From Blautia hansenii (lineage in GTDB: Bacteria > Bacillota > Clostridia > Lachnospirales > Lachnospiraceae), in the NCBI RefSeq assembly GCF_013304445.1, contig NZ_JAAITA010000003.1:62001-126000 (forward strand): 64,000 bases of DNA, read 5' to 3'. Positions within the stretch are counted from its first letter, which is position 1. Each line of letters begins with the position of its first letter. Position numbers and translations under genes: made by a program. Under the pieces are notes generated by a model that was given only the letters and a program-made list of their open reading frames with translations, was not told where the DNA came from and searched no databases. Positions 1 through 64,000 of the stretch are shown here, in pieces.

Positions 1-2
1 TT

Positions 3-2648
3 TTAAACGGCAGAAAGGTGAAACTGCAGGGTGTTTGTGAACATCACGATTTGGGCTGTCTGGGAGCAGCTTACCACAGCCAGGCCATGAGAAGAAAGTT
101 TGAAATTTTAAAGGACATGGGGGTCAATGCAGTGCGGACTTCCCACAATATGCCCGCTCCTGACCTTATGGAAATGGCAGATGAGATGGGAATTTTAATC
201 GTATCGGAATCCTTTGATATGTGGGAATCTTCCAAGACACCTTATGATTACGCCCGTTTTTTCCCGCAGTGGTATGAACGGGACATAAAATCCTGGGTGA
301 AGAGAGACCGGAATCACCCAAGTCTGATTCTCTGGAGTATCGGAAATGAGATTTATGATACCCATATCAGTGAAAAGGGCCAGGAGTGGACCAGAATACT
401 GATGGACGAAGTAGAGAAATATGACCCGAAAAAGAATGCAGCCATTACCATTGGTTCTAATTATATGCCCTGGGAAAATGCGCAGAAGTGTGCAGATATT
501 GTAAAAATTGCAGGCTATAATTATGGAGAAAAATATTACGACAAACACCATGCAGAACATCCGGACTGGATTCTTTACGGCAGCGAGACGGGGTCCATTG
601 TACAGAGCCGTGGAATTTACCATTTCCCTTACCAGCAGTCTGTGCTGGCCGATGAAGATGAGCAGTGTTCTTCTTTGGGAAACTCCACCACAAGCTGGGG
701 AGCAGAGTCTACGGAAGCCTGCCTGCTGGCAGAAAGAGACCACGAATTTTCCTGCGGGCAATTTGTGTGGACCGGGTTTGATTATATCGGAGAGCCTACG
801 CCGTATCACACCAGAAATTCTTACTTTGGTCAGATAGATACTGCAGGATTTCCAAAAGATGCCTATTATATTTATCAGGCGGGCTGGACGGATTACCGGG
901 AAAACCCCATGGTACATATTTTCCCGTACTGGGATTTCAACGAAGGGCAGTTTATTGACCTGCGGGTATGCTCCAATGCCCCGGTTGTGGAGGTTTTCTT
1001 CAACGGAAAGACCCAGGGAACCTTTTCTATTGACCATGAACACGGCACAGACCTTACAGGCCACTGGCAGCTTCCTTATAAGGAAGGAGAAATCTGTGCT
1101 ATTGCCTGTGATGAGACCGGAAAAATCATTGCAAAGGAAGTGCGGTATTCTTTTGGAGAAGGCACAGAGCTCTGTGTGAAATGCGACCGTGAGGAGCTGA
1201 AGGCAAATGGAGAGGATTTGCTGTTTGCAGAGATCTCCGTAAAAGATAAAAACGGTTATCCTGTGGAAAATGCCAACAACCGGGTGCATATTTCTGTGGA
1301 AGGTGCAGGCGCACTGGCTGGTACGGACAATGGCGACAGCACGGATACCGATGGATATAAAGATTACAGCCGACGTCTGTTTTCCGGAAAACTGCTGGCT
1401 GTGTGCAAGGCAGGATGTGAGCCGGGAGTATTGAAGCTGACGGTTACTGCGCCGGGACTGAAACCTGCGGTGGTATCCATACCTGTGGTACAGGCAGAGG
1501 TCAGAGAAGGTATCAGTCCTCTGGCTTATCTGGCAGGGGAAGATTTGACAAAAGAAAAACCGGTTCCTATAGAAGAAATTCCTGTGCGCAATATCCGCAT
1601 GGTGAGCAGCAATGGTCTGCATTTGTATGCAGAAAATCTGGAAACGGAGGTACAGGCTTATCTCTGCCCGGAAAATGCCACAGACCGGGAAGTGTTCTGG
1701 AGTGTGGTGGATGACGGAGGTATTCCGCTGAAAATCGCAGAAATTGAGCCGGATGGACGGAAAGTGAAGGTGCGGGCCAAGAGTGACGGCTCCTTCCGTC
1801 TGCGCTGTATGTCCAAATGCGGAACCGATAAGATACGAATTATTTCTCAGCTGGAGTTTATGATAAGCGGACTGGGAACGGCTTTTACCAATCCCTATGA
1901 GTTTGTCAGCGCCGGACTTTACAACTACAGCAAAGGCGATATCGGAAACGGCAATGAGCACGGGGTTGCCACAGCCAGAGACGGGGAGAGCCAGGTAGGC
2001 TTTCGGGATATTGATTTTGGCCCTTACGGTTCAGACGAAATTATCCTTCCTATTTTTGCTCTTACGGATGACCCTTATGAAATTCAGATTTATGAGGGGA
2101 TTCCGGAAGAAGGCGGAGAGCTGATTGCGGATGTGATTTATCAGAAGCCAAAGATGTGGAATGTGTACCAGGAGGCAGTCTATAAGCTGAACAAACGGTT
2201 GAAAGGCGTTACGGGAATCTGCTTTGTGGTAAAAGAGAAGCTTCATATAAAAGGATTCCGGTTTAAGAAGTACAACCGGGCATGGCAGCAGGTGCCGGTG
2301 ACAGAGTGCGACCGGATTTACGGGGATAGTTTTGAAAGACAGGAGGAGGCTATCTGCAAAATCGGAAATAATGTAACCATAGAATTTGAAAATCTGGAAT
2401 TCGGAGACCAAGGGGCAGGAAAACTGATTCTGTGCGGCTCCACACCTCTGGAGAAAAATACCATCATTGTGCGGTTTATCAGTGATGGAAAGGAAGAACG
2501 GCAGATGCTGGAATTTGCAGGAGGACAGGAAACACAGGAGTTTGTCTTAAAACCGGTATATGGGACAAAAACCGTCAGTTTTGTCTTTCTTCCGGGCAGC
2601 AGCTTTGATTTCCGCTGGTTTTGCTTTAAAAAACAGGGCGAAAAGTAA
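3..2648 (+). CDS. Glycoside hydrolase family 2 protein (beta-galactosidase type), N-terminus outside window
   Basis: The frame is open to the left edge, and the first visible codons (LNGRKVKLQGVCEHHD) are the entry to a GH2 TIM barrel, so the true start lies upstream. The GTG at 18 is an internal Val. The usual N-terminal jelly-roll and Ig-like domains are missing only because of the window edge. Counting from that GTG, the acid/base is expected at Glu111 in WSIGNE and the nucleophile at Glu190 in LYGSETGS. A WTGFDYIGEPTPY segment follows, then Ig-like beta-rich C-terminal domains, giving a long GH2 form. GH2 enzymes remove terminal beta-galactosyl, glucuronyl or related residues with retention; the substrate cannot be fixed from sequence. 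The neighbouring alpha-glucuronidases and sugar importer suggest a hemicellulose oligosaccharide. Family is certain, specificity is not. Confidence 0.9.
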   Translation, partial: LNGRKVKLQGVCEHHDLGCLGAAYHSQAMRRKFEILKDMGVNAVRTSHNMPAPDLMEMADEMGILIVSESFDMWESSKTPYDYARFFPQWYERDIKSWVKRDRNHPSLILWSIGNEIYDTHISEKGQEWTRILMDEVEKYDPKKNAAITIGSNYMPWENAQKCADIVKIAGYNYGEKYYDKHHAEHPDWILYGSETGSIVQSRGIYHFPYQQSVLADEDEQCSSLGNSTTSWGAESTEACLLAERDHEFSCGQFVWTGFDYIGEPTPYHTRNSYFGQIDTAGFPKDAYYIYQAGWTDYRENPMVHIFPYWDFNEGQFIDLRVCSNAPVVEVFFNGKTQGTFSIDHEHGTDLTGHWQLPYKEGEICAIACDETGKIIAKEVRYSFGEGTELCVKCDREELKANGEDLLFAEISVKDKNGYPVENANNRVHISVEGAGALAGTDNGDSTDTDGYKDYSRRLFSGKLLAVCKAGCEPGVLKLTVTAPGLKPAVVSIPVVQAEVREGISPLAYLAGEDLTKEKPVPIEEIPVRNIRMVSSNGLHLYAENLETEVQAYLCPENATDREVFWSVVDDGGIPLKIAEIEPDGRKVKVRAKSDGSFRLRCMSKCGTDKIRIISQLEFMISGLGTAFTNPYEFVSAGLYNYSKGDIGNGNEHGVATARDGESQVGFRDIDFGPYGSDEIILPIFALTDDPYEIQIYEGIPEEGGELIADVIYQKPKMWNVYQEAVYKLNKRLKGVTGICFVVKEKLHIKGFRFKKYNRAWQQVPVTECDRIYGDSFERQEEAICKIGNNVTIEFENLEFGDQGAGKLILCGSTPLEKNTIIVRFISDGKEERQMLEFAGGQETQEFVLKPVYGTKTVSFVFLPGSSFDFRWFCFKKQGEK

Positions 2649-2715
2649 ATAATCTGCACAATATTTGCGCAGTACCTCAAAACATCACGCAATATCTGCA
2701 TAAATTTTGGCAATA

Positions 2716-2750
2716 ATAGGTGAGTGCCAGAGAAAAATATCACCTATAAT
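2716..2750 (+). promoter_or_regulatory. Inverted repeat overlapping a -10 upstream of the GH67 operon
   Basis: Between the GH2 gene and the GH67 gene there are 192 bp without a coding region. ATAGGTGA (2716-2723) is repeated in inverse as TCACCTAT (2740-2747). The right arm overlaps a perfect TATAAT (2745-2750). No good -35 lies 17 bp upstream. This fits an activated or operator-controlled promoter for the xylan-oligosaccharide operon. It could also be an RNA hairpin; no T-run follows, so a terminator is unlikely. Confidence 0.4.
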
Positions 2751-2840
2751 ATATCTTAGAAAAGCAAAAAAGTGTACAACATAACAGGAAAAATGAAATA
2801 AATCCGTGAAAGTTGAACAAAAGCAGCAGGAGGAAAAGAG

Positions 2841-4823
2841 ATGGGATATGAAAGTGCATGGCTGTCTTATAAAGAAAACCATACGTTGAAAATACCCTGG
2901 AATGGCAGCAAGATTTATGCAGATACATGGGGAAAGACCATAGAAGCCGCTGTGACAGAACTGCAAAGAGCAGTGAAAGAAATCTGCGGTATGGATATGG
3001 GAATCACCGGACAGGAAGAGGAAGCAGGAATTCTTCTGAAAAAGGAGCAGGATAATGCTCTGGGAGAAGAGGGGTATAAAATACAGTGCCGGGACGGCAG
3101 ACTGACTGTGACTTCCCAAGGGGAAAAGGGACTGCTTTACGGCAGCTTCGCCTGTATCCGTATGCTGCAGACAAAAGAAGAGTTTTCGGCGGAAGAAAAA
3201 ACAGAGAAGCCTTCCGCTCCCCTCCGAATGTTGAATCACTGGGACAACATGGACGGTTCCATTGAAAGAGGGTATTCGGGAAACTCGTTTTTCTTTGAAG
3301 ACAATAAAATTCTGGTAAATGAAAGAACCAGAGACTATGCCAGACTGGCAGCTTCTGTGGGAATCAACGGAGTGGTGATTAACAATGTGAACGTGAAAGA
3401 CCGGGCAACCTGGCTGATTGATGAGGTTTACCAGAAGGAACTGCAGCGGATGAGCGAAATCTTTGAGACTTACGGAATTCAGCTGTTTTTGAGTCTGAAC
3501 TTTGCAGCGCCTATGGAATTGGGAAATCTAGACAGCGCAGATCCCTGTAAGGAAGCGGTGCAGCAGTGGTGGAACGATAAAATGCAGGAGCTCTATACCA
3601 GACTTCCCAACCTGGGCGGCTTTTTGGTAAAGGCTGACTCCGAGGGAAGACCGGGGCCTTTCACCTACGGAAGAACCCATGCAGACGGAGCCAATATGCT
3701 GGCTGATGCCGTGGCGCCCTATCATGGAAAGATTATTTGGCGGTGTTTTGTTTACAACTGTCAGCAGGACTGGAGAGACCGGAAAACAGACCGTGCCAGA
3801 TCAGGATATGACAACTTCAGACCTTTGGACGGACAGTTTAGGGAAAATGTTATCCTGCAGGTGAAAAACGGACCTATGGATTTCCAGGTAAGAGAGCCGG
3901 TATCTCCCCTTTTCGGAGGTATGGAAAAGACCAATGAAATGCTGGAAGTACAGATTGCACAGGAGTATACAGGGCAGCAGAGACATGTCTGTTACCTCAT
4001 TCCCATGTTTCAGGAAGTGTTAAAGTTCCGTACTTACTGTCAGGAAGACAGGGATACGGTGGAAGACATTGTGACAGGAAAAACCATGGGAAACACCAAT
4101 TGCGGAATCGCAGCAGTGATCAACACCGGAAATGACGAGAACTGGACAGGGCATGATTTGGCGGCAGCCAATTTCTTCGGATTCGGCAGACTGTGTTTCA
4201 ACACCTCCCTTTCCGCAGAAGAGATAGCGAAAGAATGGATTGTCTGTACCTTTGGTCATGACAGGGAAGTACAGGAAAAGATCTTGCAAATGCTGATGAT
4301 GTCCTGGAAGACTTATGAAAAGTATACCTCTCCTTTGGGAATCGGCTGGATGGTAAACCCCAATTACCACTATGGTCCCAATGTAGACGGCTACGAATAT
4401 GACCGATGGGGCACTTACCACCGGGCCGACCACCTGGGGATGGGAGTTTGCCGGGGTAAAAAAGGAACCGGTTACGCACAGCAGTATCGGGAGCCAAATG
4501 CTTCCATGTATGAAAATGTGCAGACCTGTCCGGAAGAACTTCTGCTGTTTTTCCACTATGTTCCGTACACCTATCAGCTGAAGACAGGGAAGACCATGAT
4601 TCAGCATATTTACGACACACATTTTGAAGGCGCCGAAGAGGCGGCCTATATGGCAGACCTCTGGGATTCCCTGGAAGGAAAAATAGAAACAAAAGTTTTT
4701 GAGCGAGTGCAGAAACGTCTGGCACATCAGAAAGAGCATGCAAAGGAATGGCGGGACCAGATTAATTCCTATTTTTACCGCAAGAGCATGATTCCGGATG
4801 AGAAGCACAGAACGATTTATTAA
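2841..4823 (+). CDS. aguA: Alpha-glucuronidase, GH67
   Basis: A 660-residue protein of normal GH67 length. GH67 enzymes remove (4-O-methyl-)glucuronic acid from the non-reducing terminal xylose of short xylo-oligosaccharides, normally in the cytoplasm, and no signal peptide is seen here. GH67 hallmarks are visible: GINGVVINNVNV in the barrel, the KADSEGRPGP block that carries the proposed acid Glu, and NGPMDFQVREP, whose Asp and Glu correspond to the inverting base residues known in the family. An AGGAGG-type site lies 7 nt before the ATG. The gene is followed within 30 nt by the LplB-like permease, so both are probably one transcript. Confidence 0.93.
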   Translation: MGYESAWLSYKENHTLKIPWNGSKIYADTWGKTIEAAVTELQRAVKEICGMDMGITGQEEEAGILLKKEQDNALGEEGYKIQCRDGRLTVTSQGEKGLLYGSFACIRMLQTKEEFSAEEKTEKPSAPLRMLNHWDNMDGSIERGYSGNSFFFEDNKILVNERTRDYARLAASVGINGVVINNVNVKDRATWLIDEVYQKELQRMSEIFETYGIQLFLSLNFAAPMELGNLDSADPCKEAVQQWWNDKMQELYTRLPNLGGFLVKADSEGRPGPFTYGRTHADGANMLADAVAPYHGKIIWRCFVYNCQQDWRDRKTDRARSGYDNFRPLDGQFRENVILQVKNGPMDFQVREPVSPLFGGMEKTNEMLEVQIAQEYTGQQRHVCYLIPMFQEVLKFRTYCQEDRDTVEDIVTGKTMGNTNCGIAAVINTGNDENWTGHDLAAANFFGFGRLCFNTSLSAEEIAKEWIVCTFGHDREVQEKILQMLMMSWKTYEKYTSPLGIGWMVNPNYHYGPNVDGYEYDRWGTYHRADHLGMGVCRGKKGTGYAQQYREPNASMYENVQTCPEELLLFFHYVPYTYQLKTGKTMIQHIYDTHFEGAEEAAYMADLWDSLEGKIETKVFERVQKRLAHQKEHAKEWRDQINSYFYRKSMIPDEKHRTIY

Positions 4824-4851
4824 GAGAAGAGGAAGGAGACGTGGTGCTGAT

Positions 4852-5802
4852 ATGACAAAAACAAAAGAAAAAAAGCAGCCTAAAGTCAAATACAAGGAAC
4901 ATTCCCTGTTGAGACATGTAAGAAAAGAATGGAAACTGTATTCCTTTCTGGTAATTCCCATTCTTTACTATGTAATTTTTAAGTACATACCTGTAATCGG
5001 AAACATCATTGCCTTTCGCCGTTACCGGGGCGGTTCCAATATCTTAGGTGATTACTGGGTGGGATTCCGTTATTTTGAACAGTTTCTCACAGACCCGGAT
5101 TTCTGGCAGGCTTTCTGGAACACCCTGCGGTTAAGTATCGGATACCTTCTGGTACGTTTCCCGGCAACCCTGATTTTTGCCCTGCTTTTAAATGAAATCA
5201 GAAAGAAATGGTGGAAAAAGACGGTACAGACGGTTTCCTACCTGCCTCACTTTATTTCTCTTGTTGTGCTGTGCGGTATGGTGAAAGAACTTCTGGCTTC
5301 TAACGGTCCCATTAACCAGCTCATTGCTTCTTTAGGCGGAGACAAAATCGCATTTATGTCAGAACCTGGATGGTTCGATGCCATTTATATCCTTTCCGGT
5401 GTATGGCAGGCGCTTGGCTGGGGCACCATTCTTTACCTGACAGCCATGACCGGTATTAATACCGAACTTTATGAGGCAGCCTCCATGGACGGGGCCAACA
5501 AATTCAAGCAGGCTCTTCACGTTACCATACCGGGAATCCTGCCAACCATTATGACGCTTTTGATTATGGATATCGGAGGCATTGTAACCTCAGGAAATAT
5601 GCAGAAAATCTTGCTTTTGTACAATCCAATGACACAGAGCAGAGCCGACATCATCGGTACTTTGGTATACCGAATGGGTATCAGCCAGGGAAGCTTCAGT
5701 TATGCGTCTGCAGTAGGTTTGTTTGAAGGTCTTCTGGGGCTGATACTGGTTAGTATAGCCAACTTCCTGTCCAAGAAACTTACAGAAACATCCCTGTGGT
5801 AG
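4852..5802 (+). CDS. ABC sugar transporter permease, LplB type
   Basis: An inner-membrane permease of the CUT1 oligosaccharide ABC importers (LplB/YtcP-like). The sequence has about six hydrophobic segments, and the binding-protein-dependent permease loop EAASMDGANKFKQALHVTIPG contacts the ATPase. The frame stays open upstream into the GH67 gene, but the ATG at 4852 is preferred (316 aa) because GGAAGGAG lies upstream (4831-4838). An earlier in-frame start at 4798 would overlap GH67. No ATPase gene is in the cluster; such importers commonly share an MsmK-type ATPase encoded elsewhere (known for the family). Context suggests glucuronoxylo-oligosaccharide uptake. Confidence 0.9.
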   Translation: MTKTKEKKQPKVKYKEHSLLRHVRKEWKLYSFLVIPILYYVIFKYIPVIGNIIAFRRYRGGSNILGDYWVGFRYFEQFLTDPDFWQAFWNTLRLSIGYLLVRFPATLIFALLLNEIRKKWWKKTVQTVSYLPHFISLVVLCGMVKELLASNGPINQLIASLGGDKIAFMSEPGWFDAIYILSGVWQALGWGTILYLTAMTGINTELYEAASMDGANKFKQALHVTIPGILPTIMTLLIMDIGGIVTSGNMQKILLLYNPMTQSRADIIGTLVYRMGISQGSFSYASAVGLFEGLLGLILVSIANFLSKKLTETSLW

Positions 5803-5816
5803 AAAGGAGTGTAAAC

Positions 5817-6692
5817 ATGAATAGTATAAAACCATCAAAATCTTACAGAGTTTTTCAGGTATTTAATACAGTTCTTATGATTCTTATACTGTTTATTACC
5901 TTATATCCATTTGTATATCTGGTTGCACAGTCCTTCAGCAGCGATGCGGCAGTAAGCGCAGGCCAGGTTACCTTCTTTCCGGTAGATTTTACACTGGATA
6001 CTTACAAGTACCTTTTAAAAGATGATTCTTTCTTTAAATATTACGGAAATACCATTCTTTATACTGTGGTAGGAACGCTTATTTCGGTTATCGGTACCGC
6101 GCTGCTGGCTTATCCGCTGTCCAAACCAAGACTGCGGCTGAATAAGTTTTTTACACCGTTTGTGGTATTCACTATGTATTTTACAGGCGGCATTATTCCG
6201 AACTATATTTTGGTAACACAGTGGCTGGGGCTGCAGGACAGTATGCTTGCTATTATTCTTCCGGGTGCTATCAGCACTTTTAACCTTCTGGTTATGAAGT
6301 CCTTCTTCGCAGGGCTGCCGGAAGAATTGGAGGAAGCGGCTTCCATTGATGGTATGGGCGTGTATGGTATTTTTGTAAAGATTATTCTTCCGTTGTCCAA
6401 ACCGATTCTGGCAACTATGGCTCTGTTCTATATGGTAGGTATGTGGAACGAATGGTTTGCACCTATGATGTACCTGGATTCCAGAGATAAATGGCCCATT
6501 GCTCTTTGGGTAAGACAGCTGGTAGAAGGGGCAAACAATACGGAAATCGGAAGTTCTGCAGAGGCCAGCAGTGTACAGGCGACTTTAAAATCAGCAACCA
6601 TGGTGCTGACATCCATTCCGATTATCTGTGTCTACCCATTTGTACAGAAATATTTTGTACAGGGTATGACAATCGGTGCAGTAAAAGGTTAA
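5817..6692 (+). CDS. ABC sugar transporter permease, LplC type
   Basis: The second permease of the importer, 291 residues with about six membrane segments and a cytoplasmic EEAASIDGMGVYGIFVKIILP loop that docks on the ATPase. It begins 14 nt after the LplB-like gene. The ATG at 5817 is chosen over an in-frame GTG at 5796 that overlaps the upstream stop, because AAAGGAG sits at 5803-5809. It should form the heterodimeric channel with the preceding permease and take cargo from the lipoprotein encoded next. Confidence 0.9.
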   Translation: MNSIKPSKSYRVFQVFNTVLMILILFITLYPFVYLVAQSFSSDAAVSAGQVTFFPVDFTLDTYKYLLKDDSFFKYYGNTILYTVVGTLISVIGTALLAYPLSKPRLRLNKFFTPFVVFTMYFTGGIIPNYILVTQWLGLQDSMLAIILPGAISTFNLLVMKSFFAGLPEELEEAASIDGMGVYGIFVKIILPLSKPILATMALFYMVGMWNEWFAPMMYLDSRDKWPIALWVRQLVEGANNTEIGSSAEASSVQATLKSATMVLTSIPIICVYPFVQKYFVQGMTIGAVKG

Positions 6693-6741
6693 TAAAACGG
6701 GCAGGACAGTCCGTTGAAAAAATAAGAGGAGGAAAGAGTAA

Positions 6742-8430
6742 ATGAAAAAAAGAGTGATTGCATTGACACTGAGTCTGCTTATGGCAGGCACTACACTTGC
6801 AGGCTGCGGCGGAAACAGCAGCTCTAAGGGAGAAGATGGCCCTACAATGTCCGCAGAAGAAGCCGACAAGGATTTGGACTACACCTACGGAGAGGGAGAA
6901 ACCTTCCATTCTGACGAACCGGTGACATATTCTATGATGTTTTCTGACCATGAGAACTATCCAATGCAGGACGACTGGCTGCTCTGGAGCGCAATTGAAG
7001 AGAAGACAAACGTAACCTTTGACTTGACTACGGTTGCAAGAACAGACTACAACGATAAGGTATCCGCGTCTGTAAATAGTGGAAACGCACCGTATATTGT
7101 ACCAAAAATCTATGATTCCAAGGCATACGAAGACAGTGGACAGGTTGTGGCTATCAGTGACTGGGTACAGTATATGCCGAACTACCAGAAATGTGTGGAA
7201 GAATGGGGTCTGGAAGATGACCTGAAACAGATTCTGGCCTCTGACGGAAAATATTACAGACTTCCGGGTATGTGGGAGACCACAGCAGGCGGCTATTCTT
7301 TCCTTATCCGTAAGGATGTTTTCGAGGCAGCAGGTGTGGACATGTCTACAGAGCCTACCTGGACCTGGGAAGATTTTTATCAGGCATTAAAGAAAGTAAA
7401 AGAGTATACAGGCAGCGATTATGTATGGTCTGACCAGTATCAGTTTGGCTGTACCATGAACCTGGCAGCAAGCGTGTATGGTGTAACCGGCGGTAATTCC
7501 CAGGACGGCGGTGACTGGGGATTAAAGGACGGTATGAAATTTGACTTTGACAAGAATGAATTTTACTTTGCAGATACCACAGACGAGTACAAAGAATATC
7601 TGACACTGTTTAACAAAATGTATGAAGAAGGAATTTTAGACCCGGAGACCTTTACACAGGACAGTGCACAGGCACAGGCGAAATTCTACAGAGGCGAATC
7701 CTATGTGCTGACAGTAAACTATCAGCAGGTTGCAGATATTCAGTCTCAGAACAAGATGCAGGTAGACGGTGCTGATTTATACTTTATGACAACACCGGGA
7801 GGTCCGGAAGGACAGATGAAATTATCCAGCTATGCAGGACGTCTGGAAAATGGTATTATGATCACTACCAATGCGCTGGAAGAACTGGGCGAAAAAGAAT
7901 TCATTAAAATGCTGCGTTTCATTGACTGGCTGTGGTACTCTGACGAAGGTCAGACACTCTGTCTGTGGGGTGTAGAAGGAGAAACTTATACCAAAGATGC
8001 AAACGGTACCATTACACTGAATCCGGATATTTACTTTAACGGCATTAATCCAGGTGCGGAAAAACAGTTAAACGTAGACTACGGTTTCGGCGGCGGTGTG
8101 TTCGCATACGGCGGTTCCAAGGAGTTACAGTACTCCAAATTCTCAGAAGGTGAGAAAGAGTGGAACGAAAGGATTGACGCCAATAAGGAAAATGCAAAAC
8201 TGATGCCTCCGGTACTGGCTGATGAGCTGGAGAAAGAAGAGATGAACCTGATTAAGGTGTCTCTCATGGACTATGTCAATACCGCAGCACTGGAATTCAT
8301 TTCCGGCAAGAGAGATTTAGACAAAGACTGGGATGCTTATGTGGCAGATTGTGAGAGCAAGGGAAGCACCAAATATGTAGACCAGGCAAATGAAATCTTT
8401 GAAAGAACAAAAGATACATTAGGTTATTAA
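6742..8430 (+). CDS. Extracellular solute-binding lipoprotein of the LplABC-type importer
   Basis: A 562-residue substrate-binding protein with a classic lipoprotein signal: a basic start (MKKR), a hydrophobic core and lipobox LAGC, so it should be anchored outside the membrane by the Cys near residue 23. The length above 500 residues, the aromatic-rich binding domain and a late DYVNTAALEFISGKRD segment match LplA/family-1 oligosaccharide binders rather than monosaccharide binders. It is preceded by AGGAGGAAAG and follows the two permeases after 49 nt. The likely ligand is a decorated xylo-oligosaccharide (inference from GH67 and GH115 neighbours). Confidence 0.9.
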   Translation: MKKRVIALTLSLLMAGTTLAGCGGNSSSKGEDGPTMSAEEADKDLDYTYGEGETFHSDEPVTYSMMFSDHENYPMQDDWLLWSAIEEKTNVTFDLTTVARTDYNDKVSASVNSGNAPYIVPKIYDSKAYEDSGQVVAISDWVQYMPNYQKCVEEWGLEDDLKQILASDGKYYRLPGMWETTAGGYSFLIRKDVFEAAGVDMSTEPTWTWEDFYQALKKVKEYTGSDYVWSDQYQFGCTMNLAASVYGVTGGNSQDGGDWGLKDGMKFDFDKNEFYFADTTDEYKEYLTLFNKMYEEGILDPETFTQDSAQAQAKFYRGESYVLTVNYQQVADIQSQNKMQVDGADLYFMTTPGGPEGQMKLSSYAGRLENGIMITTNALEELGEKEFIKMLRFIDWLWYSDEGQTLCLWGVEGETYTKDANGTITLNPDIYFNGINPGAEKQLNVDYGFGGGVFAYGGSKELQYSKFSEGEKEWNERIDANKENAKLMPPVLADELEKEEMNLIKVSLMDYVNTAALEFISGKRDLDKDWDAYVADCESKGSTKYVDQANEIFERTKDTLGY

Positions 8431-8452
8431 GAAAGAGCAATACGCAGAGTAA

Positions 8453-8506
8453 GGGGCTGCCGCATAAGAATCAGGAGAACTTGAGGGTTATGCGCGGCCC
8501 TCTTTC
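8453..8506 (+). terminator. GC-rich hairpin with short T-run after the transporter genes
   Basis: GGGGC (8453-8457) and CGCATAA (8461-8467) pair with TTATGCG (8488-8494) and GCCCT (8497-8501), followed by CTTTCT. It lies between the lipoprotein gene and GH115. The T-run is weak, so it may be a partial terminator that lowers GH115 expression relative to the transporter, or an mRNA-stabilising hairpin. Confidence 0.6.
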
Positions 8507-8529
8507 TGTATACGGGAGGATGTAGGAGC

Positions 8530-11424
8530 ATGGTAGAATTTTCCAGAGAAAAAGAAATGGTTTTTTGTATTCCGGCTGAAAAGGAGAAGGGAATTGTAAG
8601 AATTGCAGAGAAGGTGGCAAAAGATGTGGAAACGGTGGCTGGCTGCTGTCCGCTGGTTACAGGGGAGAGAGGGCTCTATGAGCAGGGGATTCTTGCGCTT
8701 TCTGCAGACAAAGGGGAGGTTTCCCTATGGCTGGAGAAGCAGTTTCCTGCCCTGGCAAAGGTCAGAGGAAAGCGAGAGGTATATGGCTTTTTTCTCGCAG
8801 ACAGGCCGGTTCTGGGCATAGAAAATTGTCTGGTCATATATGGAAGTGACCGCCTGGGAACCATATACGGGCTGTTTCATCTGTCAGAGATTTTGGGAGT
8901 GTCTCCCTGCCATTACTGGGGAGATGTGAAAGCCCCTTCTTATGAAAAAGTATTTTTATGCAGTACAGAAGACGAAGAGAAATTACAGAATAAGGAAAAG
9001 CAGTTGTGTCTGTCAGTGCCGGAACAACCTCGGATTTCCAAAGAGCCGTCTGTGAAATACAGAGGATTTTTTATTAACGATGAATGGCCCTGTTTTGGGA
9101 ATTGGACGTTTTCGCATTTCGGCGGCTTTACAGCAGAGATGTATGACAAGGTGTTTGAATATCTTCTGCGCATGAAGGGAAATTACCTGTGGCCGGCCAT
9201 GTGGACGTCTTCTTTCCTGGTGGACGGGCCGGGAATGCAGTCTATGGAACTGGCAGATTCCTATGGAATTTATATCGGCATGTCCCACCATGAGCCGTGT
9301 ATGCGTTCCAGTGAGGAATGGGACATGGTAAAAGGAGAGAAATACGGCAGGGACTGGAGTTATCTAAGTAACCGGGAAGGGCTTTTGGAATACTGGAAAG
9401 ACGGGCTTCTGCGCAGCAGGGGACATCATGTATTTCCCACCATTGGCATGAGAGGAGAAAGAGACAGCAAGATGATGGGAGAGGCTTCTGTGGCGGACAA
9501 TATCCGGGTGCTGAAGGACATTCTGACGGACCAGAGAACTCTGATTCGGGAATCTCTGCAGGAGGAAGAAGAGATTCCACAGCTCTTTGCTGTGTATAAG
9601 GAAGTGGAAGATTATTATTTCGGGGACAACCAGGCAGAAGGACTGGAACACTTTGAAGAATTGGAGGGTGTTACTTTGCTGCTCTGCGAAGATAATTTCG
9701 GCAATATGCGCGCTCTGCCAAAAGAGGAGGAGAGAAGCCGCAAGGGCGGCTTTGGCATGTATTATCATCTGGATTACCATGGCGGTCCGGTTTCCTATGA
9801 GTGGGTGGCGTCAGTGCCTCTTACAAAAATCTGGGAGCAGATGACAGAGGCCTATGCATATGGCGTCCGGGAACTCTGGATTGTCAATGTGGGAGATTTG
9901 AAGTTTCAGGAATACCCGCTGAACTATTTTATGGAAATGGCCTATGACTTTGATACCTGGGGCAGCGCCCATCCGGAAAGCCCTAAGGCCTATACGGAAA
10001 AATGGATTCAGCAGCAGTTTGGCCCGGAAACCTCTCCTGAAGAACGAAACAGCATAAAAAATGTGGTGGAGGAATATATCCGGCTGAATCATCTGCGCCG
10101 TCCGGAATCCTGCAGCAGTGAAGTCTATCATCCGGTACATTACCGGGAAGGCAGCCGTATGCGGAGACGGTGTGAGGAATTAGAGGAAACCAATGAAAGG
10201 CTGAGAGAAGCGCTGAAAGGAAGAAGCTGTGAAGCGGCTTATTACAGTATGGTTTACTATCCGGCGGCGGCTTCTGCGAATTTGCTGCAGATGCATTTAT
10301 ATGCAGGATTTAACCATCTTTATGCGCGTCAGGGAAAAGCCATTGCCAATCTGATGGGAGAGAAAATGGAGCAGTGCATAGAGCGGGATGAAGCGCTGGC
10401 ACAGGAGATGGCCGCATTTGCAGAAGGAAAATGGGCAGGTATGGAAATGGCGCTGCACATCGGGTTTACCAACTGGAACAGTGAGGACTGGAGATATCCG
10501 GTGCGCCACGTCCTGCGCCTGCCCCAGACACCCAGACTGGTGGTATCCCGCTGGGATGAAGAAGCACATTTTACCAATCAGTATTTTCCCACTCCTCTGG
10601 TTATTGAGGATTTTCTGGAGGAGAACAGCAAAGAAGTGGGACTGGAGATTGCCAATGGAGGACAGGGGGAAATCTGCTGGGAAATAAAAGAAACCTGCGA
10701 CTGGCTTTTGTTTTCTGAAAAAGAGGGAAAAACAGCTTTACAGGACTGTGTTCTCCTGACTGTGGACAGGGAAAAACTGTCTGGCGAGGAAAAGACTTGT
10801 ACTTTTTATGTGGTGGCAGGGGAAGAAAAGGTTCCGGTGTGTGTAAGGGCGAAAAGAGAGGAACTGCCTGCTCTGCCTGGGCATACAGCCATAAGCAGGA
10901 AAGGGATTTTTGCCATAGACGCGGTAAATTATGCGGAGAAAAAGGCCGGGGACTATAAGGGCGAAGCCGCTGAATATGGTTTGCTGACGGATTTTGGGAA
11001 ATATGGAAGCGGTATGAAGGTATTTCCTGTGACAGCTGCCTTTGATGGAGATTTGCACGCGCCTTCTCTGACCTATGAGCTTTGGAGCAGGAGAGCAGGG
11101 AAAGGCAGGCTGCGCCTTTTTACATCTCCGGCTAATCCGCTGGTGTACGGAGGAGAGCTGCGAGTGGGCGTTTCCTGCAATGCCGGCGAGATACAAAGAC
11201 TTGTGCTTACAGACAGCAGGTATAAAGGCGGAGATAACGACTGCGCTGCCTGGGAGCGCGCTGTGCTGAACCAGGAGCATGTGGCAGAGATGGAAATTTC
11301 ATTACAAGAAGGCCTCAACCGTATTACCGTGTACGCGGGGGAAGCGGGGATTGTGCTGGAAAGGCTTGTGGTGCTGGAAGGAGATGCGGAAATGGAGGAC
11401 AGCTATCTGGGGACAGAAAAGTAA
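8530..11424 (+). CDS. Glycoside hydrolase family 115 (xylan alpha-1,2-glucuronidase)
   Basis: A 964-residue protein with the GH115 layout. An N-terminal Rossmann-like part (GSDRLGTIYGLFHLSEILG ... HYWGDV) is followed by the catalytic barrel (RGFFINDEWPCFGNW, LRMKGNYLWPAMW, GMRGERD, NFGNMR, YHLDYHGGPVSYEW), a helical region around 540-640, and a C-terminal beta domain. GH115 enzymes remove (4-O-methyl-)glucuronic acid from internal as well as terminal xyloses of glucuronoxylan. No signal peptide is visible (start MVEFSREKEM), so it probably works on imported oligosaccharides. It complements the terminal-specific GH67 enzyme of the same locus. Confidence 0.93.
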   Translation: MVEFSREKEMVFCIPAEKEKGIVRIAEKVAKDVETVAGCCPLVTGERGLYEQGILALSADKGEVSLWLEKQFPALAKVRGKREVYGFFLADRPVLGIENCLVIYGSDRLGTIYGLFHLSEILGVSPCHYWGDVKAPSYEKVFLCSTEDEEKLQNKEKQLCLSVPEQPRISKEPSVKYRGFFINDEWPCFGNWTFSHFGGFTAEMYDKVFEYLLRMKGNYLWPAMWTSSFLVDGPGMQSMELADSYGIYIGMSHHEPCMRSSEEWDMVKGEKYGRDWSYLSNREGLLEYWKDGLLRSRGHHVFPTIGMRGERDSKMMGEASVADNIRVLKDILTDQRTLIRESLQEEEEIPQLFAVYKEVEDYYFGDNQAEGLEHFEELEGVTLLLCEDNFGNMRALPKEEERSRKGGFGMYYHLDYHGGPVSYEWVASVPLTKIWEQMTEAYAYGVRELWIVNVGDLKFQEYPLNYFMEMAYDFDTWGSAHPESPKAYTEKWIQQQFGPETSPEERNSIKNVVEEYIRLNHLRRPESCSSEVYHPVHYREGSRMRRRCEELEETNERLREALKGRSCEAAYYSMVYYPAAASANLLQMHLYAGFNHLYARQGKAIANLMGEKMEQCIERDEALAQEMAAFAEGKWAGMEMALHIGFTNWNSEDWRYPVRHVLRLPQTPRLVVSRWDEEAHFTNQYFPTPLVIEDFLEENSKEVGLEIANGGQGEICWEIKETCDWLLFSEKEGKTALQDCVLLTVDREKLSGEEKTCTFYVVAGEEKVPVCVRAKREELPALPGHTAISRKGIFAIDAVNYAEKKAGDYKGEAAEYGLLTDFGKYGSGMKVFPVTAAFDGDLHAPSLTYELWSRRAGKGRLRLFTSPANPLVYGGELRVGVSCNAGEIQRLVLTDSRYKGGDNDCAAWERAVLNQEHVAEMEISLQEGLNRITVYAGEAGIVLERLVVLEGDAEMEDSYLGTEK

Positions 11425-11425
11425 T

Positions 11426-11446
11426 TATGGAAAAATTCCATATTTA
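11426..11446 (+). terminator. Small hairpin after the GH115 gene
   Basis: TATGGAA (11426-11432) and TTCCATA (11436-11442) form a 7-bp stem with a 3-nt loop, followed by TTTAC. It starts two bases after the GH115 stop. The stem is AT-rich and the T-run short, so termination would be weak. Confidence 0.35.
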
Positions 11447-11459
11447 CATCTCCTGATTT

Positions 11460-11492
11460 TTGTATTAAACTAAGCATAGTATTTTAATACTA
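11460..11492 (+). promoter_or_regulatory. Candidate asnA promoter with palindromic operator
   Basis: TTGTAT (11460-11465), 17 bp, then TTTAAT (11483-11488) form a weak promoter. The -10 sits inside a perfect inverted repeat, TAGTATT-TT-AATACTA (11477-11492). A palindrome on a -10 is a typical repressor site; the regulator is not in the window. Confidence 0.45.
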
Positions 11493-11524
11493 TAAAAACG
11501 TAAAATCTTACAGGAGGAAAGCAC

Positions 11525-12532
11525 ATGGGAAAAGTAATCATACCGGAAAATTATCAGTCCTGTTTATCCAGATACGAAACGCAGGAAGCAATCGGTGCCA
11601 TTAAAAATCTTATGCAGAAAAAGCTGTGTATGGCACTGAAATTAAAGAGGGTGACTGCGCCGCTGTTTGTAGACCCGGCTTCTGGTCTGAACGATGACTT
11701 AAATGGCGTGGAACGCCCGGTTACCTTTGATATTCCGGACGCAGGAGTAAATGCACAGGTGGTACATTCTCTGGCGAAATGGAAACGTATGGCGCTGTAC
11801 CGTTACGATTTTCATGTAGGTAAGGGACTTCTCACCGACATGAACGCAGTACGCAGGGATGAAGAACTGGATAATCTGCATTCTGTTTATGTAGACCAGT
11901 GGGACTGGGAAAAAATCATTACCAGAGAAGACCGGAATCTGGAGTACTTGAAAAATACAGTGAATCGTATTGTGGGTGCCATCTGTAATGCCCTGGATGA
12001 AATTAAATACCAGTATGAGCATTTGGACACAGAGCTTTCCAGAGAAGTTTCTTTTATTACCACACAGGAACTGGAAGATTTATACCCTGATTTCACACCA
12101 AAGGAAAGGGAAAACGCCTATACAAAAGAGCATAAAACCGTGTGCATTATGCAGATTGGAGATGTGCTGGCCTCAGGGCAGAAACATGACGGAAGAGCGC
12201 CGGATTATGACGACTGGAAATTAAATTGTGATATTCTCTTCTGGCACGAACCTCTGCAGTGTGCGCTGGAGATTTCTTCCATGGGAATTCGTGTGGACGA
12301 AAAAGCCCTGGATGAGCAGCTTACCAAAGCAGGCTGTGATGACAGAAGAAATCTTCCTTTCCACAAAATGCTGCTGGAGGGAAAACTGCCTCTGACCATT
12401 GGCGGCGGTATCGGACAGTCCCGGATTTGTATGCTGCTTCTGAAAAAAGCCCATGTGGGAGAGGTGCAGGCCTCTCTTTGGGATGAAGAGACATTGAAAG
12501 CCTGTGAAAAGGCGGGAATCGAAATTCTTTAA
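11525..12532 (+). CDS. asnA: Aspartate-ammonia ligase AsnA
   Basis: A 335-residue cytoplasmic enzyme that makes asparagine from aspartate, ATP and ammonia, with the class II aminoacyl-tRNA-synthetase-like fold. Family segments are visible: RVTAPLFVDPASGLNDDLNG near the N-terminus, KWKRMALYRYDF, the central AVRRDEELDNLHSVYVDQWDWEKII and the C-terminal TIGGGIGQSRICMLLL. Length equals the family norm (about 330). AGGAGGAAAGCAC precedes the ATG. It is monocistronic: a palindrome-bearing promoter lies upstream and a strong terminator downstream. Confidence 0.96.
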   Translation: MGKVIIPENYQSCLSRYETQEAIGAIKNLMQKKLCMALKLKRVTAPLFVDPASGLNDDLNGVERPVTFDIPDAGVNAQVVHSLAKWKRMALYRYDFHVGKGLLTDMNAVRRDEELDNLHSVYVDQWDWEKIITREDRNLEYLKNTVNRIVGAICNALDEIKYQYEHLDTELSREVSFITTQELEDLYPDFTPKERENAYTKEHKTVCIMQIGDVLASGQKHDGRAPDYDDWKLNCDILFWHEPLQCALEISSMGIRVDEKALDEQLTKAGCDDRRNLPFHKMLLEGKLPLTIGGGIGQSRICMLLLKKAHVGEVQASLWDEETLKACEKAGIEIL

Positions 12533-12565
12533 AAGAAGAACATAAAGAAGGTACGAAAGGACAAA

Positions 12566-12623
12566 GGACATGATATGAAATGCATAAAGAATTAGAATAT
12601 GCATTTCGTATCATGTCCTTTTT
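12566..12623 (+). terminator. Strong rho-independent terminator after asnA, probably bidirectional
   Basis: A roughly 20-bp near-perfect stem (GGACATGATATGAAATGCAT at 12566-12585 with its partner ending at 12618) encloses a short A/T loop and is followed by TTTTT. The minus-strand lipoprotein gene ends 27 bp beyond it, and the other strand also runs into T-rich sequence, so it may end both transcripts. Confidence 0.88.
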
Positions 12624-12649
12624 ATAGTTTTAGAAATGTTCATACAACA

Positions 12650-13300
12650 TCAATAGGAAATGTAATCCTGCCATACATATCCTGTCTGATTTTCATAAAT
12701 AATCCGATACCAGCCATTCTCGCAGATACCCGTAACTCTTACAGAAGCTCCTCCGTCTAACTGTCCCAGAATTTCAGAACCGCTCTGCGCATCGGCCCGG
12801 ACGTTTACACTGCTGACAATGGTGCCGGTGCCGCTGGTCTGTTCTACGGATACGCCGCTTGCCGGTTCGTCCTGTCCTTCGTCTTCGCTGGTAATAGCAG
12901 AGCCGCTGATACCGGTCAGGTTTTCCTCTGCCTTTTCAGCCAGGTTCAGGACACCGGAATTGTCATCTGTAGAGATAATTTTCCGTACCTTTGCCTTGCT
13001 GGCATCCCCGTCGGTTACTGCGCCCACATAGACAATGGTAACGCTGTTGCCGGGAATAATGCCGTTTTCCAGTTCCAGGCTGGCGTCAGAGCAGTTGTCA
13101 AAAGTCAGTTTTTCTCCCTTATCTGTTTTCAGAGAAAGTTCAGAGCCCGTGAAGCTGGTTAATGTACCGCTTACAGAAGCGGATACTGCATCCAGCTCCG
13201 CTTCCTCCTGGGCCTCTTTATCCTTGCCGCAGGCGGACAAAAAGAGAAATCCCATGGTGAAAAGCAGCAGGGCATATTTTTTTGAGAACTGTTTTGCCAT
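12650..13300 (-). CDS. SH3-domain lipoprotein
   Basis: About 216 residues from the preferred ATG at 13300, which is preceded by AGGAGGT; an in-frame start at 13363 would add 21 residues before the signal peptide. The start MAKQFSKKYALLLF leads into a hydrophobic stretch and lipobox LSAC, so the protein is a surface lipoprotein. A middle beta-rich, acidic region is followed by a C-terminal bacterial SH3 (SH3_3) domain of about 60 residues beginning at VSSVNVRADAQSGSEILGQL. Such domains bind peptidoglycan or proteins at the wall. No enzymatic motif is seen and the specific function is unknown. Confidence 0.8.
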   Translation of the reverse strand: MAKQFSKKYALLLFTMGFLFLSACGKDKEAQEEAELDAVSASVSGTLTSFTGSELSLKTDKGEKLTFDNCSDASLELENGIIPGNSVTIVYVGAVTDGDASKAKVRKIISTDDNSGVLNLAEKAEENLTGISGSAITSEDEGQDEPASGVSVEQTSGTGTIVSSVNVRADAQSGSEILGQLDGGASVRVTGICENGWYRIIYENQTGYVWQDYISY

Positions 13301-13398
13301 AAACAAGACCTCCTGTTTGGTAGAATTTGAAAATAATATACAGCAAAATAATATATCAGTCAAATAACAAAATTATGACGCAAGGAAAAGAGAAACAC

Positions 13399-14769
13399 TC
13401 AAGGCTGTGCTTCCCGTTTTTCCAGATGTTTCCGAAAAATCAACAGAAACGCAATGGTGGACATGACAGCGCCGATACCGTCTGCAAGAGGCTGGGCATA
13501 AAAGGCGCTTTTGGCTCCAAAGAAGATGGGAAGTACAATGGTAAAAAGCATGTAATCTCCCTTTCGCCAGAGGGAAAGTACCAGGGCTGTTTTGCTTCTT
13601 CCAAGAGCGGTAAACCCATCCACAAAGACGTACTGGAAGCTGAGGGGGATAATCATCAGGGTGAAAACACCGATTCCCCAAGTGCAAAGCTGCAGCTGCA
13701 GGGCATCTTTGGTGAAAATCCGTATAAAGTATTCCGGCACGATTCTGGAAAGCAGGAACATCAGCGTGGTAAAGCACAGGCAGAGAATTAAGACATATTT
13801 TTCCGCTTTCTTTACACGTTTTATGTTTCTGGCTCCGTAATTGTAGCTTAAAATGGCCTGGGTGCCGCTGGAAATTCCCAGCATGGGACCGGTAATCAGC
13901 ATCATGTAGCTTTGGACAATGGTGGCGCAGGTAATGAGAATATCGCCCTCTTTAGGGCCGCCGTATTTCTGAAGAACGGTATTCAGTACAATGATAATCA
14001 CGCTGTCCGTAGCCAGAATCAGAAACGGGGAAATTCCCAGACCAATAATTTTTTTCACAATCAGGGGAGAAAATGTCTTCTTCCGAAGCCGCGTAATCTT
14101 TATGGGAATTTTCTTCCCTGTGAGGAAACAAAAAGCAAAGGCGCAGGAGGCAAACTGCGCGATAACGGTGGCAATGGCTGCTCCGGCAACTTTCATATCC
14201 AGAACGAAGATAAAAACCGGATCCAGAATGATATTGGTAACGGCTCCGATAAGAACGGTTATCATGCCTATGGCCGGAAAGCCCTGGCAGGTAATAAAAT
14301 AATTCAGCCCGATGGCCAGCAGGGCAAAAAAGGTTCCTGCCGTATAAATCGTCAGGTAGGAGTCAGCATAGGGAAAGGTTGCAGGGCTTGCCCCGAACCA
14401 GTTTAGCAAATACCGTTTACTGACCAGAAACAGTACGGTCAGCACCGCAGAAAAAACCACCAGCAGGGCGAAGCTGTGAGCCAGTATGGACTCCGCCTGT
14501 TTTTTCCTTCCGGCACCCATGCGCATGGCCATGAGGATAGAACCGCCCAGGCCAATGAGCGTGCCAAAAGAAGTCAGTAAAGTGACAATAGGGCCGCAGA
14601 CCCCTACGCCGGCCAGCGCAGCGTCCCCGATTTTCGGAATATTTCCGATAAACATACGGTCAATAATGCTGTACAAAACCGTAACAAACTGGGCAATCAT
14701 GGAGGGAATGGCCAGTTTCAGAACCAGAATGGGAATTCTGTCTTTTCCCAAATCAGTAGTATGTGACAT
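13399..14769 (-). CDS. MATE-family multidrug/Na+ efflux transporter
   Basis: A 456-residue membrane protein with about 12 hydrophobic segments arranged as two MATE halves. The first half has the family-typical PSMIAQFVTVLYSIIDRMFIG segment; the second starts near GISPFLILATDSVIIIVLN. MATE proteins export cationic drugs or metabolites by Na+ or H+ antiport. The ATG at 14769 is chosen (AAGGAG 10 nt upstream) over an in-frame TTG two codons earlier. The gene is divergent from the molybdenum hydroxylase operon, with 158 bp between the starts. Substrate unknown. Confidence 0.9.
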   Translation of the reverse strand: MSHTTDLGKDRIPILVLKLAIPSMIAQFVTVLYSIIDRMFIGNIPKIGDAALAGVGVCGPIVTLLTSFGTLIGLGGSILMAMRMGAGRKKQAESILAHSFALLVVFSAVLTVLFLVSKRYLLNWFGASPATFPYADSYLTIYTAGTFFALLAIGLNYFITCQGFPAIGMITVLIGAVTNIILDPVFIFVLDMKVAGAAIATVIAQFASCAFAFCFLTGKKIPIKITRLRKKTFSPLIVKKIIGLGISPFLILATDSVIIIVLNTVLQKYGGPKEGDILITCATIVQSYMMLITGPMLGISSGTQAILSYNYGARNIKRVKKAEKYVLILCLCFTTLMFLLSRIVPEYFIRIFTKDALQLQLCTWGIGVFTLMIIPLSFQYVFVDGFTALGRSKTALVLSLWRKGDYMLFTIVLPIFFGAKSAFYAQPLADGIGAVMSTIAFLLIFRKHLEKREAQP

Positions 14770-14865
14770 GTTCAAAATCTCCTTCTTTTCCTCTGTATCT
14801 GCAAAAAACAGACATAGACTGTATTCATTTTAATACGACTTTCGCAAAAAGGAAAGAGAAAATAC

Positions 14866-14895
14866 TTGCCACTTCTAAAATCTCTGTATTATACT
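14866..14895 (+). promoter_or_regulatory. Sigma-A-type promoter of the molybdenum hydroxylase operon
   Basis: TTGCCA (14866-14871) is followed by 18 bp and TATACT (14890-14895), or 15 bp and TATTAT (14887-14892). The start codon of the FAD subunit is 33 nt further on, behind an AGAGAGG site. Confidence 0.6.
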
Positions 14896-14927
14896 GGAGT
14901 TAAATGTAAAATCAGAGAGGAAAACCA

Positions 14928-15749
14928 ATGTTAAAGATTAAAGAGTATGTAAAGGTAAAAGACCTGGAAGAGGCATATCTGTTAAATCAGAAGAAAACCG
15001 CCTGCGTACTTGGCGGTATGGTCTGGCTGAAAATGGGAAACCGCAATATCAGTACAGCCATTGACCTGTCCGGACTGGACCTGGATATGATAGAAGAAAC
15101 AGAAGAGGAGTTCCGTATCGGAGCCATGACATCTTTGAGAACCCTGGAAACCCATAAAGGGCTGGATGGGTACACACAGGGAGCCGTGAAAGAGAGTCTG
15201 CGCCATATTGTGGGAGTGCAGTTTCGCAACTGTGCCACTGTGGGGGGCAGCATTTTTGGCAGATATGGATTTTCTGATGTGCTGACCATGTTCCTGGCTA
15301 TGGATTCTTACGTGGAACTGTATAAAGGCGGAATTGTGCCTTTGGAAGATTTCGCAAAGAAAAAGCCGGACAGAGATATTCTGGTGCGGGTGATTGTGAA
15401 GAAAAGACCGATAAAAACGGTTTATCTCAGCCAGCGAAACAGCAGTACGGATTTCCCGGTGCTGACTTGCTGTGTGGGACTTTTTGCAGACGGGGAAGCA
15501 CGGGCAGTTGTGGGGGCCTGTCCCCAAAGAGCCGGACTGGTTCAGGATGAACAGGGGATTTTAAAAGATTTTTGCAGCAAAGATTTAAAAGCGCAGGAGC
15601 AGGCTGCAGTTTCTTTTGCACAGTATGCAAAGGAAAGGGTGAAAACAGGAGGCAATATGCGCGCTTCTAAGGAATACAGAAGCCATCTGGTGGGCGTTTT
15701 GGTGAAACGGGCGCTGTTGGCAGCAGGAGGTATGGACAATGGAAATTAA
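14928..15749 (+). CDS. Molybdenum hydroxylase FAD-binding subunit (xanthine dehydrogenase XdhB type)
   Basis: A 273-residue FAD subunit of a three-part molybdopterin hydroxylase. The N-terminal half has the FAD-binding pattern of the CO-dehydrogenase/xanthine-dehydrogenase medium chain (YLLNQKKTACVLGGMVWLKM, then VGVQFRNCATVGGSIFGRYGF), and a CO_deh_flav_C-like domain follows. It would pass electrons from the 2Fe-2S subunit to NAD+ or another acceptor. It is first in the operon and overlaps the next gene by 11 nt, indicating translational coupling. The substrate (xanthine, another purine or another N-heterocycle) cannot be read from this subunit. Confidence 0.88.
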   Translation: MLKIKEYVKVKDLEEAYLLNQKKTACVLGGMVWLKMGNRNISTAIDLSGLDLDMIEETEEEFRIGAMTSLRTLETHKGLDGYTQGAVKESLRHIVGVQFRNCATVGGSIFGRYGFSDVLTMFLAMDSYVELYKGGIVPLEDFAKKKPDRDILVRVIVKKRPIKTVYLSQRNSSTDFPVLTCCVGLFADGEARAVVGACPQRAGLVQDEQGILKDFCSKDLKAQEQAAVSFAQYAKERVKTGGNMRASKEYRSHLVGVLVKRALLAAGGMDNGN

Positions 15750-16209
15750 ATTCTGGCTGAATGGCGAAAAAACACAGATACAGGCAGAGCCGGATGCGCT
15801 GCTTTTAGATGTGCTGCGGAGTTTAGGCTGCTATAGCGTAAAGCGCGGCTGTGAGACGGCAAACTGTGGGCTGTGTACGGTATTAATGGAAGAAAGGCCG
15901 GTTCTTTCCTGCAGTATGCTGGCAGCAAGAGCAGAAGGAAAGCATGTGGTAACGCTGGAAGGCATGCAGGAAGAAGCGAAAGAATTTGGGGATTTTCTTG
16001 CAGGGGAGGGCGCAGAACAGTGCGGCTTTTGCAATCCCGGTTTTATTATGAATGTGTTTGCCATGCTGAAAGAACTGGAAGACCCTTCTGAGGAAGAGAT
16101 TCACGAATATCTGGCAGGAAATCTGTGCCGCTGCTCCGGCTTTATGGGACAGACCAGAAGTATTTTGAAGTTTTTGCAGTATAAAAAGGAAGGAGGCGCG
16201 CAGAAATGA
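15739..16209 (+). CDS. Molybdenum hydroxylase 2Fe-2S subunit (XdhC type)
   Basis: A 156-residue small subunit carrying both expected iron-sulfur motifs. Cys38, Cys43, Cys46 and Cys58 form the plant-ferredoxin-type cluster (GCETANCGLC), and Cys95, Cys98, Cys130 and Cys132 form the second (CGFCNPGF ... CRCSGF). It relays electrons from the molybdenum site to FAD. It overlaps the FAD gene upstream by 11 nt and the large-subunit gene by 4 nt (ATGA), so the three chains are translationally coupled and presumably equimolar. Confidence 0.93.
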   Translation: MEIKFWLNGEKTQIQAEPDALLLDVLRSLGCYSVKRGCETANCGLCTVLMEERPVLSCSMLAARAEGKHVVTLEGMQEEAKEFGDFLAGEGAEQCGFCNPGFIMNVFAMLKELEDPSEEEIHEYLAGNLCRCSGFMGQTRSILKFLQYKKEGGAQK

Positions 16210-18494
16210 GTTATGTAAATCAGCCTGTGAAAAAGAAAGACGCAGAGGCTCTGGTAACGGGACAACCGGTGTATACCGATGATCTGGCTCCAAAGGACTG
16301 TCTGATTGTAAAGGTTTTAAGAAGTCCCCATGCCCATGCCATGATTGAAGAAATCCGCACGGATGCGGCAAAAAAAGTGCCGGGCATTGCCTGTATTCTT
16401 ACTTATGAAGACGTGCCTCAGGAGAGATTTACCTTTGCCGGACAGACTTATCCCGAACTGAGCCCTTATGACCGTCTAATTCTGGACCGTCATATCCGGT
16501 TTGTGGGAGATGCGGTGGCCATTGTGGCAGGTGAAACAGAAAAAGCAGTAGACAAGGCCATGAAAATCATCAAAGTGCGCTATGAACTTCTGGAGCCCGT
16601 ACTGGATTTTCATAAGGCGAAAGATAATCCGGTGCTGCTGCACCCGGAAGAAAACTGGGAATCCAAGGTGCCTGTGGGGGCGGACAATAAGAGGAATCTC
16701 TGTGCATCTAAGGTGGAAACGCTGGGAGATGTGGATGCTGTGCTAAAAGAATGTAAATATGTGGTGGAGAAAACCTATCATACAAAAGCCAATCAGCAGG
16801 CCATGATGGAGACTTTCCGCGCCTATACGTATCTGGATTATTTCGGCAGACTGAATGTGGTGGCTTCCACCCAGGTACCTTTTCATATCCGGAGAATTTT
16901 GGGACGTGCCCTGGGTATCGGCGCTTCTAATGTAAGAGTTATTAAGCCCAGAATCGGCGGAGGCTTCGGAGCCAAGCAGACTTCGGTAGCAGAAGTGTAT
17001 CCGGCTCTTGTAACCTTGAAAACAAAACGTCCGGCAAAAATGATTTTTTCCAGATATGAGTCCCAGATTTGTTCTTCCCCTCGTCATGAAATGGAAGTGT
17101 CTGTGCGTCTGGGCGCTGATGAGCAGGGGATTTTAAAAGCTATTGATATTTATACGTTATCCAATACCGGTGCGTATGGAGAGCACGGTCCTACAACGGT
17201 AGGGCTGTCCGGGCACAAGCCTCTTGGCATGTACGGAAATACAGAAGCATACCGTTTTGCTTATGACGTGGTGTATACGAACCATATGTCTGCAGGCGCT
17301 TACCGGGGTTACGGGGCGACCCAGGGAATCTTTGCTGTGGAATCGGCCGTGGATGAACTGGCAGAGCAGATGAATATGGATCCCGTGCGTTTCCGGGAAA
17401 TCAATATGTCAAAAGAAGGCGGAAAATTTATCGGATACGACGGAAGTCCATGGGTAACCAGCTGTACGCTGGATCAATGTATGGAAAAGGCAAAAGCCAT
17501 GATGGGATGGGACGAAAAATATCCCCGCCGGGATATGGGCAATGGAAAAGTCCGCGGTGTAGGGGTTGCTCTGGCCATGCAGGGTTCTGCCATTGCAGGC
17601 GTGGATGTAGGCGGCGCAACCATCAAGCTGGGGGAGGACGGCTCCTATACGCTGAGTCTTGGCGCTACGGATATGGGAACCGGCTGTGATACGATTTTGG
17701 CCCAGATGGCAGCAGATGTGTTGGAAACGGAACTGGAAAATATTGTAGTGTTTGGTGTGGATACGGATATTTCTCCCTATGATTCAGGTTCCTATGCTTC
17801 TGCAACCACTTATGTAACGGGAATGGCTGTGTCAGATGCCTGCGGACAGTTGAGAGAAAAAATTAAGGGGCTGGGAGCGGAAATGCTGGAATTGGCAGCA
17901 AAAGATGTGGATTTTGACGGAAAGAGAGTTTATGCACTGGATGGGGGAAGAGAAGTCTCTCTGCAGGACATTGCCGTAAGGGGAACCTGCGGAAACAATG
18001 AATCTCTCCATGTGACAGTGAACCATTCTTCTAAAATTTCCCCGCCGCCTTTTATGGTAGGTATGGCAGAAGTGGAAGTGGATAAGGAAACCGGAAGTGT
18101 GGAACTACTGGACTATGTGGCAGTGGTGGATTGCGGAACCCCGATTAATCCAAATCTGGCAAGAGTGCAGACCGAGGGTGGTCTGGCTCAGGGAATCGGT
18201 ATGGCCTTGTACGAGGATATCCAATATAATGAAAAGGGACAGCTGCGGAACAATTCCTTTATGCAGTATAAGATTCCCAGTCGTACGGATATTCGGAAAA
18301 TCCGGGTGGATTTTGCCCCGAGTTATGAGAAATCCCACCCCTTTGGCGCAAAGTCTATCGGAGAAATCGTTATCAACACCCCTTGTCCGGCCATTGCCAA
18401 CGCTGTGTATCATGCCGTAGGTGTCCGCGTACAGGAAATGCCCATAAAACCGGAAAAAATTGCCATGGCGTTAGCTGAAAATGCAAAGTGTTAA
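16206..18494 (+). CDS. Molybdenum hydroxylase molybdopterin-binding subunit (XdhA type)
   Basis: A 762-residue catalytic chain. The N-terminal a/b hammerhead domain (TGQPVYTDDLAPKDCLIVKV) leads into the molybdopterin-binding domain, with IGGGFGAKQ, AYRGYGATQG and the C-terminal GAKSIGEIVINTPCPAIANA. The Glu in SIGE matches the catalytic base of xanthine dehydrogenases. A KxR- or VAYR-type loop that would separate CO dehydrogenase from purine hydroxylases is not present in the CODH form, so a purine or N-heterocycle substrate is favoured. No molybdenum-cofactor genes or selenium-insertion (yqeB/yqeC) genes are adjacent. Promoter lies before the FAD gene; no clear terminator follows. Confidence 0.9.
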   Translation: MSYVNQPVKKKDAEALVTGQPVYTDDLAPKDCLIVKVLRSPHAHAMIEEIRTDAAKKVPGIACILTYEDVPQERFTFAGQTYPELSPYDRLILDRHIRFVGDAVAIVAGETEKAVDKAMKIIKVRYELLEPVLDFHKAKDNPVLLHPEENWESKVPVGADNKRNLCASKVETLGDVDAVLKECKYVVEKTYHTKANQQAMMETFRAYTYLDYFGRLNVVASTQVPFHIRRILGRALGIGASNVRVIKPRIGGGFGAKQTSVAEVYPALVTLKTKRPAKMIFSRYESQICSSPRHEMEVSVRLGADEQGILKAIDIYTLSNTGAYGEHGPTTVGLSGHKPLGMYGNTEAYRFAYDVVYTNHMSAGAYRGYGATQGIFAVESAVDELAEQMNMDPVRFREINMSKEGGKFIGYDGSPWVTSCTLDQCMEKAKAMMGWDEKYPRRDMGNGKVRGVGVALAMQGSAIAGVDVGGATIKLGEDGSYTLSLGATDMGTGCDTILAQMAADVLETELENIVVFGVDTDISPYDSGSYASATTYVTGMAVSDACGQLREKIKGLGAEMLELAAKDVDFDGKRVYALDGGREVSLQDIAVRGTCGNNESLHVTVNHSSKISPPPFMVGMAEVEVDKETGSVELLDYVAVVDCGTPINPNLARVQTEGGLAQGIGMALYEDIQYNEKGQLRNNSFMQYKIPSRTDIRKIRVDFAPSYEKSHPFGAKSIGEIVINTPCPAIANAVYHAVGVRVQEMPIKPEKIAMALAENAKC

Positions 18495-18566
18495 AGCGTG
18501 AAAATGCCGAAAAATACGGAGTGAGAAAGAAGCAGAAAGTGAAAAATGCCGAATGGCAGTTAAAAT

Positions 18567-18610
18567 TTGACTATAATTAGACGCTTTTTTGAGTATAATC
18601 ACAAAGCGTC
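18567..18610 (+). promoter_or_regulatory. Promoter region of the APC permease with flanking inverted repeat
   Basis: A TATAAT (18594-18599) lies inside the gap of a perfect 8-bp inverted repeat, GACGCTTT (18580-18587) and AAAGCGTC (18603-18610). The nearest -35-like TTGACT (18567-18572) is 21 bp away, longer than standard. The arrangement suggests an operator around the -10, or a 5'-UTR hairpin. The right arm is followed by an A-tract, so it is not a plus-strand terminator. Confidence 0.45.
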
Positions 18611-18639
18611 AAAAAAATCATAGTTAAGGAGAAAAAGTG

Positions 18640-20046
18640 ATGAGTAACCACGAAAGTGAAAAGAAGATTATGTGGTACAGTCTTGCTTTTATGGCCTTTT
18701 CCACTGTGTGGGGATTCGGAAATGTCATAAATGGGTTTTCTGAATACGGCGGCTTAAAAGCAATCGTTTCATGGGCACTTATTTTTGCGGTGTATTTTGT
18801 ACCATATGCGTTAATGGTAGGCGAAATGGGAAGCGCATTTAAAGATGCCGGCGGCGGTGTCAGCTCATGGATTCTGGAAACAATCGGACCGAGAATGGCT
18901 TATCTGGCAGGATGGACTTACTGGATTGTGCATATGCCTTATATTTCACAGAAGCCGAATGGTTCTGTTATTGCGGCAAGCTGGGCTATTTTCAGAGATG
19001 CCAGAGTCAGCCAGATGAACGTCAGAGTTCTGGCTGTTATCTGTCTGGTATTGTTCCTGTTTGCAGTATGGGTAGCATCAAGAGGTATCGGAGTACTGAA
19101 GAAACTTACTTCTTTAGCAGGTTCTACCATGTTTGTTATGTCTCTGCTGTTTATCGTGATGATGATTGCAGCACCGGCTATTACAGGGGCAGATGTCAGA
19201 AATATTGACTGGTCCATCAAAACCTTTATGCCGACCTTTGACAGCAAGTTCTTCTTAAACCTGTCTATTCTGGTATTTGCCGTAGGCGGATGTGAGAAGA
19301 TTTCACCTTATGTAAACAAGATGAAAAATCCTTCTAAGGATTTCTCAAAAGGTATGATTACCCTGGCCATTATGGTTACTGTGTGTGCTGTTCTGGGAAC
19401 CATTGCCCTGGGCATGATGTTCGATTCCAACAACATTCCGGAAGACCTGATGACAAACGGTGCTTATTATGCATTCCAGACTCTGGGCGAATATTATCAT
19501 GTAGGCGATTTCTTTGTAGTGGTATATGCCATTACAAACTTAATCGGACAGTTTGCAGTTTTGATTCTGTCTATTGATGCGCCTCTTCGTATGCTTCTGG
19601 ACAGCGCAGATGAAAGATATATTCCAAAGGCTCTGTTCAAACAGAATAAATACGGTACTTATACAAACGGACACAAAATGGTTACCGTGATTGTATCCAT
19701 TCTCATTGTCGTTCCGGCTTTTGGTATTGAAAGCGTAGACGTACTGGTAAAATGGCTGGTAAAAGTAAACTCTGTATGTATGCCTCTGCGTTATCTGTGG
19801 GTATTTGCCGCATACATTGCTCTGAAGAAAGCGGGAGACAAATTCCATGCAGAATACCGCTTTGTAAAGAATAAGACAGTCGGTATTGTCTTTGGTGTAT
19901 GGTGCTTTGCCTTTACAGCAATCGCATGTATTCTGGGTATCTATTCCGAAGATACCTTCCAGCTGGTACTGAATATTGTAACACCGTTCGTACTTATCGG
20001 ACTGGGCTTTATTATGCCGGTTATTGCAAAACGTACAAATAAATAA
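18640..20046 (+). CDS. APC-family amino acid permease (GadC/YjeM-like)
   Basis: A 468-residue transporter with about 12 membrane segments. The start MWYSLAFMAFSTVWGFGNVIN and the following SEYGGLKAIVSWALIF match the APC superfamily first two helices, closest by eye to the glutamate/GABA-exchanger YjeM group. The ATG at 18640 is preferred to the GTG directly before it (AAGGAGA at 18626-18632). It follows the molybdenum hydroxylase operon by 145 nt and has its own promoter region. Substrate uncertain: an amino acid or small amine. Confidence 0.8.
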   Translation: MSNHESEKKIMWYSLAFMAFSTVWGFGNVINGFSEYGGLKAIVSWALIFAVYFVPYALMVGEMGSAFKDAGGGVSSWILETIGPRMAYLAGWTYWIVHMPYISQKPNGSVIAASWAIFRDARVSQMNVRVLAVICLVLFLFAVWVASRGIGVLKKLTSLAGSTMFVMSLLFIVMMIAAPAITGADVRNIDWSIKTFMPTFDSKFFLNLSILVFAVGGCEKISPYVNKMKNPSKDFSKGMITLAIMVTVCAVLGTIALGMMFDSNNIPEDLMTNGAYYAFQTLGEYYHVGDFFVVVYAITNLIGQFAVLILSIDAPLRMLLDSADERYIPKALFKQNKYGTYTNGHKMVTVIVSILIVVPAFGIESVDVLVKWLVKVNSVCMPLRYLWVFAAYIALKKAGDKFHAEYRFVKNKTVGIVFGVWCFAFTAIACILGIYSEDTFQLVLNIVTPFVLIGLGFIMPVIAKRTNK

Positions 20047-20101
20047 AAATTACAGGGGGATTGCGGCAGCAGTCCCCTGCTGTGTTTCAGGAGGTAGAAA
20101 G

Positions 20102-21370
20102 ATGTATAAAGAAACAGCAAAAGAATTGATTCAGTTTATTGAGAAAAGCCCGACCTGCTTTCATGCAGTAGCGGTCATGAAGGAAGAACTGGAAAAGGCA
20201 GGCTATGTGGAATTAAAGGAAACGGATAAATGGACAGTACAAAAGGGTGGAAAATATTTTGTTACCAGAAATGACTCTTCGCTCATTGCCCTGGCTGTAC
20301 CCGAAGGAGAGATGAAAGGCTTCCGCATTATGGCAAGTCACAGCGATTCTCCCAGCTTTAAAATGAAAGAAAATCCGGAAATGACTGTGGACAACAAGTA
20401 TGTAAAGCTGAATGTGGAGCGGTATGGCGGTATGATTTGCGCCCCATGGTTTGACAGACCGTTGTCTGTGGCAGGACGTATTATTGTGAAAGAAAACGGA
20501 AAACTGGTGACAAAACTGGTAGACGTAGACAGAGATTTACTTATGATTCCAAACCTGGCGATTCACATGAACCGGGAAGTGAATGATGGATACAAGTACA
20601 ATGCACAGAAGGATTTACTGCCTCTTTTCGGTGATATTGCGGCAAAGGATACGTTTATGAAGACGGTAGCCGAAGCAGCGGGTGTAAAAGCAGAGGATAT
20701 TCTGGGACATGATTTGTTCCTGTATAACAGAGAAAAGGGAAGTATCTGGGGAGCAAATGAGGAATATGTTTCCATAGGACGACTGGATGATTTGCAGTGT
20801 GCCTTTTCTTCCTTAAAGGGATTCCTGGCAGGAGAGAAGCAGGAATATATGGGGGTACACTGTGTACTGGACAATGAGGAAGTAGGAAGCGGTACGAAGC
20901 AGGGGGCAGCGTCTACCTTCCTGTATGATGTGCTGGTGCGCGTTAACCGGGCTCTGGGAGGGGATTATGAGGATTACCTCAGATATCTGGCAGGCAGCTT
21001 TATGGTATCTGCGGACAATGCCCATGCAGTTCATCCAAATTATACAGAAAAGGCGGACCCGGTAAACCGCCCGTACTTAAACGAAGGTATTGTTATCAAG
21101 TACAGCGCAAACCAGAAATACTGCACAGACGGCGTTTCAGCAGCCATGTTTAAGGATTTGTGCCAGCAGGCGGAAGTTCCCTGTCAGACCTTTACCAACC
21201 GTTCTGATATTTTGGGCGGTTCCACACTGGGAAATATTTCTAACACGAAAGTGGCATTGAATGCAGTAGATATTGGCTTGCCGCAGCTTGCTATGCACTC
21301 TCCTTATGAAACAGTAGGGGTGAAAGACACGGAATATCTGATTCAGGTGGCAGAGAAATTATTTGCATAA
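20102..21370 (+). CDS. M18-family aminopeptidase
   Basis: A 422-residue metallo-aminopeptidase, cytosolic, expected to bind two zinc ions and to cut N-terminal (often acidic) residues. Metal and catalytic segments are visible: ASHSDSPSFKMKENP, VDRDLLMIPNLAIHMNR, the catalytic-Glu block DNEEVGSGTKQGA, and the late HSPYE metal ligand segment. The start at 20102 is supported by AGGAGGTAGAAAG; the frame extends 26 codons upstream but overlaps the permease gene. It may be co-transcribed with the permease. A second, more distant M18 paralogue lies at 60.4 kb. Confidence 0.92.
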   Translation: MYKETAKELIQFIEKSPTCFHAVAVMKEELEKAGYVELKETDKWTVQKGGKYFVTRNDSSLIALAVPEGEMKGFRIMASHSDSPSFKMKENPEMTVDNKYVKLNVERYGGMICAPWFDRPLSVAGRIIVKENGKLVTKLVDVDRDLLMIPNLAIHMNREVNDGYKYNAQKDLLPLFGDIAAKDTFMKTVAEAAGVKAEDILGHDLFLYNREKGSIWGANEEYVSIGRLDDLQCAFSSLKGFLAGEKQEYMGVHCVLDNEEVGSGTKQGAASTFLYDVLVRVNRALGGDYEDYLRYLAGSFMVSADNAHAVHPNYTEKADPVNRPYLNEGIVIKYSANQKYCTDGVSAAMFKDLCQQAEVPCQTFTNRSDILGGSTLGNISNTKVALNAVDIGLPQLAMHSPYETVGVKDTEYLIQVAEKLFA

Positions 21371-21392
21371 AAAATTAAAGAGAGACGAAAAG

Positions 21393-21420
21393 AAGTGGAG
21401 TTCCTATTGGAACTCCACTT
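21393..21420 (-). terminator. Hairpin overlapping the 3' end of the EEP-family gene
   Basis: AAGTGGAGTTCC (21393-21404) and GGAACTCCACTT (21409-21420) form a perfect 12-bp stem with a 4-nt loop. On the minus strand the stem includes the last codons of the EEP gene, its stop begins in the loop, and CTTCTTTTC follows, so it should terminate that gene. The convergent aminopeptidase gene ends 22 bp away and may share it. Confidence 0.7.
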
Positions 21421-22462
21421 CCAGCATAACAGGCTGATGGTCTGTGTAGGCGAAATCCGTATTGACAACAGAAACATCAGAAACGTTTAAATTATCAGAC
21501 ACAATAAAGCCGTCCAGAACATACACCTGAGAAGTTTCGTAAGAGCCGGTATAGGGGGCGTTTAACAGGCGGCAGGTAGGATAGCTGTCATCGGTGGCAA
21601 AAGAAAAATGTTCCGGCAGGTCGTCCTGACCGATAGTGCCGGGAACCCAGCTTTCGCTGTTGTGTATGGGATAGGTATCCATGCCTTCAAACGTCTGGTT
21701 AAAGTCGCCTCCTGCAATGACATAATTTCCCGCAGCGTATTCCTGAGCCAGTTTTTCTGCCAGCATTTTGCTCTGGGCTGCTTTGCCCTCCCCACTGTCA
21801 TAGGCTTCCAGGTGGAAATTAATCAGAACCAGTTCAGCCTCGGTACCCTTTAAAGGAATACGGGTCTCCAGCATACACCGTTTCAGATTGCAGGTTTTCA
21901 CCGGCCAGGAGAAGGATTCCGGCAGAGAGATTCTGGAAGCGGAAGAAGTATGTAAATCCGTAAGCGTTAAAATTCCGCTGTTTACCTTTCCGATAGGTGG
22001 CAGGGGATAGGGAACAAAATCGCATTTAAAGTTGTAAGCCAGCACACCGTCCATGTCCAGGATATTTTCGTAATACGTTTCTTCATTCAGATGATAAGAG
22101 CGTTTGGAATCGGTGTCTACTTCCTGCAGAAAATAGGCATCTGCAGGATTGGCAGAGAGAATTTCCCCAATGCCCTTTAAGTTGTCCTCTACCTGTTCCT
22201 GACTGTCCGGCTGTACTTCATGACCGCCGTCCATGAAGAAATCTTCGGTTTTATCCAGTCCTGCGTACCCTGTGTTAAAGGTCATCACGCGGAAGGTATC
22301 TTCATTGGAAATCGTACGGACGCCGGAAGGGGGAGTCAGCGTTTCCACGGCTTTTGGACGGTATTCCCGAATGGTCAGCCAGACAATGCCGATAATCAGC
22401 AGAATTACTGCAAATAAAAGCAGAATCCCCACGGCTTTCAGGATTTTTTTTGTTTTGCTCAT
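21404..22462 (-). CDS. Membrane-anchored endonuclease/exonuclease/phosphatase (EEP) family hydrolase
   Basis: A 352-residue protein with an N-terminal membrane anchor (hydrophobic residues about 9-29) and an extracytoplasmic EEP domain. EEP motifs are present in order: RVMTFNTGYAG, YFLQEVDTDS with the metal-binding Glu, INFHLEAYDSG, VIAGGDFNQ and the C-terminal TDHQPVMLEVEF with the catalytic Asp-His. The family includes sphingomyelinase-like phosphodiesterases, DNases and inositol phosphatases; the exact substrate is unknown. AGGAGGT precedes the ATG. It is monocistronic between convergent and divergent neighbours. Confidence 0.88.
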   Translation of the reverse strand: MSKTKKILKAVGILLLFAVILLIIGIVWLTIREYRPKAVETLTPPSGVRTISNEDTFRVMTFNTGYAGLDKTEDFFMDGGHEVQPDSQEQVEDNLKGIGEILSANPADAYFLQEVDTDSKRSYHLNEETYYENILDMDGVLAYNFKCDFVPYPLPPIGKVNSGILTLTDLHTSSASRISLPESFSWPVKTCNLKRCMLETRIPLKGTEAELVLINFHLEAYDSGEGKAAQSKMLAEKLAQEYAAGNYVIAGGDFNQTFEGMDTYPIHNSESWVPGTIGQDDLPEHFSFATDDSYPTCRLLNAPYTGSYETSQVYVLDGFIVSDNLNVSDVSVVNTDFAYTDHQPVMLEVEFQ

Positions 22463-22603
22463 ATGGTTACCTCCTGAATATAAAGTAAAAGCACTTTATA
22501 TAGATTTTATTTTTCTCCGCTCATTGTAACACAATGCACAGAAATTGAACATGGAAAGTAAGAAGAAAGCAGGAAGATTAGAAAGATTTTAGAATTTCCC
22601 GTC

Positions 22604-22632
22604 TTGACAAAGACGGGCTTTGTGCTTATGAT
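22604..22632 (+). promoter_or_regulatory. valS promoter
   Basis: TTGACA (22604-22609), 17 bp, TATGAT (22627-22632). The -35 lies in the loop region of an inverted repeat, CCCGTCTT/AAGACGGG (22598-22617). Transcription should start near 22638, just upstream of the T-box stem I. Confidence 0.8.
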
Positions 22633-22638
22633 ATTTTT

Positions 22639-22917
22639 CAGAAAAAGGTGATGAGAAAGAGGAGTACGTCTTGGAAACCGGCAGAGAGGACAATTCACCG
22701 GCTGAAAGATTGTCTGGGAGGGAAGAGACGGAAGGTAGCTTTTGAACCGGGGAACTGAAGAATCGGCTTGATACAGAAAAAAGTAGAGAAAAGGGTTTGG
22801 TAGGTTTCCACGCGTCGTCTGCGTTAAGGGACTTCAGAGTGATAAATAAAGGTGGTACCGCGATGACAGTCGCCCTTTGTAACTATTTTTTGAAAGATGG
22901 TTATGGAGGGGCTTTTT
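22639..22917 (+). ncRNA. T-box leader of valS (valine specifier GTA)
   Basis: The 506-bp gap before valS holds a T-box riboswitch. Stem I has a GATGA kink-turn motif, the AGTA bulge, an AGAGAG distal motif and, on the 3' side, GAAGGTAGC. The lower stem pairs GGT..GAAAG with CTTTTGAACC. That places the triplet GTA (22735-22737), a valine codon, in the specifier position. The conserved T-box AAAGGTGGTACCGCG is at 22848-22862 and a terminator follows. Uncharged valyl-tRNA should stabilise the antiterminator and allow valS expression. The 140 bp before the promoter hold nothing recognisable. Confidence 0.93.
22872..22917 (+). terminator. Regulated terminator of the valS T-box
   Basis: GCCCTTTGTAACTA (from 22872) pairs with the downstream TGGTTATGGAGGGGC and is followed by TTTTTG. 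The 5' part overlaps sequence next to the T-box motif, as expected for mutually exclusive terminator and antiterminator forms. Confidence 0.85.
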
Positions 22918-22968
22918 GTTTGCAGAAAATTCCAAAGCAGTCTCCAATAACCGCAAAGAGGAGGAACT

Positions 22969-25617
22969 ATGAGCAAAGAACTTGCAAAAACTTATGACCC
23001 GAAAGGGCTGGAAGACCGTATTTACCAGAAATGGCTGGACAACAAATACTTCCATGCCCAGGTAAACAGAGACAAAAAACCATTTACCATTGTTATGCCC
23101 CCGCCAAACGTTACGGGACAGCTGCACATGGGACATGCCCTGGATGAAACCATGCAGGATATTCTCATCCGTTTTAAGAGAATGCAGGGATACGAAGCCC
23201 TCTGGCAGCCGGGAACCGACCATGCAGCTATTGCCACTGAGGTAAAGGTAATCGAGAAGCTGAAAGAGCAGGGCATTGACAAGAACGAAATCGGAAGAGA
23301 AGAATTTTTAAAACATGCCTGGGAATGGAAAGAAGAGTACGGCGGAAAAATTATCAACCAGCTGAAGAAACTGGGTGCTTCCGCAGACTGGGACAGAGAG
23401 CGTTTTACCATGGACGAGGGCTGTTCCAAAGCGGTGCAGGAAGTTTTCATCAAACTGTACGAAAAAGGCTATATTTACAAAGGCTCCAGAATCATCAACT
23501 GGTGTCCGGTATGTCAGACCTCTATTTCTGACGCAGAGGTAGAGCATGAGGACCAGGACGGATTTTTCTGGCACATCAATTATCCGGTAGTGGGCGAAGA
23601 AGGAAAATTCGTAGAAATCGCAACCACACGTCCGGAAACCCTTTTAGGAGATACTGCAGTCGCGGTAAATCCGGAAGACGAGCGTTACAAAGACCTGGTA
23701 GGCAAAATGCTGAAGCTGCCGCTGACAGAGAGAGAAATTCCGGTTGTGGCAGACGAATATGTAGACAAAGAATTCGGAACCGGCTGTGTGAAGATTACTC
23801 CGGCCCATGACCCCAATGACTTTGAGGTAGGAAAGAGACACAACCTTCCGGAAATCAATATCATGAACGATGACGCTACCATCAATGAACTGGGCGGCAA
23901 ATACGCAGGTATGGACCGCTACGAAGCCAGAAAGGCCATGGTAGAGGACTTAAAGGAGCTGGGACTTCTGGTGAAAGTAGTTCCTCATTCCCATAGCGTA
24001 GGAACCCATGACCGCTGTAAGACTACGGTAGAACCTATGATTAAACCGCAGTGGTTTGTCCGCATGAAGGAAATGGGCGAAGCGGCTATTCAGACTTTAC
24101 AGGACGGTAATCTGAAATTTGTGCCGGAGCGTTTTGACAAGATTTATATGCACTGGCTGGAAAATATCAGAGACTGGTGTATTTCCCGTCAGCTCTGGTG
24201 GGGACACAGAATCCCGGCCTACTACTGCGAGGAATGCGGGGAGACTGTTGTGGCAGGAGAAATGCCGGAAAAATGCCCAAAATGCGGCTGCACCCACCTG
24301 CATCAGGACGAGGATACCCTGGATACCTGGTTCTCCTCTGCACTGTGGCCCTTCTCTACCCTTGGCTGGCCGGAAAACACAGAGGAACTGGATTACTTCT
24401 ATCCGACAGACGTACTGGTAACCGGATATGATATTATTTTCTTCTGGGTTATCCGTATGGTATTCTCCGGTCTGGAACAGACAGGAAAGACACCGTTCCA
24501 TCATGTGCTGATTCATGGTCTGGTAAGAGATTCCCAGGGACGCAAGATGAGCAAATCCCTTGGAAACGGCATTGACCCGCTGGAAGTCATCGACAAATAC
24601 GGCGCCGACGCCCTGCGTCTGACTCTGATGACAGGAAATGCGCCTGGAAATGACATGCGTTTCTACTGGGAGAGGGTCGAAGCCAGCAGAAACTTTGCCA
24701 ATAAGGTATGGAATGCCTCCAGATTTATTATGATGAACCTGGAAAAAGCAGAGGTTCCGGCAGACATTGATTTATCTGTACTGACCGGCGCAGACAAGTG
24801 GATTCTCTCCAAAGTCAATACACTGGCCAAAGATGTGACAGAGAATCTGGACAAATACGAACTGGGTATTGCCGTACAGAAGGTTTACGACTTCATCTGG
24901 GAGGAATTCTGTGACTGGTATATTGAAATGGTGAAACCCCGTCTTTACAGCGAAGAAGACACCACAAAAGCCGCGGCTCTGTGGACTTTGAAGACGGTTC
25001 TGGCCAATGCATTAAAACTGCTGCACCCATACATGCCGTTTATCACAGAGGAAATTTTCTGCACTTTGTGTCCGGAAGAAGAATCCATTATGATTTCTTC
25101 CTGGCCGGAATTTACAGAAGCATGGAATTTCACAGCAGACGAAGAAGCTGTGGAAATGATGAAAGAGGCGGTAAGAAGTATCCGTAATGTCCGCACAGGC
25201 ATGAATGTACCGCCAAGCAAGAAAGCAAAAGTTTATGTAGTGTCTGAAAACGAAGGGGTAAGAGAAGTATTTGAAAACGGAAAAGTTTTCTTTGCCTCTC
25301 TTGGTTATGCCAGCGAAGTGCTGGTACAGGCAGACAAGACAGGCATTGCAGACGACGCGGTGTCCGCAGTGACCTCAGAAGCTGTGATTTACATGCCTTT
25401 TGCCGAACTGGTGGATATTGAGAAGGAAATCGAAAGACTGAAAAAAGAAGAGGAAAAACTGGAAAAAGAGCTTGCGCGCGTAAATGGTATGCTGAAGAAT
25501 GAACGTTTCATCAGTAAGGCACCGGAAAGCAAGGTAGCCGAAGAACGCGAGAAATTAGAGCGTTATACCAATATGATGGAACAGGTGAAGTTAAGACTTG
25601 CACAGCTTCAGCCCTGA
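22969..25617 (+). CDS. valS: Valyl-tRNA synthetase
   Basis: An 882-residue class Ia synthetase that charges tRNA-Val. The ATP-binding signature is [15 protein letters not shown] (HMGH for HIGH) near residue 45, and KMSKSLGNG is near residue 525. A zinc-ribbon-like [22 protein letters not shown] lies at about 415-440 and a C-terminal coiled coil ([21 protein letters not shown]) occupies the last 60 residues. The editing CP1 domain starts around [17 protein letters not shown]. Length is normal. AGGAGGAACT precedes the ATG. Expression is controlled by the upstream T-box. Confidence 0.98.
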
Positions 25618-25634
25618 TTAAGGAGAAGAACGCT

Positions 25635-27716
25635 ATGAAAGAAACCAGAAAGATATTAAGTATTGAGTATCTTAATATGTTTTCCGTTCCGCTGCAGATG
25701 CTGGCCGTCTGCATCGGATACTTCTTTATCGAGGCAATTTCCAGACATTCCCTCTGGGAAGCCGTGGATTTTATGAAGGAACGCCCTCTGGTGTTCCTTT
25801 ATAATGCCTTTTTAATTTTTACAACAACGCTGATTGTGTATCTGTTCAGAAGAAGAGTGTTCTGGAGAACCATTCTTTTTATCTTCTGGATGGGACTGGG
25901 TATTATTAACGGTGTACTGTTGAGCAACCGTGTAACTCCGTTTACGGGACCGGATTTGCATTTGATTACCGATGCGTTTCAGATTGCGGACAGATATCTG
26001 TCCCCTTTCTTTTTCGTGGTAGTGGTCATTGTGGCAGTGCTGGCAGTTATCGGGCTCATTATCCTGTTTTTCAAAGGACCCAGATATCAGGGGAAAATGC
26101 GTTATAAGCTGAATATTCCTCTGATTGCCGTGGGAATTGCTGCTTTTGCAGGTACTACGAAGCTGGCGCTGGAAAAAAGGGTGTTATCGAATTATTTCGG
26201 AAATATCGCCTTTGCTTATGAAGATTATGGATATCCGTACTGTCTGGCTACTACAGTTTTCAATACAGGGATTGGGCTTCCAAGAGATTATTCAGAAGAA
26301 GCTGTGGAAAACATTGTGAAAAGCGAGGAAAGTCTGCCGGAAACGGGAGAGAAAAGACCCAATATTCTGTTTTTGCAGTTGGAATCCTTTTTTGACCCGG
26401 AACTGGTGGAGTATCTGAATATTTCCGAAGATCCTATTCCTAATTTCCGCAAACTTATGCAGGAATATTCTTCGGGGTATTTTAAGGTTCCTTCCGTAGG
26501 AGCCGGTACGGCAAATACGGAGTTTGAATCCATTACCGGCATGAGTATGCGCTATTTCGGACCAGGAGAATATCCCTACAAGAGTATTTTGAAGGAAACC
26601 ACCTGTGAGAGCGCAGCGTACGTGCTGAAAAGTCTGGGATATGGAACCCATGCCATTCATAATAATGAGGCGAACTTCTACGGAAGAAAAAATGTATTTG
26701 CCAATCTTGGCTTTGACAGTTTTACGTCTGAGGAGTATATGTCAGAACAGGACGATACGAATCCCAATGACTGGGTGAGAGACCATAACCTGACCAAGTA
26801 TATCCTGCAGGCCATGGAGTCTACAGAAGGGCCGGATTACGTGTATACCATTTCTGTGCAGGGACATGGGGATTATCCGGAAGAACCTGTGTTGGAAAAT
26901 CCCAAGATTACGGTCAGCGGCGCCAGCAGTCAGGCAGAAAATTATAAATGGGAGTATTACTGCAACCAGATTTATGAAATGGACCAGTTTATAAAAGAAC
27001 TGACCGATGAACTGTCCAAGCTGGACGAAGATGTGGTGCTGGTTATGTACGGCGACCATCTGCCCACCATGGGACTGACCGTTACGGATGTGAAGAATAA
27101 ATACCTTTTCCAGACCGAGTATGTTATCTGGGATAACATGGGGCTGGAGAAGCAAGATAAAAACCTGGCCGCTTATCAGATGGCCGCAGAGGTCATGGAC
27201 CGGGTAGGCATTCACGAGGGCAATGTATTCCGCTTCCATCAAGCCAGAAGAAATACTAAGAATTATCAGGTGGATTTGGAAATGCTGCAGTATGACATTC
27301 TGTATGGAGAGAAGTATGTCTACGGAGGCAAAAATCCTTTTGAACGGGTGAAAATGCATCTGGGTGTGGAAGATGCACAGCTTGACAGCATAGAGAAAAT
27401 TTCCGACGGACAGTATTATATCAAGGGTAAAAACCTGACCCAGTCGGCCTTTTTGGAGGTCAACGGCGAACTGGTGGCAGCCAACTTTGTAGATGAGAAT
27501 ACGCTGCTGCTTCTGGATACAGAACTGAAGGAAAACGATACGGTGGATATTGCCATCCGAAGCAACAGTTCCACCCACAGAGTTCTCACGAGAACAGAGA
27601 AATATATTTATCATGAGCCCGCAGAGGGCAGTAACCAGGCTGTCCTGGAACCCATCCGCACCGAAGAGCCGGAGACGGAAGTGACAGAAGAGAGCCAGAC
27701 GGAAAAGGAAGAATAA
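25635..27716 (+). CDS. LTA synthase family protein (membrane sulfatase-fold phosphotransferase)
   Basis: A 693-residue protein with about five N-terminal membrane segments (residues 1-170) and an extracellular sulfatase-fold domain. LtaS-type features: NILFLQLESFFDP with the metal-binding Glu, then GAGTANTEFESITGMSM, whose Thr is the expected catalytic residue, and later VVLVMYGDHLPTMG. LtaS enzymes transfer glycerol-phosphate from phosphatidylglycerol to build lipoteichoic or related polymers; the exact polymer here is unknown. A C-terminal extension (from about 560) includes a small beta domain and an acidic Glu-rich tail. It starts 17 nt after valS. Confidence 0.88.
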   Translation: MKETRKILSIEYLNMFSVPLQMLAVCIGYFFIEAISRHSLWEAVDFMKERPLVFLYNAFLIFTTTLIVYLFRRRVFWRTILFIFWMGLGIINGVLLSNRVTPFTGPDLHLITDAFQIADRYLSPFFFVVVVIVAVLAVIGLIILFFKGPRYQGKMRYKLNIPLIAVGIAAFAGTTKLALEKRVLSNYFGNIAFAYEDYGYPYCLATTVFNTGIGLPRDYSEEAVENIVKSEESLPETGEKRPNILFLQLESFFDPELVEYLNISEDPIPNFRKLMQEYSSGYFKVPSVGAGTANTEFESITGMSMRYFGPGEYPYKSILKETTCESAAYVLKSLGYGTHAIHNNEANFYGRKNVFANLGFDSFTSEEYMSEQDDTNPNDWVRDHNLTKYILQAMESTEGPDYVYTISVQGHGDYPEEPVLENPKITVSGASSQAENYKWEYYCNQIYEMDQFIKELTDELSKLDEDVVLVMYGDHLPTMGLTVTDVKNKYLFQTEYVIWDNMGLEKQDKNLAAYQMAAEVMDRVGIHEGNVFRFHQARRNTKNYQVDLEMLQYDILYGEKYVYGGKNPFERVKMHLGVEDAQLDSIEKISDGQYYIKGKNLTQSAFLEVNGELVAANFVDENTLLLLDTELKENDTVDIAIRSNSSTHRVLTRTEKYIYHEPAEGSNQAVLEPIRTEEPETEVTEESQTEKEE

Positions 27717-27751
27717 AGCGAAAAACTTTTTAGCAAACCGACATAATTTGC

Positions 27752-27827
27752 TTGCATATTGTCACCACTTCATTATAATGGTAAGTGACCGTACCGAAGG
27801 GTATGGCGCTCCATTACAGTGAAGTGG
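27752..27827 (+). promoter_or_regulatory. folC promoter embedded in nested inverted repeats
   Basis: TTGCAT (27752-27757), 16 bp, TATAAT (27774-27779) make a good promoter. It lies in nested symmetry: CCACTTCA (27765-27772) with TGAAGTGG (27820-27827), TAATGG (27776-27781) with CCATTA (27811-27816), and an inner hairpin CCGTACC/GGTATGG (27789-27806). The outer left arm is upstream of the transcription start, so it would act only as DNA, or in a read-through RNA. Confidence 0.55.
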
Positions 27828-27864
27828 TACTTTGCATTAGAGGCAAAAGACAGGAGGAACTATC

Positions 27865-29172
27865 TTGTTTACATACGAAGAAGCAGTGGCTTATATTGAG
27901 AATATACCGAAATTTACAACGAAAAATAAATTAGAGCACACCAGGAAATGTCTGGACCTTCTGGGCAGTCCTGATAAAGATAGAAAAATTATTCATGTAG
28001 CGGGAACCAACGGAAAGGGAAGCGTCTGTGCTTTTCTGTCCTCCATGCTGGAACAGGGAGGATTTCGCTGCGGCCTTTTTACCTCCCCTCATCTGGTGAA
28101 AATCAATGAACGGTTTCAGATTAATGAAGTCATGATTTCAGACCAGAGATTTACAGAGGCATTTACGGAAGTAAAGAATCTGGCTGACCGTCTGGTAGAG
28201 GAGGGGGATTATCACCCCACCTATTTTGAATTTCTGTTTCTGATGGGAATGATTGTGTTTAAACAGGAGGATGTGGATTACATTGTTCTGGAAACCGGAC
28301 TGGGCGGAAGGCTGGATGCCACCAATTCCGTGCTTTCTCCCATGGCCTGCGTGATTACATCCATCAGTCTGGACCATGTGGAATATCTGGGCGACACCAT
28401 TGAGAAAATTGCAGGAGAGAAAGCGGGTATTATGAAAAAAGGAGTACCTGTCATTTTTGACGGCAACCGGAAAGAGGCGGCAGAGGTGATAAAAGCCAGA
28501 GCGGAAGAACTGGGCTGTCCCTGGTATGAGGTGAAGGAAAGCCGGCAGAAGCTGCTGAATTACACACCGGAGGGAATTCGCTTTTTGTCTGCTTCCGGGG
28601 TTTATGGCGAAACAGAGCTTTTCGTTCCATTTATTGCCAGATACCAGATGATGAATGCGGCACTGGCACTGGAAACCATGGGCGTGCTGAGAGAGGAGCA
28701 TGGTCTGGAAAAAGAAACTCTGATAAAAGGCATTGGCGGCGCAAAATGGCAGGGGCGCATGGAGACCATTCTTCCGGGCGTCATTGTAGACGGCGCACAT
28801 AACGAAGACGGTATCGCCAGATTTGTGGAAACCGTGTCTTATTTCCAGAAGGAGTATCCGATTACTCTGTTATTTTCTACTGTGGCGGACAAGGAATTTC
28901 CCGATATGATAAAGAGAGTCTGCAAAGGCCTGCAGTTTGCCAATGTGGTAACTACGGAAATCTGGGGCAGCAGAAAGCAGTCTGCAAAGGAACTGGCAGA
29001 ACTGTTCCGCTTAAACGGCTGCAGTCAGGTGTTTGTAGAGCCAAATCCGGGGAAAGCCTTCGAACTGGCTTATGAAAAGAAGGGAGACGGCCTGTTGTTT
29101 GTGGTAGGTTCACTGTATCTGGCGGGGGAGATTAAGGATTATGTAAGGAGGAATATACATGATAAATTATGA
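27865..29172 (+). CDS. folC: Bifunctional folylpolyglutamate synthase/dihydrofolate synthase
   Basis: A 435-residue Mur-ligase-family enzyme that adds glutamate to dihydropteroate and to folates in the cytoplasm. The P-loop is HVAGTNGKGSVCAFLSSML near residue 45, followed by LFTSPHLVKINERFQIN. The ETGLGGRLDATNSV segment and the C-terminal ligand-binding domain (GVIVDGAHNEDGI) also match. The start codon is TTG at 27865, 8 nt after AGGAGG; no ATG is available upstream in frame. It overlaps the next small gene. Confidence 0.94.
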   Translation: MFTYEEAVAYIENIPKFTTKNKLEHTRKCLDLLGSPDKDRKIIHVAGTNGKGSVCAFLSSMLEQGGFRCGLFTSPHLVKINERFQINEVMISDQRFTEAFTEVKNLADRLVEEGDYHPTYFEFLFLMGMIVFKQEDVDYIVLETGLGGRLDATNSVLSPMACVITSISLDHVEYLGDTIEKIAGEKAGIMKKGVPVIFDGNRKEAAEVIKARAEELGCPWYEVKESRQKLLNYTPEGIRFLSASGVYGETELFVPFIARYQMMNAALALETMGVLREEHGLEKETLIKGIGGAKWQGRMETILPGVIVDGAHNEDGIARFVETVSYFQKEYPITLLFSTVADKEFPDMIKRVCKGLQFANVVTTEIWGSRKQSAKELAELFRLNGCSQVFVEPNPGKAFELAYEKKGDGLLFVVGSLYLAGEIKDYVRRNIHDKL

Positions 29173-29308
29173 GGAAGAACTGAAGAAATTCCAGCCCTGT
29201 CTTGATGTGGACGACGCAGAAGGGGCCATTTACCAACAGGATTTGACAGACGTCATAGATGTTCTGAAAGAAATGCTGAAAGAGAACGAAAGCACTTCGG
29301 ATAAATAG
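29159..29308 (+). CDS. Small acidic protein of unknown function (49 aa)
   Basis: A 49-codon reading frame that begins with ATG 14 bases before the end of folC, behind AAGGAGG (29146-29152), and ends 9 bases before the zinc-ribbon/TPR gene. The protein is acidic and probably helical, starting MINYEEELKKFQPCLD and containing a DVIDVLKEMLKE helix. It has no signal peptide or membrane segment. Overlap, ribosome-binding site and tight operon spacing argue that it is translated. No family is recognised. Confidence 0.7.
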   Translation: MINYEEELKKFQPCLDVDDAEGAIYQQDLTDVIDVLKEMLKENESTSDK

Positions 29309-29317
29309 GAGAAGATT

Positions 29318-30790
29318 ATGAATTGTATTGTATGTCATGCACAACTGACGGCTTCGGACTATTGCCCAAAGTGCGGGTGCAATGTGAAGGCCTTGAAAAA
29401 GGTCTATGCCCTGTCCGGTCTGTATTATAATCAGGGGTTGGAAAAAGCCCAGATTCGGGATTTGTCAGGAGCCATTACCTGTCTGAAGCGAAGTCTGAAA
29501 ATGAATAAGCTGAATATTCAGGCCAGAAATCTGCTGGGACTGGTTTATTTTGAAACAGGGGAAGTAGTGGCAGCTTTAAGCCAGTGGGTTATCAGCAAAA
29601 ATATGATGCCTGAGGGAAATCCTGCTTCCGGGTATATTGATAAACTGCAGAAGAACGCCAACCGTCTGGATATGATTAACACCAGTATTAAAAAGTATAA
29701 TCAGTGTCTGGAATACTGCAGAGATGACAATCCCGATATGGCGAAGATACAGCTGAAAAAAGTGCTTTCCAACAACCCCAAGCTGATTAAGGGGTACCAC
29801 CTTTTGGCGTTGATTTACATGAAGGAAGGGGAGTACGAAAAGGCAAGAAAGCGATTAAAAGCTGCAGCCCGCATTGATAAAACCAATACCACCACCCTGC
29901 GGTTTTTAAGAGAAATCGAGGAACAGACCGGCCGTGCAACCAATCTGGATTCCAGATTTAAGATGAAGGAAAAGGAAGTGGAAAAGCAGGATGGAAGTGT
30001 GGTTTACCGTTCGGGAAATGATACCATTATCCAGCCTCCGGAGTACCGGGAAAAGTCGATTACCAATACTCTGGTAAATCTGGTTCTGGGACTCCTGGTA
30101 GGAGCCGCAGCCCTGTGGTTTCTGGTGGTGCCGGCCAAAACCCAGAAAATCAATCAGGAAGCCAACAAAAAGGTGGTGGAATACAGCGATAAAATGGCAA
30201 CTTTGTCTGCGGAGTTAGACCGCATGCAGGAAGAGATGGACGCTTCTACAGATTCTGTCAGCACAGCGCAAAGCCAGATTGAGCAGGCAAATACAAAGGC
30301 TTCCGGCTACGAAAACCTTATAAAAGCATGGCAGGCTTACCGGGAGGGCAGCTACAGCACAGCAGCCAATGCCATAGAGGGTGTCAATGCAGAGTCGCTT
30401 TCCGTAGAGGCGAAAAGTATGTATGACAGTATGATGAGCGAAATCGGCAGTACCGTGAAGTCTAATTATGAAAATGAAGCGGCTTCTGCTATGGAATCCG
30501 GGGATTATGATACAGCAATTTCCAATCTGGAAAAGGCTTTGAACATCGGAGAACAGGATAGCGATACCATGTTTAACCTGGCTCAGGCTTATGACAAGAA
30601 AGGCGATACGGAAAATGCCAACAAATGGTATCAGAAAATCATAGACGAGTATCCGGGAACCGATACCGCCCAGGACGCTGCAGACTATATGCAGGCCAAC
30701 GGCGGTCAGACGGCAGGAAACTCCGGGGATGATGACGCCCAGTCCGGGCAGAGCACAGGAGAACCTGTAACTCAGGACGGCGAAGAATAG
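29318..30790 (+). CDS. Zinc-ribbon/TPR membrane protein
   Basis: A 490-residue protein of unknown role. The N-terminus holds a CxxC...CxxC zinc ribbon (CIVCHAQLTASDYCPKCGC). TPR repeats occupy about 30-205. A single membrane segment lies at about 245-268 (NTLVNLVLGLLVGAAALWFLVV), then a coiled coil (about 270-330) and further TPR units (about 335-455, for example YDTAISNLEKALNIGEQDSD), ending in a low-complexity G/D/Q tail. The topology puts the ribbon and first TPRs in the cytoplasm and the second TPR block outside. A scaffold role at the envelope is a guess. Last gene of the folC transcript; a strong terminator follows. Confidence 0.75.
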   Translation: MNCIVCHAQLTASDYCPKCGCNVKALKKVYALSGLYYNQGLEKAQIRDLSGAITCLKRSLKMNKLNIQARNLLGLVYFETGEVVAALSQWVISKNMMPEGNPASGYIDKLQKNANRLDMINTSIKKYNQCLEYCRDDNPDMAKIQLKKVLSNNPKLIKGYHLLALIYMKEGEYEKARKRLKAAARIDKTNTTTLRFLREIEEQTGRATNLDSRFKMKEKEVEKQDGSVVYRSGNDTIIQPPEYREKSITNTLVNLVLGLLVGAAALWFLVVPAKTQKINQEANKKVVEYSDKMATLSAELDRMQEEMDASTDSVSTAQSQIEQANTKASGYENLIKAWQAYREGSYSTAANAIEGVNAESLSVEAKSMYDSMMSEIGSTVKSNYENEAASAMESGDYDTAISNLEKALNIGEQDSDTMFNLAQAYDKKGDTENANKWYQKIIDEYPGTDTAQDAADYMQANGGQTAGNSGDDDAQSGQSTGEPVTQDGEE

Positions 30791-30810
30791 AAAACAACAG
30801 AGAAACCTTG

Positions 30811-30852
30811 AAGAAAAGGGCGCATACGAAAGAGTATGCGTCCTTTTCTTCT
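30811..30852 (+). terminator. Rho-independent terminator between the folC operon and spoIIA
   Basis: AAGAAAAGG-CGCATAC pairs with GTATGCG-CCTTTTCTTCTT around a 6-nt loop. The stem is about 17 bp and the 3' arm itself supplies the T-rich tail. It isolates the spoIIA operon, whose own promoter must lie in the 60 bp before 30915; no clear sigma-H or Spo0A site was recognised there. Confidence 0.85.
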
Positions 30853-30914
30853 TAACTACAAAGACAGACCTATTGGCACAGCAGGGAAAGTGATTGCAGA
30901 AAGGGGAAGAAAGA

Positions 30915-31250
30915 ATGGAAGAAAACATGGTAAAACGGGGAAATCGGCTGATTGTCTATGTGCCCAGAGAACTGGATCATCATTTTGCAGAGCAGATAAC
31001 AGAGACATTGGATCAGGAGCTGGAAAAGGGGATTGTCCGCCAGCTGGTCTTTGATTTCTCTGCCACAACCTTTATGGACAGTTCGGGAATCGGTATGATT
31101 ATGGGAAGAAAGCGGCTTTTAAGCTGCTGCGGAGGCACAGTAAGCGCCATTCATGTCAACGATAGAATCTGGCGCATTATGCAGCTTTCCGGGATTTATA
31201 AACACATTGAAATCAGCCAGGAAGCGGTATGGAACCGCAAGATGCGATAG
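30915..31250 (+). CDS. spoIIAA: Anti-sigma F factor antagonist SpoIIAA
   Basis: A 111-residue STAS-domain protein. Unphosphorylated SpoIIAA binds SpoIIAB and frees sigma F in the forespore; SpoIIE dephosphorylates it and SpoIIAB phosphorylates it. The phospho-site block is TFMDSSGIGMIMG, with Ser57 equivalent to the known Ser58. The ATG at 30915 is used because GGGGAAGA precedes it; upstream in-frame codons from 30894 lack a ribosome-binding site. It is first of the classic spoIIAA-spoIIAB-sigF operon. Confidence 0.95.
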   Translation: MEENMVKRGNRLIVYVPRELDHHFAEQITETLDQELEKGIVRQLVFDFSATTFMDSSGIGMIMGRKRLLSCCGGTVSAIHVNDRIWRIMQLSGIYKHIEISQEAVWNRKMR

Positions 31251-31262
31251 GAGGGGAGAAGA

Positions 31263-31706
31263 ATGGAACATAAAAACAAAATGGTGCTGGAAGTGGAGAG
31301 CCGTTCCTGCAATGAAGGGCTGGCCAGAATAGCTGTGGCGGCCTTTGCCACTCAACTGAATCCTACTTTGGAGGAGGTGGCGGATATTAAAACCGCAGTG
31401 TCTGAGGCCATTACCAATTGTATTGTCCATGCATACGAGAAAGAAACAGAGCTTATCCGCATTGAGTGCTTCTGTCAGAATAAAGAACTGACAGTCATTA
31501 TCCGGGATACGGGAAAAGGCATCGAGGATGTGAAAAGGGCCATGGAACCTCTTTTTACCACGAAGCCGGAACAGGACCGCTCCGGTATGGGGTTTGCCTT
31601 TATGGAGGCCTTTATGGACCGAGTATCGGTGGAATCCTGTCCGGGCAGGGGCACATCCGTAACCATGAAAAAAATCATCGGAAGGCAGAATTCGGTTTTT
31701 GAGTAG
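31263..31706 (+). CDS. spoIIAB: Anti-sigma F factor SpoIIAB
   Basis: A 147-residue GHKL-fold serine kinase that holds sigma F inactive in the predivisional and mother cells and phosphorylates SpoIIAA. The N-box is TAVSEAITNCIVHAYE, followed by the G1 box IRDTGKGI and the G2 region RSGMGFAFMEAFMDRV. The length fits the family. AGGAGGGGAGA precedes the ATG, and the gene starts 12 nt after spoIIAA. Confidence 0.96.
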   Translation: MEHKNKMVLEVESRSCNEGLARIAVAAFATQLNPTLEEVADIKTAVSEAITNCIVHAYEKETELIRIECFCQNKELTVIIRDTGKGIEDVKRAMEPLFTTKPEQDRSGMGFAFMEAFMDRVSVESCPGRGTSVTMKKIIGRQNSVFE

Positions 31707-31714
31707 GAGGTTAT

Positions 31715-32428
31715 ATGGATGAGATTCTTGCCCTTATCGGGCGCGCGCACCAGGGAGATAAGAGAGCAAGAGAGATACTGACAGAAAACAATATGGGACT
31801 GGTTCACAGCATTGCCAGAAGGTTTCAGAACCGGGGCGTGGAGATGGAGGATTTGATACAGATTGGATGTATCGGTCTTTTAAAGGCCATTGACAAATTT
31901 GATACTTCCTATGATGTGCGGTTTTCCACATATGCCGTGCCTATGATAACCGGAGAAATCAAGCGGTTTTTAAGAGATGACGGCATGGTAAAAGTCAGCC
32001 GGTCTTTAAAGGAAACTGCGGCTAAAGCCTACACGGTCCGGGAAGAACTTTTCCTCAAGGAGGGGAAAGAGCCCCGGATGGAAGAAATTGCCCGGGAACT
32101 TGGAATCACCAGAGAGGAGCTGGTACTGGCCATGGACTCTCAGGGACAGGTGGAATCTCTGCAGAAAACCATTTACCAAAGCGAAGGAAATGAAATTTCG
32201 CTGGAGGACAAGCTGCCTTTGGAGGAAAACCAGCAGGAAATGGTGGTGAACCGTATGTTTTTAGAACAGGCTCTCGGAACTTTGGACCGCAAAGAGCGAG
32301 AATTGATTTACCTGCGCTTCTTTCAGGACAGAACCCAGAGCAGCATTGCGCAGCAGATGGGAATGTCTCAGGTACAGGTTTCCCGCATGGAGAAAAAAAT
32401 TTTAAACAGACTGCGGGCAAATCTCTAG
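31715..32428 (+). CDS. sigF: RNA polymerase sigma F factor
   Basis: A 237-residue sporulation sigma factor, the first forespore-specific one. Region 2 (NMGLVHSIARRFQNRGVEMEDLIQIGCIGLLKAIDKFD) includes the core-binding and -10 recognition helices, region 3 lies around 110-150, and the region 4 helix-turn-helix is RTQSSIAQQMGMSQVQVSRMEKKIL. The gene follows spoIIAB by 8 nt with AGGAGGTT upstream. Sigma F versus sigma G is decided by the spoIIA context. Confidence 0.96.
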   Translation: MDEILALIGRAHQGDKRAREILTENNMGLVHSIARRFQNRGVEMEDLIQIGCIGLLKAIDKFDTSYDVRFSTYAVPMITGEIKRFLRDDGMVKVSRSLKETAAKAYTVREELFLKEGKEPRMEEIARELGITREELVLAMDSQGQVESLQKTIYQSEGNEISLEDKLPLEENQQEMVVNRMFLEQALGTLDRKERELIYLRFFQDRTQSSIAQQMGMSQVQVSRMEKKILNRLRANL

Positions 32429-32438
32429 GCACAAAAAG

Positions 32439-32467
32439 GCATATTTTACGGAAAATCAGCCATACTA
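32439..32467 (+). promoter_or_regulatory. Forespore (sigma G/sigma F) promoter of the spoVA operon
   Basis: GCATA (32439-32443) is followed by exactly 17 bp and CATACTA (32461-32467). This matches the sigma G/F consensus known from Bacillus (-35 GCATA, -10 CATACTA), 11 nt after the sigF stop and 32 nt before spoVAA. spoVA is sigma-G-controlled in B. subtilis, so the site is in the expected place. Confidence 0.8.
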
Positions 32468-32498
32468 ATCTCCAAAGCAAAAGCAAGGAGGCTGTCAG

Positions 32499-33113
32499 AT
32501 GAGTGAAATTTTATATATACAGACAGAGAAAAATGTAGAAGTCTATCAGCCGGAGGTGTATCTGCAGGATGTGGCCAAGCTGGCCTGCGGGGATTCTAAA
32601 GTGTTAAACCGCAACAAAATCCGCAAAGTGTTTTCCATTCCCGATGAAAAGCCGGGGCGGTATGTGATTTCCGCGGCAGACCTGGTCTGCGCAGTGGCAA
32701 AAGCGGAACCAAACGTAGACGTGACTCATATTGGAGAAGCGGATTTTATTGTAACTTATGAGGGGGAAAATCAACCCAGAAAGTGGATAAGCTGGCTGAA
32801 AACAGTTCTGGTATGTGTATTGACCTTCTTTGGAGGCGCTTTTTCCATTATGACCTTTAATACAGATGTAAATATGTCTGGTTTGTTTTTTCAGCTTTAC
32901 CGTCAGTTTACCGGGGAAATTTCCACGGGTCATACCATTTTGGAATTCTGCTATTCCGTGGGTATCGGTATTGGGGTAGTGTTCTTTTTCAACCACTTCG
33001 GACACAGAAAGCTGACCCAGGACCCAACCCCCATGGAGGTGCAGATGCGGGTATACGAAGATGATGTAAACCGTACCCTCATAGCGGTAAAAAACAGAGG
33101 AGGAAAACTGTGA
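32499..33113 (+). CDS. spoVAA: Stage V sporulation protein AA
   Basis: A 204-residue protein with a soluble N-terminal domain (about 1-95) and two membrane segments (about 100-120 and 145-170). It matches the SpoVAA length and layout. SpoVA proteins form the inner-spore-membrane channel for dipicolinic acid uptake during sporulation and release in germination. AAGGAGGC precedes the ATG. It overlaps spoVAB by 4 nt (ATGA-type). Confidence 0.88.
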   Translation: MSEILYIQTEKNVEVYQPEVYLQDVAKLACGDSKVLNRNKIRKVFSIPDEKPGRYVISAADLVCAVAKAEPNVDVTHIGEADFIVTYEGENQPRKWISWLKTVLVCVLTFFGGAFSIMTFNTDVNMSGLFFQLYRQFTGEISTGHTILEFCYSVGIGIGVVFFFNHFGHRKLTQDPTPMEVQMRVYEDDVNRTLIAVKNRGGKL

Positions 33114-33529
33114 TGTGGCCCGGTGAAGCTGTGGCGGCAGCAGCGGCTTTCTGCGGCGGCGCTGTGGTAGCTACCGCGCTCGCCGCTTTTATTATTGAGC
33201 TGGGTATCATCCCCCGTTTTGCAGGAATCACCCATACAGCCAATCACATCCTTTTGTACGAAACCTGCCTTATGCTGGGCAGTTTTTTGGGAAATCTGGT
33301 ATCCGTCTATGAGTTTTCGCTGCCTTTTGGTAAGATTTTTCTGGGAATTATGGCGCTGTGCTTTGGCATTTTTTTGGGAAGCTGGATTATTGCGCTGGGC
33401 GAAGTGGTCAATGTCTTTGCCATTATGTCCCGCCGCCTGGGTCTGAAAAAAGGAACGGCGCTCATTATCCTGTCCATAGCCCTGGGAAAGATTTTGGGAA
33501 GTCTTCTGCAGTTTTTTCTCTGGAAATAA
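33110..33529 (+). CDS. spoVAB: Stage V sporulation protein AB
   Basis: A 139-residue, almost entirely hydrophobic protein with about four membrane segments, typical of SpoVAB. Its ATG overlaps the end of spoVAA, so translation is coupled. It is an inner-spore-membrane partner in the dipicolinate channel. A 120-bp gap follows before spoVAC; no hairpin or convincing second promoter was recognised in that gap. Confidence 0.88.
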   Translation: MMWPGEAVAAAAAFCGGAVVATALAAFIIELGIIPRFAGITHTANHILLYETCLMLGSFLGNLVSVYEFSLPFGKIFLGIMALCFGIFLGSWIIALGEVVNVFAIMSRRLGLKKGTALIILSIALGKILGSLLQFFLWK

Positions 33530-33649
33530 CCAGGGAAAACAAACTGGAATAAAAATCGAAAACCCGCACACACTAACTCAGAGTGGGAAAGCGTTCGTTT
33601 TCTAAGGACACAGTTCCTCTCTCAAAATACAAAAAGGAGGTATCCTCTC

Positions 33650-34126
33650 ATGCCAACACCACAAAGTGAAGAGCAAAAGAGAAAAGCCAAGGAATACGAA
33701 GCATACGTAAAGAAAAAAACACCTACCCACAGCCTGCTTCTGAATATGGCAGGAGCCTTTATCATGGGTGGACTGATTTGTGTGGCAGGACAGGTGATTT
33801 TAAATATCTGCAAAAACATGGGGATGAACCAGGAAATAAGCGGTGCATGGACTTCGCTGCTTTTGGTACTGGCCAGTGTCCTGCTTACCGGATTCGGCAT
33901 ATATCCCAAGCTGGCAAAATGGGGTGGAGCCGGAACTTTAGTGCCTATTACCGGATTTGCAAATTCCGTAGCAGCTCCGGCTATTGAATACCAGAAGGAA
34001 GGACAGGTTTTTGGCATCGGCTGTAAAATTTTTACCATAGCCGGCCCGGTGATTCTCTATGGGATTTTAACCTCATTCTTTCTGGGACTGATTTATTACT
34101 TTCTGCATATGTGGGGGATTGTGTAA
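33650..34126 (+). CDS. spoVAC: Stage V sporulation protein AC
   Basis: A 158-residue membrane protein with about four hydrophobic segments. SpoVAC features include KEYEAYVKKKTPTHSLLLN near the start and WGGAGTLVPITGFANSV in the middle. SpoVAC behaves as a mechanosensitive channel component for dipicolinate in B. subtilis. AAAGGAGG lies upstream. Its stop overlaps the spoVAD start (TAATG). Confidence 0.94.
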   Translation: MPTPQSEEQKRKAKEYEAYVKKKTPTHSLLLNMAGAFIMGGLICVAGQVILNICKNMGMNQEISGAWTSLLLVLASVLLTGFGIYPKLAKWGGAGTLVPITGFANSVAAPAIEYQKEGQVFGIGCKIFTIAGPVILYGILTSFFLGLIYYFLHMWGIV

Positions 34127-35139
34127 TGGAACAGATGATAGGGAAACAAAGCGTACAGTTTGAACGGGCCGTGCATATTTTAAGCGCAGCCTCTATTGTA
34201 GGAAAAAAAGAGGGGGACGGTCCTCTGGGGAAGTGTTTTGACCGGATAGGAGAAGCGGACGGACTTTTTGGCCGCAAATCCTGGGAGGAGGCAGAAAGCT
34301 TTCTTCAAAAAGAAGCGGTTTCCATGGCGATTGAAAAGGCGGGGATTGAGAAGTGGCAGCTGCGGATGATTTTTGCTGGAGATTTACTGGCGCAGACCAT
34401 TGCCTCCTCTTTCGGTATTATGGGATTTCATACTCCGGTATACGGTCTGTATGGAGCATGCTCAACTATGGGAGAGGGACTTTCTCTGGCGTCCATGGCT
34501 GTGGCAGGAGGATATGGAGAATATGTGGCAGCAGTCACGTCCAGTCATTTTGCCAGTGCAGAGAAGGAATTCCGTTTTCCCCTGGGATACGGAAGCCAAA
34601 GACCTCTTTCTGCTACCTGGACGGTGACGGGAAGTGGGGCCTGCATTTTGGGAACAAAGGGCGGAAAGGCAAGGATTACGGGAATCACCACAGGAAAAAT
34701 TGTGGACTTTGGTCTGAAGGATTCCATGAATATGGGAGCCTGTATGGCGCCTGCAGTCTGTGATTCCATTTATCAGAATCTCATGGATTTTAACCGGCTT
34801 CCAGAAGATTACGACCGGATTATCACCGGGGATTTGGGACAGGTGGGGCAGAGAATTCTGTTTGACTTGCTGAAAGAAAAAGGATTTGATATTGAGAAAC
34901 AGCATATGGACTGCGGCATAGAAATTTTCGACGCGGATACCCAGGATACCCATGCCGGGGGCAGCGGTTGCGGCTGTGCAGCCGTTACTCTGGCCGGCTA
35001 TATTCTGCCCAAGGTGGAAAAGGGGGAATGGAAGCGGGTGCTTTTTGTTCCTACGGGAGCGTTGCTCTCCAAGGTCAGCTACAACGAGGGAAAAAGCGTG
35101 CCGGGCATTGCCCAGGCTGTTGTGATAGAACATTGTTGA
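34126..35139 (+). CDS. spoVAD: Stage V sporulation protein AD
   Basis: A 337-residue thiolase-like protein that binds dipicolinic acid at the outer face of the inner spore membrane. Recognisable segments are GLYGACSTMGEGL, the RPLSATWTVTGSGA region and HAGGSGCGCAAVTLAGYILP. The ATG at 34126 shares a base with the spoVAC stop and gives the normal length; an in-frame ATG at 34111 would overlap spoVAC and adds five residues. It forms a unit with spoVAC and spoVAE. Confidence 0.95.
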   Translation: MEQMIGKQSVQFERAVHILSAASIVGKKEGDGPLGKCFDRIGEADGLFGRKSWEEAESFLQKEAVSMAIEKAGIEKWQLRMIFAGDLLAQTIASSFGIMGFHTPVYGLYGACSTMGEGLSLASMAVAGGYGEYVAAVTSSHFASAEKEFRFPLGYGSQRPLSATWTVTGSGACILGTKGGKARITGITTGKIVDFGLKDSMNMGACMAPAVCDSIYQNLMDFNRLPEDYDRIITGDLGQVGQRILFDLLKEKGFDIEKQHMDCGIEIFDADTQDTHAGGSGCGCAAVTLAGYILPKVEKGEWKRVLFVPTGALLSKVSYNEGKSVPGIAQAVVIEHC

Positions 35140-35151
35140 GGAGAAGAGAAG

Positions 35152-35508
35152 ATGGATTATGTAAATGCATTCTGGGTAGGCGGGCTGATTTGCGCTCTGG
35201 TACAGATTCTTCTGGAAAAGACAAAGCTGCTGCCGGGAAGAATTATGGTGCTTCTGGTATGTGCCGGAGCAGTGCTTGGGAGTGTGGGATTGTACGACAA
35301 GCTGATTTCTTTTGCAGGAGCCGGAGCCAGTGTTCCTTTGCTGGGTTTTGGCAATACTTTATTTAAAGGGGTGAAGAAGGCTGTGCTGGAACACGGTTTT
35401 CTGGGACTTTTCATGGGAGGATTTACCGCCAGTGCAGTGGGAATTTCTGCAGCTTTGATTTTCGGATACGTCGCAAGCATTCTCTTCCGTCCGAAGATGA
35501 AGAATTAA
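35152..35508 (+). CDS. spoVAE: Stage V sporulation protein AE
   Basis: A 118-residue membrane protein with about four hydrophobic segments, matching the SpoVAEb length. The pattern FAGAGASVPLLGFGNTLFKG resembles the related motif in SpoVAC. It starts 12 nt after spoVAD with GAGGAGA upstream. It ends the spoVA cluster; the next 320 bp hold the upstream region and leader of the ethanolamine operon. Confidence 0.92.
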   Translation: MDYVNAFWVGGLICALVQILLEKTKLLPGRIMVLLVCAGAVLGSVGLYDKLISFAGAGASVPLLGFGNTLFKGVKKAVLEHGFLGLFMGGFTASAVGISAALIFGYVASILFRPKMKN

Positions 35509-35575
35509 GGTAAAGACGGGAAGCGTAAAAAGTAAAACTGTATGAAAAGAAAATGAAAATACGGAGAAAAAAGTA

Positions 35576-35587
35576 AGTTAGCTAACT
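35576..35587. repeat. Perfect 12-bp palindrome upstream of the eut promoter
   Basis: AGTTAGCTAACT is a perfect palindrome in an A-rich stretch, 77 bp upstream of the eut -35. It could be a regulator site or the remains of a spoVA terminator without a T-run. The rest of 35509-35660 is A-rich and shows nothing else recognisable. Confidence 0.35.
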
Positions 35588-35663
35588 AGTTTTCTGAAAT
35601 GGATAAAAAGATATGGTGGAAATGTATATTAAAACAAAAAAAAGAGGAAAAAACTAAACAAAG

Positions 35664-35692
35664 TTGACAGAAACACTTTCGTGTGCTACAAT
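35664..35692 (+). promoter_or_regulatory. Sigma-A promoter of the ethanolamine operon
   Basis: TTGACA (35664-35669), exactly 17 bp, TACAAT (35687-35692). This near-consensus promoter should start transcription near 35699, giving a leader of about 130 nt that ends in a terminator before eutG. A strong promoter followed by a terminator points to control by antitermination. Confidence 0.85.
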
Positions 35693-35708
35693 AACAGCAA
35701 TTTAGGAG

Positions 35709-35755
35709 TATCTGCGACGCAGCAGGTGCGAATGGATTAATCTAAGAGCGTTGGA
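35709..35755 (+). promoter_or_regulatory. Candidate EutV (ANTAR) dual-hairpin antiterminator site
   Basis: Hairpin P1 pairs TATCTGC (35709-35715) with GCAGGTG (35722-35728) around a 6-nt loop GACGCA. Hairpin P2 pairs TCTAA (35741-35745) with TTGGA (35751-35755), and its loop region AGAGCG shows the A1 and G4 positions described for ANTAR targets. In P1 only G4 fits. The hairpins are 12 nt apart and P2 abuts the terminator, the known layout for EutV-controlled leaders. EutV is encoded downstream, which supports the call; loop deviation lowers it. Confidence 0.6.
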
Positions 35756-35809
35756 GTGTCTTGGTTTTTCGTATTGATTGGATGCGAAGGGAAAACCAGG
35801 CACTTTTTT
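35756..35809 (+). terminator. Intrinsic terminator in the eut leader
   Basis: GTGTCT-TGGTTTT (35756-35768, one bulged T) pairs with AAAACCAGGCAC (35792-35803) and is followed by TTTTTT. An inner stem TCGTA/TGCGA may extend it. It lies 23 nt before the eutG start. The bases just before it can pair with the T-run, so P2 and the terminator compete. Confidence 0.85.
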
Positions 35810-35831
35810 CGTTTCAGAAAGGAGGATTACA

Positions 35832-36968
35832 TTGGGAGAGTTTGTTTTAAAGACCCGGATTTTCATGGGGAAAGACGGGCTGGACGAAATTCTGCAGGGT
35901 GTCAGCCGGGCGTTTATTGTAACGGACAGGTTTATGCATGAAAGCGGGAAAGTCAGTTATCTGACAGAACCGCTGGAAGCAAGGAAGATTGCATATCAGA
36001 TATTTTCTGAAGTAAAGCCTGACCCGGACATTGCTACGGTTACCAAAGGCATTGGAAAAATGCTGGAATTTCAGCCACAGGTTTTATTTGCACTGGGAGG
36101 CGGTTCGCCCATTGACGCGGCGAAAGCCATGAACTGGCTGTCCGTACAGGGCGGTCTGGACAAGAAGAGAATCTTCGTTGCCATTCCTACCACAAGCGGC
36201 ACCGGTTCTGAGGTCAGCCGGTTCTCGGTTATCAGCGACCCGGAGCAGTCAGCGAAATATCCGCTGGTATCCGATGAACTGCTTCCTGACGCAGCGATTC
36301 TGGACGCTGAACTGGTACGTTCTGTTCCGCCGGCCGTTACGGCAGACACAGGAATTGACGTACTGACACACGCCGTGGAAGCCTTTGTATCCACAGGGGC
36401 CAATGATTTTACCGACGCTGCGGCTGAGAAAGCGATGAAGCTGGTCAGAAGCAATTTGATGAAGGTCTACAAAAATCCTGACGATTTGCAGGCAAGACAG
36501 GAGATGCACCACGCATCCTGCCTGGCGGGACTTGCATTCAGCAACGCGGGACTGGGACTGAATCATGGAATGGCCCATACCCTGGGCGCGCATTTCCATA
36601 TTCCCCATGGACGGGCAAACGGTATTTTACTTCCCTATGTGATGGCATTTAACGCAGGCTGCCACGAGCAGCTGACGCCAGTGGCGGCGCGTTATGCCAG
36701 AATTGCCAGAGTGCTGAGGCTGGACGGACCGAGTATCCGCCAGAGTGCTTTCAGCGTTGTTCGTACCACAAAGCAGTATATGAAACAACTGCATATTCCT
36801 GACAGTATTGAAGCAGCGGGGGTTTCCAGGGAGGACTTTGACGCAGTGCTGGATGAGATGGTGGAAGCCGCTTATCAGGACGCCTGCACAAAGACGAATC
36901 CAAGAGCATGCTCAAAGGAAGATATTCGGGGCGTATTTTTAAGAGCCTATACGGGACGGCTGATTTAA
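35832..36968 (+). CDS. eutG: Iron-containing alcohol dehydrogenase EutG
   Basis: A 378-residue group III alcohol dehydrogenase that reduces acetaldehyde from ethanolamine to ethanol and regenerates NAD+ inside the microcompartment. The NAD-binding [15 protein letters not shown] and the metal-site segments [12 protein letters not shown] and [19 protein letters not shown] are visible. The start is TTG at 35832, 6 nt after AGGAGG; an in-frame ATG at 35778 lies inside the terminator and is rejected. As first gene it is directly controlled by the leader. Confidence 0.92.
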
Positions 36969-36984
36969 GGGGAGGCAGACAGTC

Positions 36985-37332
36985 ATGTATGAAGAAAAAA
37001 AAGAGAGAATTATACAGGAATTTGTTCCGGGCAAGCAGGTGACGCTGGCCCATGTGATTCCCCACCCTGTAGAAGCGCTGTATGGGAAAATGGGACTGAT
37101 TGATGCAGAAGGCGCCATTGGGATTTTTACCATTACCCCCAGTGAAGCCGCCATCATCGCAGCAGATGTGGCAAGCAAGGCCGCAGACGTAAAAATCGGT
37201 TTTGTAGACCGTTTTAACGGATCCCTGATTATTACCGGAGACGTAGCAGGAGTGGAAGCCGCACTGCACGATGTCATGAGTGTGCTCTGTGATGCCATGG
37301 GATTTGCGCCTGCACCGATTACAAGGTCCTGA
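36985..37332 (+). CDS. eutS: Microcompartment shell protein EutS
   Basis: A 115-residue BMC-domain hexamer subunit of the EutS/PduU type with the circularly permuted fold. It closely follows the enteric EutS pattern: [20 protein letters not shown] near the start, then [21 protein letters not shown] and [20 protein letters not shown]. It forms facets of the shell. GGGGAGG precedes the ATG 16 nt after eutG. Confidence 0.96.
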
Positions 37333-37357
37333 CAGCAGGAAAAGGCAGGAGAGAAAG

Positions 37358-37813
37358 ATGGATAGGAAACAAAAAAGGGTGATTCTCATCGGACGGTCCA
37401 TGGCCGGGAAGACAACCCTGTGCCAGTACATAAACAATGAGGATTTGAAATACCATAAAACCCAGACCATTCAGGTGGTCAATGGAACTATGATTGATAC
37501 ACCCGGCGAATATCTGGAACGAACTTATTTAAGAGGCGCTCTTACCGTTACGGCCACAGATGCGGATTTGATTATTCTGGTTCAGCAGGCGGATGAGGAA
37601 GGCACCATGTTTCCTCCCGGATATTCCAGCACCTTTGCGAAACCCTGTATCGGAGTTGTGACAAAAAGTGACCTGGCAGGGGAAAAGCAGATAGAAGATG
37701 CAAAGAAATATTTGAGAAATGCAGGAGCAGGAAAGATTTTTGTTACCAGCAGCTATGCAGGAACCGGATTTGAAGAATTACTGGAGTTTTTATCCCCGGA
37801 CAGCGGGGAATAA
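37358..37813 (+). CDS. eutP: EutP, P-loop protein of ethanolamine utilization
   Basis: A 151-residue Ras-like P-loop protein of the EutP/PduV family. Walker A is GRSMAGKTTL, the switch motif DTPGEY, and the base-specificity motif TKSD. In Salmonella, EutP has acetate kinase activity (established for that homologue), so it may feed acetyl-phosphate energy back to ATP. The ATG at 37358 has GGAGAGAAAG upstream; the frame extends further but overlaps eutS. Confidence 0.92.
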   Translation: MDRKQKRVILIGRSMAGKTTLCQYINNEDLKYHKTQTIQVVNGTMIDTPGEYLERTYLRGALTVTATDADLIILVQQADEEGTMFPPGYSSTFAKPCIGVVTKSDLAGEKQIEDAKKYLRNAGAGKIFVTSSYAGTGFEELLEFLSPDSGE

Positions 37814-37837
37814 AGGGTACAAGGAAGGACAGGAGAC

Positions 37838-38407
37838 ATGCGAGTAATCATTGCAGACGATGAGCCGATTATCAGAATGGATTTAAAGGAAATTCTGGAA
37901 AAGGAAGGATATACAGTGGCAGGCGAGGCAGCAGACGGCTTTGATGTGGTGGAAATGTGCAGAAAGGAACAGCCGGATTTGGTTATCATGGACGTGAAGA
38001 TGCCTCTTTTAGACGGGCTGACCGCCTCTAAGATTATTGCAGAGGAGAAACTGGCAGAAGCCGTAGTGCTTCTCACGGCCTACTGTGACCGGGAATTTGT
38101 CCAGGAAGCAAAGGAGGCCAATGTCAGCGCTTATTTTGTAAAGCCGGTAGATGAGAGAACTTTTTTGCCGGGGCTTGAGATTGCGGTAGAGAGGAACAGA
38201 ACCATGAAGCGGCTGGAAAAGGAGTGTCAGAGCGTAACCAGGCGGCTGGAAAGCCGAACCCTGGTGGAGCAGGCAAAAGGAGTCATTATGAGTAAAAATG
38301 GACTTTCTGAACAGCAGGCTTATGACTACATACGCAACATCAGCCGGGAAAAGAATATTTCCATGAAAAAAGTTGCAGAGATTATTTTGATACGCAGAGG
38401 AAAATAG
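37838..38407 (+). CDS. eutV: Response regulator EutV with ANTAR RNA-binding domain
   Basis: A 189-residue regulator. The receiver domain (1-120) has the acidic pocket Asp7-Asp8, phospho-acceptor Asp52 in VIMDVKMP, and Lys in YFVKPV. The C-terminal ANTAR domain (about 128-186) contains ESRTLVEQAKGVIM and YDYIRNISREKNISMKKVAEII. When phosphorylated by EutW it binds paired hairpins in nascent RNA and blocks terminators. The leader of this operon contains such a candidate site. Confidence 0.96.
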   Translation: MRVIIADDEPIIRMDLKEILEKEGYTVAGEAADGFDVVEMCRKEQPDLVIMDVKMPLLDGLTASKIIAEEKLAEAVVLLTAYCDREFVQEAKEANVSAYFVKPVDERTFLPGLEIAVERNRTMKRLEKECQSVTRRLESRTLVEQAKGVIMSKNGLSEQQAYDYIRNISREKNISMKKVAEIILIRRGK

Positions 38408-38408
38408 G

Positions 38409-39821
38409 ATGCAGAAGTTGATACAGCAGCTTTGCAGGGAATACACAGACCTTTCAGAGGAGGAGATTCAGGTAATTGAAATGATGGCCCAAACCCTTCA
38501 GCCTCTGGCTAATCTGGAGGCAGCAGATATTTTTGTGGACTGCCCCTGCAAGGATAAGGACGCCATTGTGGTGGCAGAAGCAAAGCCGGAGGAAGTTCCC
38601 TCTGCTTACCGCAGCAGCGTGGTGGGCATGCTTGCAAAAGAGGAAAACGAACCGGCTGTGGCCCGGACTTTTCGTCTGGGAGTTGCCACAAAGTACATGA
38701 AAGCAAGGACACAGGAAAATAACTACACCATTCAGTCCGTGGAACCCATCAAGTACAATTCCCGGGTTATCGGGGTACTCATCAGAGAAAAACGCATTGC
38801 AGAGGATGAGGAGAACCAGGAGGAAGGAAAGAGTTATGAAGCCATTGAGACACCGCTGAACCATATGATTAACGAGAATGAATGGCTCACAGAGAGCATA
38901 GATGAAGCGCTTCTGCTGGTGGACTACAAGGGACGGGTGTCTTTTCGCAACCTGTACGCAAGGGAACTTTTTCAGAATCTGGGTTATGTCAGCGACATCC
39001 TGGGGCAGAAGTACAAAAATATCTGCCTGACAGAGTGGAGCGGCACCAAAGACAGCATGGAACGACTGAAGGAGGTTCACTGCGGAAACTATTATCTGCG
39101 GGTAAGGCAGATTCCCCTGATGAAAAAGGAGATTCCGTTTGCGGTGATTATCCGGGATATTACCTGGAATCGTGAGCAGGAGAAGAATCTGGTGCTGAAA
39201 TCCGTTGCAGTGAAGGAACTGCACCACCGGGTAAAGAACAATCTTCAGACCATAGCTTCCCTTTTAAGGCTTCAGGCCAGAAGAGAAGAGCATGAGGAAA
39301 CCCGGCGGGTGTTAAACGAAAGTATCAGTCGGATTTTATCCATTTCAGCCACACATCAGCTTCTTTCCCAGAGTGGAGAAGCCTGTGTCAGTCTTATGGA
39401 AGTCCTGGAAAATGTCAGGCGCAATGCGGTACAGCCTTTTTTGAAGTCAGATTTAAAACTGAATCTGGAAATTACGGGAGAAGACATGACAGTGGATTCT
39501 GAGATAGCGACTTCCGTGGCGCTGTCTGTCAACGAACTGCTTCAGAATTGCATGAAATATGCTTTTCGCGACAGGAAACAAGGGAATGTATCTGTTCGTA
39601 TAGAAAAGGGAAAAGTGTACTCCAGACTTACCGTAACAGATGACGGCGTCGGTTTCGAGCCCGAAAACGTGCGGACAGGCAGTCTGGGACTGAACATTGT
39701 CCGTACCATGGTGCAGGACAAGCTGCACGGAAGCCTGAAAATCCGCTCTGACGAAAAGGGAACCGAGGTAAGCTTTGATTTTATCAACGAGACAGCAGAC
39801 TTTATCAGTATTTCCAAGTGA
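38409..39821 (+). CDS. eutW: Sensor histidine kinase EutW
   Basis: A 470-residue soluble histidine kinase, starting one base after the eutV stop. It has an N-terminal sensor domain of the histidine-kinase-N type (about 1-135), a PAS-like domain (about 150-255), a HisKA_2 dimerisation box LHHRVKNNLQTIASLLRLQA with His273 the likely phospho-acceptor, and a HATPase domain with NELLQNCMKYAF and DDGVGF. No membrane segment is present, which fits sensing of ethanolamine in the cytoplasm and phosphotransfer to EutV, as known in Enterococcus. Confidence 0.95.
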   Translation: MQKLIQQLCREYTDLSEEEIQVIEMMAQTLQPLANLEAADIFVDCPCKDKDAIVVAEAKPEEVPSAYRSSVVGMLAKEENEPAVARTFRLGVATKYMKARTQENNYTIQSVEPIKYNSRVIGVLIREKRIAEDEENQEEGKSYEAIETPLNHMINENEWLTESIDEALLLVDYKGRVSFRNLYARELFQNLGYVSDILGQKYKNICLTEWSGTKDSMERLKEVHCGNYYLRVRQIPLMKKEIPFAVIIRDITWNREQEKNLVLKSVAVKELHHRVKNNLQTIASLLRLQARREEHEETRRVLNESISRILSISATHQLLSQSGEACVSLMEVLENVRRNAVQPFLKSDLKLNLEITGEDMTVDSEIATSVALSVNELLQNCMKYAFRDRKQGNVSVRIEKGKVYSRLTVTDDGVGFEPENVRTGSLGLNIVRTMVQDKLHGSLKIRSDEKGTEVSFDFINETADFISISK

Positions 39822-39843
39822 ATGCAAAAGGGAGGGATAGTCT

Positions 39844-41271
39844 TTGCAGGAAACAATACTAAGTGTGGGAATTGACATTGGGACTTCTACCACCCAGTTG
39901 ATATTCAGCAGGCTGACCATAGAAAACCTGGCAAGCAATTATACAGTACCCAGAATCAGCATTGTAAACAAAGAGGTCTTTTACCGAAGCGGTATTTATT
40001 TTACTCCGCTGAAATCCCAGACGGAGATTGATGCGGCAAAGGTAAAGGAGATTATCCGGAAAGAGTATGAAAAGGCAGGCAGAAAGCCGGAGGATTTGCA
40101 GACCGGTGCTGTGATTATCACAGGAGAAACGGCCAGAAAGCAGAATGCCAACCGTGTACTGGAAACCCTCAGCGATATGGCGGGAGATTTTGTAGTGGCA
40201 ACAGCAGGCCCGGATTTGGAATCCGTACTTTCTGCCAAAGGCGCGGGGAGCGACCGGCTTTCTGAAGAGAAGCGGGAGGTTGTAGCCAACATTGACATTG
40301 GCGGCGGTACCAGCAACATTGCGTTTTTTTATAAAGGCATACCAAAGGGCACGGCTTGTCTGGATATTGGCGGACGGCTTATCAAGGTGGAAAACGGAAA
40401 GATTTCTTATATTTTCCCCAGTATTCAGAAGCTGGCAGAAAGCCATGGTATTCAGATTCAGGTGGGCGACCGTGCCTGTGAAAAAACGCTGTACCGGGTT
40501 TGCGAATACATGGCCCAGCAGCTTGCCATGGCTCTGTACATAGAAGAACCCGACGGATTTCATGCAGGGCTATACACCAATAACGGAAAGCCTCTGCCCC
40601 GCCAGCCGGTGATTCAGGCCGTAACCTTTTCCGGCGGTGTGGCAGATTGTATGCTTCATGAAGAAGAGGAGGTGTTCCGTTATGGAGACGTGGGAATCCT
40701 CCTGGCAAGGGCAGTGAAAAACTGCAGTGCCTTTGAGAAAATCAAAATTTATCCTGCTGCGGAAACCATACGGGCCACGGTAGTAGGGGCGGGAACCCAT
40801 ACCACGGACGTCAGCGGCAGTACCATCCGTTATGCCAGAGAAAAACTGCCGATAAAAAACATTCCGGTGCTGAAGATTTCCGAGGAGGACGAAGAAAATC
40901 CGGTGCTCTTTGCAGAAGCAGTGAAGAAGGGATTGGCTTTGTATGAATCAGAAGGAGAACCGGAACAGCTGGCCATTGCTTTTTCGGGAAAGTATCATAC
41001 CAGTTTCCGGCAGATTCAGGAACTGGCAGCCCTGGTGATGGAAGGGGCCGAGCGGGTGATAAAAGGACCGTATCCTCTGATTCTGGTCATTGAAAACGAC
41101 ATTGCCAAGGTTCTGGGGAACGCACTCAACGTCCTGATGGAGAGAAAAAAAGATGTGATTTGTATTGACGGAATCCATGCACAAAGCGGTGACTATATTG
41201 ACATCGGCGAGCCTGTCGCAGACGGACATGTGGTGCCGGTGGTGACAAAGACGCTGATTTTTAATTCCTGA
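39844..41271 (+). CDS. eutA: Ethanolamine ammonia-lyase reactivating factor EutA
   Basis: A 475-residue ASKHA-fold protein (SVGIDIGTSTTQLIFSRL, ANIDIGGGTSNIAFF, VTFSGGVADC). EutA exchanges damaged cobalamin from EutBC for adenosylcobalamin using ATP. The start codon is TTG at 39844 behind GGGAGGGAT; no ATG is in reach. It sits directly before eutB and eutC, its partners. Confidence 0.95.
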   Translation: MQETILSVGIDIGTSTTQLIFSRLTIENLASNYTVPRISIVNKEVFYRSGIYFTPLKSQTEIDAAKVKEIIRKEYEKAGRKPEDLQTGAVIITGETARKQNANRVLETLSDMAGDFVVATAGPDLESVLSAKGAGSDRLSEEKREVVANIDIGGGTSNIAFFYKGIPKGTACLDIGGRLIKVENGKISYIFPSIQKLAESHGIQIQVGDRACEKTLYRVCEYMAQQLAMALYIEEPDGFHAGLYTNNGKPLPRQPVIQAVTFSGGVADCMLHEEEEVFRYGDVGILLARAVKNCSAFEKIKIYPAAETIRATVVGAGTHTTDVSGSTIRYAREKLPIKNIPVLKISEEDEENPVLFAEAVKKGLALYESEGEPEQLAIAFSGKYHTSFRQIQELAALVMEGAERVIKGPYPLILVIENDIAKVLGNALNVLMERKKDVICIDGIHAQSGDYIDIGEPVADGHVVPVVTKTLIFNS

Positions 41272-41331
41272 AGCTGGAAAGGGCAGAAGCCAAAGCAGCA
41301 GGGAACCATAGAAAAGTAGAGGTGAAATGAG

Positions 41332-42699
41332 TTGATTCTTAAAACTAAATTATTTGGAAAGGTATATGAATTTAAATCTCTTCGGGAAGTTATGGCAAAA
41401 GCCAATGAAGAGAAATCCGGTGACAAGCTGGCAGGTATTGCAGCAGAATCAGCAGAAGAGCGTGTAGCAGCAAAGGTAGTGCTTTCCCACATTACCCTGG
41501 AGGATTTGCGGAACAATCCTGCCGTGCCTTATGAAGAGGATGAAGTGACCAGAATCATTCAGGACGGTGTAAACGAGGCGATTTACAGAGAACATAAAAA
41601 TAAAACCGTGGCAGAGTTCAGAGAATGGCTTCTGGATACAGAAACCACAGGCGATATGATTAAGCGTGCTTCCAGAGGTCTTACCAGTGAAATGGTAGCA
41701 GCTGTCTGCAAACTGATGAGCAACCTGGATTTGATTTATGCGGCAAAGAAAATCCGGATTTCCGCACACTGCAACACCACCATCGGACTTCCGGGAACCT
41801 TCTCTTCCCGTCTGCAGCCAAACCATACCACAGATGACCCGAAAGGTATTATGGCCTCTGTCATGGAAGGTTTAAGCCTTGGCTGCGGGGATGCGGTTAT
41901 CGGTCTGAATCCCGTAGACGATTCTGTGGAAAGTGTAGCGAGAATTTTAAAGAGTTTTGATGAATTTAAAAATAAATGGGAAGTTCCTACCCAGATTTGC
42001 GTACTGGCCCATGTGACCACCCAGATGGAGGCTATTCGTAAAATGCATGCGCCCATTGATTTGATGTTCCAGTCTATCGCAGGTTCTCAGAAGGGAAATG
42101 AAGCCTTTGGTCTGACCGCAGCTATGCTGGACGAGGCCCATGATCTGATGATGAGAGAAGCCACCAGCACAGGCCCCAACGTTATGTATTTCGAGACAGG
42201 ACAGGGTTCGGAACTTTCTTCCGAAGCTCATAACGGCTGGGACCAGGTAACCATGGAAGCAAGATGCTATGGATTTGCAAAGAAATACAATCCGTTCCTG
42301 GTGAATACGGTGGTTGGCTTCATCGGACCGGAATATCTCTACGACTCCAAACAGGTTACCCGCGCAGGTCTGGAAGACCATTTTATGGGTAAACTGACCG
42401 GTATTCCTATGGGCTGCGACGCATGCTATACCAACCATATGAAGACGGACCAGAACGATATTGAAAACCTGGCAACGCTTCTGGTGGCGGCAGGCTGCAA
42501 CTACATTATGGGGGTTCCGGAAGGCGATGACTGTATGCTGATGTACCAGTGTACCGGTTATCACGAAGCGGCCAGTTTAAGAGAAGTATTCGGACTTCGC
42601 CCAATCCGCGAATTCGATATGTGGCTGGAAAAGATGGGATTCTCCAAAGACGGCAAACTGACACCGCTGGCAGGAGATGCATCAGTATTTTTGAAATAG
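41332..42699 (+). CDS. eutB: Ethanolamine ammonia-lyase large subunit
   Basis: A 455-residue TIM-barrel catalytic chain that, with EutC and adenosylcobalamin, splits ethanolamine to acetaldehyde and ammonia. It follows the enteric EutB closely: LAGIAAESAEERVAAKVVLS, NTTIGLPGTFSSRLQPN, CVLAHVTTQ, YFETGQGSELS and VVGFIGPEYLYDSKQ. The start is TTG at 41332 (AGAGGTGA upstream); the second residue onward (ILKTKLFGKVYEF) aligns with the normal N-terminus, so TTG is the true start. Confidence 0.98.
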   Translation: MILKTKLFGKVYEFKSLREVMAKANEEKSGDKLAGIAAESAEERVAAKVVLSHITLEDLRNNPAVPYEEDEVTRIIQDGVNEAIYREHKNKTVAEFREWLLDTETTGDMIKRASRGLTSEMVAAVCKLMSNLDLIYAAKKIRISAHCNTTIGLPGTFSSRLQPNHTTDDPKGIMASVMEGLSLGCGDAVIGLNPVDDSVESVARILKSFDEFKNKWEVPTQICVLAHVTTQMEAIRKMHAPIDLMFQSIAGSQKGNEAFGLTAAMLDEAHDLMMREATSTGPNVMYFETGQGSELSSEAHNGWDQVTMEARCYGFAKKYNPFLVNTVVGFIGPEYLYDSKQVTRAGLEDHFMGKLTGIPMGCDACYTNHMKTDQNDIENLATLLVAAGCNYIMGVPEGDDCMLMYQCTGYHEAASLREVFGLRPIREFDMWLEKMGFSKDGKLTPLAGDASVFLK

Positions 42700-42712
42700 G
42701 AGGTAGCATATC

Positions 42713-43609
42713 TTGGTAAACGAAAACGATTTAAGAACAATCATTGCACAGGTTCTGCAGGAAATGAATCTGGATTCCAATAAAGAAGAAAAAGAAACCG
42801 CGGTTACAGGCTGTGCGTCCTGCTGTAAAGAGCCGAAAATCGAAGAGGGCTGCATTCCTGATGTGACAGAAGTGGATATCCGCAAACAGTATCTGGTAGA
42901 GAACCCGGTAAATAAAGAAGCTTATTACGATTTGAAACAGTATGCGCCCTGCCGTCTGGGAATCGGCAAGGCGGGGGCAAGATATAAAACAGACCCGGTA
43001 CTGCAGTTCCGGGCCGCACATTCCGCAGCACAGGACGCCGTATTCTCTGATGTGGACCAGGGTTTTATTGACAGCATGGGACTGTTTTCCGTAAAGACAC
43101 AGTGTGAGAACAAAGATGTATATCTGACTCGTCCGGATTTGGGAAGAAAACTGAGCGATGAAGCAGTAAAAACCGTGAAAGAAAAATGCAAAATGCACCC
43201 AACGGTACAGATTTTCGTATCGGACGGATTGAGCTCTGCAGCCGTTGCAGCCAATGTAGGCGATGTGCTTCCTGCCATTGAACAGGGCTTGAAGAGTTAC
43301 GGAATCGACACAGGAGTTCCTTTCTTTGTAAAATACGGCCGTGTAGGCGCTATGGACCAGGTTTCTGAAATTACAGGCGCTGACGTGACCTGTGTATTAA
43401 TCGGAGAACGTCCCGGTCTGATTACCGCAGAATCCATGTCTGCATACATTGCATACAAAGCGACTGTGGGAATGCCGGAGGCCAGAAGAACCGTTGTTTC
43501 CAACATTCACAAAGCAGGTACCATACCGGCTGAGGCTGGCGCCCATATTGCAGATATCATTAAAAAGATTCTGGATAACAAAGCCAGCGGAACGGATTTG
43601 AAACTGTAA
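42713..43609 (+). CDS. eutC: Ethanolamine ammonia-lyase small subunit
   Basis: A 298-residue subunit that provides the cobalamin-binding domain. The N-terminal helix and linker (MVNENDLRTIIAQVLQEMNL, then a Cys/Lys-rich linker) resemble a microcompartment-targeting helix; the body has RLGIGKAGARYKTDPVLQFR, VFSDVDQGF and VSDGLSSAAVAAN. The start is TTG at 42713 behind AGGAGG. The 13-nt gap after eutB fits the obligate complex. Confidence 0.96.
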   Translation: MVNENDLRTIIAQVLQEMNLDSNKEEKETAVTGCASCCKEPKIEEGCIPDVTEVDIRKQYLVENPVNKEAYYDLKQYAPCRLGIGKAGARYKTDPVLQFRAAHSAAQDAVFSDVDQGFIDSMGLFSVKTQCENKDVYLTRPDLGRKLSDEAVKTVKEKCKMHPTVQIFVSDGLSSAAVAANVGDVLPAIEQGLKSYGIDTGVPFFVKYGRVGAMDQVSEITGADVTCVLIGERPGLITAESMSAYIAYKATVGMPEARRTVVSNIHKAGTIPAEAGAHIADIIKKILDNKASGTDLKL

Positions 43610-43659
43610 GACTTTATGGCAAGTGAAAATAAATTCAGAGAGTAAGAGGAGGAAAATCC

Positions 43660-44310
43660 ATGAAACGAGACCCAGTAAGAGCTACAGTCCTTGCATCCAA
43701 AATTATCCCCAATGTGAGCCCGGATATGGCGAAAGAACTGAATCTGGAGCCGGGAATGAAATCTCTGGCCCTGATTACGGCGGACAGTGATGATGTTACC
43801 TATACAGCTCTTGATGAAGCAACGAAAAAAGCAGATGTAAAAGTGGTTTATGCAAAGAGTTTCTATGCAGGCGCTGCAAATGCAAATACCAAACTGGCAG
43901 GAGAGATCATCGGAATTCTGGCAGGTCCCAACCCTGCAGAAGTCAGGAGCGGACTGGAAGCCTGCGTGGACATGATTGAAAATCAGGCATATTTCATTTC
44001 CGCAAACGAAGATGATTCCATTATTTACTATGCACAGTGCATTTCCAGAACCGGTTCTTACCTTTCCGAAGGCGCAGGCATTCAGGAAGGAGAGGCCCTG
44101 GCTTATCTTATCGCCCCGCCTCTGGAAGCGATGTACGGCGTAGATGCCGCTTTAAAAGCAGCAGATGTAAAAATGTGCGTACTGTACGCACCGCCATCAG
44201 AAACGAACTTCGGCGGCGCACTGCTTACAGGAAGCCAGTCTGCGTGCAAGGCTGCCTGTGACGCTTTTGCAGCGGCGGTAGAATTTGTGGCTGAGAATCC
44301 TAAAGAATAA
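43660..44310 (+). CDS. eutL: Microcompartment shell protein EutL
   Basis: A 216-residue tandem BMC-domain (trimer-forming) shell protein of the EutL type. The first domain begins RATVLASKIIPNVSPDMAKEL, and the second has YLSEGAGIQEGEALAYLIAPP. EutL trimers form a gated central pore in shell facets and can bind ethanolamine. AGAGGAGG precedes the ATG. Confidence 0.95.
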   Translation: MKRDPVRATVLASKIIPNVSPDMAKELNLEPGMKSLALITADSDDVTYTALDEATKKADVKVVYAKSFYAGAANANTKLAGEIIGILAGPNPAEVRSGLEACVDMIENQAYFISANEDDSIIYYAQCISRTGSYLSEGAGIQEGEALAYLIAPPLEAMYGVDAALKAADVKMCVLYAPPSETNFGGALLTGSQSACKAACDAFAAAVEFVAENPKE

Positions 44311-44363
44311 ACAGGGAGAAAGCCGCAGAAAAGAACAGGCGGCATCCCTGGCGGAGGTAAAGC

Positions 44364-44945
44364 ATGAATGCACTGGGAATGATTGAGACATACGGCTACC
44401 TTACGGCAGTAGAGGCTTTGGACAGTGCATTAAAGGCTGCCAATGTATTTTTGGTAGATGTGGTTCGGGTAAGAGGCGGTCTGGTGACTGTGCTTATCGA
44501 AGGAGACGTAGGTGCAGTGAAAGCTGCGGCAGATGCCGCAGCGGCTGCAGCCGAAAGAGTGGGAGAAGTGGTAAGCGTGCATGTGATTCCGCGGCCTGAT
44601 AAGGACGTAAAGAGCATGCTCACTGCACACCCTGAACACCGGAAGAAAGCTGATATGGTACCGGAAGAATCCCCGGCAGAAGTATCAGCAGAAGAGCCGG
44701 AGAACACACCCGCCGAAGAACAGAAAGAGCAGCCCGTACAGAAGTCCGAAGAGAGCAGGACAGAAAATCCGGTTGAGGCAGAGCTGGTTTATACCAGAGA
44801 GGAAATGGGGAAGATGACCGTAGCCAAACTGAGAACTCTGGCACGGAAACTGAAACTCACCGGTCTGACCCCGCAGGAAATCCGCTTTGCCAAGAAGCAG
44901 GAACTGATTGAGGCTATCCTGAAAATTACCGGAGAAAAGAGGTAG
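44364..44945 (+). CDS. EutK-like shell protein: BMC domain plus Rho-N/SAP-like tail
   Basis: A 193-residue fusion. Residues 1-85 are a BMC-H domain ([20 protein letters not shown] ... VHVIPRP). Residues 90-145 form an acidic Pro/Glu linker. Residues 151-187 ([18 protein letters not shown] followed by [12 protein letters not shown]) match the helix-turn-helix pattern of the Rho N-terminal/SAP fold, which usually binds nucleic acid. E. coli EutK also has a BMC domain followed by a putative nucleic-acid-binding domain, but of winged-helix type. Here the position in the operon is the same and the tail differs. Binding partner unknown. Confidence 0.85.
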
Positions 44946-44948
44946 ATT

Positions 44949-46424
44949 ATGCAGTTATATGACAAAGACCTTTTGTCAGTACAGGAAGTACGCGAACTGG
45001 TAGAAAAAGCCAAGTCTGCACAGCAGGAACTGGCAGCAAAAAGCCAGGCAGAGGTGGACAGAATCGTGAAATCTGTGGCACAGGCAGGCGTAAGAAATGC
45101 ACAGCGTCTTGCAAAACTGGCACATGAAGAAACCGGATTCGGCGTAGAGGCTGACAAAGTAATCAAAAACGTATTCGCCAGCGACGGCGTATACCAGCAC
45201 ATCAAAGATATGAAAACCATAGGGGAACTGAGCCGGGACGAAGAACATAAAATTCGTACCATCGCAGTTCCGGTAGGGGTGATTGCAGGACTGATTCCTT
45301 CTACAAACCCTACCTCCACCGCATTGTATAAATCAGAGATTGCCATTAAAGCGGGAAATGCCATTGTATTTTCTCCCCACCCCAACGCAAGAAACAGTAT
45401 TCTGGAAACCGTAAAGGTTATCCGTCAGGCCATTGCAGAGGCAGGTGGAAATGAAAATCTGGTATCCTGTATTACCATTCCGACCATACAGGCGACAGAC
45501 AATCTTATGCGCCACCCGGACGTCTCTATGATACTGGCTACGGGCGGTTCGGCTATGGTAAGAGCCGCATATTCATCGGGAACTCCCGCTATCGGCGTGG
45601 GACCGGGAAACGGCCCGGCCTATATTGAGAAGACAGCAGATGTGAAACTGGCTGTGAAACGGATTCTGGATTCCAAAACGTTTGATAACGGCACTATCTG
45701 TGCTTCCGAGCAGTCCGTGGTATGCGAGGAAGGGATGCGCAGGGAAGTACAGGCCGAGATGGAACGACAGGGCGCTTATTTCCTGATGCCGGACCAGATG
45801 AAAAAGCTGGGAAGCTTTATTTTAAGAGCCAACGGAACCATGAATCCCATGATAGTGGGAAAATCTGCACAGGTCATTGCAGATTTGGCAGGAATTGAAA
45901 TACCAAAAGATACCAGAGTGCTGGTGGCAGAGGAAACCGGCATCGGAAGAGGACACCCGTATTCCAACGAAAAACTGGCGCCGATTCTGGCTTTTTACAC
46001 AGCGCCGTCCTATGTGGAAATCTGTGAACTCTGTACGGAAATCCTTCACTACGAAGGCGCAGGACATACCTTCTCCATGCACACGAAAGATGAGAGCATG
46101 GTAACTTATTTCGCACAGAGAATTCCCGCTTCCAGAATTATTGTCAATACCCCCAGCGCGCTTGGCGGTATCGGAGGAACCACAGGGCTGCAGCCGTCTC
46201 TGACCCTTGGCTGCGGCGCTGTAGGAGGAAGTGCAACTTCTGAAAATGTGGGACCGAAGCATTTGATGAACCTGCGCTATGTGGCAGAGGGGCTTTCCGA
46301 ACTGGAAGACATCCGAAACAAGCTTCCGGACTGTTCCGAAGGTATCTGCAAACCGCAGAAATACGATGATATTGATATTGACGCAGTGGTAAGCGAAATT
46401 ATCAGGCGTCTTCAGAATTCTTAA
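44949..46424 (+). CDS. eutE: CoA-acylating acetaldehyde dehydrogenase EutE
   Basis: A 491-residue aldehyde dehydrogenase that turns acetaldehyde, CoA and NAD+ into acetyl-CoA. The catalytic Cys251 is in FDNGTICASEQSVV, the cofactor region is ATGGSAMVRAAYSSGTPAIGVGPGN. Unlike enteric EutE there is no separate N-terminal targeting helix; instead a C-terminal extension ends in an amphipathic helix (DIDIDAVVSEIIRRLQNS) after a linker, a typical encapsulation peptide. It begins 3 nt after the EutK-like gene, so the two are tightly coupled. Confidence 0.95.
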   Translation: MQLYDKDLLSVQEVRELVEKAKSAQQELAAKSQAEVDRIVKSVAQAGVRNAQRLAKLAHEETGFGVEADKVIKNVFASDGVYQHIKDMKTIGELSRDEEHKIRTIAVPVGVIAGLIPSTNPTSTALYKSEIAIKAGNAIVFSPHPNARNSILETVKVIRQAIAEAGGNENLVSCITIPTIQATDNLMRHPDVSMILATGGSAMVRAAYSSGTPAIGVGPGNGPAYIEKTADVKLAVKRILDSKTFDNGTICASEQSVVCEEGMRREVQAEMERQGAYFLMPDQMKKLGSFILRANGTMNPMIVGKSAQVIADLAGIEIPKDTRVLVAEETGIGRGHPYSNEKLAPILAFYTAPSYVEICELCTEILHYEGAGHTFSMHTKDESMVTYFAQRIPASRIIVNTPSALGGIGGTTGLQPSLTLGCGAVGGSATSENVGPKHLMNLRYVAEGLSELEDIRNKLPDCSEGICKPQKYDDIDIDAVVSEIIRRLQNS

Positions 46425-46454
46425 ACATGAGAAAAGCAAAAGGAGGATATGAAT

Positions 46455-46739
46455 ATGGCAGCACAACAGGCACTTGGAATGATTGAAACAAAGGGATTGG
46501 TAGCGTCCATAGAAGCAGCCGATGCCATGGTAAAGGCAGCAAACGTGACTCTGATTGGAAAAGAGCACGTAGGAGGAGGTCTTGTAACCGTTATGGTAAG
46601 AGGTGACGTAGGCGCAGTAAAAGCAGCTACAGACGCAGGAGCAGCCGCAGCGGAGCGCGTAGGTGAGCTGGTTTCCATCCATGTAATCCCAAGACCACAT
46701 GAAGAAGTAGAGGCAATTCTGCCATCTGTAAACAGATAA
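46455..46739 (+). CDS. eutM: Microcompartment shell protein EutM, copy 1
   Basis: A 94-residue BMC-H shell hexamer subunit ([40 protein letters not shown]). It is the main facet protein of the organelle. The ATG at 46455 is preferred to one two codons earlier because copy 2 has only the later site behind the same AGGAGG. It differs from copy 2 in five residues near the C-terminus (V/I, A/S and the final VNR versus LAK). Confidence 0.95.
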
Positions 46740-46769
46740 TCAGAAACAGAACAAAAGGAGGATACGAAT

Positions 46770-47054
46770 ATGGCAGCACAACAGGCACTTGGAATGATTG
46801 AAACAAAAGGACTGGTAGCGTCCATAGAAGCAGCAGACGCCATGGTAAAGGCAGCAAATGTGACTTTGATTGGAAAAGAACATGTAGGCGGAGGCCTTGT
46901 AACCGTTATGGTAAGAGGTGACGTAGGCGCGGTAAAAGCGGCAACAGACGCAGGTGCGGCTGCAGCGGAACGCGTAGGCGAACTGATTTCCATTCATGTA
47001 ATCCCAAGGCCCCACGAAGAAGTGGAATCCATTCTGCCCTCTCTTGCAAAATAA
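46770..47054 (+). CDS. eutM: Microcompartment shell protein EutM, copy 2
   Basis: A 94-residue BMC-H protein almost identical to the gene 30 nt upstream. The first 72 residues are the same, yet many third-codon positions differ, so the copy is old and kept by selection. The duplicated unit includes the AAAAGGAGGATA ribosome-binding region. Two EutM copies may raise shell dosage or give mixed hexamers with different C-terminal edges. A short GC hairpin follows. Confidence 0.95.
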
Positions 47055-47059
47055 AAGCG

Positions 47060-47078
47060 GCCAGCACAGGCTGCTGGC
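47060..47078 (+). other. Intergenic hairpin after eutM copy 2
   Basis: GCCAGCA (47060-47066) and TGCTGGC (47072-47078) form a perfect 7-bp stem with a 5-nt loop, followed by TTTGT. It may be a weak terminator or an mRNA-stabilising element that keeps shell mRNA abundant relative to eutT. Confidence 0.5.
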
Positions 47079-47115
47079 TTTGTAAACAGCAGCGAGAGGA
47101 GGTGGATTACCTGAT

Positions 47116-47931
47116 ATGAAAGTGATAACAGAGGCTATATTACGCAGTGAACTTCGGGCATCTACCCCGGAAACTTATACTGTGCCGGAGGGAAAAATCC
47201 TCTCTCCGGCTGCAAGAGAATACTTACAGCAGTGTAAAATCCGCATTGAGGACGGGAAAGGGATCAAAACCGCAAAGAAAAGTCAGCAGACAGAAGAGCG
47301 GGAAGAAAAACCAGAGATGCAGGCCACAAAAGTTCTGCCTATGCCGGAGGTACAGGTGGAAAAGGAGGCAAAGCCGAAATTTGTGGATTATGAAACCGGC
47401 GCTTATTATTATGAGAAACCCGAGCATATGACCCATCTGTATGGCAACACACTGGTACCAAAAGACCATAAGCGGATTTTCTTCCGCGGCAAACTGGACA
47501 GTCTGGAAACACTTTTTGTCCTGAATCAGACCATTCTTCAGGAAATGGGAGAATCCCAGAAACTGCTTGATGATTTGCAGGACATTCTGGTGAGCCTGAG
47601 AGAAATGATGCGGTGTGATGTCATGGACGAACCTTTCCGCAGGGAATGCATCATTGGACTGAGCCATGCGGAACTGAGGGAACATTCTCATAACCCTATG
47701 AAGTTTTACAATGTAAAGCAGATGGTGCTTCCGGATTATACACTGGGCAAGGCTTATGCACTTCTGAATCAGCTAAGGGCAGCCGTCCGTGAAGCAGAAG
47801 TGGCAGCAGCAACCGCTTTTCATGAGGGAAGAAGCTACAATAGAGAAGATATTATTCAAGAATTGAACCGAATGTCCAGTGCCATGCACATCATCATGTG
47901 CAAGTATCTGGCAGAGGGCTATAAGGAGTAA
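47116..47931 (+). CDS. eutT: Corrinoid adenosyltransferase EutT
   Basis: A 271-residue enzyme that makes adenosylcobalamin for EutBC. N-terminal VITEAILRSELRASTPETY and ILSPAAREYLQQCKIRIEDG match EutT. A linker is followed by a C-terminal helical domain (FRGKLDSLETLFVLNQTILQ, CIIGLSHAELREHSHNPMKF). The enteric CCxxC iron-binding motif is absent from the middle region, as reported for some Firmicute EutT. AGGAGG lies 11 nt before the ATG. Confidence 0.9.
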   Translation: MKVITEAILRSELRASTPETYTVPEGKILSPAAREYLQQCKIRIEDGKGIKTAKKSQQTEEREEKPEMQATKVLPMPEVQVEKEAKPKFVDYETGAYYYEKPEHMTHLYGNTLVPKDHKRIFFRGKLDSLETLFVLNQTILQEMGESQKLLDDLQDILVSLREMMRCDVMDEPFRRECIIGLSHAELREHSHNPMKFYNVKQMVLPDYTLGKAYALLNQLRAAVREAEVAAATAFHEGRSYNREDIIQELNRMSSAMHIIMCKYLAEGYKE

Positions 47932-47933
47932 GC

Positions 47934-48551
47934 ATGGAACAGTTGATAAACAAAGTGCTGGACACCATGACAAAGGCCGGACTGGTAGAGGTAGAGGTTT
48001 CCGCCCGCCATGTACATCTCACAGAAGAAGATGTGGAAAAACTTTTTGGAAAAGGGCAGGTGCTGCATGAGAAGCGCCCCCTTTCCCAGAAGGGACAGTT
48101 TTTAAGCGAAGAGCGGGTGACACTGACAGGCCCGAAAGGGAAAAAGGAACGCGTGGCAGTGCTTGGCCCTGTGCGGAAAGCCACTCAGGTGGAACTTTCT
48201 GTCAGCGACTGCGTAGCCCTTGGGGTACAGGCGCCGCTTCGGGAATCCGGAGATGTGAAGGGCTCTGCCCCTATGATTATCAAAGGACCTGCCGGCAGTA
48301 TTGCTATTTCCGAGGGAACCATTGTGGCGCACAACCACATTCATGTTCCCACAGAGGTGGCAAAAATGCTGCAGATTTCCGATAAAGAGCATGTCAGCGT
48401 AAAAATATTAAGCGAGCGTCCGGTAACCTTTGATGATGTCATTGTCCGCGTCAGCGATGCATTTAACTTCAGAATGCACATTGATTTCGACGAGGCAAAT
48501 GCAGCGTCAGTCCGGGGATTTACCCTGGGTAAGATTATACGGAAACAGTGA
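47934..48551 (+). CDS. pduL: PduL-type phosphotransacylase
   Basis: A 205-residue phosphotransacylase that converts acetyl-CoA to acetyl-phosphate and recycles CoA inside the organelle. The two beta-barrel zinc sites are visible: VSARHVHLTEEDVEKLFGKG and TIVAHNHIHVP. It takes the place of the EutD (PTA) of enteric bacteria. Residues 1-16 (MEQLINKVLDTMTKAG) form an amphipathic helix likely to be an encapsulation peptide. Gap to eutT is 2 nt. Confidence 0.94.
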   Translation: MEQLINKVLDTMTKAGLVEVEVSARHVHLTEEDVEKLFGKGQVLHEKRPLSQKGQFLSEERVTLTGPKGKKERVAVLGPVRKATQVELSVSDCVALGVQAPLRESGDVKGSAPMIIKGPAGSIAISEGTIVAHNHIHVPTEVAKMLQISDKEHVSVKILSERPVTFDDVIVRVSDAFNFRMHIDFDEANAASVRGFTLGKIIRKQ

Positions 48552-48566
48552 GGAGAGCAGTTGCAG

Positions 48567-49382
48567 ATGGATATCAGGCATGTGGAAGAATTTATGAGAC
48601 GTGTGGCGGAATCAGAGACGAAGACCTTTCCTGCCAAAGGAAAACTGAAAGTGGGATTAGACCTGGGGACTGCCTACATTGTTCTTGTGGTATTAGATGA
48701 AGAAAACAATCCGGTGGCATGTGAGAAGCAGGCAGCCAGCGTGCTGCGGGACGGGGTGGTTGTGGATTATTCCGGCGCCCTGGACATTGTCCGCCGCTTA
48801 AAGGCAAAGCTGGAGGAAAGACTGGGCAGAGAGCTGATAAACTGTGCCATTGCCATGCCGGCCGGCACGGAGAGCAGCGCAAAAACCCACAGCTATGTGG
48901 CAGAAGGGGCGGGCTTTGAAGTCTCAGCCGTGTTGGACGAACCCAGTTCTGCCAACGCCGTGTATGAGATTCAGGACGGCGTTATTGTGGACATCGGCGG
49001 CGGGACCACCGGGCTTGCCATTTTAAAAGGCGGAGAAGTGGTACAGGTAGAAGATGAGCCTACAGGCGGCACTCACCTTTCTCTGGTGCTTGCGGGCAAT
49101 TATCACGTTCCCTTTGCCGAGGCAGAGGAAATCAAACAGGATTACAGCAGACACAAGGAAATTCTTCCCGTGCTGAAAGCCGTGGTAGAAAAAATTGCCA
49201 CCATCATCAACCGCTATGTAAAAGGGAAAGATATTGATACCATTTACCTGTGCGGCGGCACCTGCTGTCTGACGGGGATTGAAAAAATCATTGAAAAAGA
49301 GACAGGAATCAAAACAGTTAAGCCGGAAAATCCGTTCCTGGTAACTCCGGCCGGAATTGCCATGAACTGTCAGCCTGCATAA
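48567..49382 (+). CDS. eutJ: EutJ, ASKHA-fold chaperone-like protein
   Basis: A 271-residue protein of the EutJ family with an actin/Hsp70-like ATPase fold: LKVGLDLGTAYIVLVVLD, VVDIGGGTTGLAILK and YLCGGTCCLTGIE. It is thought to act as a chaperone or reactivase for eut enzymes; the precise function is unsettled. The ATG at 48567 is chosen, 9 nt after AGGAGA; an in-frame TTG at 48561 is too close. Confidence 0.92.
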   Translation: MDIRHVEEFMRRVAESETKTFPAKGKLKVGLDLGTAYIVLVVLDEENNPVACEKQAASVLRDGVVVDYSGALDIVRRLKAKLEERLGRELINCAIAMPAGTESSAKTHSYVAEGAGFEVSAVLDEPSSANAVYEIQDGVIVDIGGGTTGLAILKGGEVVQVEDEPTGGTHLSLVLAGNYHVPFAEAEEIKQDYSRHKEILPVLKAVVEKIATIINRYVKGKDIDTIYLCGGTCCLTGIEKIIEKETGIKTVKPENPFLVTPAGIAMNCQPA

Positions 49383-49417
49383 GACAGGCAGAAAAAAGCA
49401 GAAAGGAGGAGAATCGC

Positions 49418-50173
49418 GTGGACACAGAGTTGTTAAACGAAATCTGTAAAAGAGTGCAGGAAAAACTGCAGGCCATACAACTGCCTTCCATTCTGGTACT
49501 CACCGAAGAACACGGAACTATTTGCCATGAAACGCTGGAGAACACAGAACTTGGCAGATATTACCGCATGGAATGCGCTCTGCTTGCCGATTATCAGTGC
49601 AGTGTGAAGGACTGTGAGGCCGTGGTGCTCTATACCCTGTCAAACGAAGCGCTGGGAAAAATTTCCCACGGCATTTTTGACAATGGTTTCACCAGACTTC
49701 TGGGACAGGCGCTTTTAGAGGGAAAGAAAATCTATGCCGCAGAAGAAGGCATTGAGCTTTACGAATACCGGGATACCGCGCCCAAGGCTTTTTACGGACG
49801 GCTGGAAGCCAATCTGCAGATGTTAAAGGACAGCGGCCTGATGATTGCTGCTCATGAGCAGATACCGGATTTGATTCTGCACGGCGCGGACACAGAAGCC
49901 CCGGAGGGGTGTCCGGAAGAGCCGGCCTGCAGCCATGCAGAGGCAGCTGCAGACACGGACGGGGATTGTGCAGAAGAACTGCCGGAAGCTGTACTGGACA
50001 AGAAAATCATTACAGAAAAGGATATGATTTCTCTGGGAAATCAGCGGATAAAACGGGTGATAATCAGAGAGAAATCCATTTTGTCCGATTTGGCTAAGGA
50101 ATATGCAGCAAAACATAAAATTCTCATAGAACGCAGAGACATCTCCTCAGGAAAGAGAGAACAGCGCCTATGA
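49418..50173 (+). CDS. Microcompartment-locus protein of unknown function (PduM-like C-terminus)
   Basis: A 251-residue protein starting with GTG behind AAAGGAGG. The N-terminal helix MDTELLNEICKRVQEKLQ looks like a targeting peptide. An alpha/beta domain follows (about 20-130), then an acidic Ala/Glu/Cys-rich linker (about 160-195). The C-terminal segment (IITEKDMISLG ... VIIREKSILSDLAKEYAAKHKI) resembles the tail of PduM and the N-terminus of EutT, a recurring microcompartment motif. It matches the type of eut protein described as specific to non-proteobacterial operons. It overlaps eutN by 4 nt. No enzymatic motif is recognised. Confidence 0.75.
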   Translation: MDTELLNEICKRVQEKLQAIQLPSILVLTEEHGTICHETLENTELGRYYRMECALLADYQCSVKDCEAVVLYTLSNEALGKISHGIFDNGFTRLLGQALLEGKKIYAAEEGIELYEYRDTAPKAFYGRLEANLQMLKDSGLMIAAHEQIPDLILHGADTEAPEGCPEEPACSHAEAAADTDGDCAEELPEAVLDKKIITEKDMISLGNQRIKRVIIREKSILSDLAKEYAAKHKILIERRDISSGKREQRL

Positions 50174-50451
50174 AAACAGGAAAAGTTATCGGAACCATCT
50201 GGGCAACCAGAAAAGAGGAAAAACTGGCAGGGCTGAAGCTTCTGGTCATTCAGCCGGTAAATCTGCTGGACGATAAACCCATCGAGTATCCCATTGTAGC
50301 GGCGGACATTATCGGCGCCGGAGTGGGAGAAAAAGTGATTTATGTAGGCGGAAGTTCTGCCCGGAATGCGGCAGGGGGAAGGGATATTCCCGTGGACGCC
50401 ACTGTGGTGGGCATTGTAGACGACCAGGAAATAGAGGAAGACAGGATTTAA
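50170..50451 (+). CDS. eutN: Microcompartment vertex protein EutN
   Basis: A 93-residue EutN/CcmL-family pentamer protein that caps the shell vertices. Visible features are MKTGKVIGTIWATRKEEKLAG, KLLVIQPVN, VAADIIGAGVGEKVIYVGGSSARNAAG and VDATVVGIVD. Its ATG overlaps the end of the preceding gene (ATGA), so translation is coupled. Confidence 0.96.
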   Translation: MKTGKVIGTIWATRKEEKLAGLKLLVIQPVNLLDDKPIEYPIVAADIIGAGVGEKVIYVGGSSARNAAGGRDIPVDATVVGIVDDQEIEEDRI

Positions 50452-50469
50452 GCGGAAAGCGGTGAGGCA

Positions 50470-51819
50470 ATGAGTTTCGTAGAAACCATCAAAGAAGCGG
50501 GAATCGTGGGGGCCGGCGGCGCCGGTTTCCCCACCTATGTGAAGCTGAATGCGAAAGCAGAGTATTTTATCATCAATGCGGCAGAATGTGAGCCATTGAT
50601 TGAAACAGACAAGTATCTCTGCAGGACATTTCCCGAAAGAATTATCAGGACGGCAGTGCGGATTGCAGAACATCTGGAAGCAGAGCACTGTGTCATTGCC
50701 ACCAAGGCAAAATATAAGAGAGAAATCGCTGCTCTGCAGGCGGAAATTGAACGTCAGAACGCCAGAGTGGAGATTTGCGGTATGAGAACTTTTTATCCCG
50801 CAGGAGATGAGCAGGTCATTGTACAGGAAGTCACAGGAAGAAGTGTTCCCGAAAGAGGGCTGCCTCTGGATGTGGGCTGTGTGGTAGATAATGTGGGAAC
50901 CGTGCTTTCCATTGCAGACGCACTGGAGGGAAAACCTGTTTCGGAAAAGTACCTTTCCGTTACCGGCGCAGTGAAGCACACAGGTATGTATCATGTGCCC
51001 CTGGGAACCCCCATTACACAGATACTCGGTGACGCAGAACTTGCAGAACGGGAGTACGCAGTCCTTGTGGGCGGTCCCATGATGGGGAAAATGCTGAGAG
51101 AAGAGGAAGAAATCCGCAGAGCTGCGGTGACAAAGACCACAGGAAATCTTCTGGTACTGCCCAAAGACCACTATCTGGTAAAGAGAAGCGAACTGCCAAG
51201 AGAGCGTATGATTCGCCAGGCTGCGGCAGCGTGTATCCAGTGCAAAATGTGTACGGATATGTGTCCCCGTTTTATGCTGGGGCATGAAGTAAGACCGAAC
51301 GTAGTCATGAGAAATCTGTGGAAAGAGAGCATGCTCACCGATGCGGCAGAGTATGAAAAAGCGTTTGGCAGTGCAGTGAACTGCTGCAGCTGCGGCGTCT
51401 GTGAAATGTTTGCCTGCCCCATGGGACTTTCCCCGAGGAAAATGAATGAATACGCAAAAGGACTGCTGAGAGAAAAAGGCATCAATCCGCAGAAAAACAT
51501 GCATCCGGAGGCCAGAGAAGCCATACAGAATCGCAAGATTCCCACAGAGCGGCTCATCGCCAGACTGGAACTGACCCCGTATGTCACACATGAACTTCCT
51601 GCAGAAAAAGAACTGGAAGTGAAAGAGTGCCGGATTTTACTGTCTCAGCATATCGGCAAACCCGCTCAGGCTGTGGTACACGAGGGTGAGTATGTGGAAA
51701 AAAACGATCTGGTGGCCCAGGCGGCGGAAGGTCTTTCGGTAAATATTCATACAGGACTGGCAGGGGTTGTAAAAGAAGTGACAGATACATACATCAGAAT
51801 CTGTGGAGAGGAGGTATAA
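50470..51819 (+). CDS. pduS: PduS-like iron-sulfur flavoprotein (RnfC-type, cobalamin reductase)
   Basis: A 449-residue protein with the RnfC/PduS layout: a glycine-rich VGAGGAGFPTYVKL start, an NADH/FMN-binding core, an SLBB domain (LDVGCVVDNVGTVLSIADAL), then two cluster motifs. Cys255, 258, 261 and 265 (CIQCKMCTDMCPR) bind one 4Fe-4S cluster; Cys305/306, 308, 311 and 316 (CCSCGVCEMFAC) bind the other. Salmonella PduS reduces cob(III)alamin using NADH. It is directly followed by the pduT-like gene, so both may move electrons between lumen and cytoplasm. This pair is typical of propanediol loci and less so of eut loci. Confidence 0.9.
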   Translation: MSFVETIKEAGIVGAGGAGFPTYVKLNAKAEYFIINAAECEPLIETDKYLCRTFPERIIRTAVRIAEHLEAEHCVIATKAKYKREIAALQAEIERQNARVEICGMRTFYPAGDEQVIVQEVTGRSVPERGLPLDVGCVVDNVGTVLSIADALEGKPVSEKYLSVTGAVKHTGMYHVPLGTPITQILGDAELAEREYAVLVGGPMMGKMLREEEEIRRAAVTKTTGNLLVLPKDHYLVKRSELPRERMIRQAAAACIQCKMCTDMCPRFMLGHEVRPNVVMRNLWKESMLTDAAEYEKAFGSAVNCCSCGVCEMFACPMGLSPRKMNEYAKGLLREKGINPQKNMHPEAREAIQNRKIPTERLIARLELTPYVTHELPAEKELEVKECRILLSQHIGKPAQAVVHEGEYVEKNDLVAQAAEGLSVNIHTGLAGVVKEVTDTYIRICGEEV

Positions 51820-51822
51820 AGC

Positions 51823-52362
51823 ATGGGCAAAGCAATCGGTATGGTGGAACTGTCCAGCATTGCAAGGGGAATTGAAACCAGCGACTTTATGGTAAAAGCC
51901 GCGCAGGTAGATTTGATACGCTCTTCCACAGTTTGTCCGGGAAAATATATTATCATTGTAGGCGGTGACACAGGAGATGTGAAGGCCGCAATGGAGGAAG
52001 GACTGGCAAAAGGCGGCGCTTATGTGGTGGATTCCCTGCGGATTTCCAATGTACACGAACAGCTGATTCCGGCGCTTACCGGAACCGTAGCCGTGGAAAG
52101 TCCGGGGGCTGTGGGCGTGTTGGAATTTTATTCCGTGGCTTCTGCCATTCTGGCGGCTGATGAAGCGGCCAAGGCGGCGAACATCACGTTAATAGAAGTG
52201 CGTATCGGCTATGCCATTGGAGGAAAGGGTTTTGTAACTCTGACCGGAGATGTAGGTGCAGTACGGGCTGCCGTGGCAGCAGCAAAACAGGATAAAGATT
52301 TGTATGTGGAAAGTACCGTTATTCCGCGGCCTTCTCCACAGGTTTTCCAGTCTTTGCTGTAA
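51823..52362 (+). CDS. pduT: PduT-like tandem BMC shell protein with iron-sulfur cysteine
   Basis: A 179-residue protein with two BMC domains (GKAIGMVELSSIARGIETSD and GAVGVLEFYSVASAILAADE). Cys38 in STVCPGKY is exactly where Salmonella PduT holds a 4Fe-4S cluster at the trimer centre. It is therefore a likely electron conduit through the shell, paired with the PduS-like protein 3 nt upstream. AGGAGGTATAAAGC precedes the ATG. Confidence 0.92.
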   Translation: MGKAIGMVELSSIARGIETSDFMVKAAQVDLIRSSTVCPGKYIIIVGGDTGDVKAAMEEGLAKGGAYVVDSLRISNVHEQLIPALTGTVAVESPGAVGVLEFYSVASAILAADEAAKAANITLIEVRIGYAIGGKGFVTLTGDVGAVRAAVAAAKQDKDLYVESTVIPRPSPQVFQSLL

Positions 52363-52419
52363 CCACATTGAAAAGAGAAAAAGGCTGCAGCGTCAGACGG
52401 GCAGCAGGAGGAGGTAAGT

Positions 52420-53646
52420 ATGTTTCAGGAATTAATTGACAATATTACCAATGTTGAGGTTTTTACACAAAGTATAAAAGATTGGTTTTCCGGTTTATCT
52501 GTAAACTCAGTTATCATTTTAGTCATGATGATTTTCATGATTGTGGGCGCCGTGGATAAGATAAGAGGAAATAAACACGGATACGGCGAACAGTTTGAAG
52601 AAGGATTTAACGCTATGGGACCGCTGGCTATGGCTATGGCGGGCGTTGTTGCAGCAGCGCCGGTACTGGCAATTCTATTAAAGCCGATCATCGTACCGAT
52701 TTACGAGTTGCTGGGCGCAGATGCATCCATGTTTGCAACCACACTTCTGGCCTGTGATATGGGTGGATACCCTCTGGCTATGGAACTAGCAGAAACAGAA
52801 ACGCTGGGGAACTTCTCCGGTTTGATTTTGGGAACCATGATGGGACCTACTCTGGTATTTACCATTCCGGTAGCCCTTTCCATTATTAAAAAAGAAGACA
52901 GACCATATCTGGGCGCAGGTATTCTCGCCGGTATGATTACCATTCCTATCGGCTGTATCGTCGGCGGTCTGGTTATGAACATGACCCAGTACAAGATTAA
53001 CATTCTGACTATTTTAGTAAACCTGATTCCGGTTATTATCATCGCAGGTCTCATTGTTCTGGGGCTGTGGTTTGCACCGGCAAAAATGATCAGCGGATTT
53101 AACAAATTCGGTACAGGCGTTACCATCGTTATTACAGCTTTGACAGCCATCGCTGTTTTTGAGTACCAGACAAAAATTAAATTTCCGTTGTTCAATATCA
53201 TGGTAGAGCCAAACGCAGACGGTGTCATCCCTCTGGAATCCGGACTTTTGACATGTGGGCAGATTGCTATTGTGTTAATCGGTGCCTTCCCTATGGTACT
53301 CTGGATTACCCGTACGTTCGGCAAGGCTTTAAATGCCCTGGGCAAGAAATTCGGTATGGACGAAAACGGTTCTGCAGGTCTGGTAGCAACACTGGCCAAC
53401 AACATTGCCATGTTTAATATTATGGATAAGATGAACCCAAAAGGAAAACTGTTAAACGTTGCATTTGCAGTCAGTGCAGCCTTTGTATTCGGCGATCACC
53501 TTGGATTTACCGCAGGTGTCAATTCCGAAATGATTTTTCCGGTTATCGTAGGAAAACTGGTGGCTGGTATTACAGCGCTGATTCTTGCTAATCTTCTTTC
53601 GCCGAAGCTGCTGTCCAAGGTACAGAGCACACAGACAGACAAATAG
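52420..53646 (+). CDS. eutH: Ethanolamine transporter EutH
   Basis: A 408-residue membrane protein with about 10-11 hydrophobic segments, matching EutH in length. Recognisable segments are GEQFEEGFNAMGPLAMAMAG, LACDMGGYPLAMELAE, GTMMGPTLVFTIPVAL and NIAMFNIMDKMNPKGK. EutH moves ethanolamine across the cell membrane, mainly at low external concentration or low pH. AGGAGGTAAGT precedes the ATG; the 57-nt gap upstream shows no terminator. Confidence 0.95.
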   Translation: MFQELIDNITNVEVFTQSIKDWFSGLSVNSVIILVMMIFMIVGAVDKIRGNKHGYGEQFEEGFNAMGPLAMAMAGVVAAAPVLAILLKPIIVPIYELLGADASMFATTLLACDMGGYPLAMELAETETLGNFSGLILGTMMGPTLVFTIPVALSIIKKEDRPYLGAGILAGMITIPIGCIVGGLVMNMTQYKINILTILVNLIPVIIIAGLIVLGLWFAPAKMISGFNKFGTGVTIVITALTAIAVFEYQTKIKFPLFNIMVEPNADGVIPLESGLLTCGQIAIVLIGAFPMVLWITRTFGKALNALGKKFGMDENGSAGLVATLANNIAMFNIMDKMNPKGKLLNVAFAVSAAFVFGDHLGFTAGVNSEMIFPVIVGKLVAGITALILANLLSPKLLSKVQSTQTDK

Positions 53647-53690
53647 GAAGATAAGACAAAAAGAGCATTCCGAAAGGAGAGGTGACAGAA

Positions 53691-54125
53691 ATGAACGTAA
53701 GTGAAGAACTGATTCGTGAAGTAGTAAAGCGGGTACTGGCGGAATCTGCCAAAGCCGAAACTCCCAAAGAAGATTTTGTAAAGGAAAAAGACCCCAGCGG
53801 AATCCTGAAAATTCAGACAAACACTGTAAAATGTGAGCCTTTTCAACAGGAAGGCGTGGCGCTGAAAGATGTGGTGACCCTGGAAGAAGCACCCAGAATG
53901 GGATGCGGCATTATGGAACTGGACCACACCAGCTTTGAATGGACGCTGACGTATGATGAGTATGACCTGGTCATTGACGGGGTATTGGAAATTGAGATTG
54001 ACGGACGCGTGGTAACGGGAAATCCGGGAGATATTATTTATATTCCGAAAAATTCCCATATCCACTTCCAGACTCCTTCCAAGACCCGATATGCGTATTT
54101 CGTATATCCGGCAGACTGGCAGTAA
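53691..54125 (+). CDS. eutQ: EutQ cupin protein
   Basis: A 144-residue cupin. EutQ has acetate kinase activity in Salmonella (established for that homologue), which would make ATP from acetyl-phosphate produced by PduL. The N-terminal helix MNVSEELIREVVKRVLAES is an amphipathic encapsulation-type peptide, then a variable linker, then the cupin barrel (MELDHTSFEWTLTYDEYDLV, GDIIYIPKNSHIHF). The ATG at 53691 is preferred to a GTG three codons earlier that lies against the ribosome-binding site. Confidence 0.93.
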   Translation: MNVSEELIREVVKRVLAESAKAETPKEDFVKEKDPSGILKIQTNTVKCEPFQQEGVALKDVVTLEEAPRMGCGIMELDHTSFEWTLTYDEYDLVIDGVLEIEIDGRVVTGNPGDIIYIPKNSHIHFQTPSKTRYAYFVYPADWQ

Positions 54126-54140
54126 AAAGGAGAGAGAAGC

Positions 54141-55373
54141 ATGGATATTCGCTTTGTACGGCCTGAAGAAGAAGCGCAGCTTGCGAGAAATGTGGTGACG
54201 GGATTTCCCTCTAAAACGCCGGAGGCTCTGCTTCACAATATGGCGGGAGAATTGAAAAGCCCGGAGGAAGGGCGTTATCTGGGCTGCTTTGATGACAGTG
54301 GAAATCTGATGGGTTCTTCTCTTCTCATGGATTTTGAAGTGAATGTACGGGGAAAGCGGATGCAGATGGGCGGAACGGCTTATCTGTCCACCGGCTTTCT
54401 CCACAAGAAAGAGCACATCGCCAAAAATCTCGTCCGCGTAGGGCTGGGATTTTTCGCAAAGACGGGCAGAACCGTGGGTGCGCTGCACCCTTTTAACCCT
54501 GCCTTTTATTACAAAATGGGATTTGGTTACTGCAATGAAACCATGATGTATTCTCCCCGTCCCCAGTATATCCGTTCCTACGGTGACAAATCCGGCTTGT
54601 CCTACGCAAAGCCTGAGGAGGAAGAGGAAATTCTGGAGTTTTACAGGAAATATGCCGGGAAAACCCACGGGGCGACCCTGCATCCCTTTATGGATAGGCA
54701 TCGGATTTTTGATATGCCCTATGTGGTGGTGTGCAGAAGAGAGGGCAGAATCACAGGATATCTCACCTTTGAATTTGCAGAGGTAGAACACTATACAGAT
54801 ATGTATCATGACTTGGTTGTGCGGGAGCTTATCTGCGAGGACATAGAGACTATGAAGCAGTTTCTGACGTTCTTTGCCTCCCAGACAGACCAGATAGAAC
54901 GGGTGCGGATTTATACTTATGAAGAATCTTTTCATATGCTGTTTACTAATCCAGATAGCGGGGAGAATCGGGCCTTTGACGGAGCTATTCAGGAAATCGG
55001 AAGAAGGAACATGGGGTATATGTTCCGAATTTTGGATTTGAAGGGCTATTTTGCCCAACAGAATCACAGTCAGCAGCCTGTAGAAAGAGAATTCACGCTA
55101 AAACTGCAGGTGGAAGATGACTTCATGGAACAGAATAACGGAAGTATTCTTCTCCATATACAGGAGGACAAGGTGCTTCTGACCCGTGACCGGGAAGCTG
55201 ATGTGGTGCTGAAAACCAATATTGCGGATTTATCCTCCCTTGTTATGGGCGCCATCCCCCTTTCGGCTTTTTTGTGGACAGGAAGAATGGAGTGCAGCGA
55301 CAGGAAATATGAGGAAGATATTCAAAGAGCCATTGGATGGAAGGAGAAGCCGAAAAACTATACCTATTTTTAA
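54141..55373 (+). CDS. Eis-like GNAT acetyltransferase with SCP2-like C-terminal domain
   Basis: A 410-residue protein of the Eis type: an N-terminal GNAT domain (MGGTAYLSTGFLHKKEHIAKNLV forms the CoA-binding strand/helix, then GALHPFNPAFYYKMGFGYC), a second GNAT-like half (about 150-290) and a C-terminal SCP2-like domain (about 300-410). Eis proteins acetylate amines such as aminoglycosides or protein lysines. It begins 15 nt after eutQ with AGGAGAGAAGC upstream and the operon terminator follows, so it is probably the last gene of the eut transcript. Substrate unknown; an amine from the pathway is one possibility. Confidence 0.82.
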   Translation: MDIRFVRPEEEAQLARNVVTGFPSKTPEALLHNMAGELKSPEEGRYLGCFDDSGNLMGSSLLMDFEVNVRGKRMQMGGTAYLSTGFLHKKEHIAKNLVRVGLGFFAKTGRTVGALHPFNPAFYYKMGFGYCNETMMYSPRPQYIRSYGDKSGLSYAKPEEEEEILEFYRKYAGKTHGATLHPFMDRHRIFDMPYVVVCRREGRITGYLTFEFAEVEHYTDMYHDLVVRELICEDIETMKQFLTFFASQTDQIERVRIYTYEESFHMLFTNPDSGENRAFDGAIQEIGRRNMGYMFRILDLKGYFAQQNHSQQPVEREFTLKLQVEDDFMEQNNGSILLHIQEDKVLLTRDREADVVLKTNIADLSSLVMGAIPLSAFLWTGRMECSDRKYEEDIQRAIGWKEKPKNYTYF

Positions 55374-55379
55374 AATTCC

Positions 55380-55425
55380 AAGAAGTGTGTCCTGGGGAAA
55401 AGTTCCGGATACACTTCTTCTTTTG
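55380..55425 (+). terminator. Rho-independent terminator of the ethanolamine operon
   Basis: AAGAAGTGTGTCC (55380-55392) pairs with GGATACACTTCTT (55407-55419) around a 14-nt loop, followed by CTTTTG. It begins 7 bases after the Eis-like gene stop and marks the end of the roughly 20-kb transcript. Confidence 0.85.
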
Positions 55426-55428
55426 TGC

Positions 55429-55457
55429 TTGAAATACCTTTTAAATCAAGATATGAT
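55429..55457 (+). promoter_or_regulatory. Sigma-A promoter upstream of tcdA
   Basis: TTGAAA (55429-55434), 17 bp, TATGAT (55452-55457). It lies just after the eut terminator and about 150 bp before the tcdA start; the leader shows nothing recognisable besides a second TATAAT (55552-55557) with a poor -35. Confidence 0.6.
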
Positions 55458-55609
55458 GAGAGGTAAGAACACTTGAAAGGATGTTATGGGAGGGAACAAA
55501 ATATGTCAGAATTTTAAGAAAACTCATCTATACTTTTATCAGGAACAATAGTATAATAGAAAAGATTACAGTCAAAATACGATATTATAATTACAGGAGG
55601 AAACGGAAA

Positions 55610-56335
55610 ATGCTCCATGCATTCTCACGTTCAGAAGAACTATTAGGAAGGGAAGGGCTTCAGAAACTGGCTAATTCCCGCATTGCAGTTTTTGGTATCG
55701 GCGGAGTGGGCTCTTATGTGGTGGAAGCTCTGGCAAGAGCCGGGGTAGGCTCTCTGACTTTGGTAGATCATGATGAAGTCAGCCTGACCAATTTAAACAG
55801 ACAGTTGGTGGCGCTGCGTTCCACAATGGGCAAAAAGAAAGTGCTGGTAGCAAAGGAGAGAATTCTGGATATTAACCGGGACGCGGTTGTCCATACTTAC
55901 GACACCTTTTTTGGCGAGGAAACAGCAGATTTGTTTGATTTTTCAGCCTTTGATTATGTGATAGATGCCGTGGATACCGTATCGGCCAAGCTGCTTCTGA
56001 TTGAGAAGGCGAAGGAAGCGGGAATTCCCGTGATTTCCTGTATGGGAACCGGAAACAAGCTGAATCCGTCCTGTTTTCAGATAGCGGACATCTCGAAAAC
56101 CAGCGTGTGCCCGTTGGCGAAAGTTATGCGCGCGGAGTTAAAAAAGCGAAGAATCAAGAAGGTGAAAGTGCTGTTTTCCACAGAAGTGGTGGCAAAGAAA
56201 AAACGGAAAGAGCCGCCGCTGGAAGTCAGAAGCGGCAGCAAAAGACCGGTACCGGGCAGCGTCTCCTTTGTGCCAGGTGCGGCGGGGCTGATGATTGCCG
56301 GAGAGGTTATTAGAGACTTGGTATTTCAGAAATAA
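55610..56335 (+). CDS. tcdA: tRNA threonylcarbamoyladenosine dehydratase TcdA
   Basis: A 241-residue E1-like (ThiF/MoeB fold) enzyme that converts t6A37 in tRNA to its cyclic form using ATP. The nucleotide loop is GIGGVGSYVVEALARAGVG, followed by VDHDEVSLTNLNRQLVAL and VIDAVDTVSAKLLLI. The ATG at 55610 follows CAGGAGGAAAC; the frame is open to 55481, but that extension has no proper ribosome-binding site and is unlike the family. Normal length for the Firmicute form. Confidence 0.92.
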   Translation: MLHAFSRSEELLGREGLQKLANSRIAVFGIGGVGSYVVEALARAGVGSLTLVDHDEVSLTNLNRQLVALRSTMGKKKVLVAKERILDINRDAVVHTYDTFFGEETADLFDFSAFDYVIDAVDTVSAKLLLIEKAKEAGIPVISCMGTGNKLNPSCFQIADISKTSVCPLAKVMRAELKKRRIKKVKVLFSTEVVAKKKRKEPPLEVRSGSKRPVPGSVSFVPGAAGLMIAGEVIRDLVFQK

Positions 56336-56352
56336 ATAAAAGAGGTATTCAG

Positions 56353-57264
56353 ATGGAAAATAAAATAGAAAATCGATTCTGCAGCTGTCTGGGAAGCGAC
56401 AATGTGAAATGGGAGGAACCTATGAAAAATCATACGACCTTCCGCATTGGAGGACCGGCAGACTATTATCTCTGCCCCCACAGCACAGCAGAGCTGCAGA
56501 AAGTCATAGAAATTTGTAAAGAAGAGAATCTTCCTTTCTTCGTACAGGGAAACGGAAGCAATCTTCTGGTCAGCGACAGAGGGTACAGGGGAGTTGTGAT
56601 TCAGCTTGGAAAAAACTTCAGTGATATGGAGGTAAAGGACGAGCGGATTCTGGTAAAAGCAGGGGCTCTTTTGTCAAAGACGGCAAAAGAAGCGTTGGAT
56701 GCAGGTCTGGCAGGCATGGAAGCCGTATCCGGTATTCCGGGAACCATAGGCGGGGCGGTAATGATGAACGCCGGTGCTTACGGCGGTGAGATGAAAGATA
56801 TTGTGGAGTCTGTCACTGTGCTGAACCAGGAGGGAGAACTTCTTACCCTGTCGGTGGAAGAAATGAAGATGGGATACAGAACCAGCATTGTAAAGGAAAA
56901 AGGCTATATTGTAGTCTCTGCTGTGCTGAAGCTGCGCCGGGGCCAGCGGCAGGCCATTCGTGAGCAGATGGAGGACTATAAGGAACGCAGAGTGACAAAG
57001 CAGCCTCTGGATATGCCAAGTGCAGGCAGTACGTTTAAAAGACCGGAGGGATATTTTGCAGGCAAGCTGATTATGGACGCAGGACTTCGGGGATTTTCAG
57101 TGGGCGGCGCTCAGGTGTCTGAAAAGCACTGCGGCTTTGTGGTGAATAAAGGAGATGCCACGGCCCAGGACGTATTGGATTTGATTCATGAAGTACAGAG
57201 ACGGGTAAAAGAGCAGTTTGGAGTAGAACTGGAACCGGAAGTGCGGTTTCTGGGAGAATTTTAG
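56353..57264 (+). CDS. murB: UDP-N-acetylenolpyruvoylglucosamine reductase
   Basis: A 303-residue FAD enzyme for the second step of UDP-MurNAc synthesis in the cytoplasm. Features: NHTTFRIGGPADY, FVQGNGSNLLVSD, ISGIPGTIGGAVMMNAGAYGG-type block (VSGIPGTIGG), YRTS with the catalytic Ser, and GSTFKRPEGYFAGKLI. The C-terminal Glu is in VELEPEVRFLGEF. It starts 17 nt after tcdA and ends 8 nt before rapZ. Confidence 0.97.
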   Translation: MENKIENRFCSCLGSDNVKWEEPMKNHTTFRIGGPADYYLCPHSTAELQKVIEICKEENLPFFVQGNGSNLLVSDRGYRGVVIQLGKNFSDMEVKDERILVKAGALLSKTAKEALDAGLAGMEAVSGIPGTIGGAVMMNAGAYGGEMKDIVESVTVLNQEGELLTLSVEEMKMGYRTSIVKEKGYIVVSAVLKLRRGQRQAIREQMEDYKERRVTKQPLDMPSAGSTFKRPEGYFAGKLIMDAGLRGFSVGGAQVSEKHCGFVVNKGDATAQDVLDLIHEVQRRVKEQFGVELEPEVRFLGEF

Positions 57265-57272
57265 GAGGAGCT

Positions 57273-58163
57273 ATGCGGTTTGTAATTGTGACGGGCATGT
57301 CGGGAGCCGGCAAAAGTACGGCACTGAAAATGCTGGAGGATATGGAGTATTTCTGTGTAGACAATCTGCCTGTGCCGCTGATTGACAAGTTTGTACAGCT
57401 GATTCATGACAGCGGTCCGGGGGAAATCGAAAAAGTAGCCATAGGAGTGGACATCCGAAGCGGAAAATCTCTGGATGAACTGGTATCCGTGCTGGAAAAT
57501 ATTCAGACTCCGGGATTGGGAATGGAAATTCTCTTTCTGGACGCAGATGAGGATGTGCTGGTAAGAAGATATAAAGAGACAAGGCGCAGTCACCCTCTGG
57601 CCGGAAATGGAAGAGTAGATGACGGTATTCGCAGGGAACGGGAAAAACTGAGAACCTTAAAAGAATGTGCGGATTATATTCTGGACACCAGTAAACTGCT
57701 GACCAGAGAACTGAAGGCAGAACTGGAAAAAATCTTTGTGGAGAACAGGGAATTTAAAAACCTTATGGTAACGGTACTTTCCTTTGGATTTAAGTATGGA
57801 ATTCCCCAGGATGCGGATTTGGTCTTTGATGTGCGTTTCCTGCCGAACCCCTATTATCTGGAGAATCTCCGTCCTTTAAGCGGGAATGATGCCCCGGTTC
57901 GGGATTATGTGATGAATTTTGAGTTGGCGCATACCTTTTCAGACAAACTGGAGGACATGATTCGTTTTCTGATTCCGAACTATATTACAGAAGGCAAGAC
58001 TCAGCTGGTCATTGCCGTGGGCTGTACAGGCGGCAAACACCGTTCGGTAACCCTGGCGAATGAGCTGTACCGCCGTCTGGGCGAAAACGAGGAATACGGA
58101 ATCAGAGTAGAACATAGAGATATAGAAAAGGATGGAAAAAAATGTCTTTCTCCGGAAACGTAA
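57273..58163 (+). CDS. rapZ: RNase adapter/nucleotide-binding protein RapZ (YvcJ)
   Basis: A 296-residue P-loop protein. Walker A is GMSGAGKSTALK, followed by EYFCVDNLPVPLIDKF; the C-terminal domain has GCTGGKHRSVTLANELY, the RNA/sugar-phosphate-sensing part. In Gram-positives it is YvcJ, in E. coli it controls GlmS through small RNAs. AGGAGGAGCT precedes the ATG. It overlaps whiA by 22 nt, with no yvcK gene between them. Confidence 0.95.
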   Translation: MRFVIVTGMSGAGKSTALKMLEDMEYFCVDNLPVPLIDKFVQLIHDSGPGEIEKVAIGVDIRSGKSLDELVSVLENIQTPGLGMEILFLDADEDVLVRRYKETRRSHPLAGNGRVDDGIRREREKLRTLKECADYILDTSKLLTRELKAELEKIFVENREFKNLMVTVLSFGFKYGIPQDADLVFDVRFLPNPYYLENLRPLSGNDAPVRDYVMNFELAHTFSDKLEDMIRFLIPNYITEGKTQLVIAVGCTGGKHRSVTLANELYRRLGENEEYGIRVEHRDIEKDGKKCLSPET

Positions 58164-59101
58164 AAGAGGAGCTGCTTCGCCAGGAAGACCCTACCAGACA
58201 TTGCAGGATTGCGGAGCTGGCTGCCATTATTGCCTTTCACGGCGAGATTGTCCGTCTGTCAACCAAAAAAATTATTCTCAGGTTATCTGCGGAAAATGAA
58301 AGTATTATAAGAAAGTGCTTTACATTACTGGAAAAAACGTTTAAAATAAATGGCGAAGTTTCTATTGATAAAAGAATAGTCAAAAAAAACAACCGATTTA
58401 CAATTGACGTAGAGGACCCGGAGGAAACTGTGAAGATTTTACAGGCTGTGAAGCTTTTGACAGCGGACAGAAGACCTATACACAGTGATACCCTGGTCAG
58501 CCAAATGGTTATTCAGAAGAATTGCTGCAGACGTGCATTTTTAAGAGGTGCATTTCTGTGTGCCGGCTCTATCAGCGACCCAGAGAAGTTTTATCATTTT
58601 GAAATCGTGTGTACGACTCCGGCGAAGGCCCTGCAGCTGCAGGAAATCATCCAGTCTTTTGAAATTGATGCCAAGATAGTAAAACGCAAAAAGTATCATG
58701 TTGTTTATGTAAAGGAAGGCGCACAAATCGTAGAACTTTTGGGACTTATGGGAGCAGGAGTGTCTCTTATGAACCTGGAGAATGTCAGGATTCTGAAAGG
58801 GATGCGCAACACTGTAAACAGAAAGGTGAACTGCGAAACAGCGAATATTAACAAAACGGTAAATGCCGCTGTGAAGCAGATGGAGGATATTATTTATATC
58901 CGGGATACCGTAGGTCTCCACAGACTGCCGGAAAATCTGGAAGAGACAGCTTTATTGAGATTGGAATATCCACAGGCATCATTGAAGGAACTTGGAACTT
59001 TACTGTCAATCCCTGTAGGAAAATCCGGTATTAATCACAGACTGCGGAAAATATGCAGCATAGCAGAGGAGCTCAGAGGAGTCAAGGAGGAACAAGTATG
59101 A
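58142..59101 (+). CDS. whiA: WhiA family DNA-binding protein
   Basis: A 319-residue protein with an N-terminal LAGLIDADG-like part (about 1-215; RRAFLRGAFLCAGSISDPEK is the hallmark) and a C-terminal helix-turn-helix (SLKELGTLLSIPVGKSGINHRLRKI). WhiA links cell division and chromosome segregation in Bacillus and sporulation in actinomycetes. The start overlaps rapZ, and its stop overlaps the crh-like start by 4 nt, so the three genes are coupled. Confidence 0.95.
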   Translation: MSFSGNVKEELLRQEDPTRHCRIAELAAIIAFHGEIVRLSTKKIILRLSAENESIIRKCFTLLEKTFKINGEVSIDKRIVKKNNRFTIDVEDPEETVKILQAVKLLTADRRPIHSDTLVSQMVIQKNCCRRAFLRGAFLCAGSISDPEKFYHFEIVCTTPAKALQLQEIIQSFEIDAKIVKRKKYHVVYVKEGAQIVELLGLMGAGVSLMNLENVRILKGMRNTVNRKVNCETANINKTVNAAVKQMEDIIYIRDTVGLHRLPENLEETALLRLEYPQASLKELGTLLSIPVGKSGINHRLRKICSIAEELRGVKEEQV

Positions 59102-59358
59102 TTAGAAAGTCCATTACTATCGGAATCTCAAACGGTCTGGAGGCAAGACCTATCGCAATGCTTGTACAGGTAGCGAGCCAGTACACAAGCAACATTTACC
59201 TGGAAAGCGAAGCAAGAAAGGTGAATGCCAAGAGCATCATGGGAATGATGAGTCTTGGATTGGATAACGGGGAAAATGTAACAGTATCCGTAGACGGTGC
59301 TGACGAAGAAGAAGCTATGAAGAGCATAGAGGAATACCTGAGTAATAAAGCGAAATAA
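59098..59358 (+). CDS. crh: Crh-like HPr paralogue lacking the phosphocarrier histidine
   Basis: An 86-residue HPr-fold protein. The active-site position 15 is Glu (NGLEARPIA) where HPr has His, so it cannot take part in PTS phosphotransfer. Ser46 (KVNAKSIMGMMSLG), the HPr-kinase site, is kept. This is the pattern of Bacillus Crh (Gln15, Ser46), and the gene holds the same place after whiA. Its likely role is carbon catabolite signalling with CcpA after Ser46 phosphorylation. AAGGAGGAACA precedes the ATG at 59098. Confidence 0.88.
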   Translation: MIRKSITIGISNGLEARPIAMLVQVASQYTSNIYLESEARKVNAKSIMGMMSLGLDNGENVTVSVDGADEEEAMKSIEEYLSNKAK

Positions 59359-59391
59359 TAGGAAGAGGAAAATATAAAGAGAATGTGAGCG

Positions 59392-59434
59392 GCCAGCCGG
59401 AATTCCATCTGCGAAATCCGGCTGGCTCTTTTTG
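59392..59434. terminator. Terminator between the crh-like gene and the convergent GNAT gene
   Basis: GCCAGCCGGA (59392-59401) and TCCGGCTGGC (59417-59426) form a perfect 10-bp GC-rich stem followed by TCTTTTTG on the plus strand. The minus-strand GNAT gene ends 12 bp beyond it, and its transcript would meet the same hairpin. Confidence 0.88.
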
Positions 59435-59445
59435 CGGAAAAGTAT

Positions 59446-60243
59446 CTACTTCTGTCCCTCACAGGGGATATTTTCGCCCCGTGCCACGGAATACTGCTGG
59501 CGGAACCAGTAAGTATAAAAATCCTCAAATCCCAGGGCTTCATATAGCTTTTTTGCAGGACGATTCCCTTGCACCACCTGCAGATAAGCAAAAGCCGCAC
59601 CGCGCTGTCTGGAGGCTTCCAGCAGTGTTTCGCAGATAGCCCGCCCAATTCCTTTTCCGCGGAAGTCCTGGTGTACGTGAATGGCATAAAGCCCTACATA
59701 ATCCCGGTCCAGAATACCTAGTCCCGTTCCGATGATTCTGCCGCTATGCCATGCGCATACGGCCAGAGTGTCCTTTGGAATGGCTGCATACATGGAAGGG
59801 ACGATTTTTAAATGGGTCTCGTTTGTCATTCCTTTCATGGCAAATAGCCCTTTCAGCCACTGGTCTGAAATTTCCGTATGAAGGGTGATATTTGGATTCT
59901 GCTTTCCGGACGCCTTATATGCATACAGGCTCCGTGTCATTACCTCTGTTACATGAGCCATGAAATACCCGCGTTCCATCAGCCTCTGGTCAAAAGAACT
60001 GTCCAGAAGAGGGTTAATCTTGTAAATGGCCGGAGTTCCCCATTTTTCATAAATGTCCTCACAGTAATCCAGCTTGTCCTGTAAGGGAATAGAAGAATGG
60101 CCAAGCTGCTCAATACAGTTTGTTCTGTGCGTATAAAAATAAGAAAACCGGAGAATCCAGCCGTCATATATCTGCATTTGATAAGAAGGCCAGGCATTTA
60201 GCGAAAGGTCTTCCATGATTTTGATTTTCTGCTTTGTATCCAT
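59446..60243 (-). CDS. GNAT-family N-acetyltransferase
   Basis: About 265 residues from the ATG at 60243, which has AAAGGTGG upstream; an ATG at 60264 lacks a ribosome-binding site. The C-terminal GNAT domain has the acetyl-CoA motif VHQDFRGKGIGRAICETLL and LYEALGFEDFYTYWFR near the end. The N-terminal half (WPSYQMQIYDGWILRFSYFYTHRTN) is of the type found in two-domain GNATs. The substrate is unknown. Confidence 0.85.
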   Translation of the reverse strand: MDTKQKIKIMEDLSLNAWPSYQMQIYDGWILRFSYFYTHRTNCIEQLGHSSIPLQDKLDYCEDIYEKWGTPAIYKINPLLDSSFDQRLMERGYFMAHVTEVMTRSLYAYKASGKQNPNITLHTEISDQWLKGLFAMKGMTNETHLKIVPSMYAAIPKDTLAVCAWHSGRIIGTGLGILDRDYVGLYAIHVHQDFRGKGIGRAICETLLEASRQRGAAFAYLQVVQGNRPAKKLYEALGFEDFYTYWFRQQYSVARGENIPCEGQK

Positions 60244-60297
60244 AGCGGTTTCCACCTTTTGCATTGCTATTTGTTTAAAGCATTAAACAGTAACATT

Positions 60298-60326
60298 ATT
60301 ATAATGGAAGCCGGGGGAAGAATCAA
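60298..60326 (-). promoter_or_regulatory. Promoter of the minus-strand GNAT gene
   Basis: On the minus strand TTGATT (60321-60326) is followed by exactly 17 bp and TATAAT (60298-60303). It is back to back with the aminopeptidase promoter, the two -35 elements being 8 bp apart. Confidence 0.72.
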
Positions 60327-60334
60327 GACCTGTC

Positions 60335-60363
60335 TTGCAATCAGGAGAAAGTTGTAGTAGAAT
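60335..60363 (+). promoter_or_regulatory. Promoter of the M18 aminopeptidase gene
   Basis: TTGCAA (60335-60340), 17 bp, TAGAAT (60358-60363), 35 bp before the start codon. Confidence 0.65.
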
Positions 60364-60398
60364 CGAGAAAGAACAGAAAATACAGGAGGCAAGATAAA

Positions 60399-61778
60399 AT
60401 GAAAACAGAAAACGCTTGGAAAAAATACAGTGACAAAACAGAAGTTTTTGATTTTTGCGAAAAATATAAATCCTTTATGAGCACCTGCAAGACAGAGCGG
60501 GAATGTGTGACTGAAATGGTACAGCAGGCAGAAGCAGCCGGATACCGCAATCTGAATGAAGTGATTGAAAATGGCGAGAGCCTGAAGCCGGGAGATAAAG
60601 TATATGCCAACAATATGGGAAAATGCCTGGCTATGTACATTATCGGTGAAGAACCCATGGAAAAAGGTATGAGAATCCTGGGCGCGCATATTGACTCCCC
60701 AAGACTGGATTTGAAACAGAATCCTTTATACGAAGACCAGGAACAGGCACTTCTGGACACTCATTATTACGGCGGTGTGAAGAAATATCAGTGGGTGACC
60801 CTTCCTATGGCGCTTCACGGGGCTGTGGCAAAGAAAAACGGCGAAGTAGTGAATGTGGTTATCGGTGAAGACGGGGATGACCCGGTAGTTGGTATTTCCG
60901 ACCTGCTGATTCATCTGTCTGCAAAGCAGCTCCAGAAAACAGCTGCAGAGGTCATTGAGGGAGAAAACCTGAACGTGCTGGTGGGAAGCATGCCTTTGGA
61001 TGGTAAGGAAGAAGAACCGGTCAGGGCGCAGATTCTCTCCATTTTGAAAGAAAAATATGATATGGAAGAGGAAGATTTCCTTTCCGCAGAATTTGAAGTA
61101 GTACCGGCAGGTCCGGCCAGAGATTACGGTCTGGACAGAAGCATGATTATGGCTTACGGACATGATGACCGTGTTTGCTCTTATCCTTCCTTTATGGCGA
61201 CTCTTGCACAGGACAAAGTAAAATATACCTCTGTGTGCCTGCTGGTAGATAAGGAAGAGATTGGAAGTGTGGGAGCTACTGGTATGCAGTCCCGCTTCTT
61301 TGAAAATACCACAGCGGAAGTGATGCATGCAGCAGGACAATACAGCGAACTGCTTTTAAGAAGAGCGCTGAAAAATTCCATGATGCTGTCTTCCGATGTA
61401 AGTGCAGCTTTTGACCCTAATTATCCGGAAGTGATGGAAAAGAAAAACAGCGCATACCTGGGACACGGTATTACCTTCAACAAATACACCGGCTCCAGAG
61501 GAAAAGGTGGCTCTAATGACGCCAACCCGGAATACATTGCGAAACTGCGCAAAATTATGGATGACAACCAGGTTTCCTTCCAGACAGCAGAACTTGGAAA
61601 AGTAGACCAGGGCGGCGGTGGAACCATTGCCTACATACTGGCCAACTATAATATGGAAGTCATTGACTGCGGTGTCGCAGTGCTGAATATGCATGCTCCA
61701 TGGGAAATTGCAAGCAAAGTGGATATCTATGAAGCTTACAGAGGATACTGCGCTTTCCTTGCAGCGGAAACGAAATAA
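60399..61778 (+). CDS. M18-family aminopeptidase (aminopeptidase I type)
   Basis: A 459-residue zinc aminopeptidase, longer than the first M18 protein of the window and distinct from it. Metal and catalytic segments are GAHIDSPRLDLKQNP, YGHDDRVCSYPSFMA, DKEEIGSVGATGMQSRFFE and the C-terminal MHAPWEIASKVDIYEAYRGY. It likely forms large cytosolic oligomers as in the family. CAGGAGGCAAG precedes the ATG. It is transcribed alone from a promoter divergent to the GNAT gene. Confidence 0.92.
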   Translation: MKTENAWKKYSDKTEVFDFCEKYKSFMSTCKTERECVTEMVQQAEAAGYRNLNEVIENGESLKPGDKVYANNMGKCLAMYIIGEEPMEKGMRILGAHIDSPRLDLKQNPLYEDQEQALLDTHYYGGVKKYQWVTLPMALHGAVAKKNGEVVNVVIGEDGDDPVVGISDLLIHLSAKQLQKTAAEVIEGENLNVLVGSMPLDGKEEEPVRAQILSILKEKYDMEEEDFLSAEFEVVPAGPARDYGLDRSMIMAYGHDDRVCSYPSFMATLAQDKVKYTSVCLLVDKEEIGSVGATGMQSRFFENTTAEVMHAAGQYSELLLRRALKNSMMLSSDVSAAFDPNYPEVMEKKNSAYLGHGITFNKYTGSRGKGGSNDANPEYIAKLRKIMDDNQVSFQTAELGKVDQGGGGTIAYILANYNMEVIDCGVAVLNMHAPWEIASKVDIYEAYRGYCAFLAAETK

Positions 61779-61870
61779 TAAATTGGCACTATACATCTGT
61801 GCCGAAAAATGTTAATATAAATTATATTATGAAAACATGAAGGCAAAGTTGTAAAGTGAGGAGTACACAA

Positions 61871-62983
61871 ATGTCAAAAATACTGAAAATTATAGTGAAT
61901 CTGGTGGTTCTCTTTTCCATAATCATTGCAGCCGCTCTTCTGGTACCTCCTTTTGCCGGGGTGGATACGGTTATGAACGACAATACCGGAACAGATACAA
62001 ACCTTCCGGTAGGTTCTGTGGCCTACGGAAAGAGCGTCAATGTAAAGAAACTGGAAAAGAAGGATAAGATTATCTATAACGAAGGTTCCAGCACCTACAT
62101 TTATGAGATTCAGGATATGGATGCCAGTGCAGGCGTTTATCAGGTAAAAGATGTCTACAGCAAAAGCAGTGACACTGAAAATATCAACTTGAACAAATCT
62201 GTTCCTAAAGTTGTGGTAGTGGTTCCCTTTATCGGATATGCAGCTATCGCCCTTCAAAGCAAAGAAGGTTTGATAGTAGTAGGCGTGGGAATTGTTTTCC
62301 TGGTGATTCTCTTTATTCTCTCAGAACTGTGGCGAAAAGACAGGGATGATGAGGAGGAAGACGAAGATGAGGACGGCGATACGGACGAGGAAGAAGATGA
62401 GGATGAAGACGAAGAAAAACTCAGCTTCGGGGAACGCCGCCGTCTGAGAAAGGAAGAAAAGCGCCGCCGCAAACTGGCGAAGAAAGGACTTCTGGATGAG
62501 GAGGAGGACGAAGAACTTCCGCCGGCTTCCGCAGAGAAAGAAAGTCCGGAACTTCAGGGCTTTGATGATGCCATGAAGGATGCGATGTCTTCCATTGCTA
62601 TGGGTGTTGCAGCGGTCAGTGAACCGGAGCAGACACCAGATGCTACCATAGTTATGCCGAATGCAGAAGAACTGGAAAAGGCAGCACAGGAAGCGGCAGC
62701 AGAGCCGATGGAAAAAACTGTGCAGAGCAGCACGGAAACAGAGCAGCCGGAAATTCCTGTTGAACCGGAGACAGAAATTTCTGATTCTGAGAACTATAAT
62801 AATATAGAAGAAACAGAATCTGAAGAGGCCGAAGAGGAGATTCCGGTTGATGTAAATGCGGTACCGAAAAGTCCAAGCGTACAGGAACTTCTCGCCAAAG
62901 CACAGGCAGCAGGAGAAACTCCGGAAGTCAAGACCGACGAAGAAAATAAAGTTACATTGCTGGATTACTCAGATATTGTATAA
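61871..62983 (+). CDS. Membrane protein with signal-peptidase-I-like fold but no catalytic serine motif
   Basis: A 370-residue protein. Segment 1 is a membrane helix (about 5-28). The extracytoplasmic part (LPVGSVAYGKSVNVKKLEKKDKI, then VPFIGYAAIALQSKEGLIVV) follows the SipW-type S26 signal peptidase core. However, the SGSMxP serine motif is replaced by NDNTGTDTNLP, so it looks inactive. A second membrane helix (about 135-155) leads to a very acidic run, a basic run and a long Glu-rich cytoplasmic tail. The ATG at 61871 is used (GAGGAG upstream). Role unknown. Confidence 0.65.
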   Translation: MSKILKIIVNLVVLFSIIIAAALLVPPFAGVDTVMNDNTGTDTNLPVGSVAYGKSVNVKKLEKKDKIIYNEGSSTYIYEIQDMDASAGVYQVKDVYSKSSDTENINLNKSVPKVVVVVPFIGYAAIALQSKEGLIVVGVGIVFLVILFILSELWRKDRDDEEEDEDEDGDTDEEEDEDEDEEKLSFGERRRLRKEEKRRRKLAKKGLLDEEEDEELPPASAEKESPELQGFDDAMKDAMSSIAMGVAAVSEPEQTPDATIVMPNAEELEKAAQEAAAEPMEKTVQSSTETEQPEIPVEPETEISDSENYNNIEETESEEAEEEIPVDVNAVPKSPSVQELLAKAQAAGETPEVKTDEENKVTLLDYSDIV

Positions 62984-62990
62984 GAAGAGA

Positions 62991-63059
62991 AAACTGTCCT
63001 ATGGAACAGCCGTCAGGAATACAACAAATTCCTGATGTGCGTTACTGGGGCAGTTTTTT
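62991..63059 (+). terminator. Rho-independent terminator before the S10 operon
   Basis: AACTGTCC (62992-62999) pairs with GGGGCAGTT near 63048-63055, with an inner stem GTCAGGAAT/ATTCCTGAT, followed by TTTTTT. It separates the membrane protein gene from the ribosomal operon promoter. Confidence 0.85.
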
Positions 63060-63129
63060 ATGGTTCGGACAGCTCTTTGTTATGTATGGGAAAAAATACA
63101 AAAAAATATAAAAACTCTTGAAAAAAAGC

Positions 63130-63158
63130 TTGCATTTTGGAAAAACTTCCATTATACT
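63130..63158 (+). promoter_or_regulatory. Promoter of the S10 ribosomal protein operon
   Basis: TTGCAT (63130-63135), exactly 17 bp, TATACT (63153-63158), in a very A-rich upstream region (63085-63130) that could act as an UP element. The transcript has a leader of about 220 nt before rpsJ. Confidence 0.8.
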
Positions 63159-63246
63159 AACAAGTGCTGTGACATGATAGCTATGAAGCGCGAGGTTGCT
63201 GTCAAAGACAGGTTTTCCGTGGAGCGAATGTCAAGTTAGGAAACTG

Positions 63247-63350
63247 ACGACAAGTCACTGTATTACATCTAAAGACTTACCACTAAGGTGGGAGTGTGTG
63301 TAGAAATCAAGATGACACACACGGGAATGTGTACAGTCGCCGCTTGTCGT
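63247..63350 (+). ncRNA. Structured leader of the S10 operon
   Basis: ACGACAAG (63247-63254) pairs with CTTGTCGT (63343-63350), enclosing a hairpin GTGTGTGT (63294-63301) / ACACACAC (63315-63322). The leader lies between the promoter and rpsJ. Long S10 leaders in bacteria serve autogenous control by r-protein L4 (known in E. coli and proposed in Firmicutes); whether this one does is an inference. Confidence 0.6.
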
Positions 63351-63386
63351 ACTAATTAAAAGTGCGAAAAGGAGGAGACTTTTTTT

Positions 63387-63704
63387 ATGGCAAGTCAAGT
63401 AATGAGAATCACTTTAAAAGCTTATGACCATCAGTTAGTAGATGCGTCAGCAGGCAAAATTATCGAAACTGTTAAGAAGAATGGAGCAACTGTTAGCGGA
63501 CCGGTACCGCTTCCTACAAAGAAAGAAGTAGTAACAATCCTGCGTGCAGTTCACAAATACAAAGATTCCAGAGAACAGTTCGAGCAGAGAACTCATAAAA
63601 GACTGATTGATATCATTGCACCGACACAGAAAACAGTTGACGCTCTGGCAAGACTGGAAATGCCGGCTGGTGTTTACATTGATATCAAAATGAAACAGAA
63701 ATAA
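63387..63704 (+). CDS. rpsJ: 30S ribosomal protein S10
   Basis: A 105-residue ribosomal protein, also the NusE antitermination factor. Conserved segments are [61 protein letters not shown]-type core (visible as VPLPTKKE and RTHKRLIDI). AAGGAGGAGAC precedes the ATG. First gene of the S10 operon. Confidence 0.98.
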
Positions 63705-63845
63705 TTCTGTTTAAGGTTAAGAGAGATTATCCTTACAAGGTTGATATAGAAGCAATGCTTTAAGCATCCACTTATGTTGACTGTTTGTCTAGGATGATTG
63801 CACATCACAGTGTAATCCGCTGTAGATTCACAGGAGGTAAAAAGA

Positions 63846-64000
63846 ATGAAGAAAGCAATCTTAGCTACTAAAGTCGGAATGACTCAAATCTTCAACGAAG
63901 ACGGAGTATTAACTCCAGTAACTGTATTGCAGGCTGGTCCTTGTGTGGTAACACAGGTTAAGACCATGGACAATGACGGTTACGAAGCAGTACAGGTTGG
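63846..64000 (+). CDS. rplC: 50S ribosomal protein L3 (5' part, cut by window edge)
   Basis: The first 51 codons of L3 are visible, starting [20 protein letters not shown] and continuing [32 protein letters not shown] precedes the ATG. It follows rpsJ by 141 nt, longer than usual in this operon; that gap shows no recognised element. The frame runs out of the window. Confidence 0.97.

Follow-up and report, generated by a model that had tools for sequence, protein, structure and literature searches.

EutK of Escherichia coli (b2438) is a shell protein composed of a single BMC-H domain, a linker and a C-terminal domain of nucleic-acid-binding type, and its gene directly adjoins eutL. The tail is the EutK_C winged helix (PF16365, 90 bits; structure 3i71), with lesser matches of helix-turn-helix type. 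Salmonella lacking EutK is reported to have less mobile Eut compartments that sit mostly at the poles; the authors of that work suggest that the EutK tail may bind nucleotides and that EutK may act like ParB (PMC12487888). PduK of Salmonella is likewise a BMC-H protein with a C-terminal extension that is needed for normal compartment distribution, the Pdu compartments being found at the poles when PduK is missing; its extension is described as disordered (PMC12487888) and of unknown function (PMC9132943). In Clostridioides difficile, CD1916 is listed as 'EutK, BMC protein'; it has about 233 residues as calculated from its coordinates and is located between eutL and eutE, and the passages concerned name no tail domain (PMC3483176). 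BMC-H extensions of up to 200 residues were recorded by Sutter 2021, the domain being unnamed in the part of that paper that treats them (PMC8217296). As for other bacterial organelles, non-specific DNA-binding proteins attach PHB and polyphosphate granules to the nucleoid; these proteins (PhaM, PhaF, PhaH and AlgP) are organelle-bound and have a non-specific DNA-binding C-terminus formed by a domain that differs by protein (PMC13052382).

The protein described here is encoded at the EutK position of an eut operon of Blautia hansenii, within a 64-kb stretch of DNA that was analysed as a whole (the window). The relevant features are the following.

43660..44310, + strand: eutL, upstream neighbour (TIGR04502, 369 bits)
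44353..44357, + strand: GGAGG, a ribosome-binding-site-like motif, read from the sequence
44364..44945, + strand: whole gene with ATG start, 193 aa, BMC-H with C-terminal Rho_N-like tail at the EutK position (open reading frame and Pfam)
44364..44645, + strand: BMC (hexamer-forming) domain, residues 1-94 of the model, Pfam match 3-78
44646..44780, + strand: disordered acidic linker, residues 95-139 (pLDDT, charge, dN/dS)
44781..44942, + strand: Rho_N/SAP-like four-helix basic tail, residues 140-193 (Pfam, models, fold and profile comparison)
44868..44900, + strand: loop-helix stretch with the tail-specific insertion, residues 169-179 (models, profile comparison)
44949..46424, + strand: eutE aldehyde dehydrogenase, downstream neighbour

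The operon encodes, in this order, an ANTAR response regulator, a PdtaS-type kinase, EutA, EutB, EutC, EutL, the tailed BMC-H protein and EutE, followed by two EutM-like proteins, a PduL-type phosphotransacylase and EutH. The stop codon of the 193-aa BMC-H gene lies 3 bases upstream of eutE (44949). As in E. coli, the gene directly adjoins eutL, and with CD1916 it shares both the place between eutL and eutE and the extended length. The two eutM-like BMC-H genes are nearly identical and stand in tandem (46449-46739 and 46770-47054, + strand); pairs of similar kind occur in relatives, for example at L060 and L063. Directly upstream of the eut operon, spoIIA-sigF- and spoVA-like sporulation operons were recognized by eye (window 30894-35508). 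An Rfam scan of the 64-kb window at gathering thresholds gave a T-box leader (22642-22880, + strand) and an S10-Clostridia ribosomal-protein leader (63175-63253, + strand), and no element within the eut locus.

The N-terminal part of the protein is a BMC domain (PF00936, 89 bits versus a cut-off of 24.5, residues 3-78) that is modelled with a BMC-like order of strands and helices. The first-pass annotation had rightly placed a BMC-domain gene at the EutK position. The same annotation described a 60-residue acidic linker. Its acidic character stands (net charge -10), and its length has to be reduced slightly to some 45-55 residues, because pLDDT values below 50 in the full-length model cover residues 95-139. 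The NCBIfam model of EutK (PRK15466) aligned to residues 1-104 only, with 75.2 bits versus a cut-off of 218, and the EutK_C winged helix (PF16365) is absent from the Pfam matches of the 193-aa protein.

Computation shows that the basic tail domain is a homologue of the Rho N-terminal helical domain. Searched alone, the tail matched Rho_N (PF07498) with 25.8 bits at a cut-off of 24.9; the score was 25.1 bits in the genome scan, neighbours included, and 21.8 bits, below cut-off, in the whole protein. The SAP match was weaker (16.6 bits versus a cut-off of 23.9). The folded region (residues ca. 140-191) is confidently modelled as four short helices; the AlphaFold model has Rho N-terminal residues as its nearest structural neighbours and SAP domains as the next, and in a fold membership test the modelled tail was assigned to the Rho N-terminal helical domain fold. 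Profile comparison of the hhalign type with clostridial Rho N-termini gave a probability of 98%, a value favoured by the way in which the 12 Rho N-termini (alignment A5) were obtained, namely as matches of the tail profile; this selection has no bearing on Pfam Rho_N or on the Rho structures. A PDB sequence search with the tail alone returned nothing convincing (best E 0.39). Among 17 related tails, 15 match Pfam Rho_N at E≤1. With the Rho N-terminal and SAP domains the tail shares its fold, the pattern of its sequence core and the basic residues that precede the last helix; unlike these, it is carried by a shell protein and has, relative to Rho's own N-terminus, a 5-residue insertion that is modelled as an extra short helix. 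Pfam, model, fold comparison and profile comparison agree with the Rho_N/SAP-like C-terminal fold proposed in the first-pass annotation. The domain type is known; its use on an EutK-type shell protein appears to be new and differs from the winged-helix EutK. No paper naming a Rho_N/SAP tail on a BMC shell protein was found among titles and the opening parts of abstracts or in passages of PMC3299773 and PMC5821096; a Pfam/InterPro entry for the architecture may exist.

Related proteins are spread over the Clostridia. Of the named relatives found, that of Candidatus Blautia stercoravium (Lachnospiraceae) is the closest, with 92% identity over the 51-residue tail. Scanning of contigs with five tails yielded 19 loci in Lachnospiraceae genera, Oscillospiraceae, Flavonifractor, Intestinimonas and Butyricicoccus, three of which (L064, L065 and L072) appear to be the same contigs as G084, G203 and G051; all 18 readable loci encode BMC-linker-tail proteins. 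The tail profile matched in 32 of 391 Clostridia genomes, with a distribution that exceeds chance. Two of these matches came without a locus; among the other 30, 12 are BMC fusions and 16 lie at the start of long Rho-like frames, while L102 is a protein of 91 aa and L087 is left unclassified. NCBIfam identified nine of 10 non-BMC frames matched by the profile as Rho and gave no name to L102.

The survey of BMC-H proteins in Bacillota eut loci that had been proposed earlier recovered the same tail repeatedly. EutL scored over cut-off in 15 of the 391 Clostridia genomes, 10 of them with a profile-matched tail; the other five have a diverged extension (G661, G592, G404), a 26-residue extension (G350) or none (G556). 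The tailed gene lies directly 3' of eutL in nine of these 10 genomes, while one BMC-H gene stands between in G299. A draw over the phylum yielded 32 EutL loci over cut-off in 27 of 299 genomes. With the window included, at least 11 of the 32 encode, within the fetched stretch, a BMC-H protein extended by more than 50 residues, and at least eight of these 11 (8/32 EutL loci) a tail that scores 30 bits or more with the profile, the counts being lower bounds because contig ends cut some stretches. Of the other extended proteins, L120 scored 14.8 bits and L108 and L122 gave no match. Position is likewise conserved. Tailed or extended BMC-H genes are present in 41 fetched loci, a set that leaves out the window and includes diverged extensions; the gene follows eutL within 100 bases in 36 cases and precedes eutE within 100 bases in 37. 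Elsewhere eutL is about 4 kb away (L116, L130), the eutE match is 4.4 kb away (L103), or a further BMC-H gene lies in between, with no eutE found (L133).

Several loci depart from this pattern. L148 shows only a 26-residue extension, and L146 encodes no tailed protein. The tails of L108, L144 and L147 do not match Pfam Rho_N, though they look helix-loop-helix-like by eye, and those of L145 and L120 match weakly (E 0.017 and 0.1). In L122 the eutL-adjacent BMC-H protein (4530-5033) has a 77-residue extension without recognisable domain; a short arginine/lysine-rich stretch is seen near its end. One tailed BMC-H gene is located outside any eut locus (L064:5587-6147, same contig as L045), with no eutL, eutE or other searched-for eut or glycyl-radical gene within 6 kb. 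By eye, it adjoins infB-, rbfA-, nrnA-, truB- and ribF-like frames. In Flavonifractor plautii (L063:6217-7714), the eutE match is divided over two frames with the split at ~6980 and masked letters nearby, which is probably an assembly or masking effect.

The enteric tail is a different domain, as the first-pass annotation had stated. E. coli EutK matches EutK_C and not Rho_N, and the clostridial tail profile aligned to it, as a single sequence, with an hhalign probability of 0.1. None of 42 Bacillota genomes that encode EutL or an EutL-like protein had an EutK_C match at cut-off; weaker matches of 18-21 bits occur in four of them, in frames of 277-890 aa, and the genome of the window itself has no match at E≤0.01. 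Because EutK_C and the Rho_N-like tails differ, two different domains of nucleic-acid-binding type occupy one eutL-adjacent position. In a quick tree of BMC domains (146 rows, 89 columns, little resolved), the tailed domains of Oscillospiraceae are placed nearer to EutM; E. coli EutK, which may or may not have had a fused ancestor in common with the clostridial protein, forms a long branch. Shuffling of the tail between EutK-like and EutM-like BMC domains was considered and dropped, since a single tailed clade stays acceptable (p-AU 0.451, 17 rows versus 31).

Tails of the same kind are also found in four glycyl-radical compartment loci (L047, L156, L157, L158), and its use is therefore not restricted to ethanolamine compartments. 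The L047 tail has an hhalign probability of 97.1. Those of L156, L157 and L158 have no Pfam match and are linked through the eut-tail profile alone, at 47.3, 35.0 and 35.8 bits, respectively. The three were those examined out of 20 loci, in a search with the L047 protein that gave some BMC match in 74 of 245 genomes. All four loci encode a glycyl-radical enzyme (PFL-like plus Gly_radical) and a radical-SAM activase as signature enzymes, the former having 846 aa in L047 and being 85-88% identical in the other three; choline as its substrate is our guess from the enzyme family. An aldehyde dehydrogenase gene is located downstream of the tailed gene in each of the four. BMC-H genes with eut-related tails just before an aldehyde dehydrogenase gene were also noted in the glycyl-radical loci L047, L176, L177 and L178. 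In a further glycyl-radical locus (L046:6690-7337), a BMC-H protein has an acidic extension of 126 residues, the end of which was matched by none of the profiles applied.

Purifying selection acts on the tail and, less strongly, on the linker. Nine pairs of close relatives gave dN/dS values of 0-0.13 (BMC domain), 0.17-0.62 (linker) and 0-0.28 (tail), and in every pair the linker value exceeded that of the tail; the pairs are not independent and somewhat favour the tail, because they were drawn from the window and from motif-selected contigs and several share a sequence. Among 27 proteins, 23 have a net positive charge over their last 52 residues (median +3) and 18 have a net negative linker (median -7). 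Since the contig scan required [QKE]EIR[FD]AKK, conservation of this motif in alignment A3 is partly built in, and conservation was therefore counted in 17 tails found without it; basic residues occupy columns 16 and 37 in all 17 and column 20 in 16. Recurrence in Clostridia and purifying selection on the tail support the selected function that the first-pass annotation had suggested.

The recurrence of the same tail in relatives from many Clostridia suggests that it probably anchors the organelle to DNA or RNA. In BMC-H proteins, both the N- and the C-terminus naturally face outward from the shell (PMC6787980), so that each hexamer, with its six basic tails, could hold the organelle to the nucleoid and distribute it over the cell, in line with what the eutK and pduK deletions suggest for Salmonella. 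Each hexamer would display its six tails into the cytosol on flexible, mostly acidic arms, and the tails would bind nucleoid DNA, or nucleoid-associated RNA, weakly and independently of sequence. Through many such weak contacts the organelle would ride on the nucleoid and thereby be spread through the cell and shared between daughters. The mode of action would resemble that of the PHB-granule proteins with DNA-binding tails; in Enterobacteria a different tail, the winged helix, would serve the same purpose. The granule tethers PhaM, PhaF, PhaH and AlgP differ in that their partners are PHB or polyphosphate granules, and to our knowledge none of them has a BMC or Rho_N domain. We consider the chances about even that the protein is an EutK-type minor shell hexamer acting as such a nucleoid tether in the distribution and inheritance of the organelle.

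The nucleic acid could also be an operon transcript, in which case the tail would keep eut mRNA or polysomes at the shell for local synthesis of shell and cargo, or it would place an RNA on the shell. The closest relative of the tail belongs to the RNA-binding terminator Rho, and the eut locus encodes a response regulator of the RNA-binding ANTAR type. However, ANTAR genes are found next to eut loci of both kinds, tailed (e.g. G660, G406, G351) and tailless (G746, G941, G689), and in the tailed glycyl-radical genomes the ANTAR gene is on another contig (G536, G365), some 0.8 Mb away (G046) or was not found (G416). We regard this explanation as unlikely, and the holding of operon RNA put forward in the first-pass annotation finds no support in the distribution of ANTAR/EutV genes, none of which was found near the four tailed glycyl-radical loci. 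A role of the tail in EutV/ANTAR RNA control was rejected as unsupported on the same distribution and on the lack of an eut-locus element in the Rfam scan of the window.

Helix-loop-helix domains may also dock to proteins, and the partner here could be a cytosolic protein, e.g. a cytoskeletal or ParA-like protein or an enzyme. LEM and peripheral-subunit-binding domains bind protein partners, and four of the 17 tails have weak HeH/LEM matches in Pfam. An aldehyde dehydrogenase gene directly follows the tailed gene in 37 of the 41 loci, likewise in glycyl-radical loci, from which a functional tie to that enzyme is conceivable. As a cargo, however, aldehyde dehydrogenase is luminal. The tail should lie outside the shell (PMC6787980), and the tailed gene of L064 has none of the searched-for eut genes within 6 kb. 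The nearest folds and profiles are, moreover, those of Rho and SAP, and basic positions are conserved in the tails, which together make docking rather unlikely. We consider it very improbable that the tail serves as an encapsulation peptide or persists as an inert remnant of a gene fusion. Encapsulation peptides are common on the cargo of such organelles (PMC6787980), L148 is without the tail and the extended protein of L122 is without recognisable domain; but an encapsulation peptide is a short amphipathic helix of ca. 20 residues that reaches the lumen, and the tail has ca. 50 residues in four confidently modelled helices, is under purifying selection and starts from BMC-H termini outside the shell (PMC6787980). 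The models and the outward termini likewise contradict what the first-pass annotation had named as the opposing case, the absence of a helix-loop-helix or the presence of an encapsulation helix.

Returning to the nucleoid tether, the matter at stake is how metabolosomes are distributed and inherited; in 2025 a Salmonella study found that EutK controls distribution and left the working of its tail for future study (PMC12487888). A different domain of nucleic-acid-binding type at the same position in Clostridia constitutes an independent evolutionary replicate that points to nucleic-acid contact, and the Rho_N-like tail provides a small domain for a direct test of such contact. More tentatively, microcompartments may have recruited different tails of nucleic-acid-binding type, a winged helix in Enterobacteria and a Rho-related domain in the ethanolamine and glycyl-radical compartments of Clostridia, onto a minor, outward-facing shell hexamer, which would represent a way of hitching to the nucleoid that is independent of ParA/McdAB.
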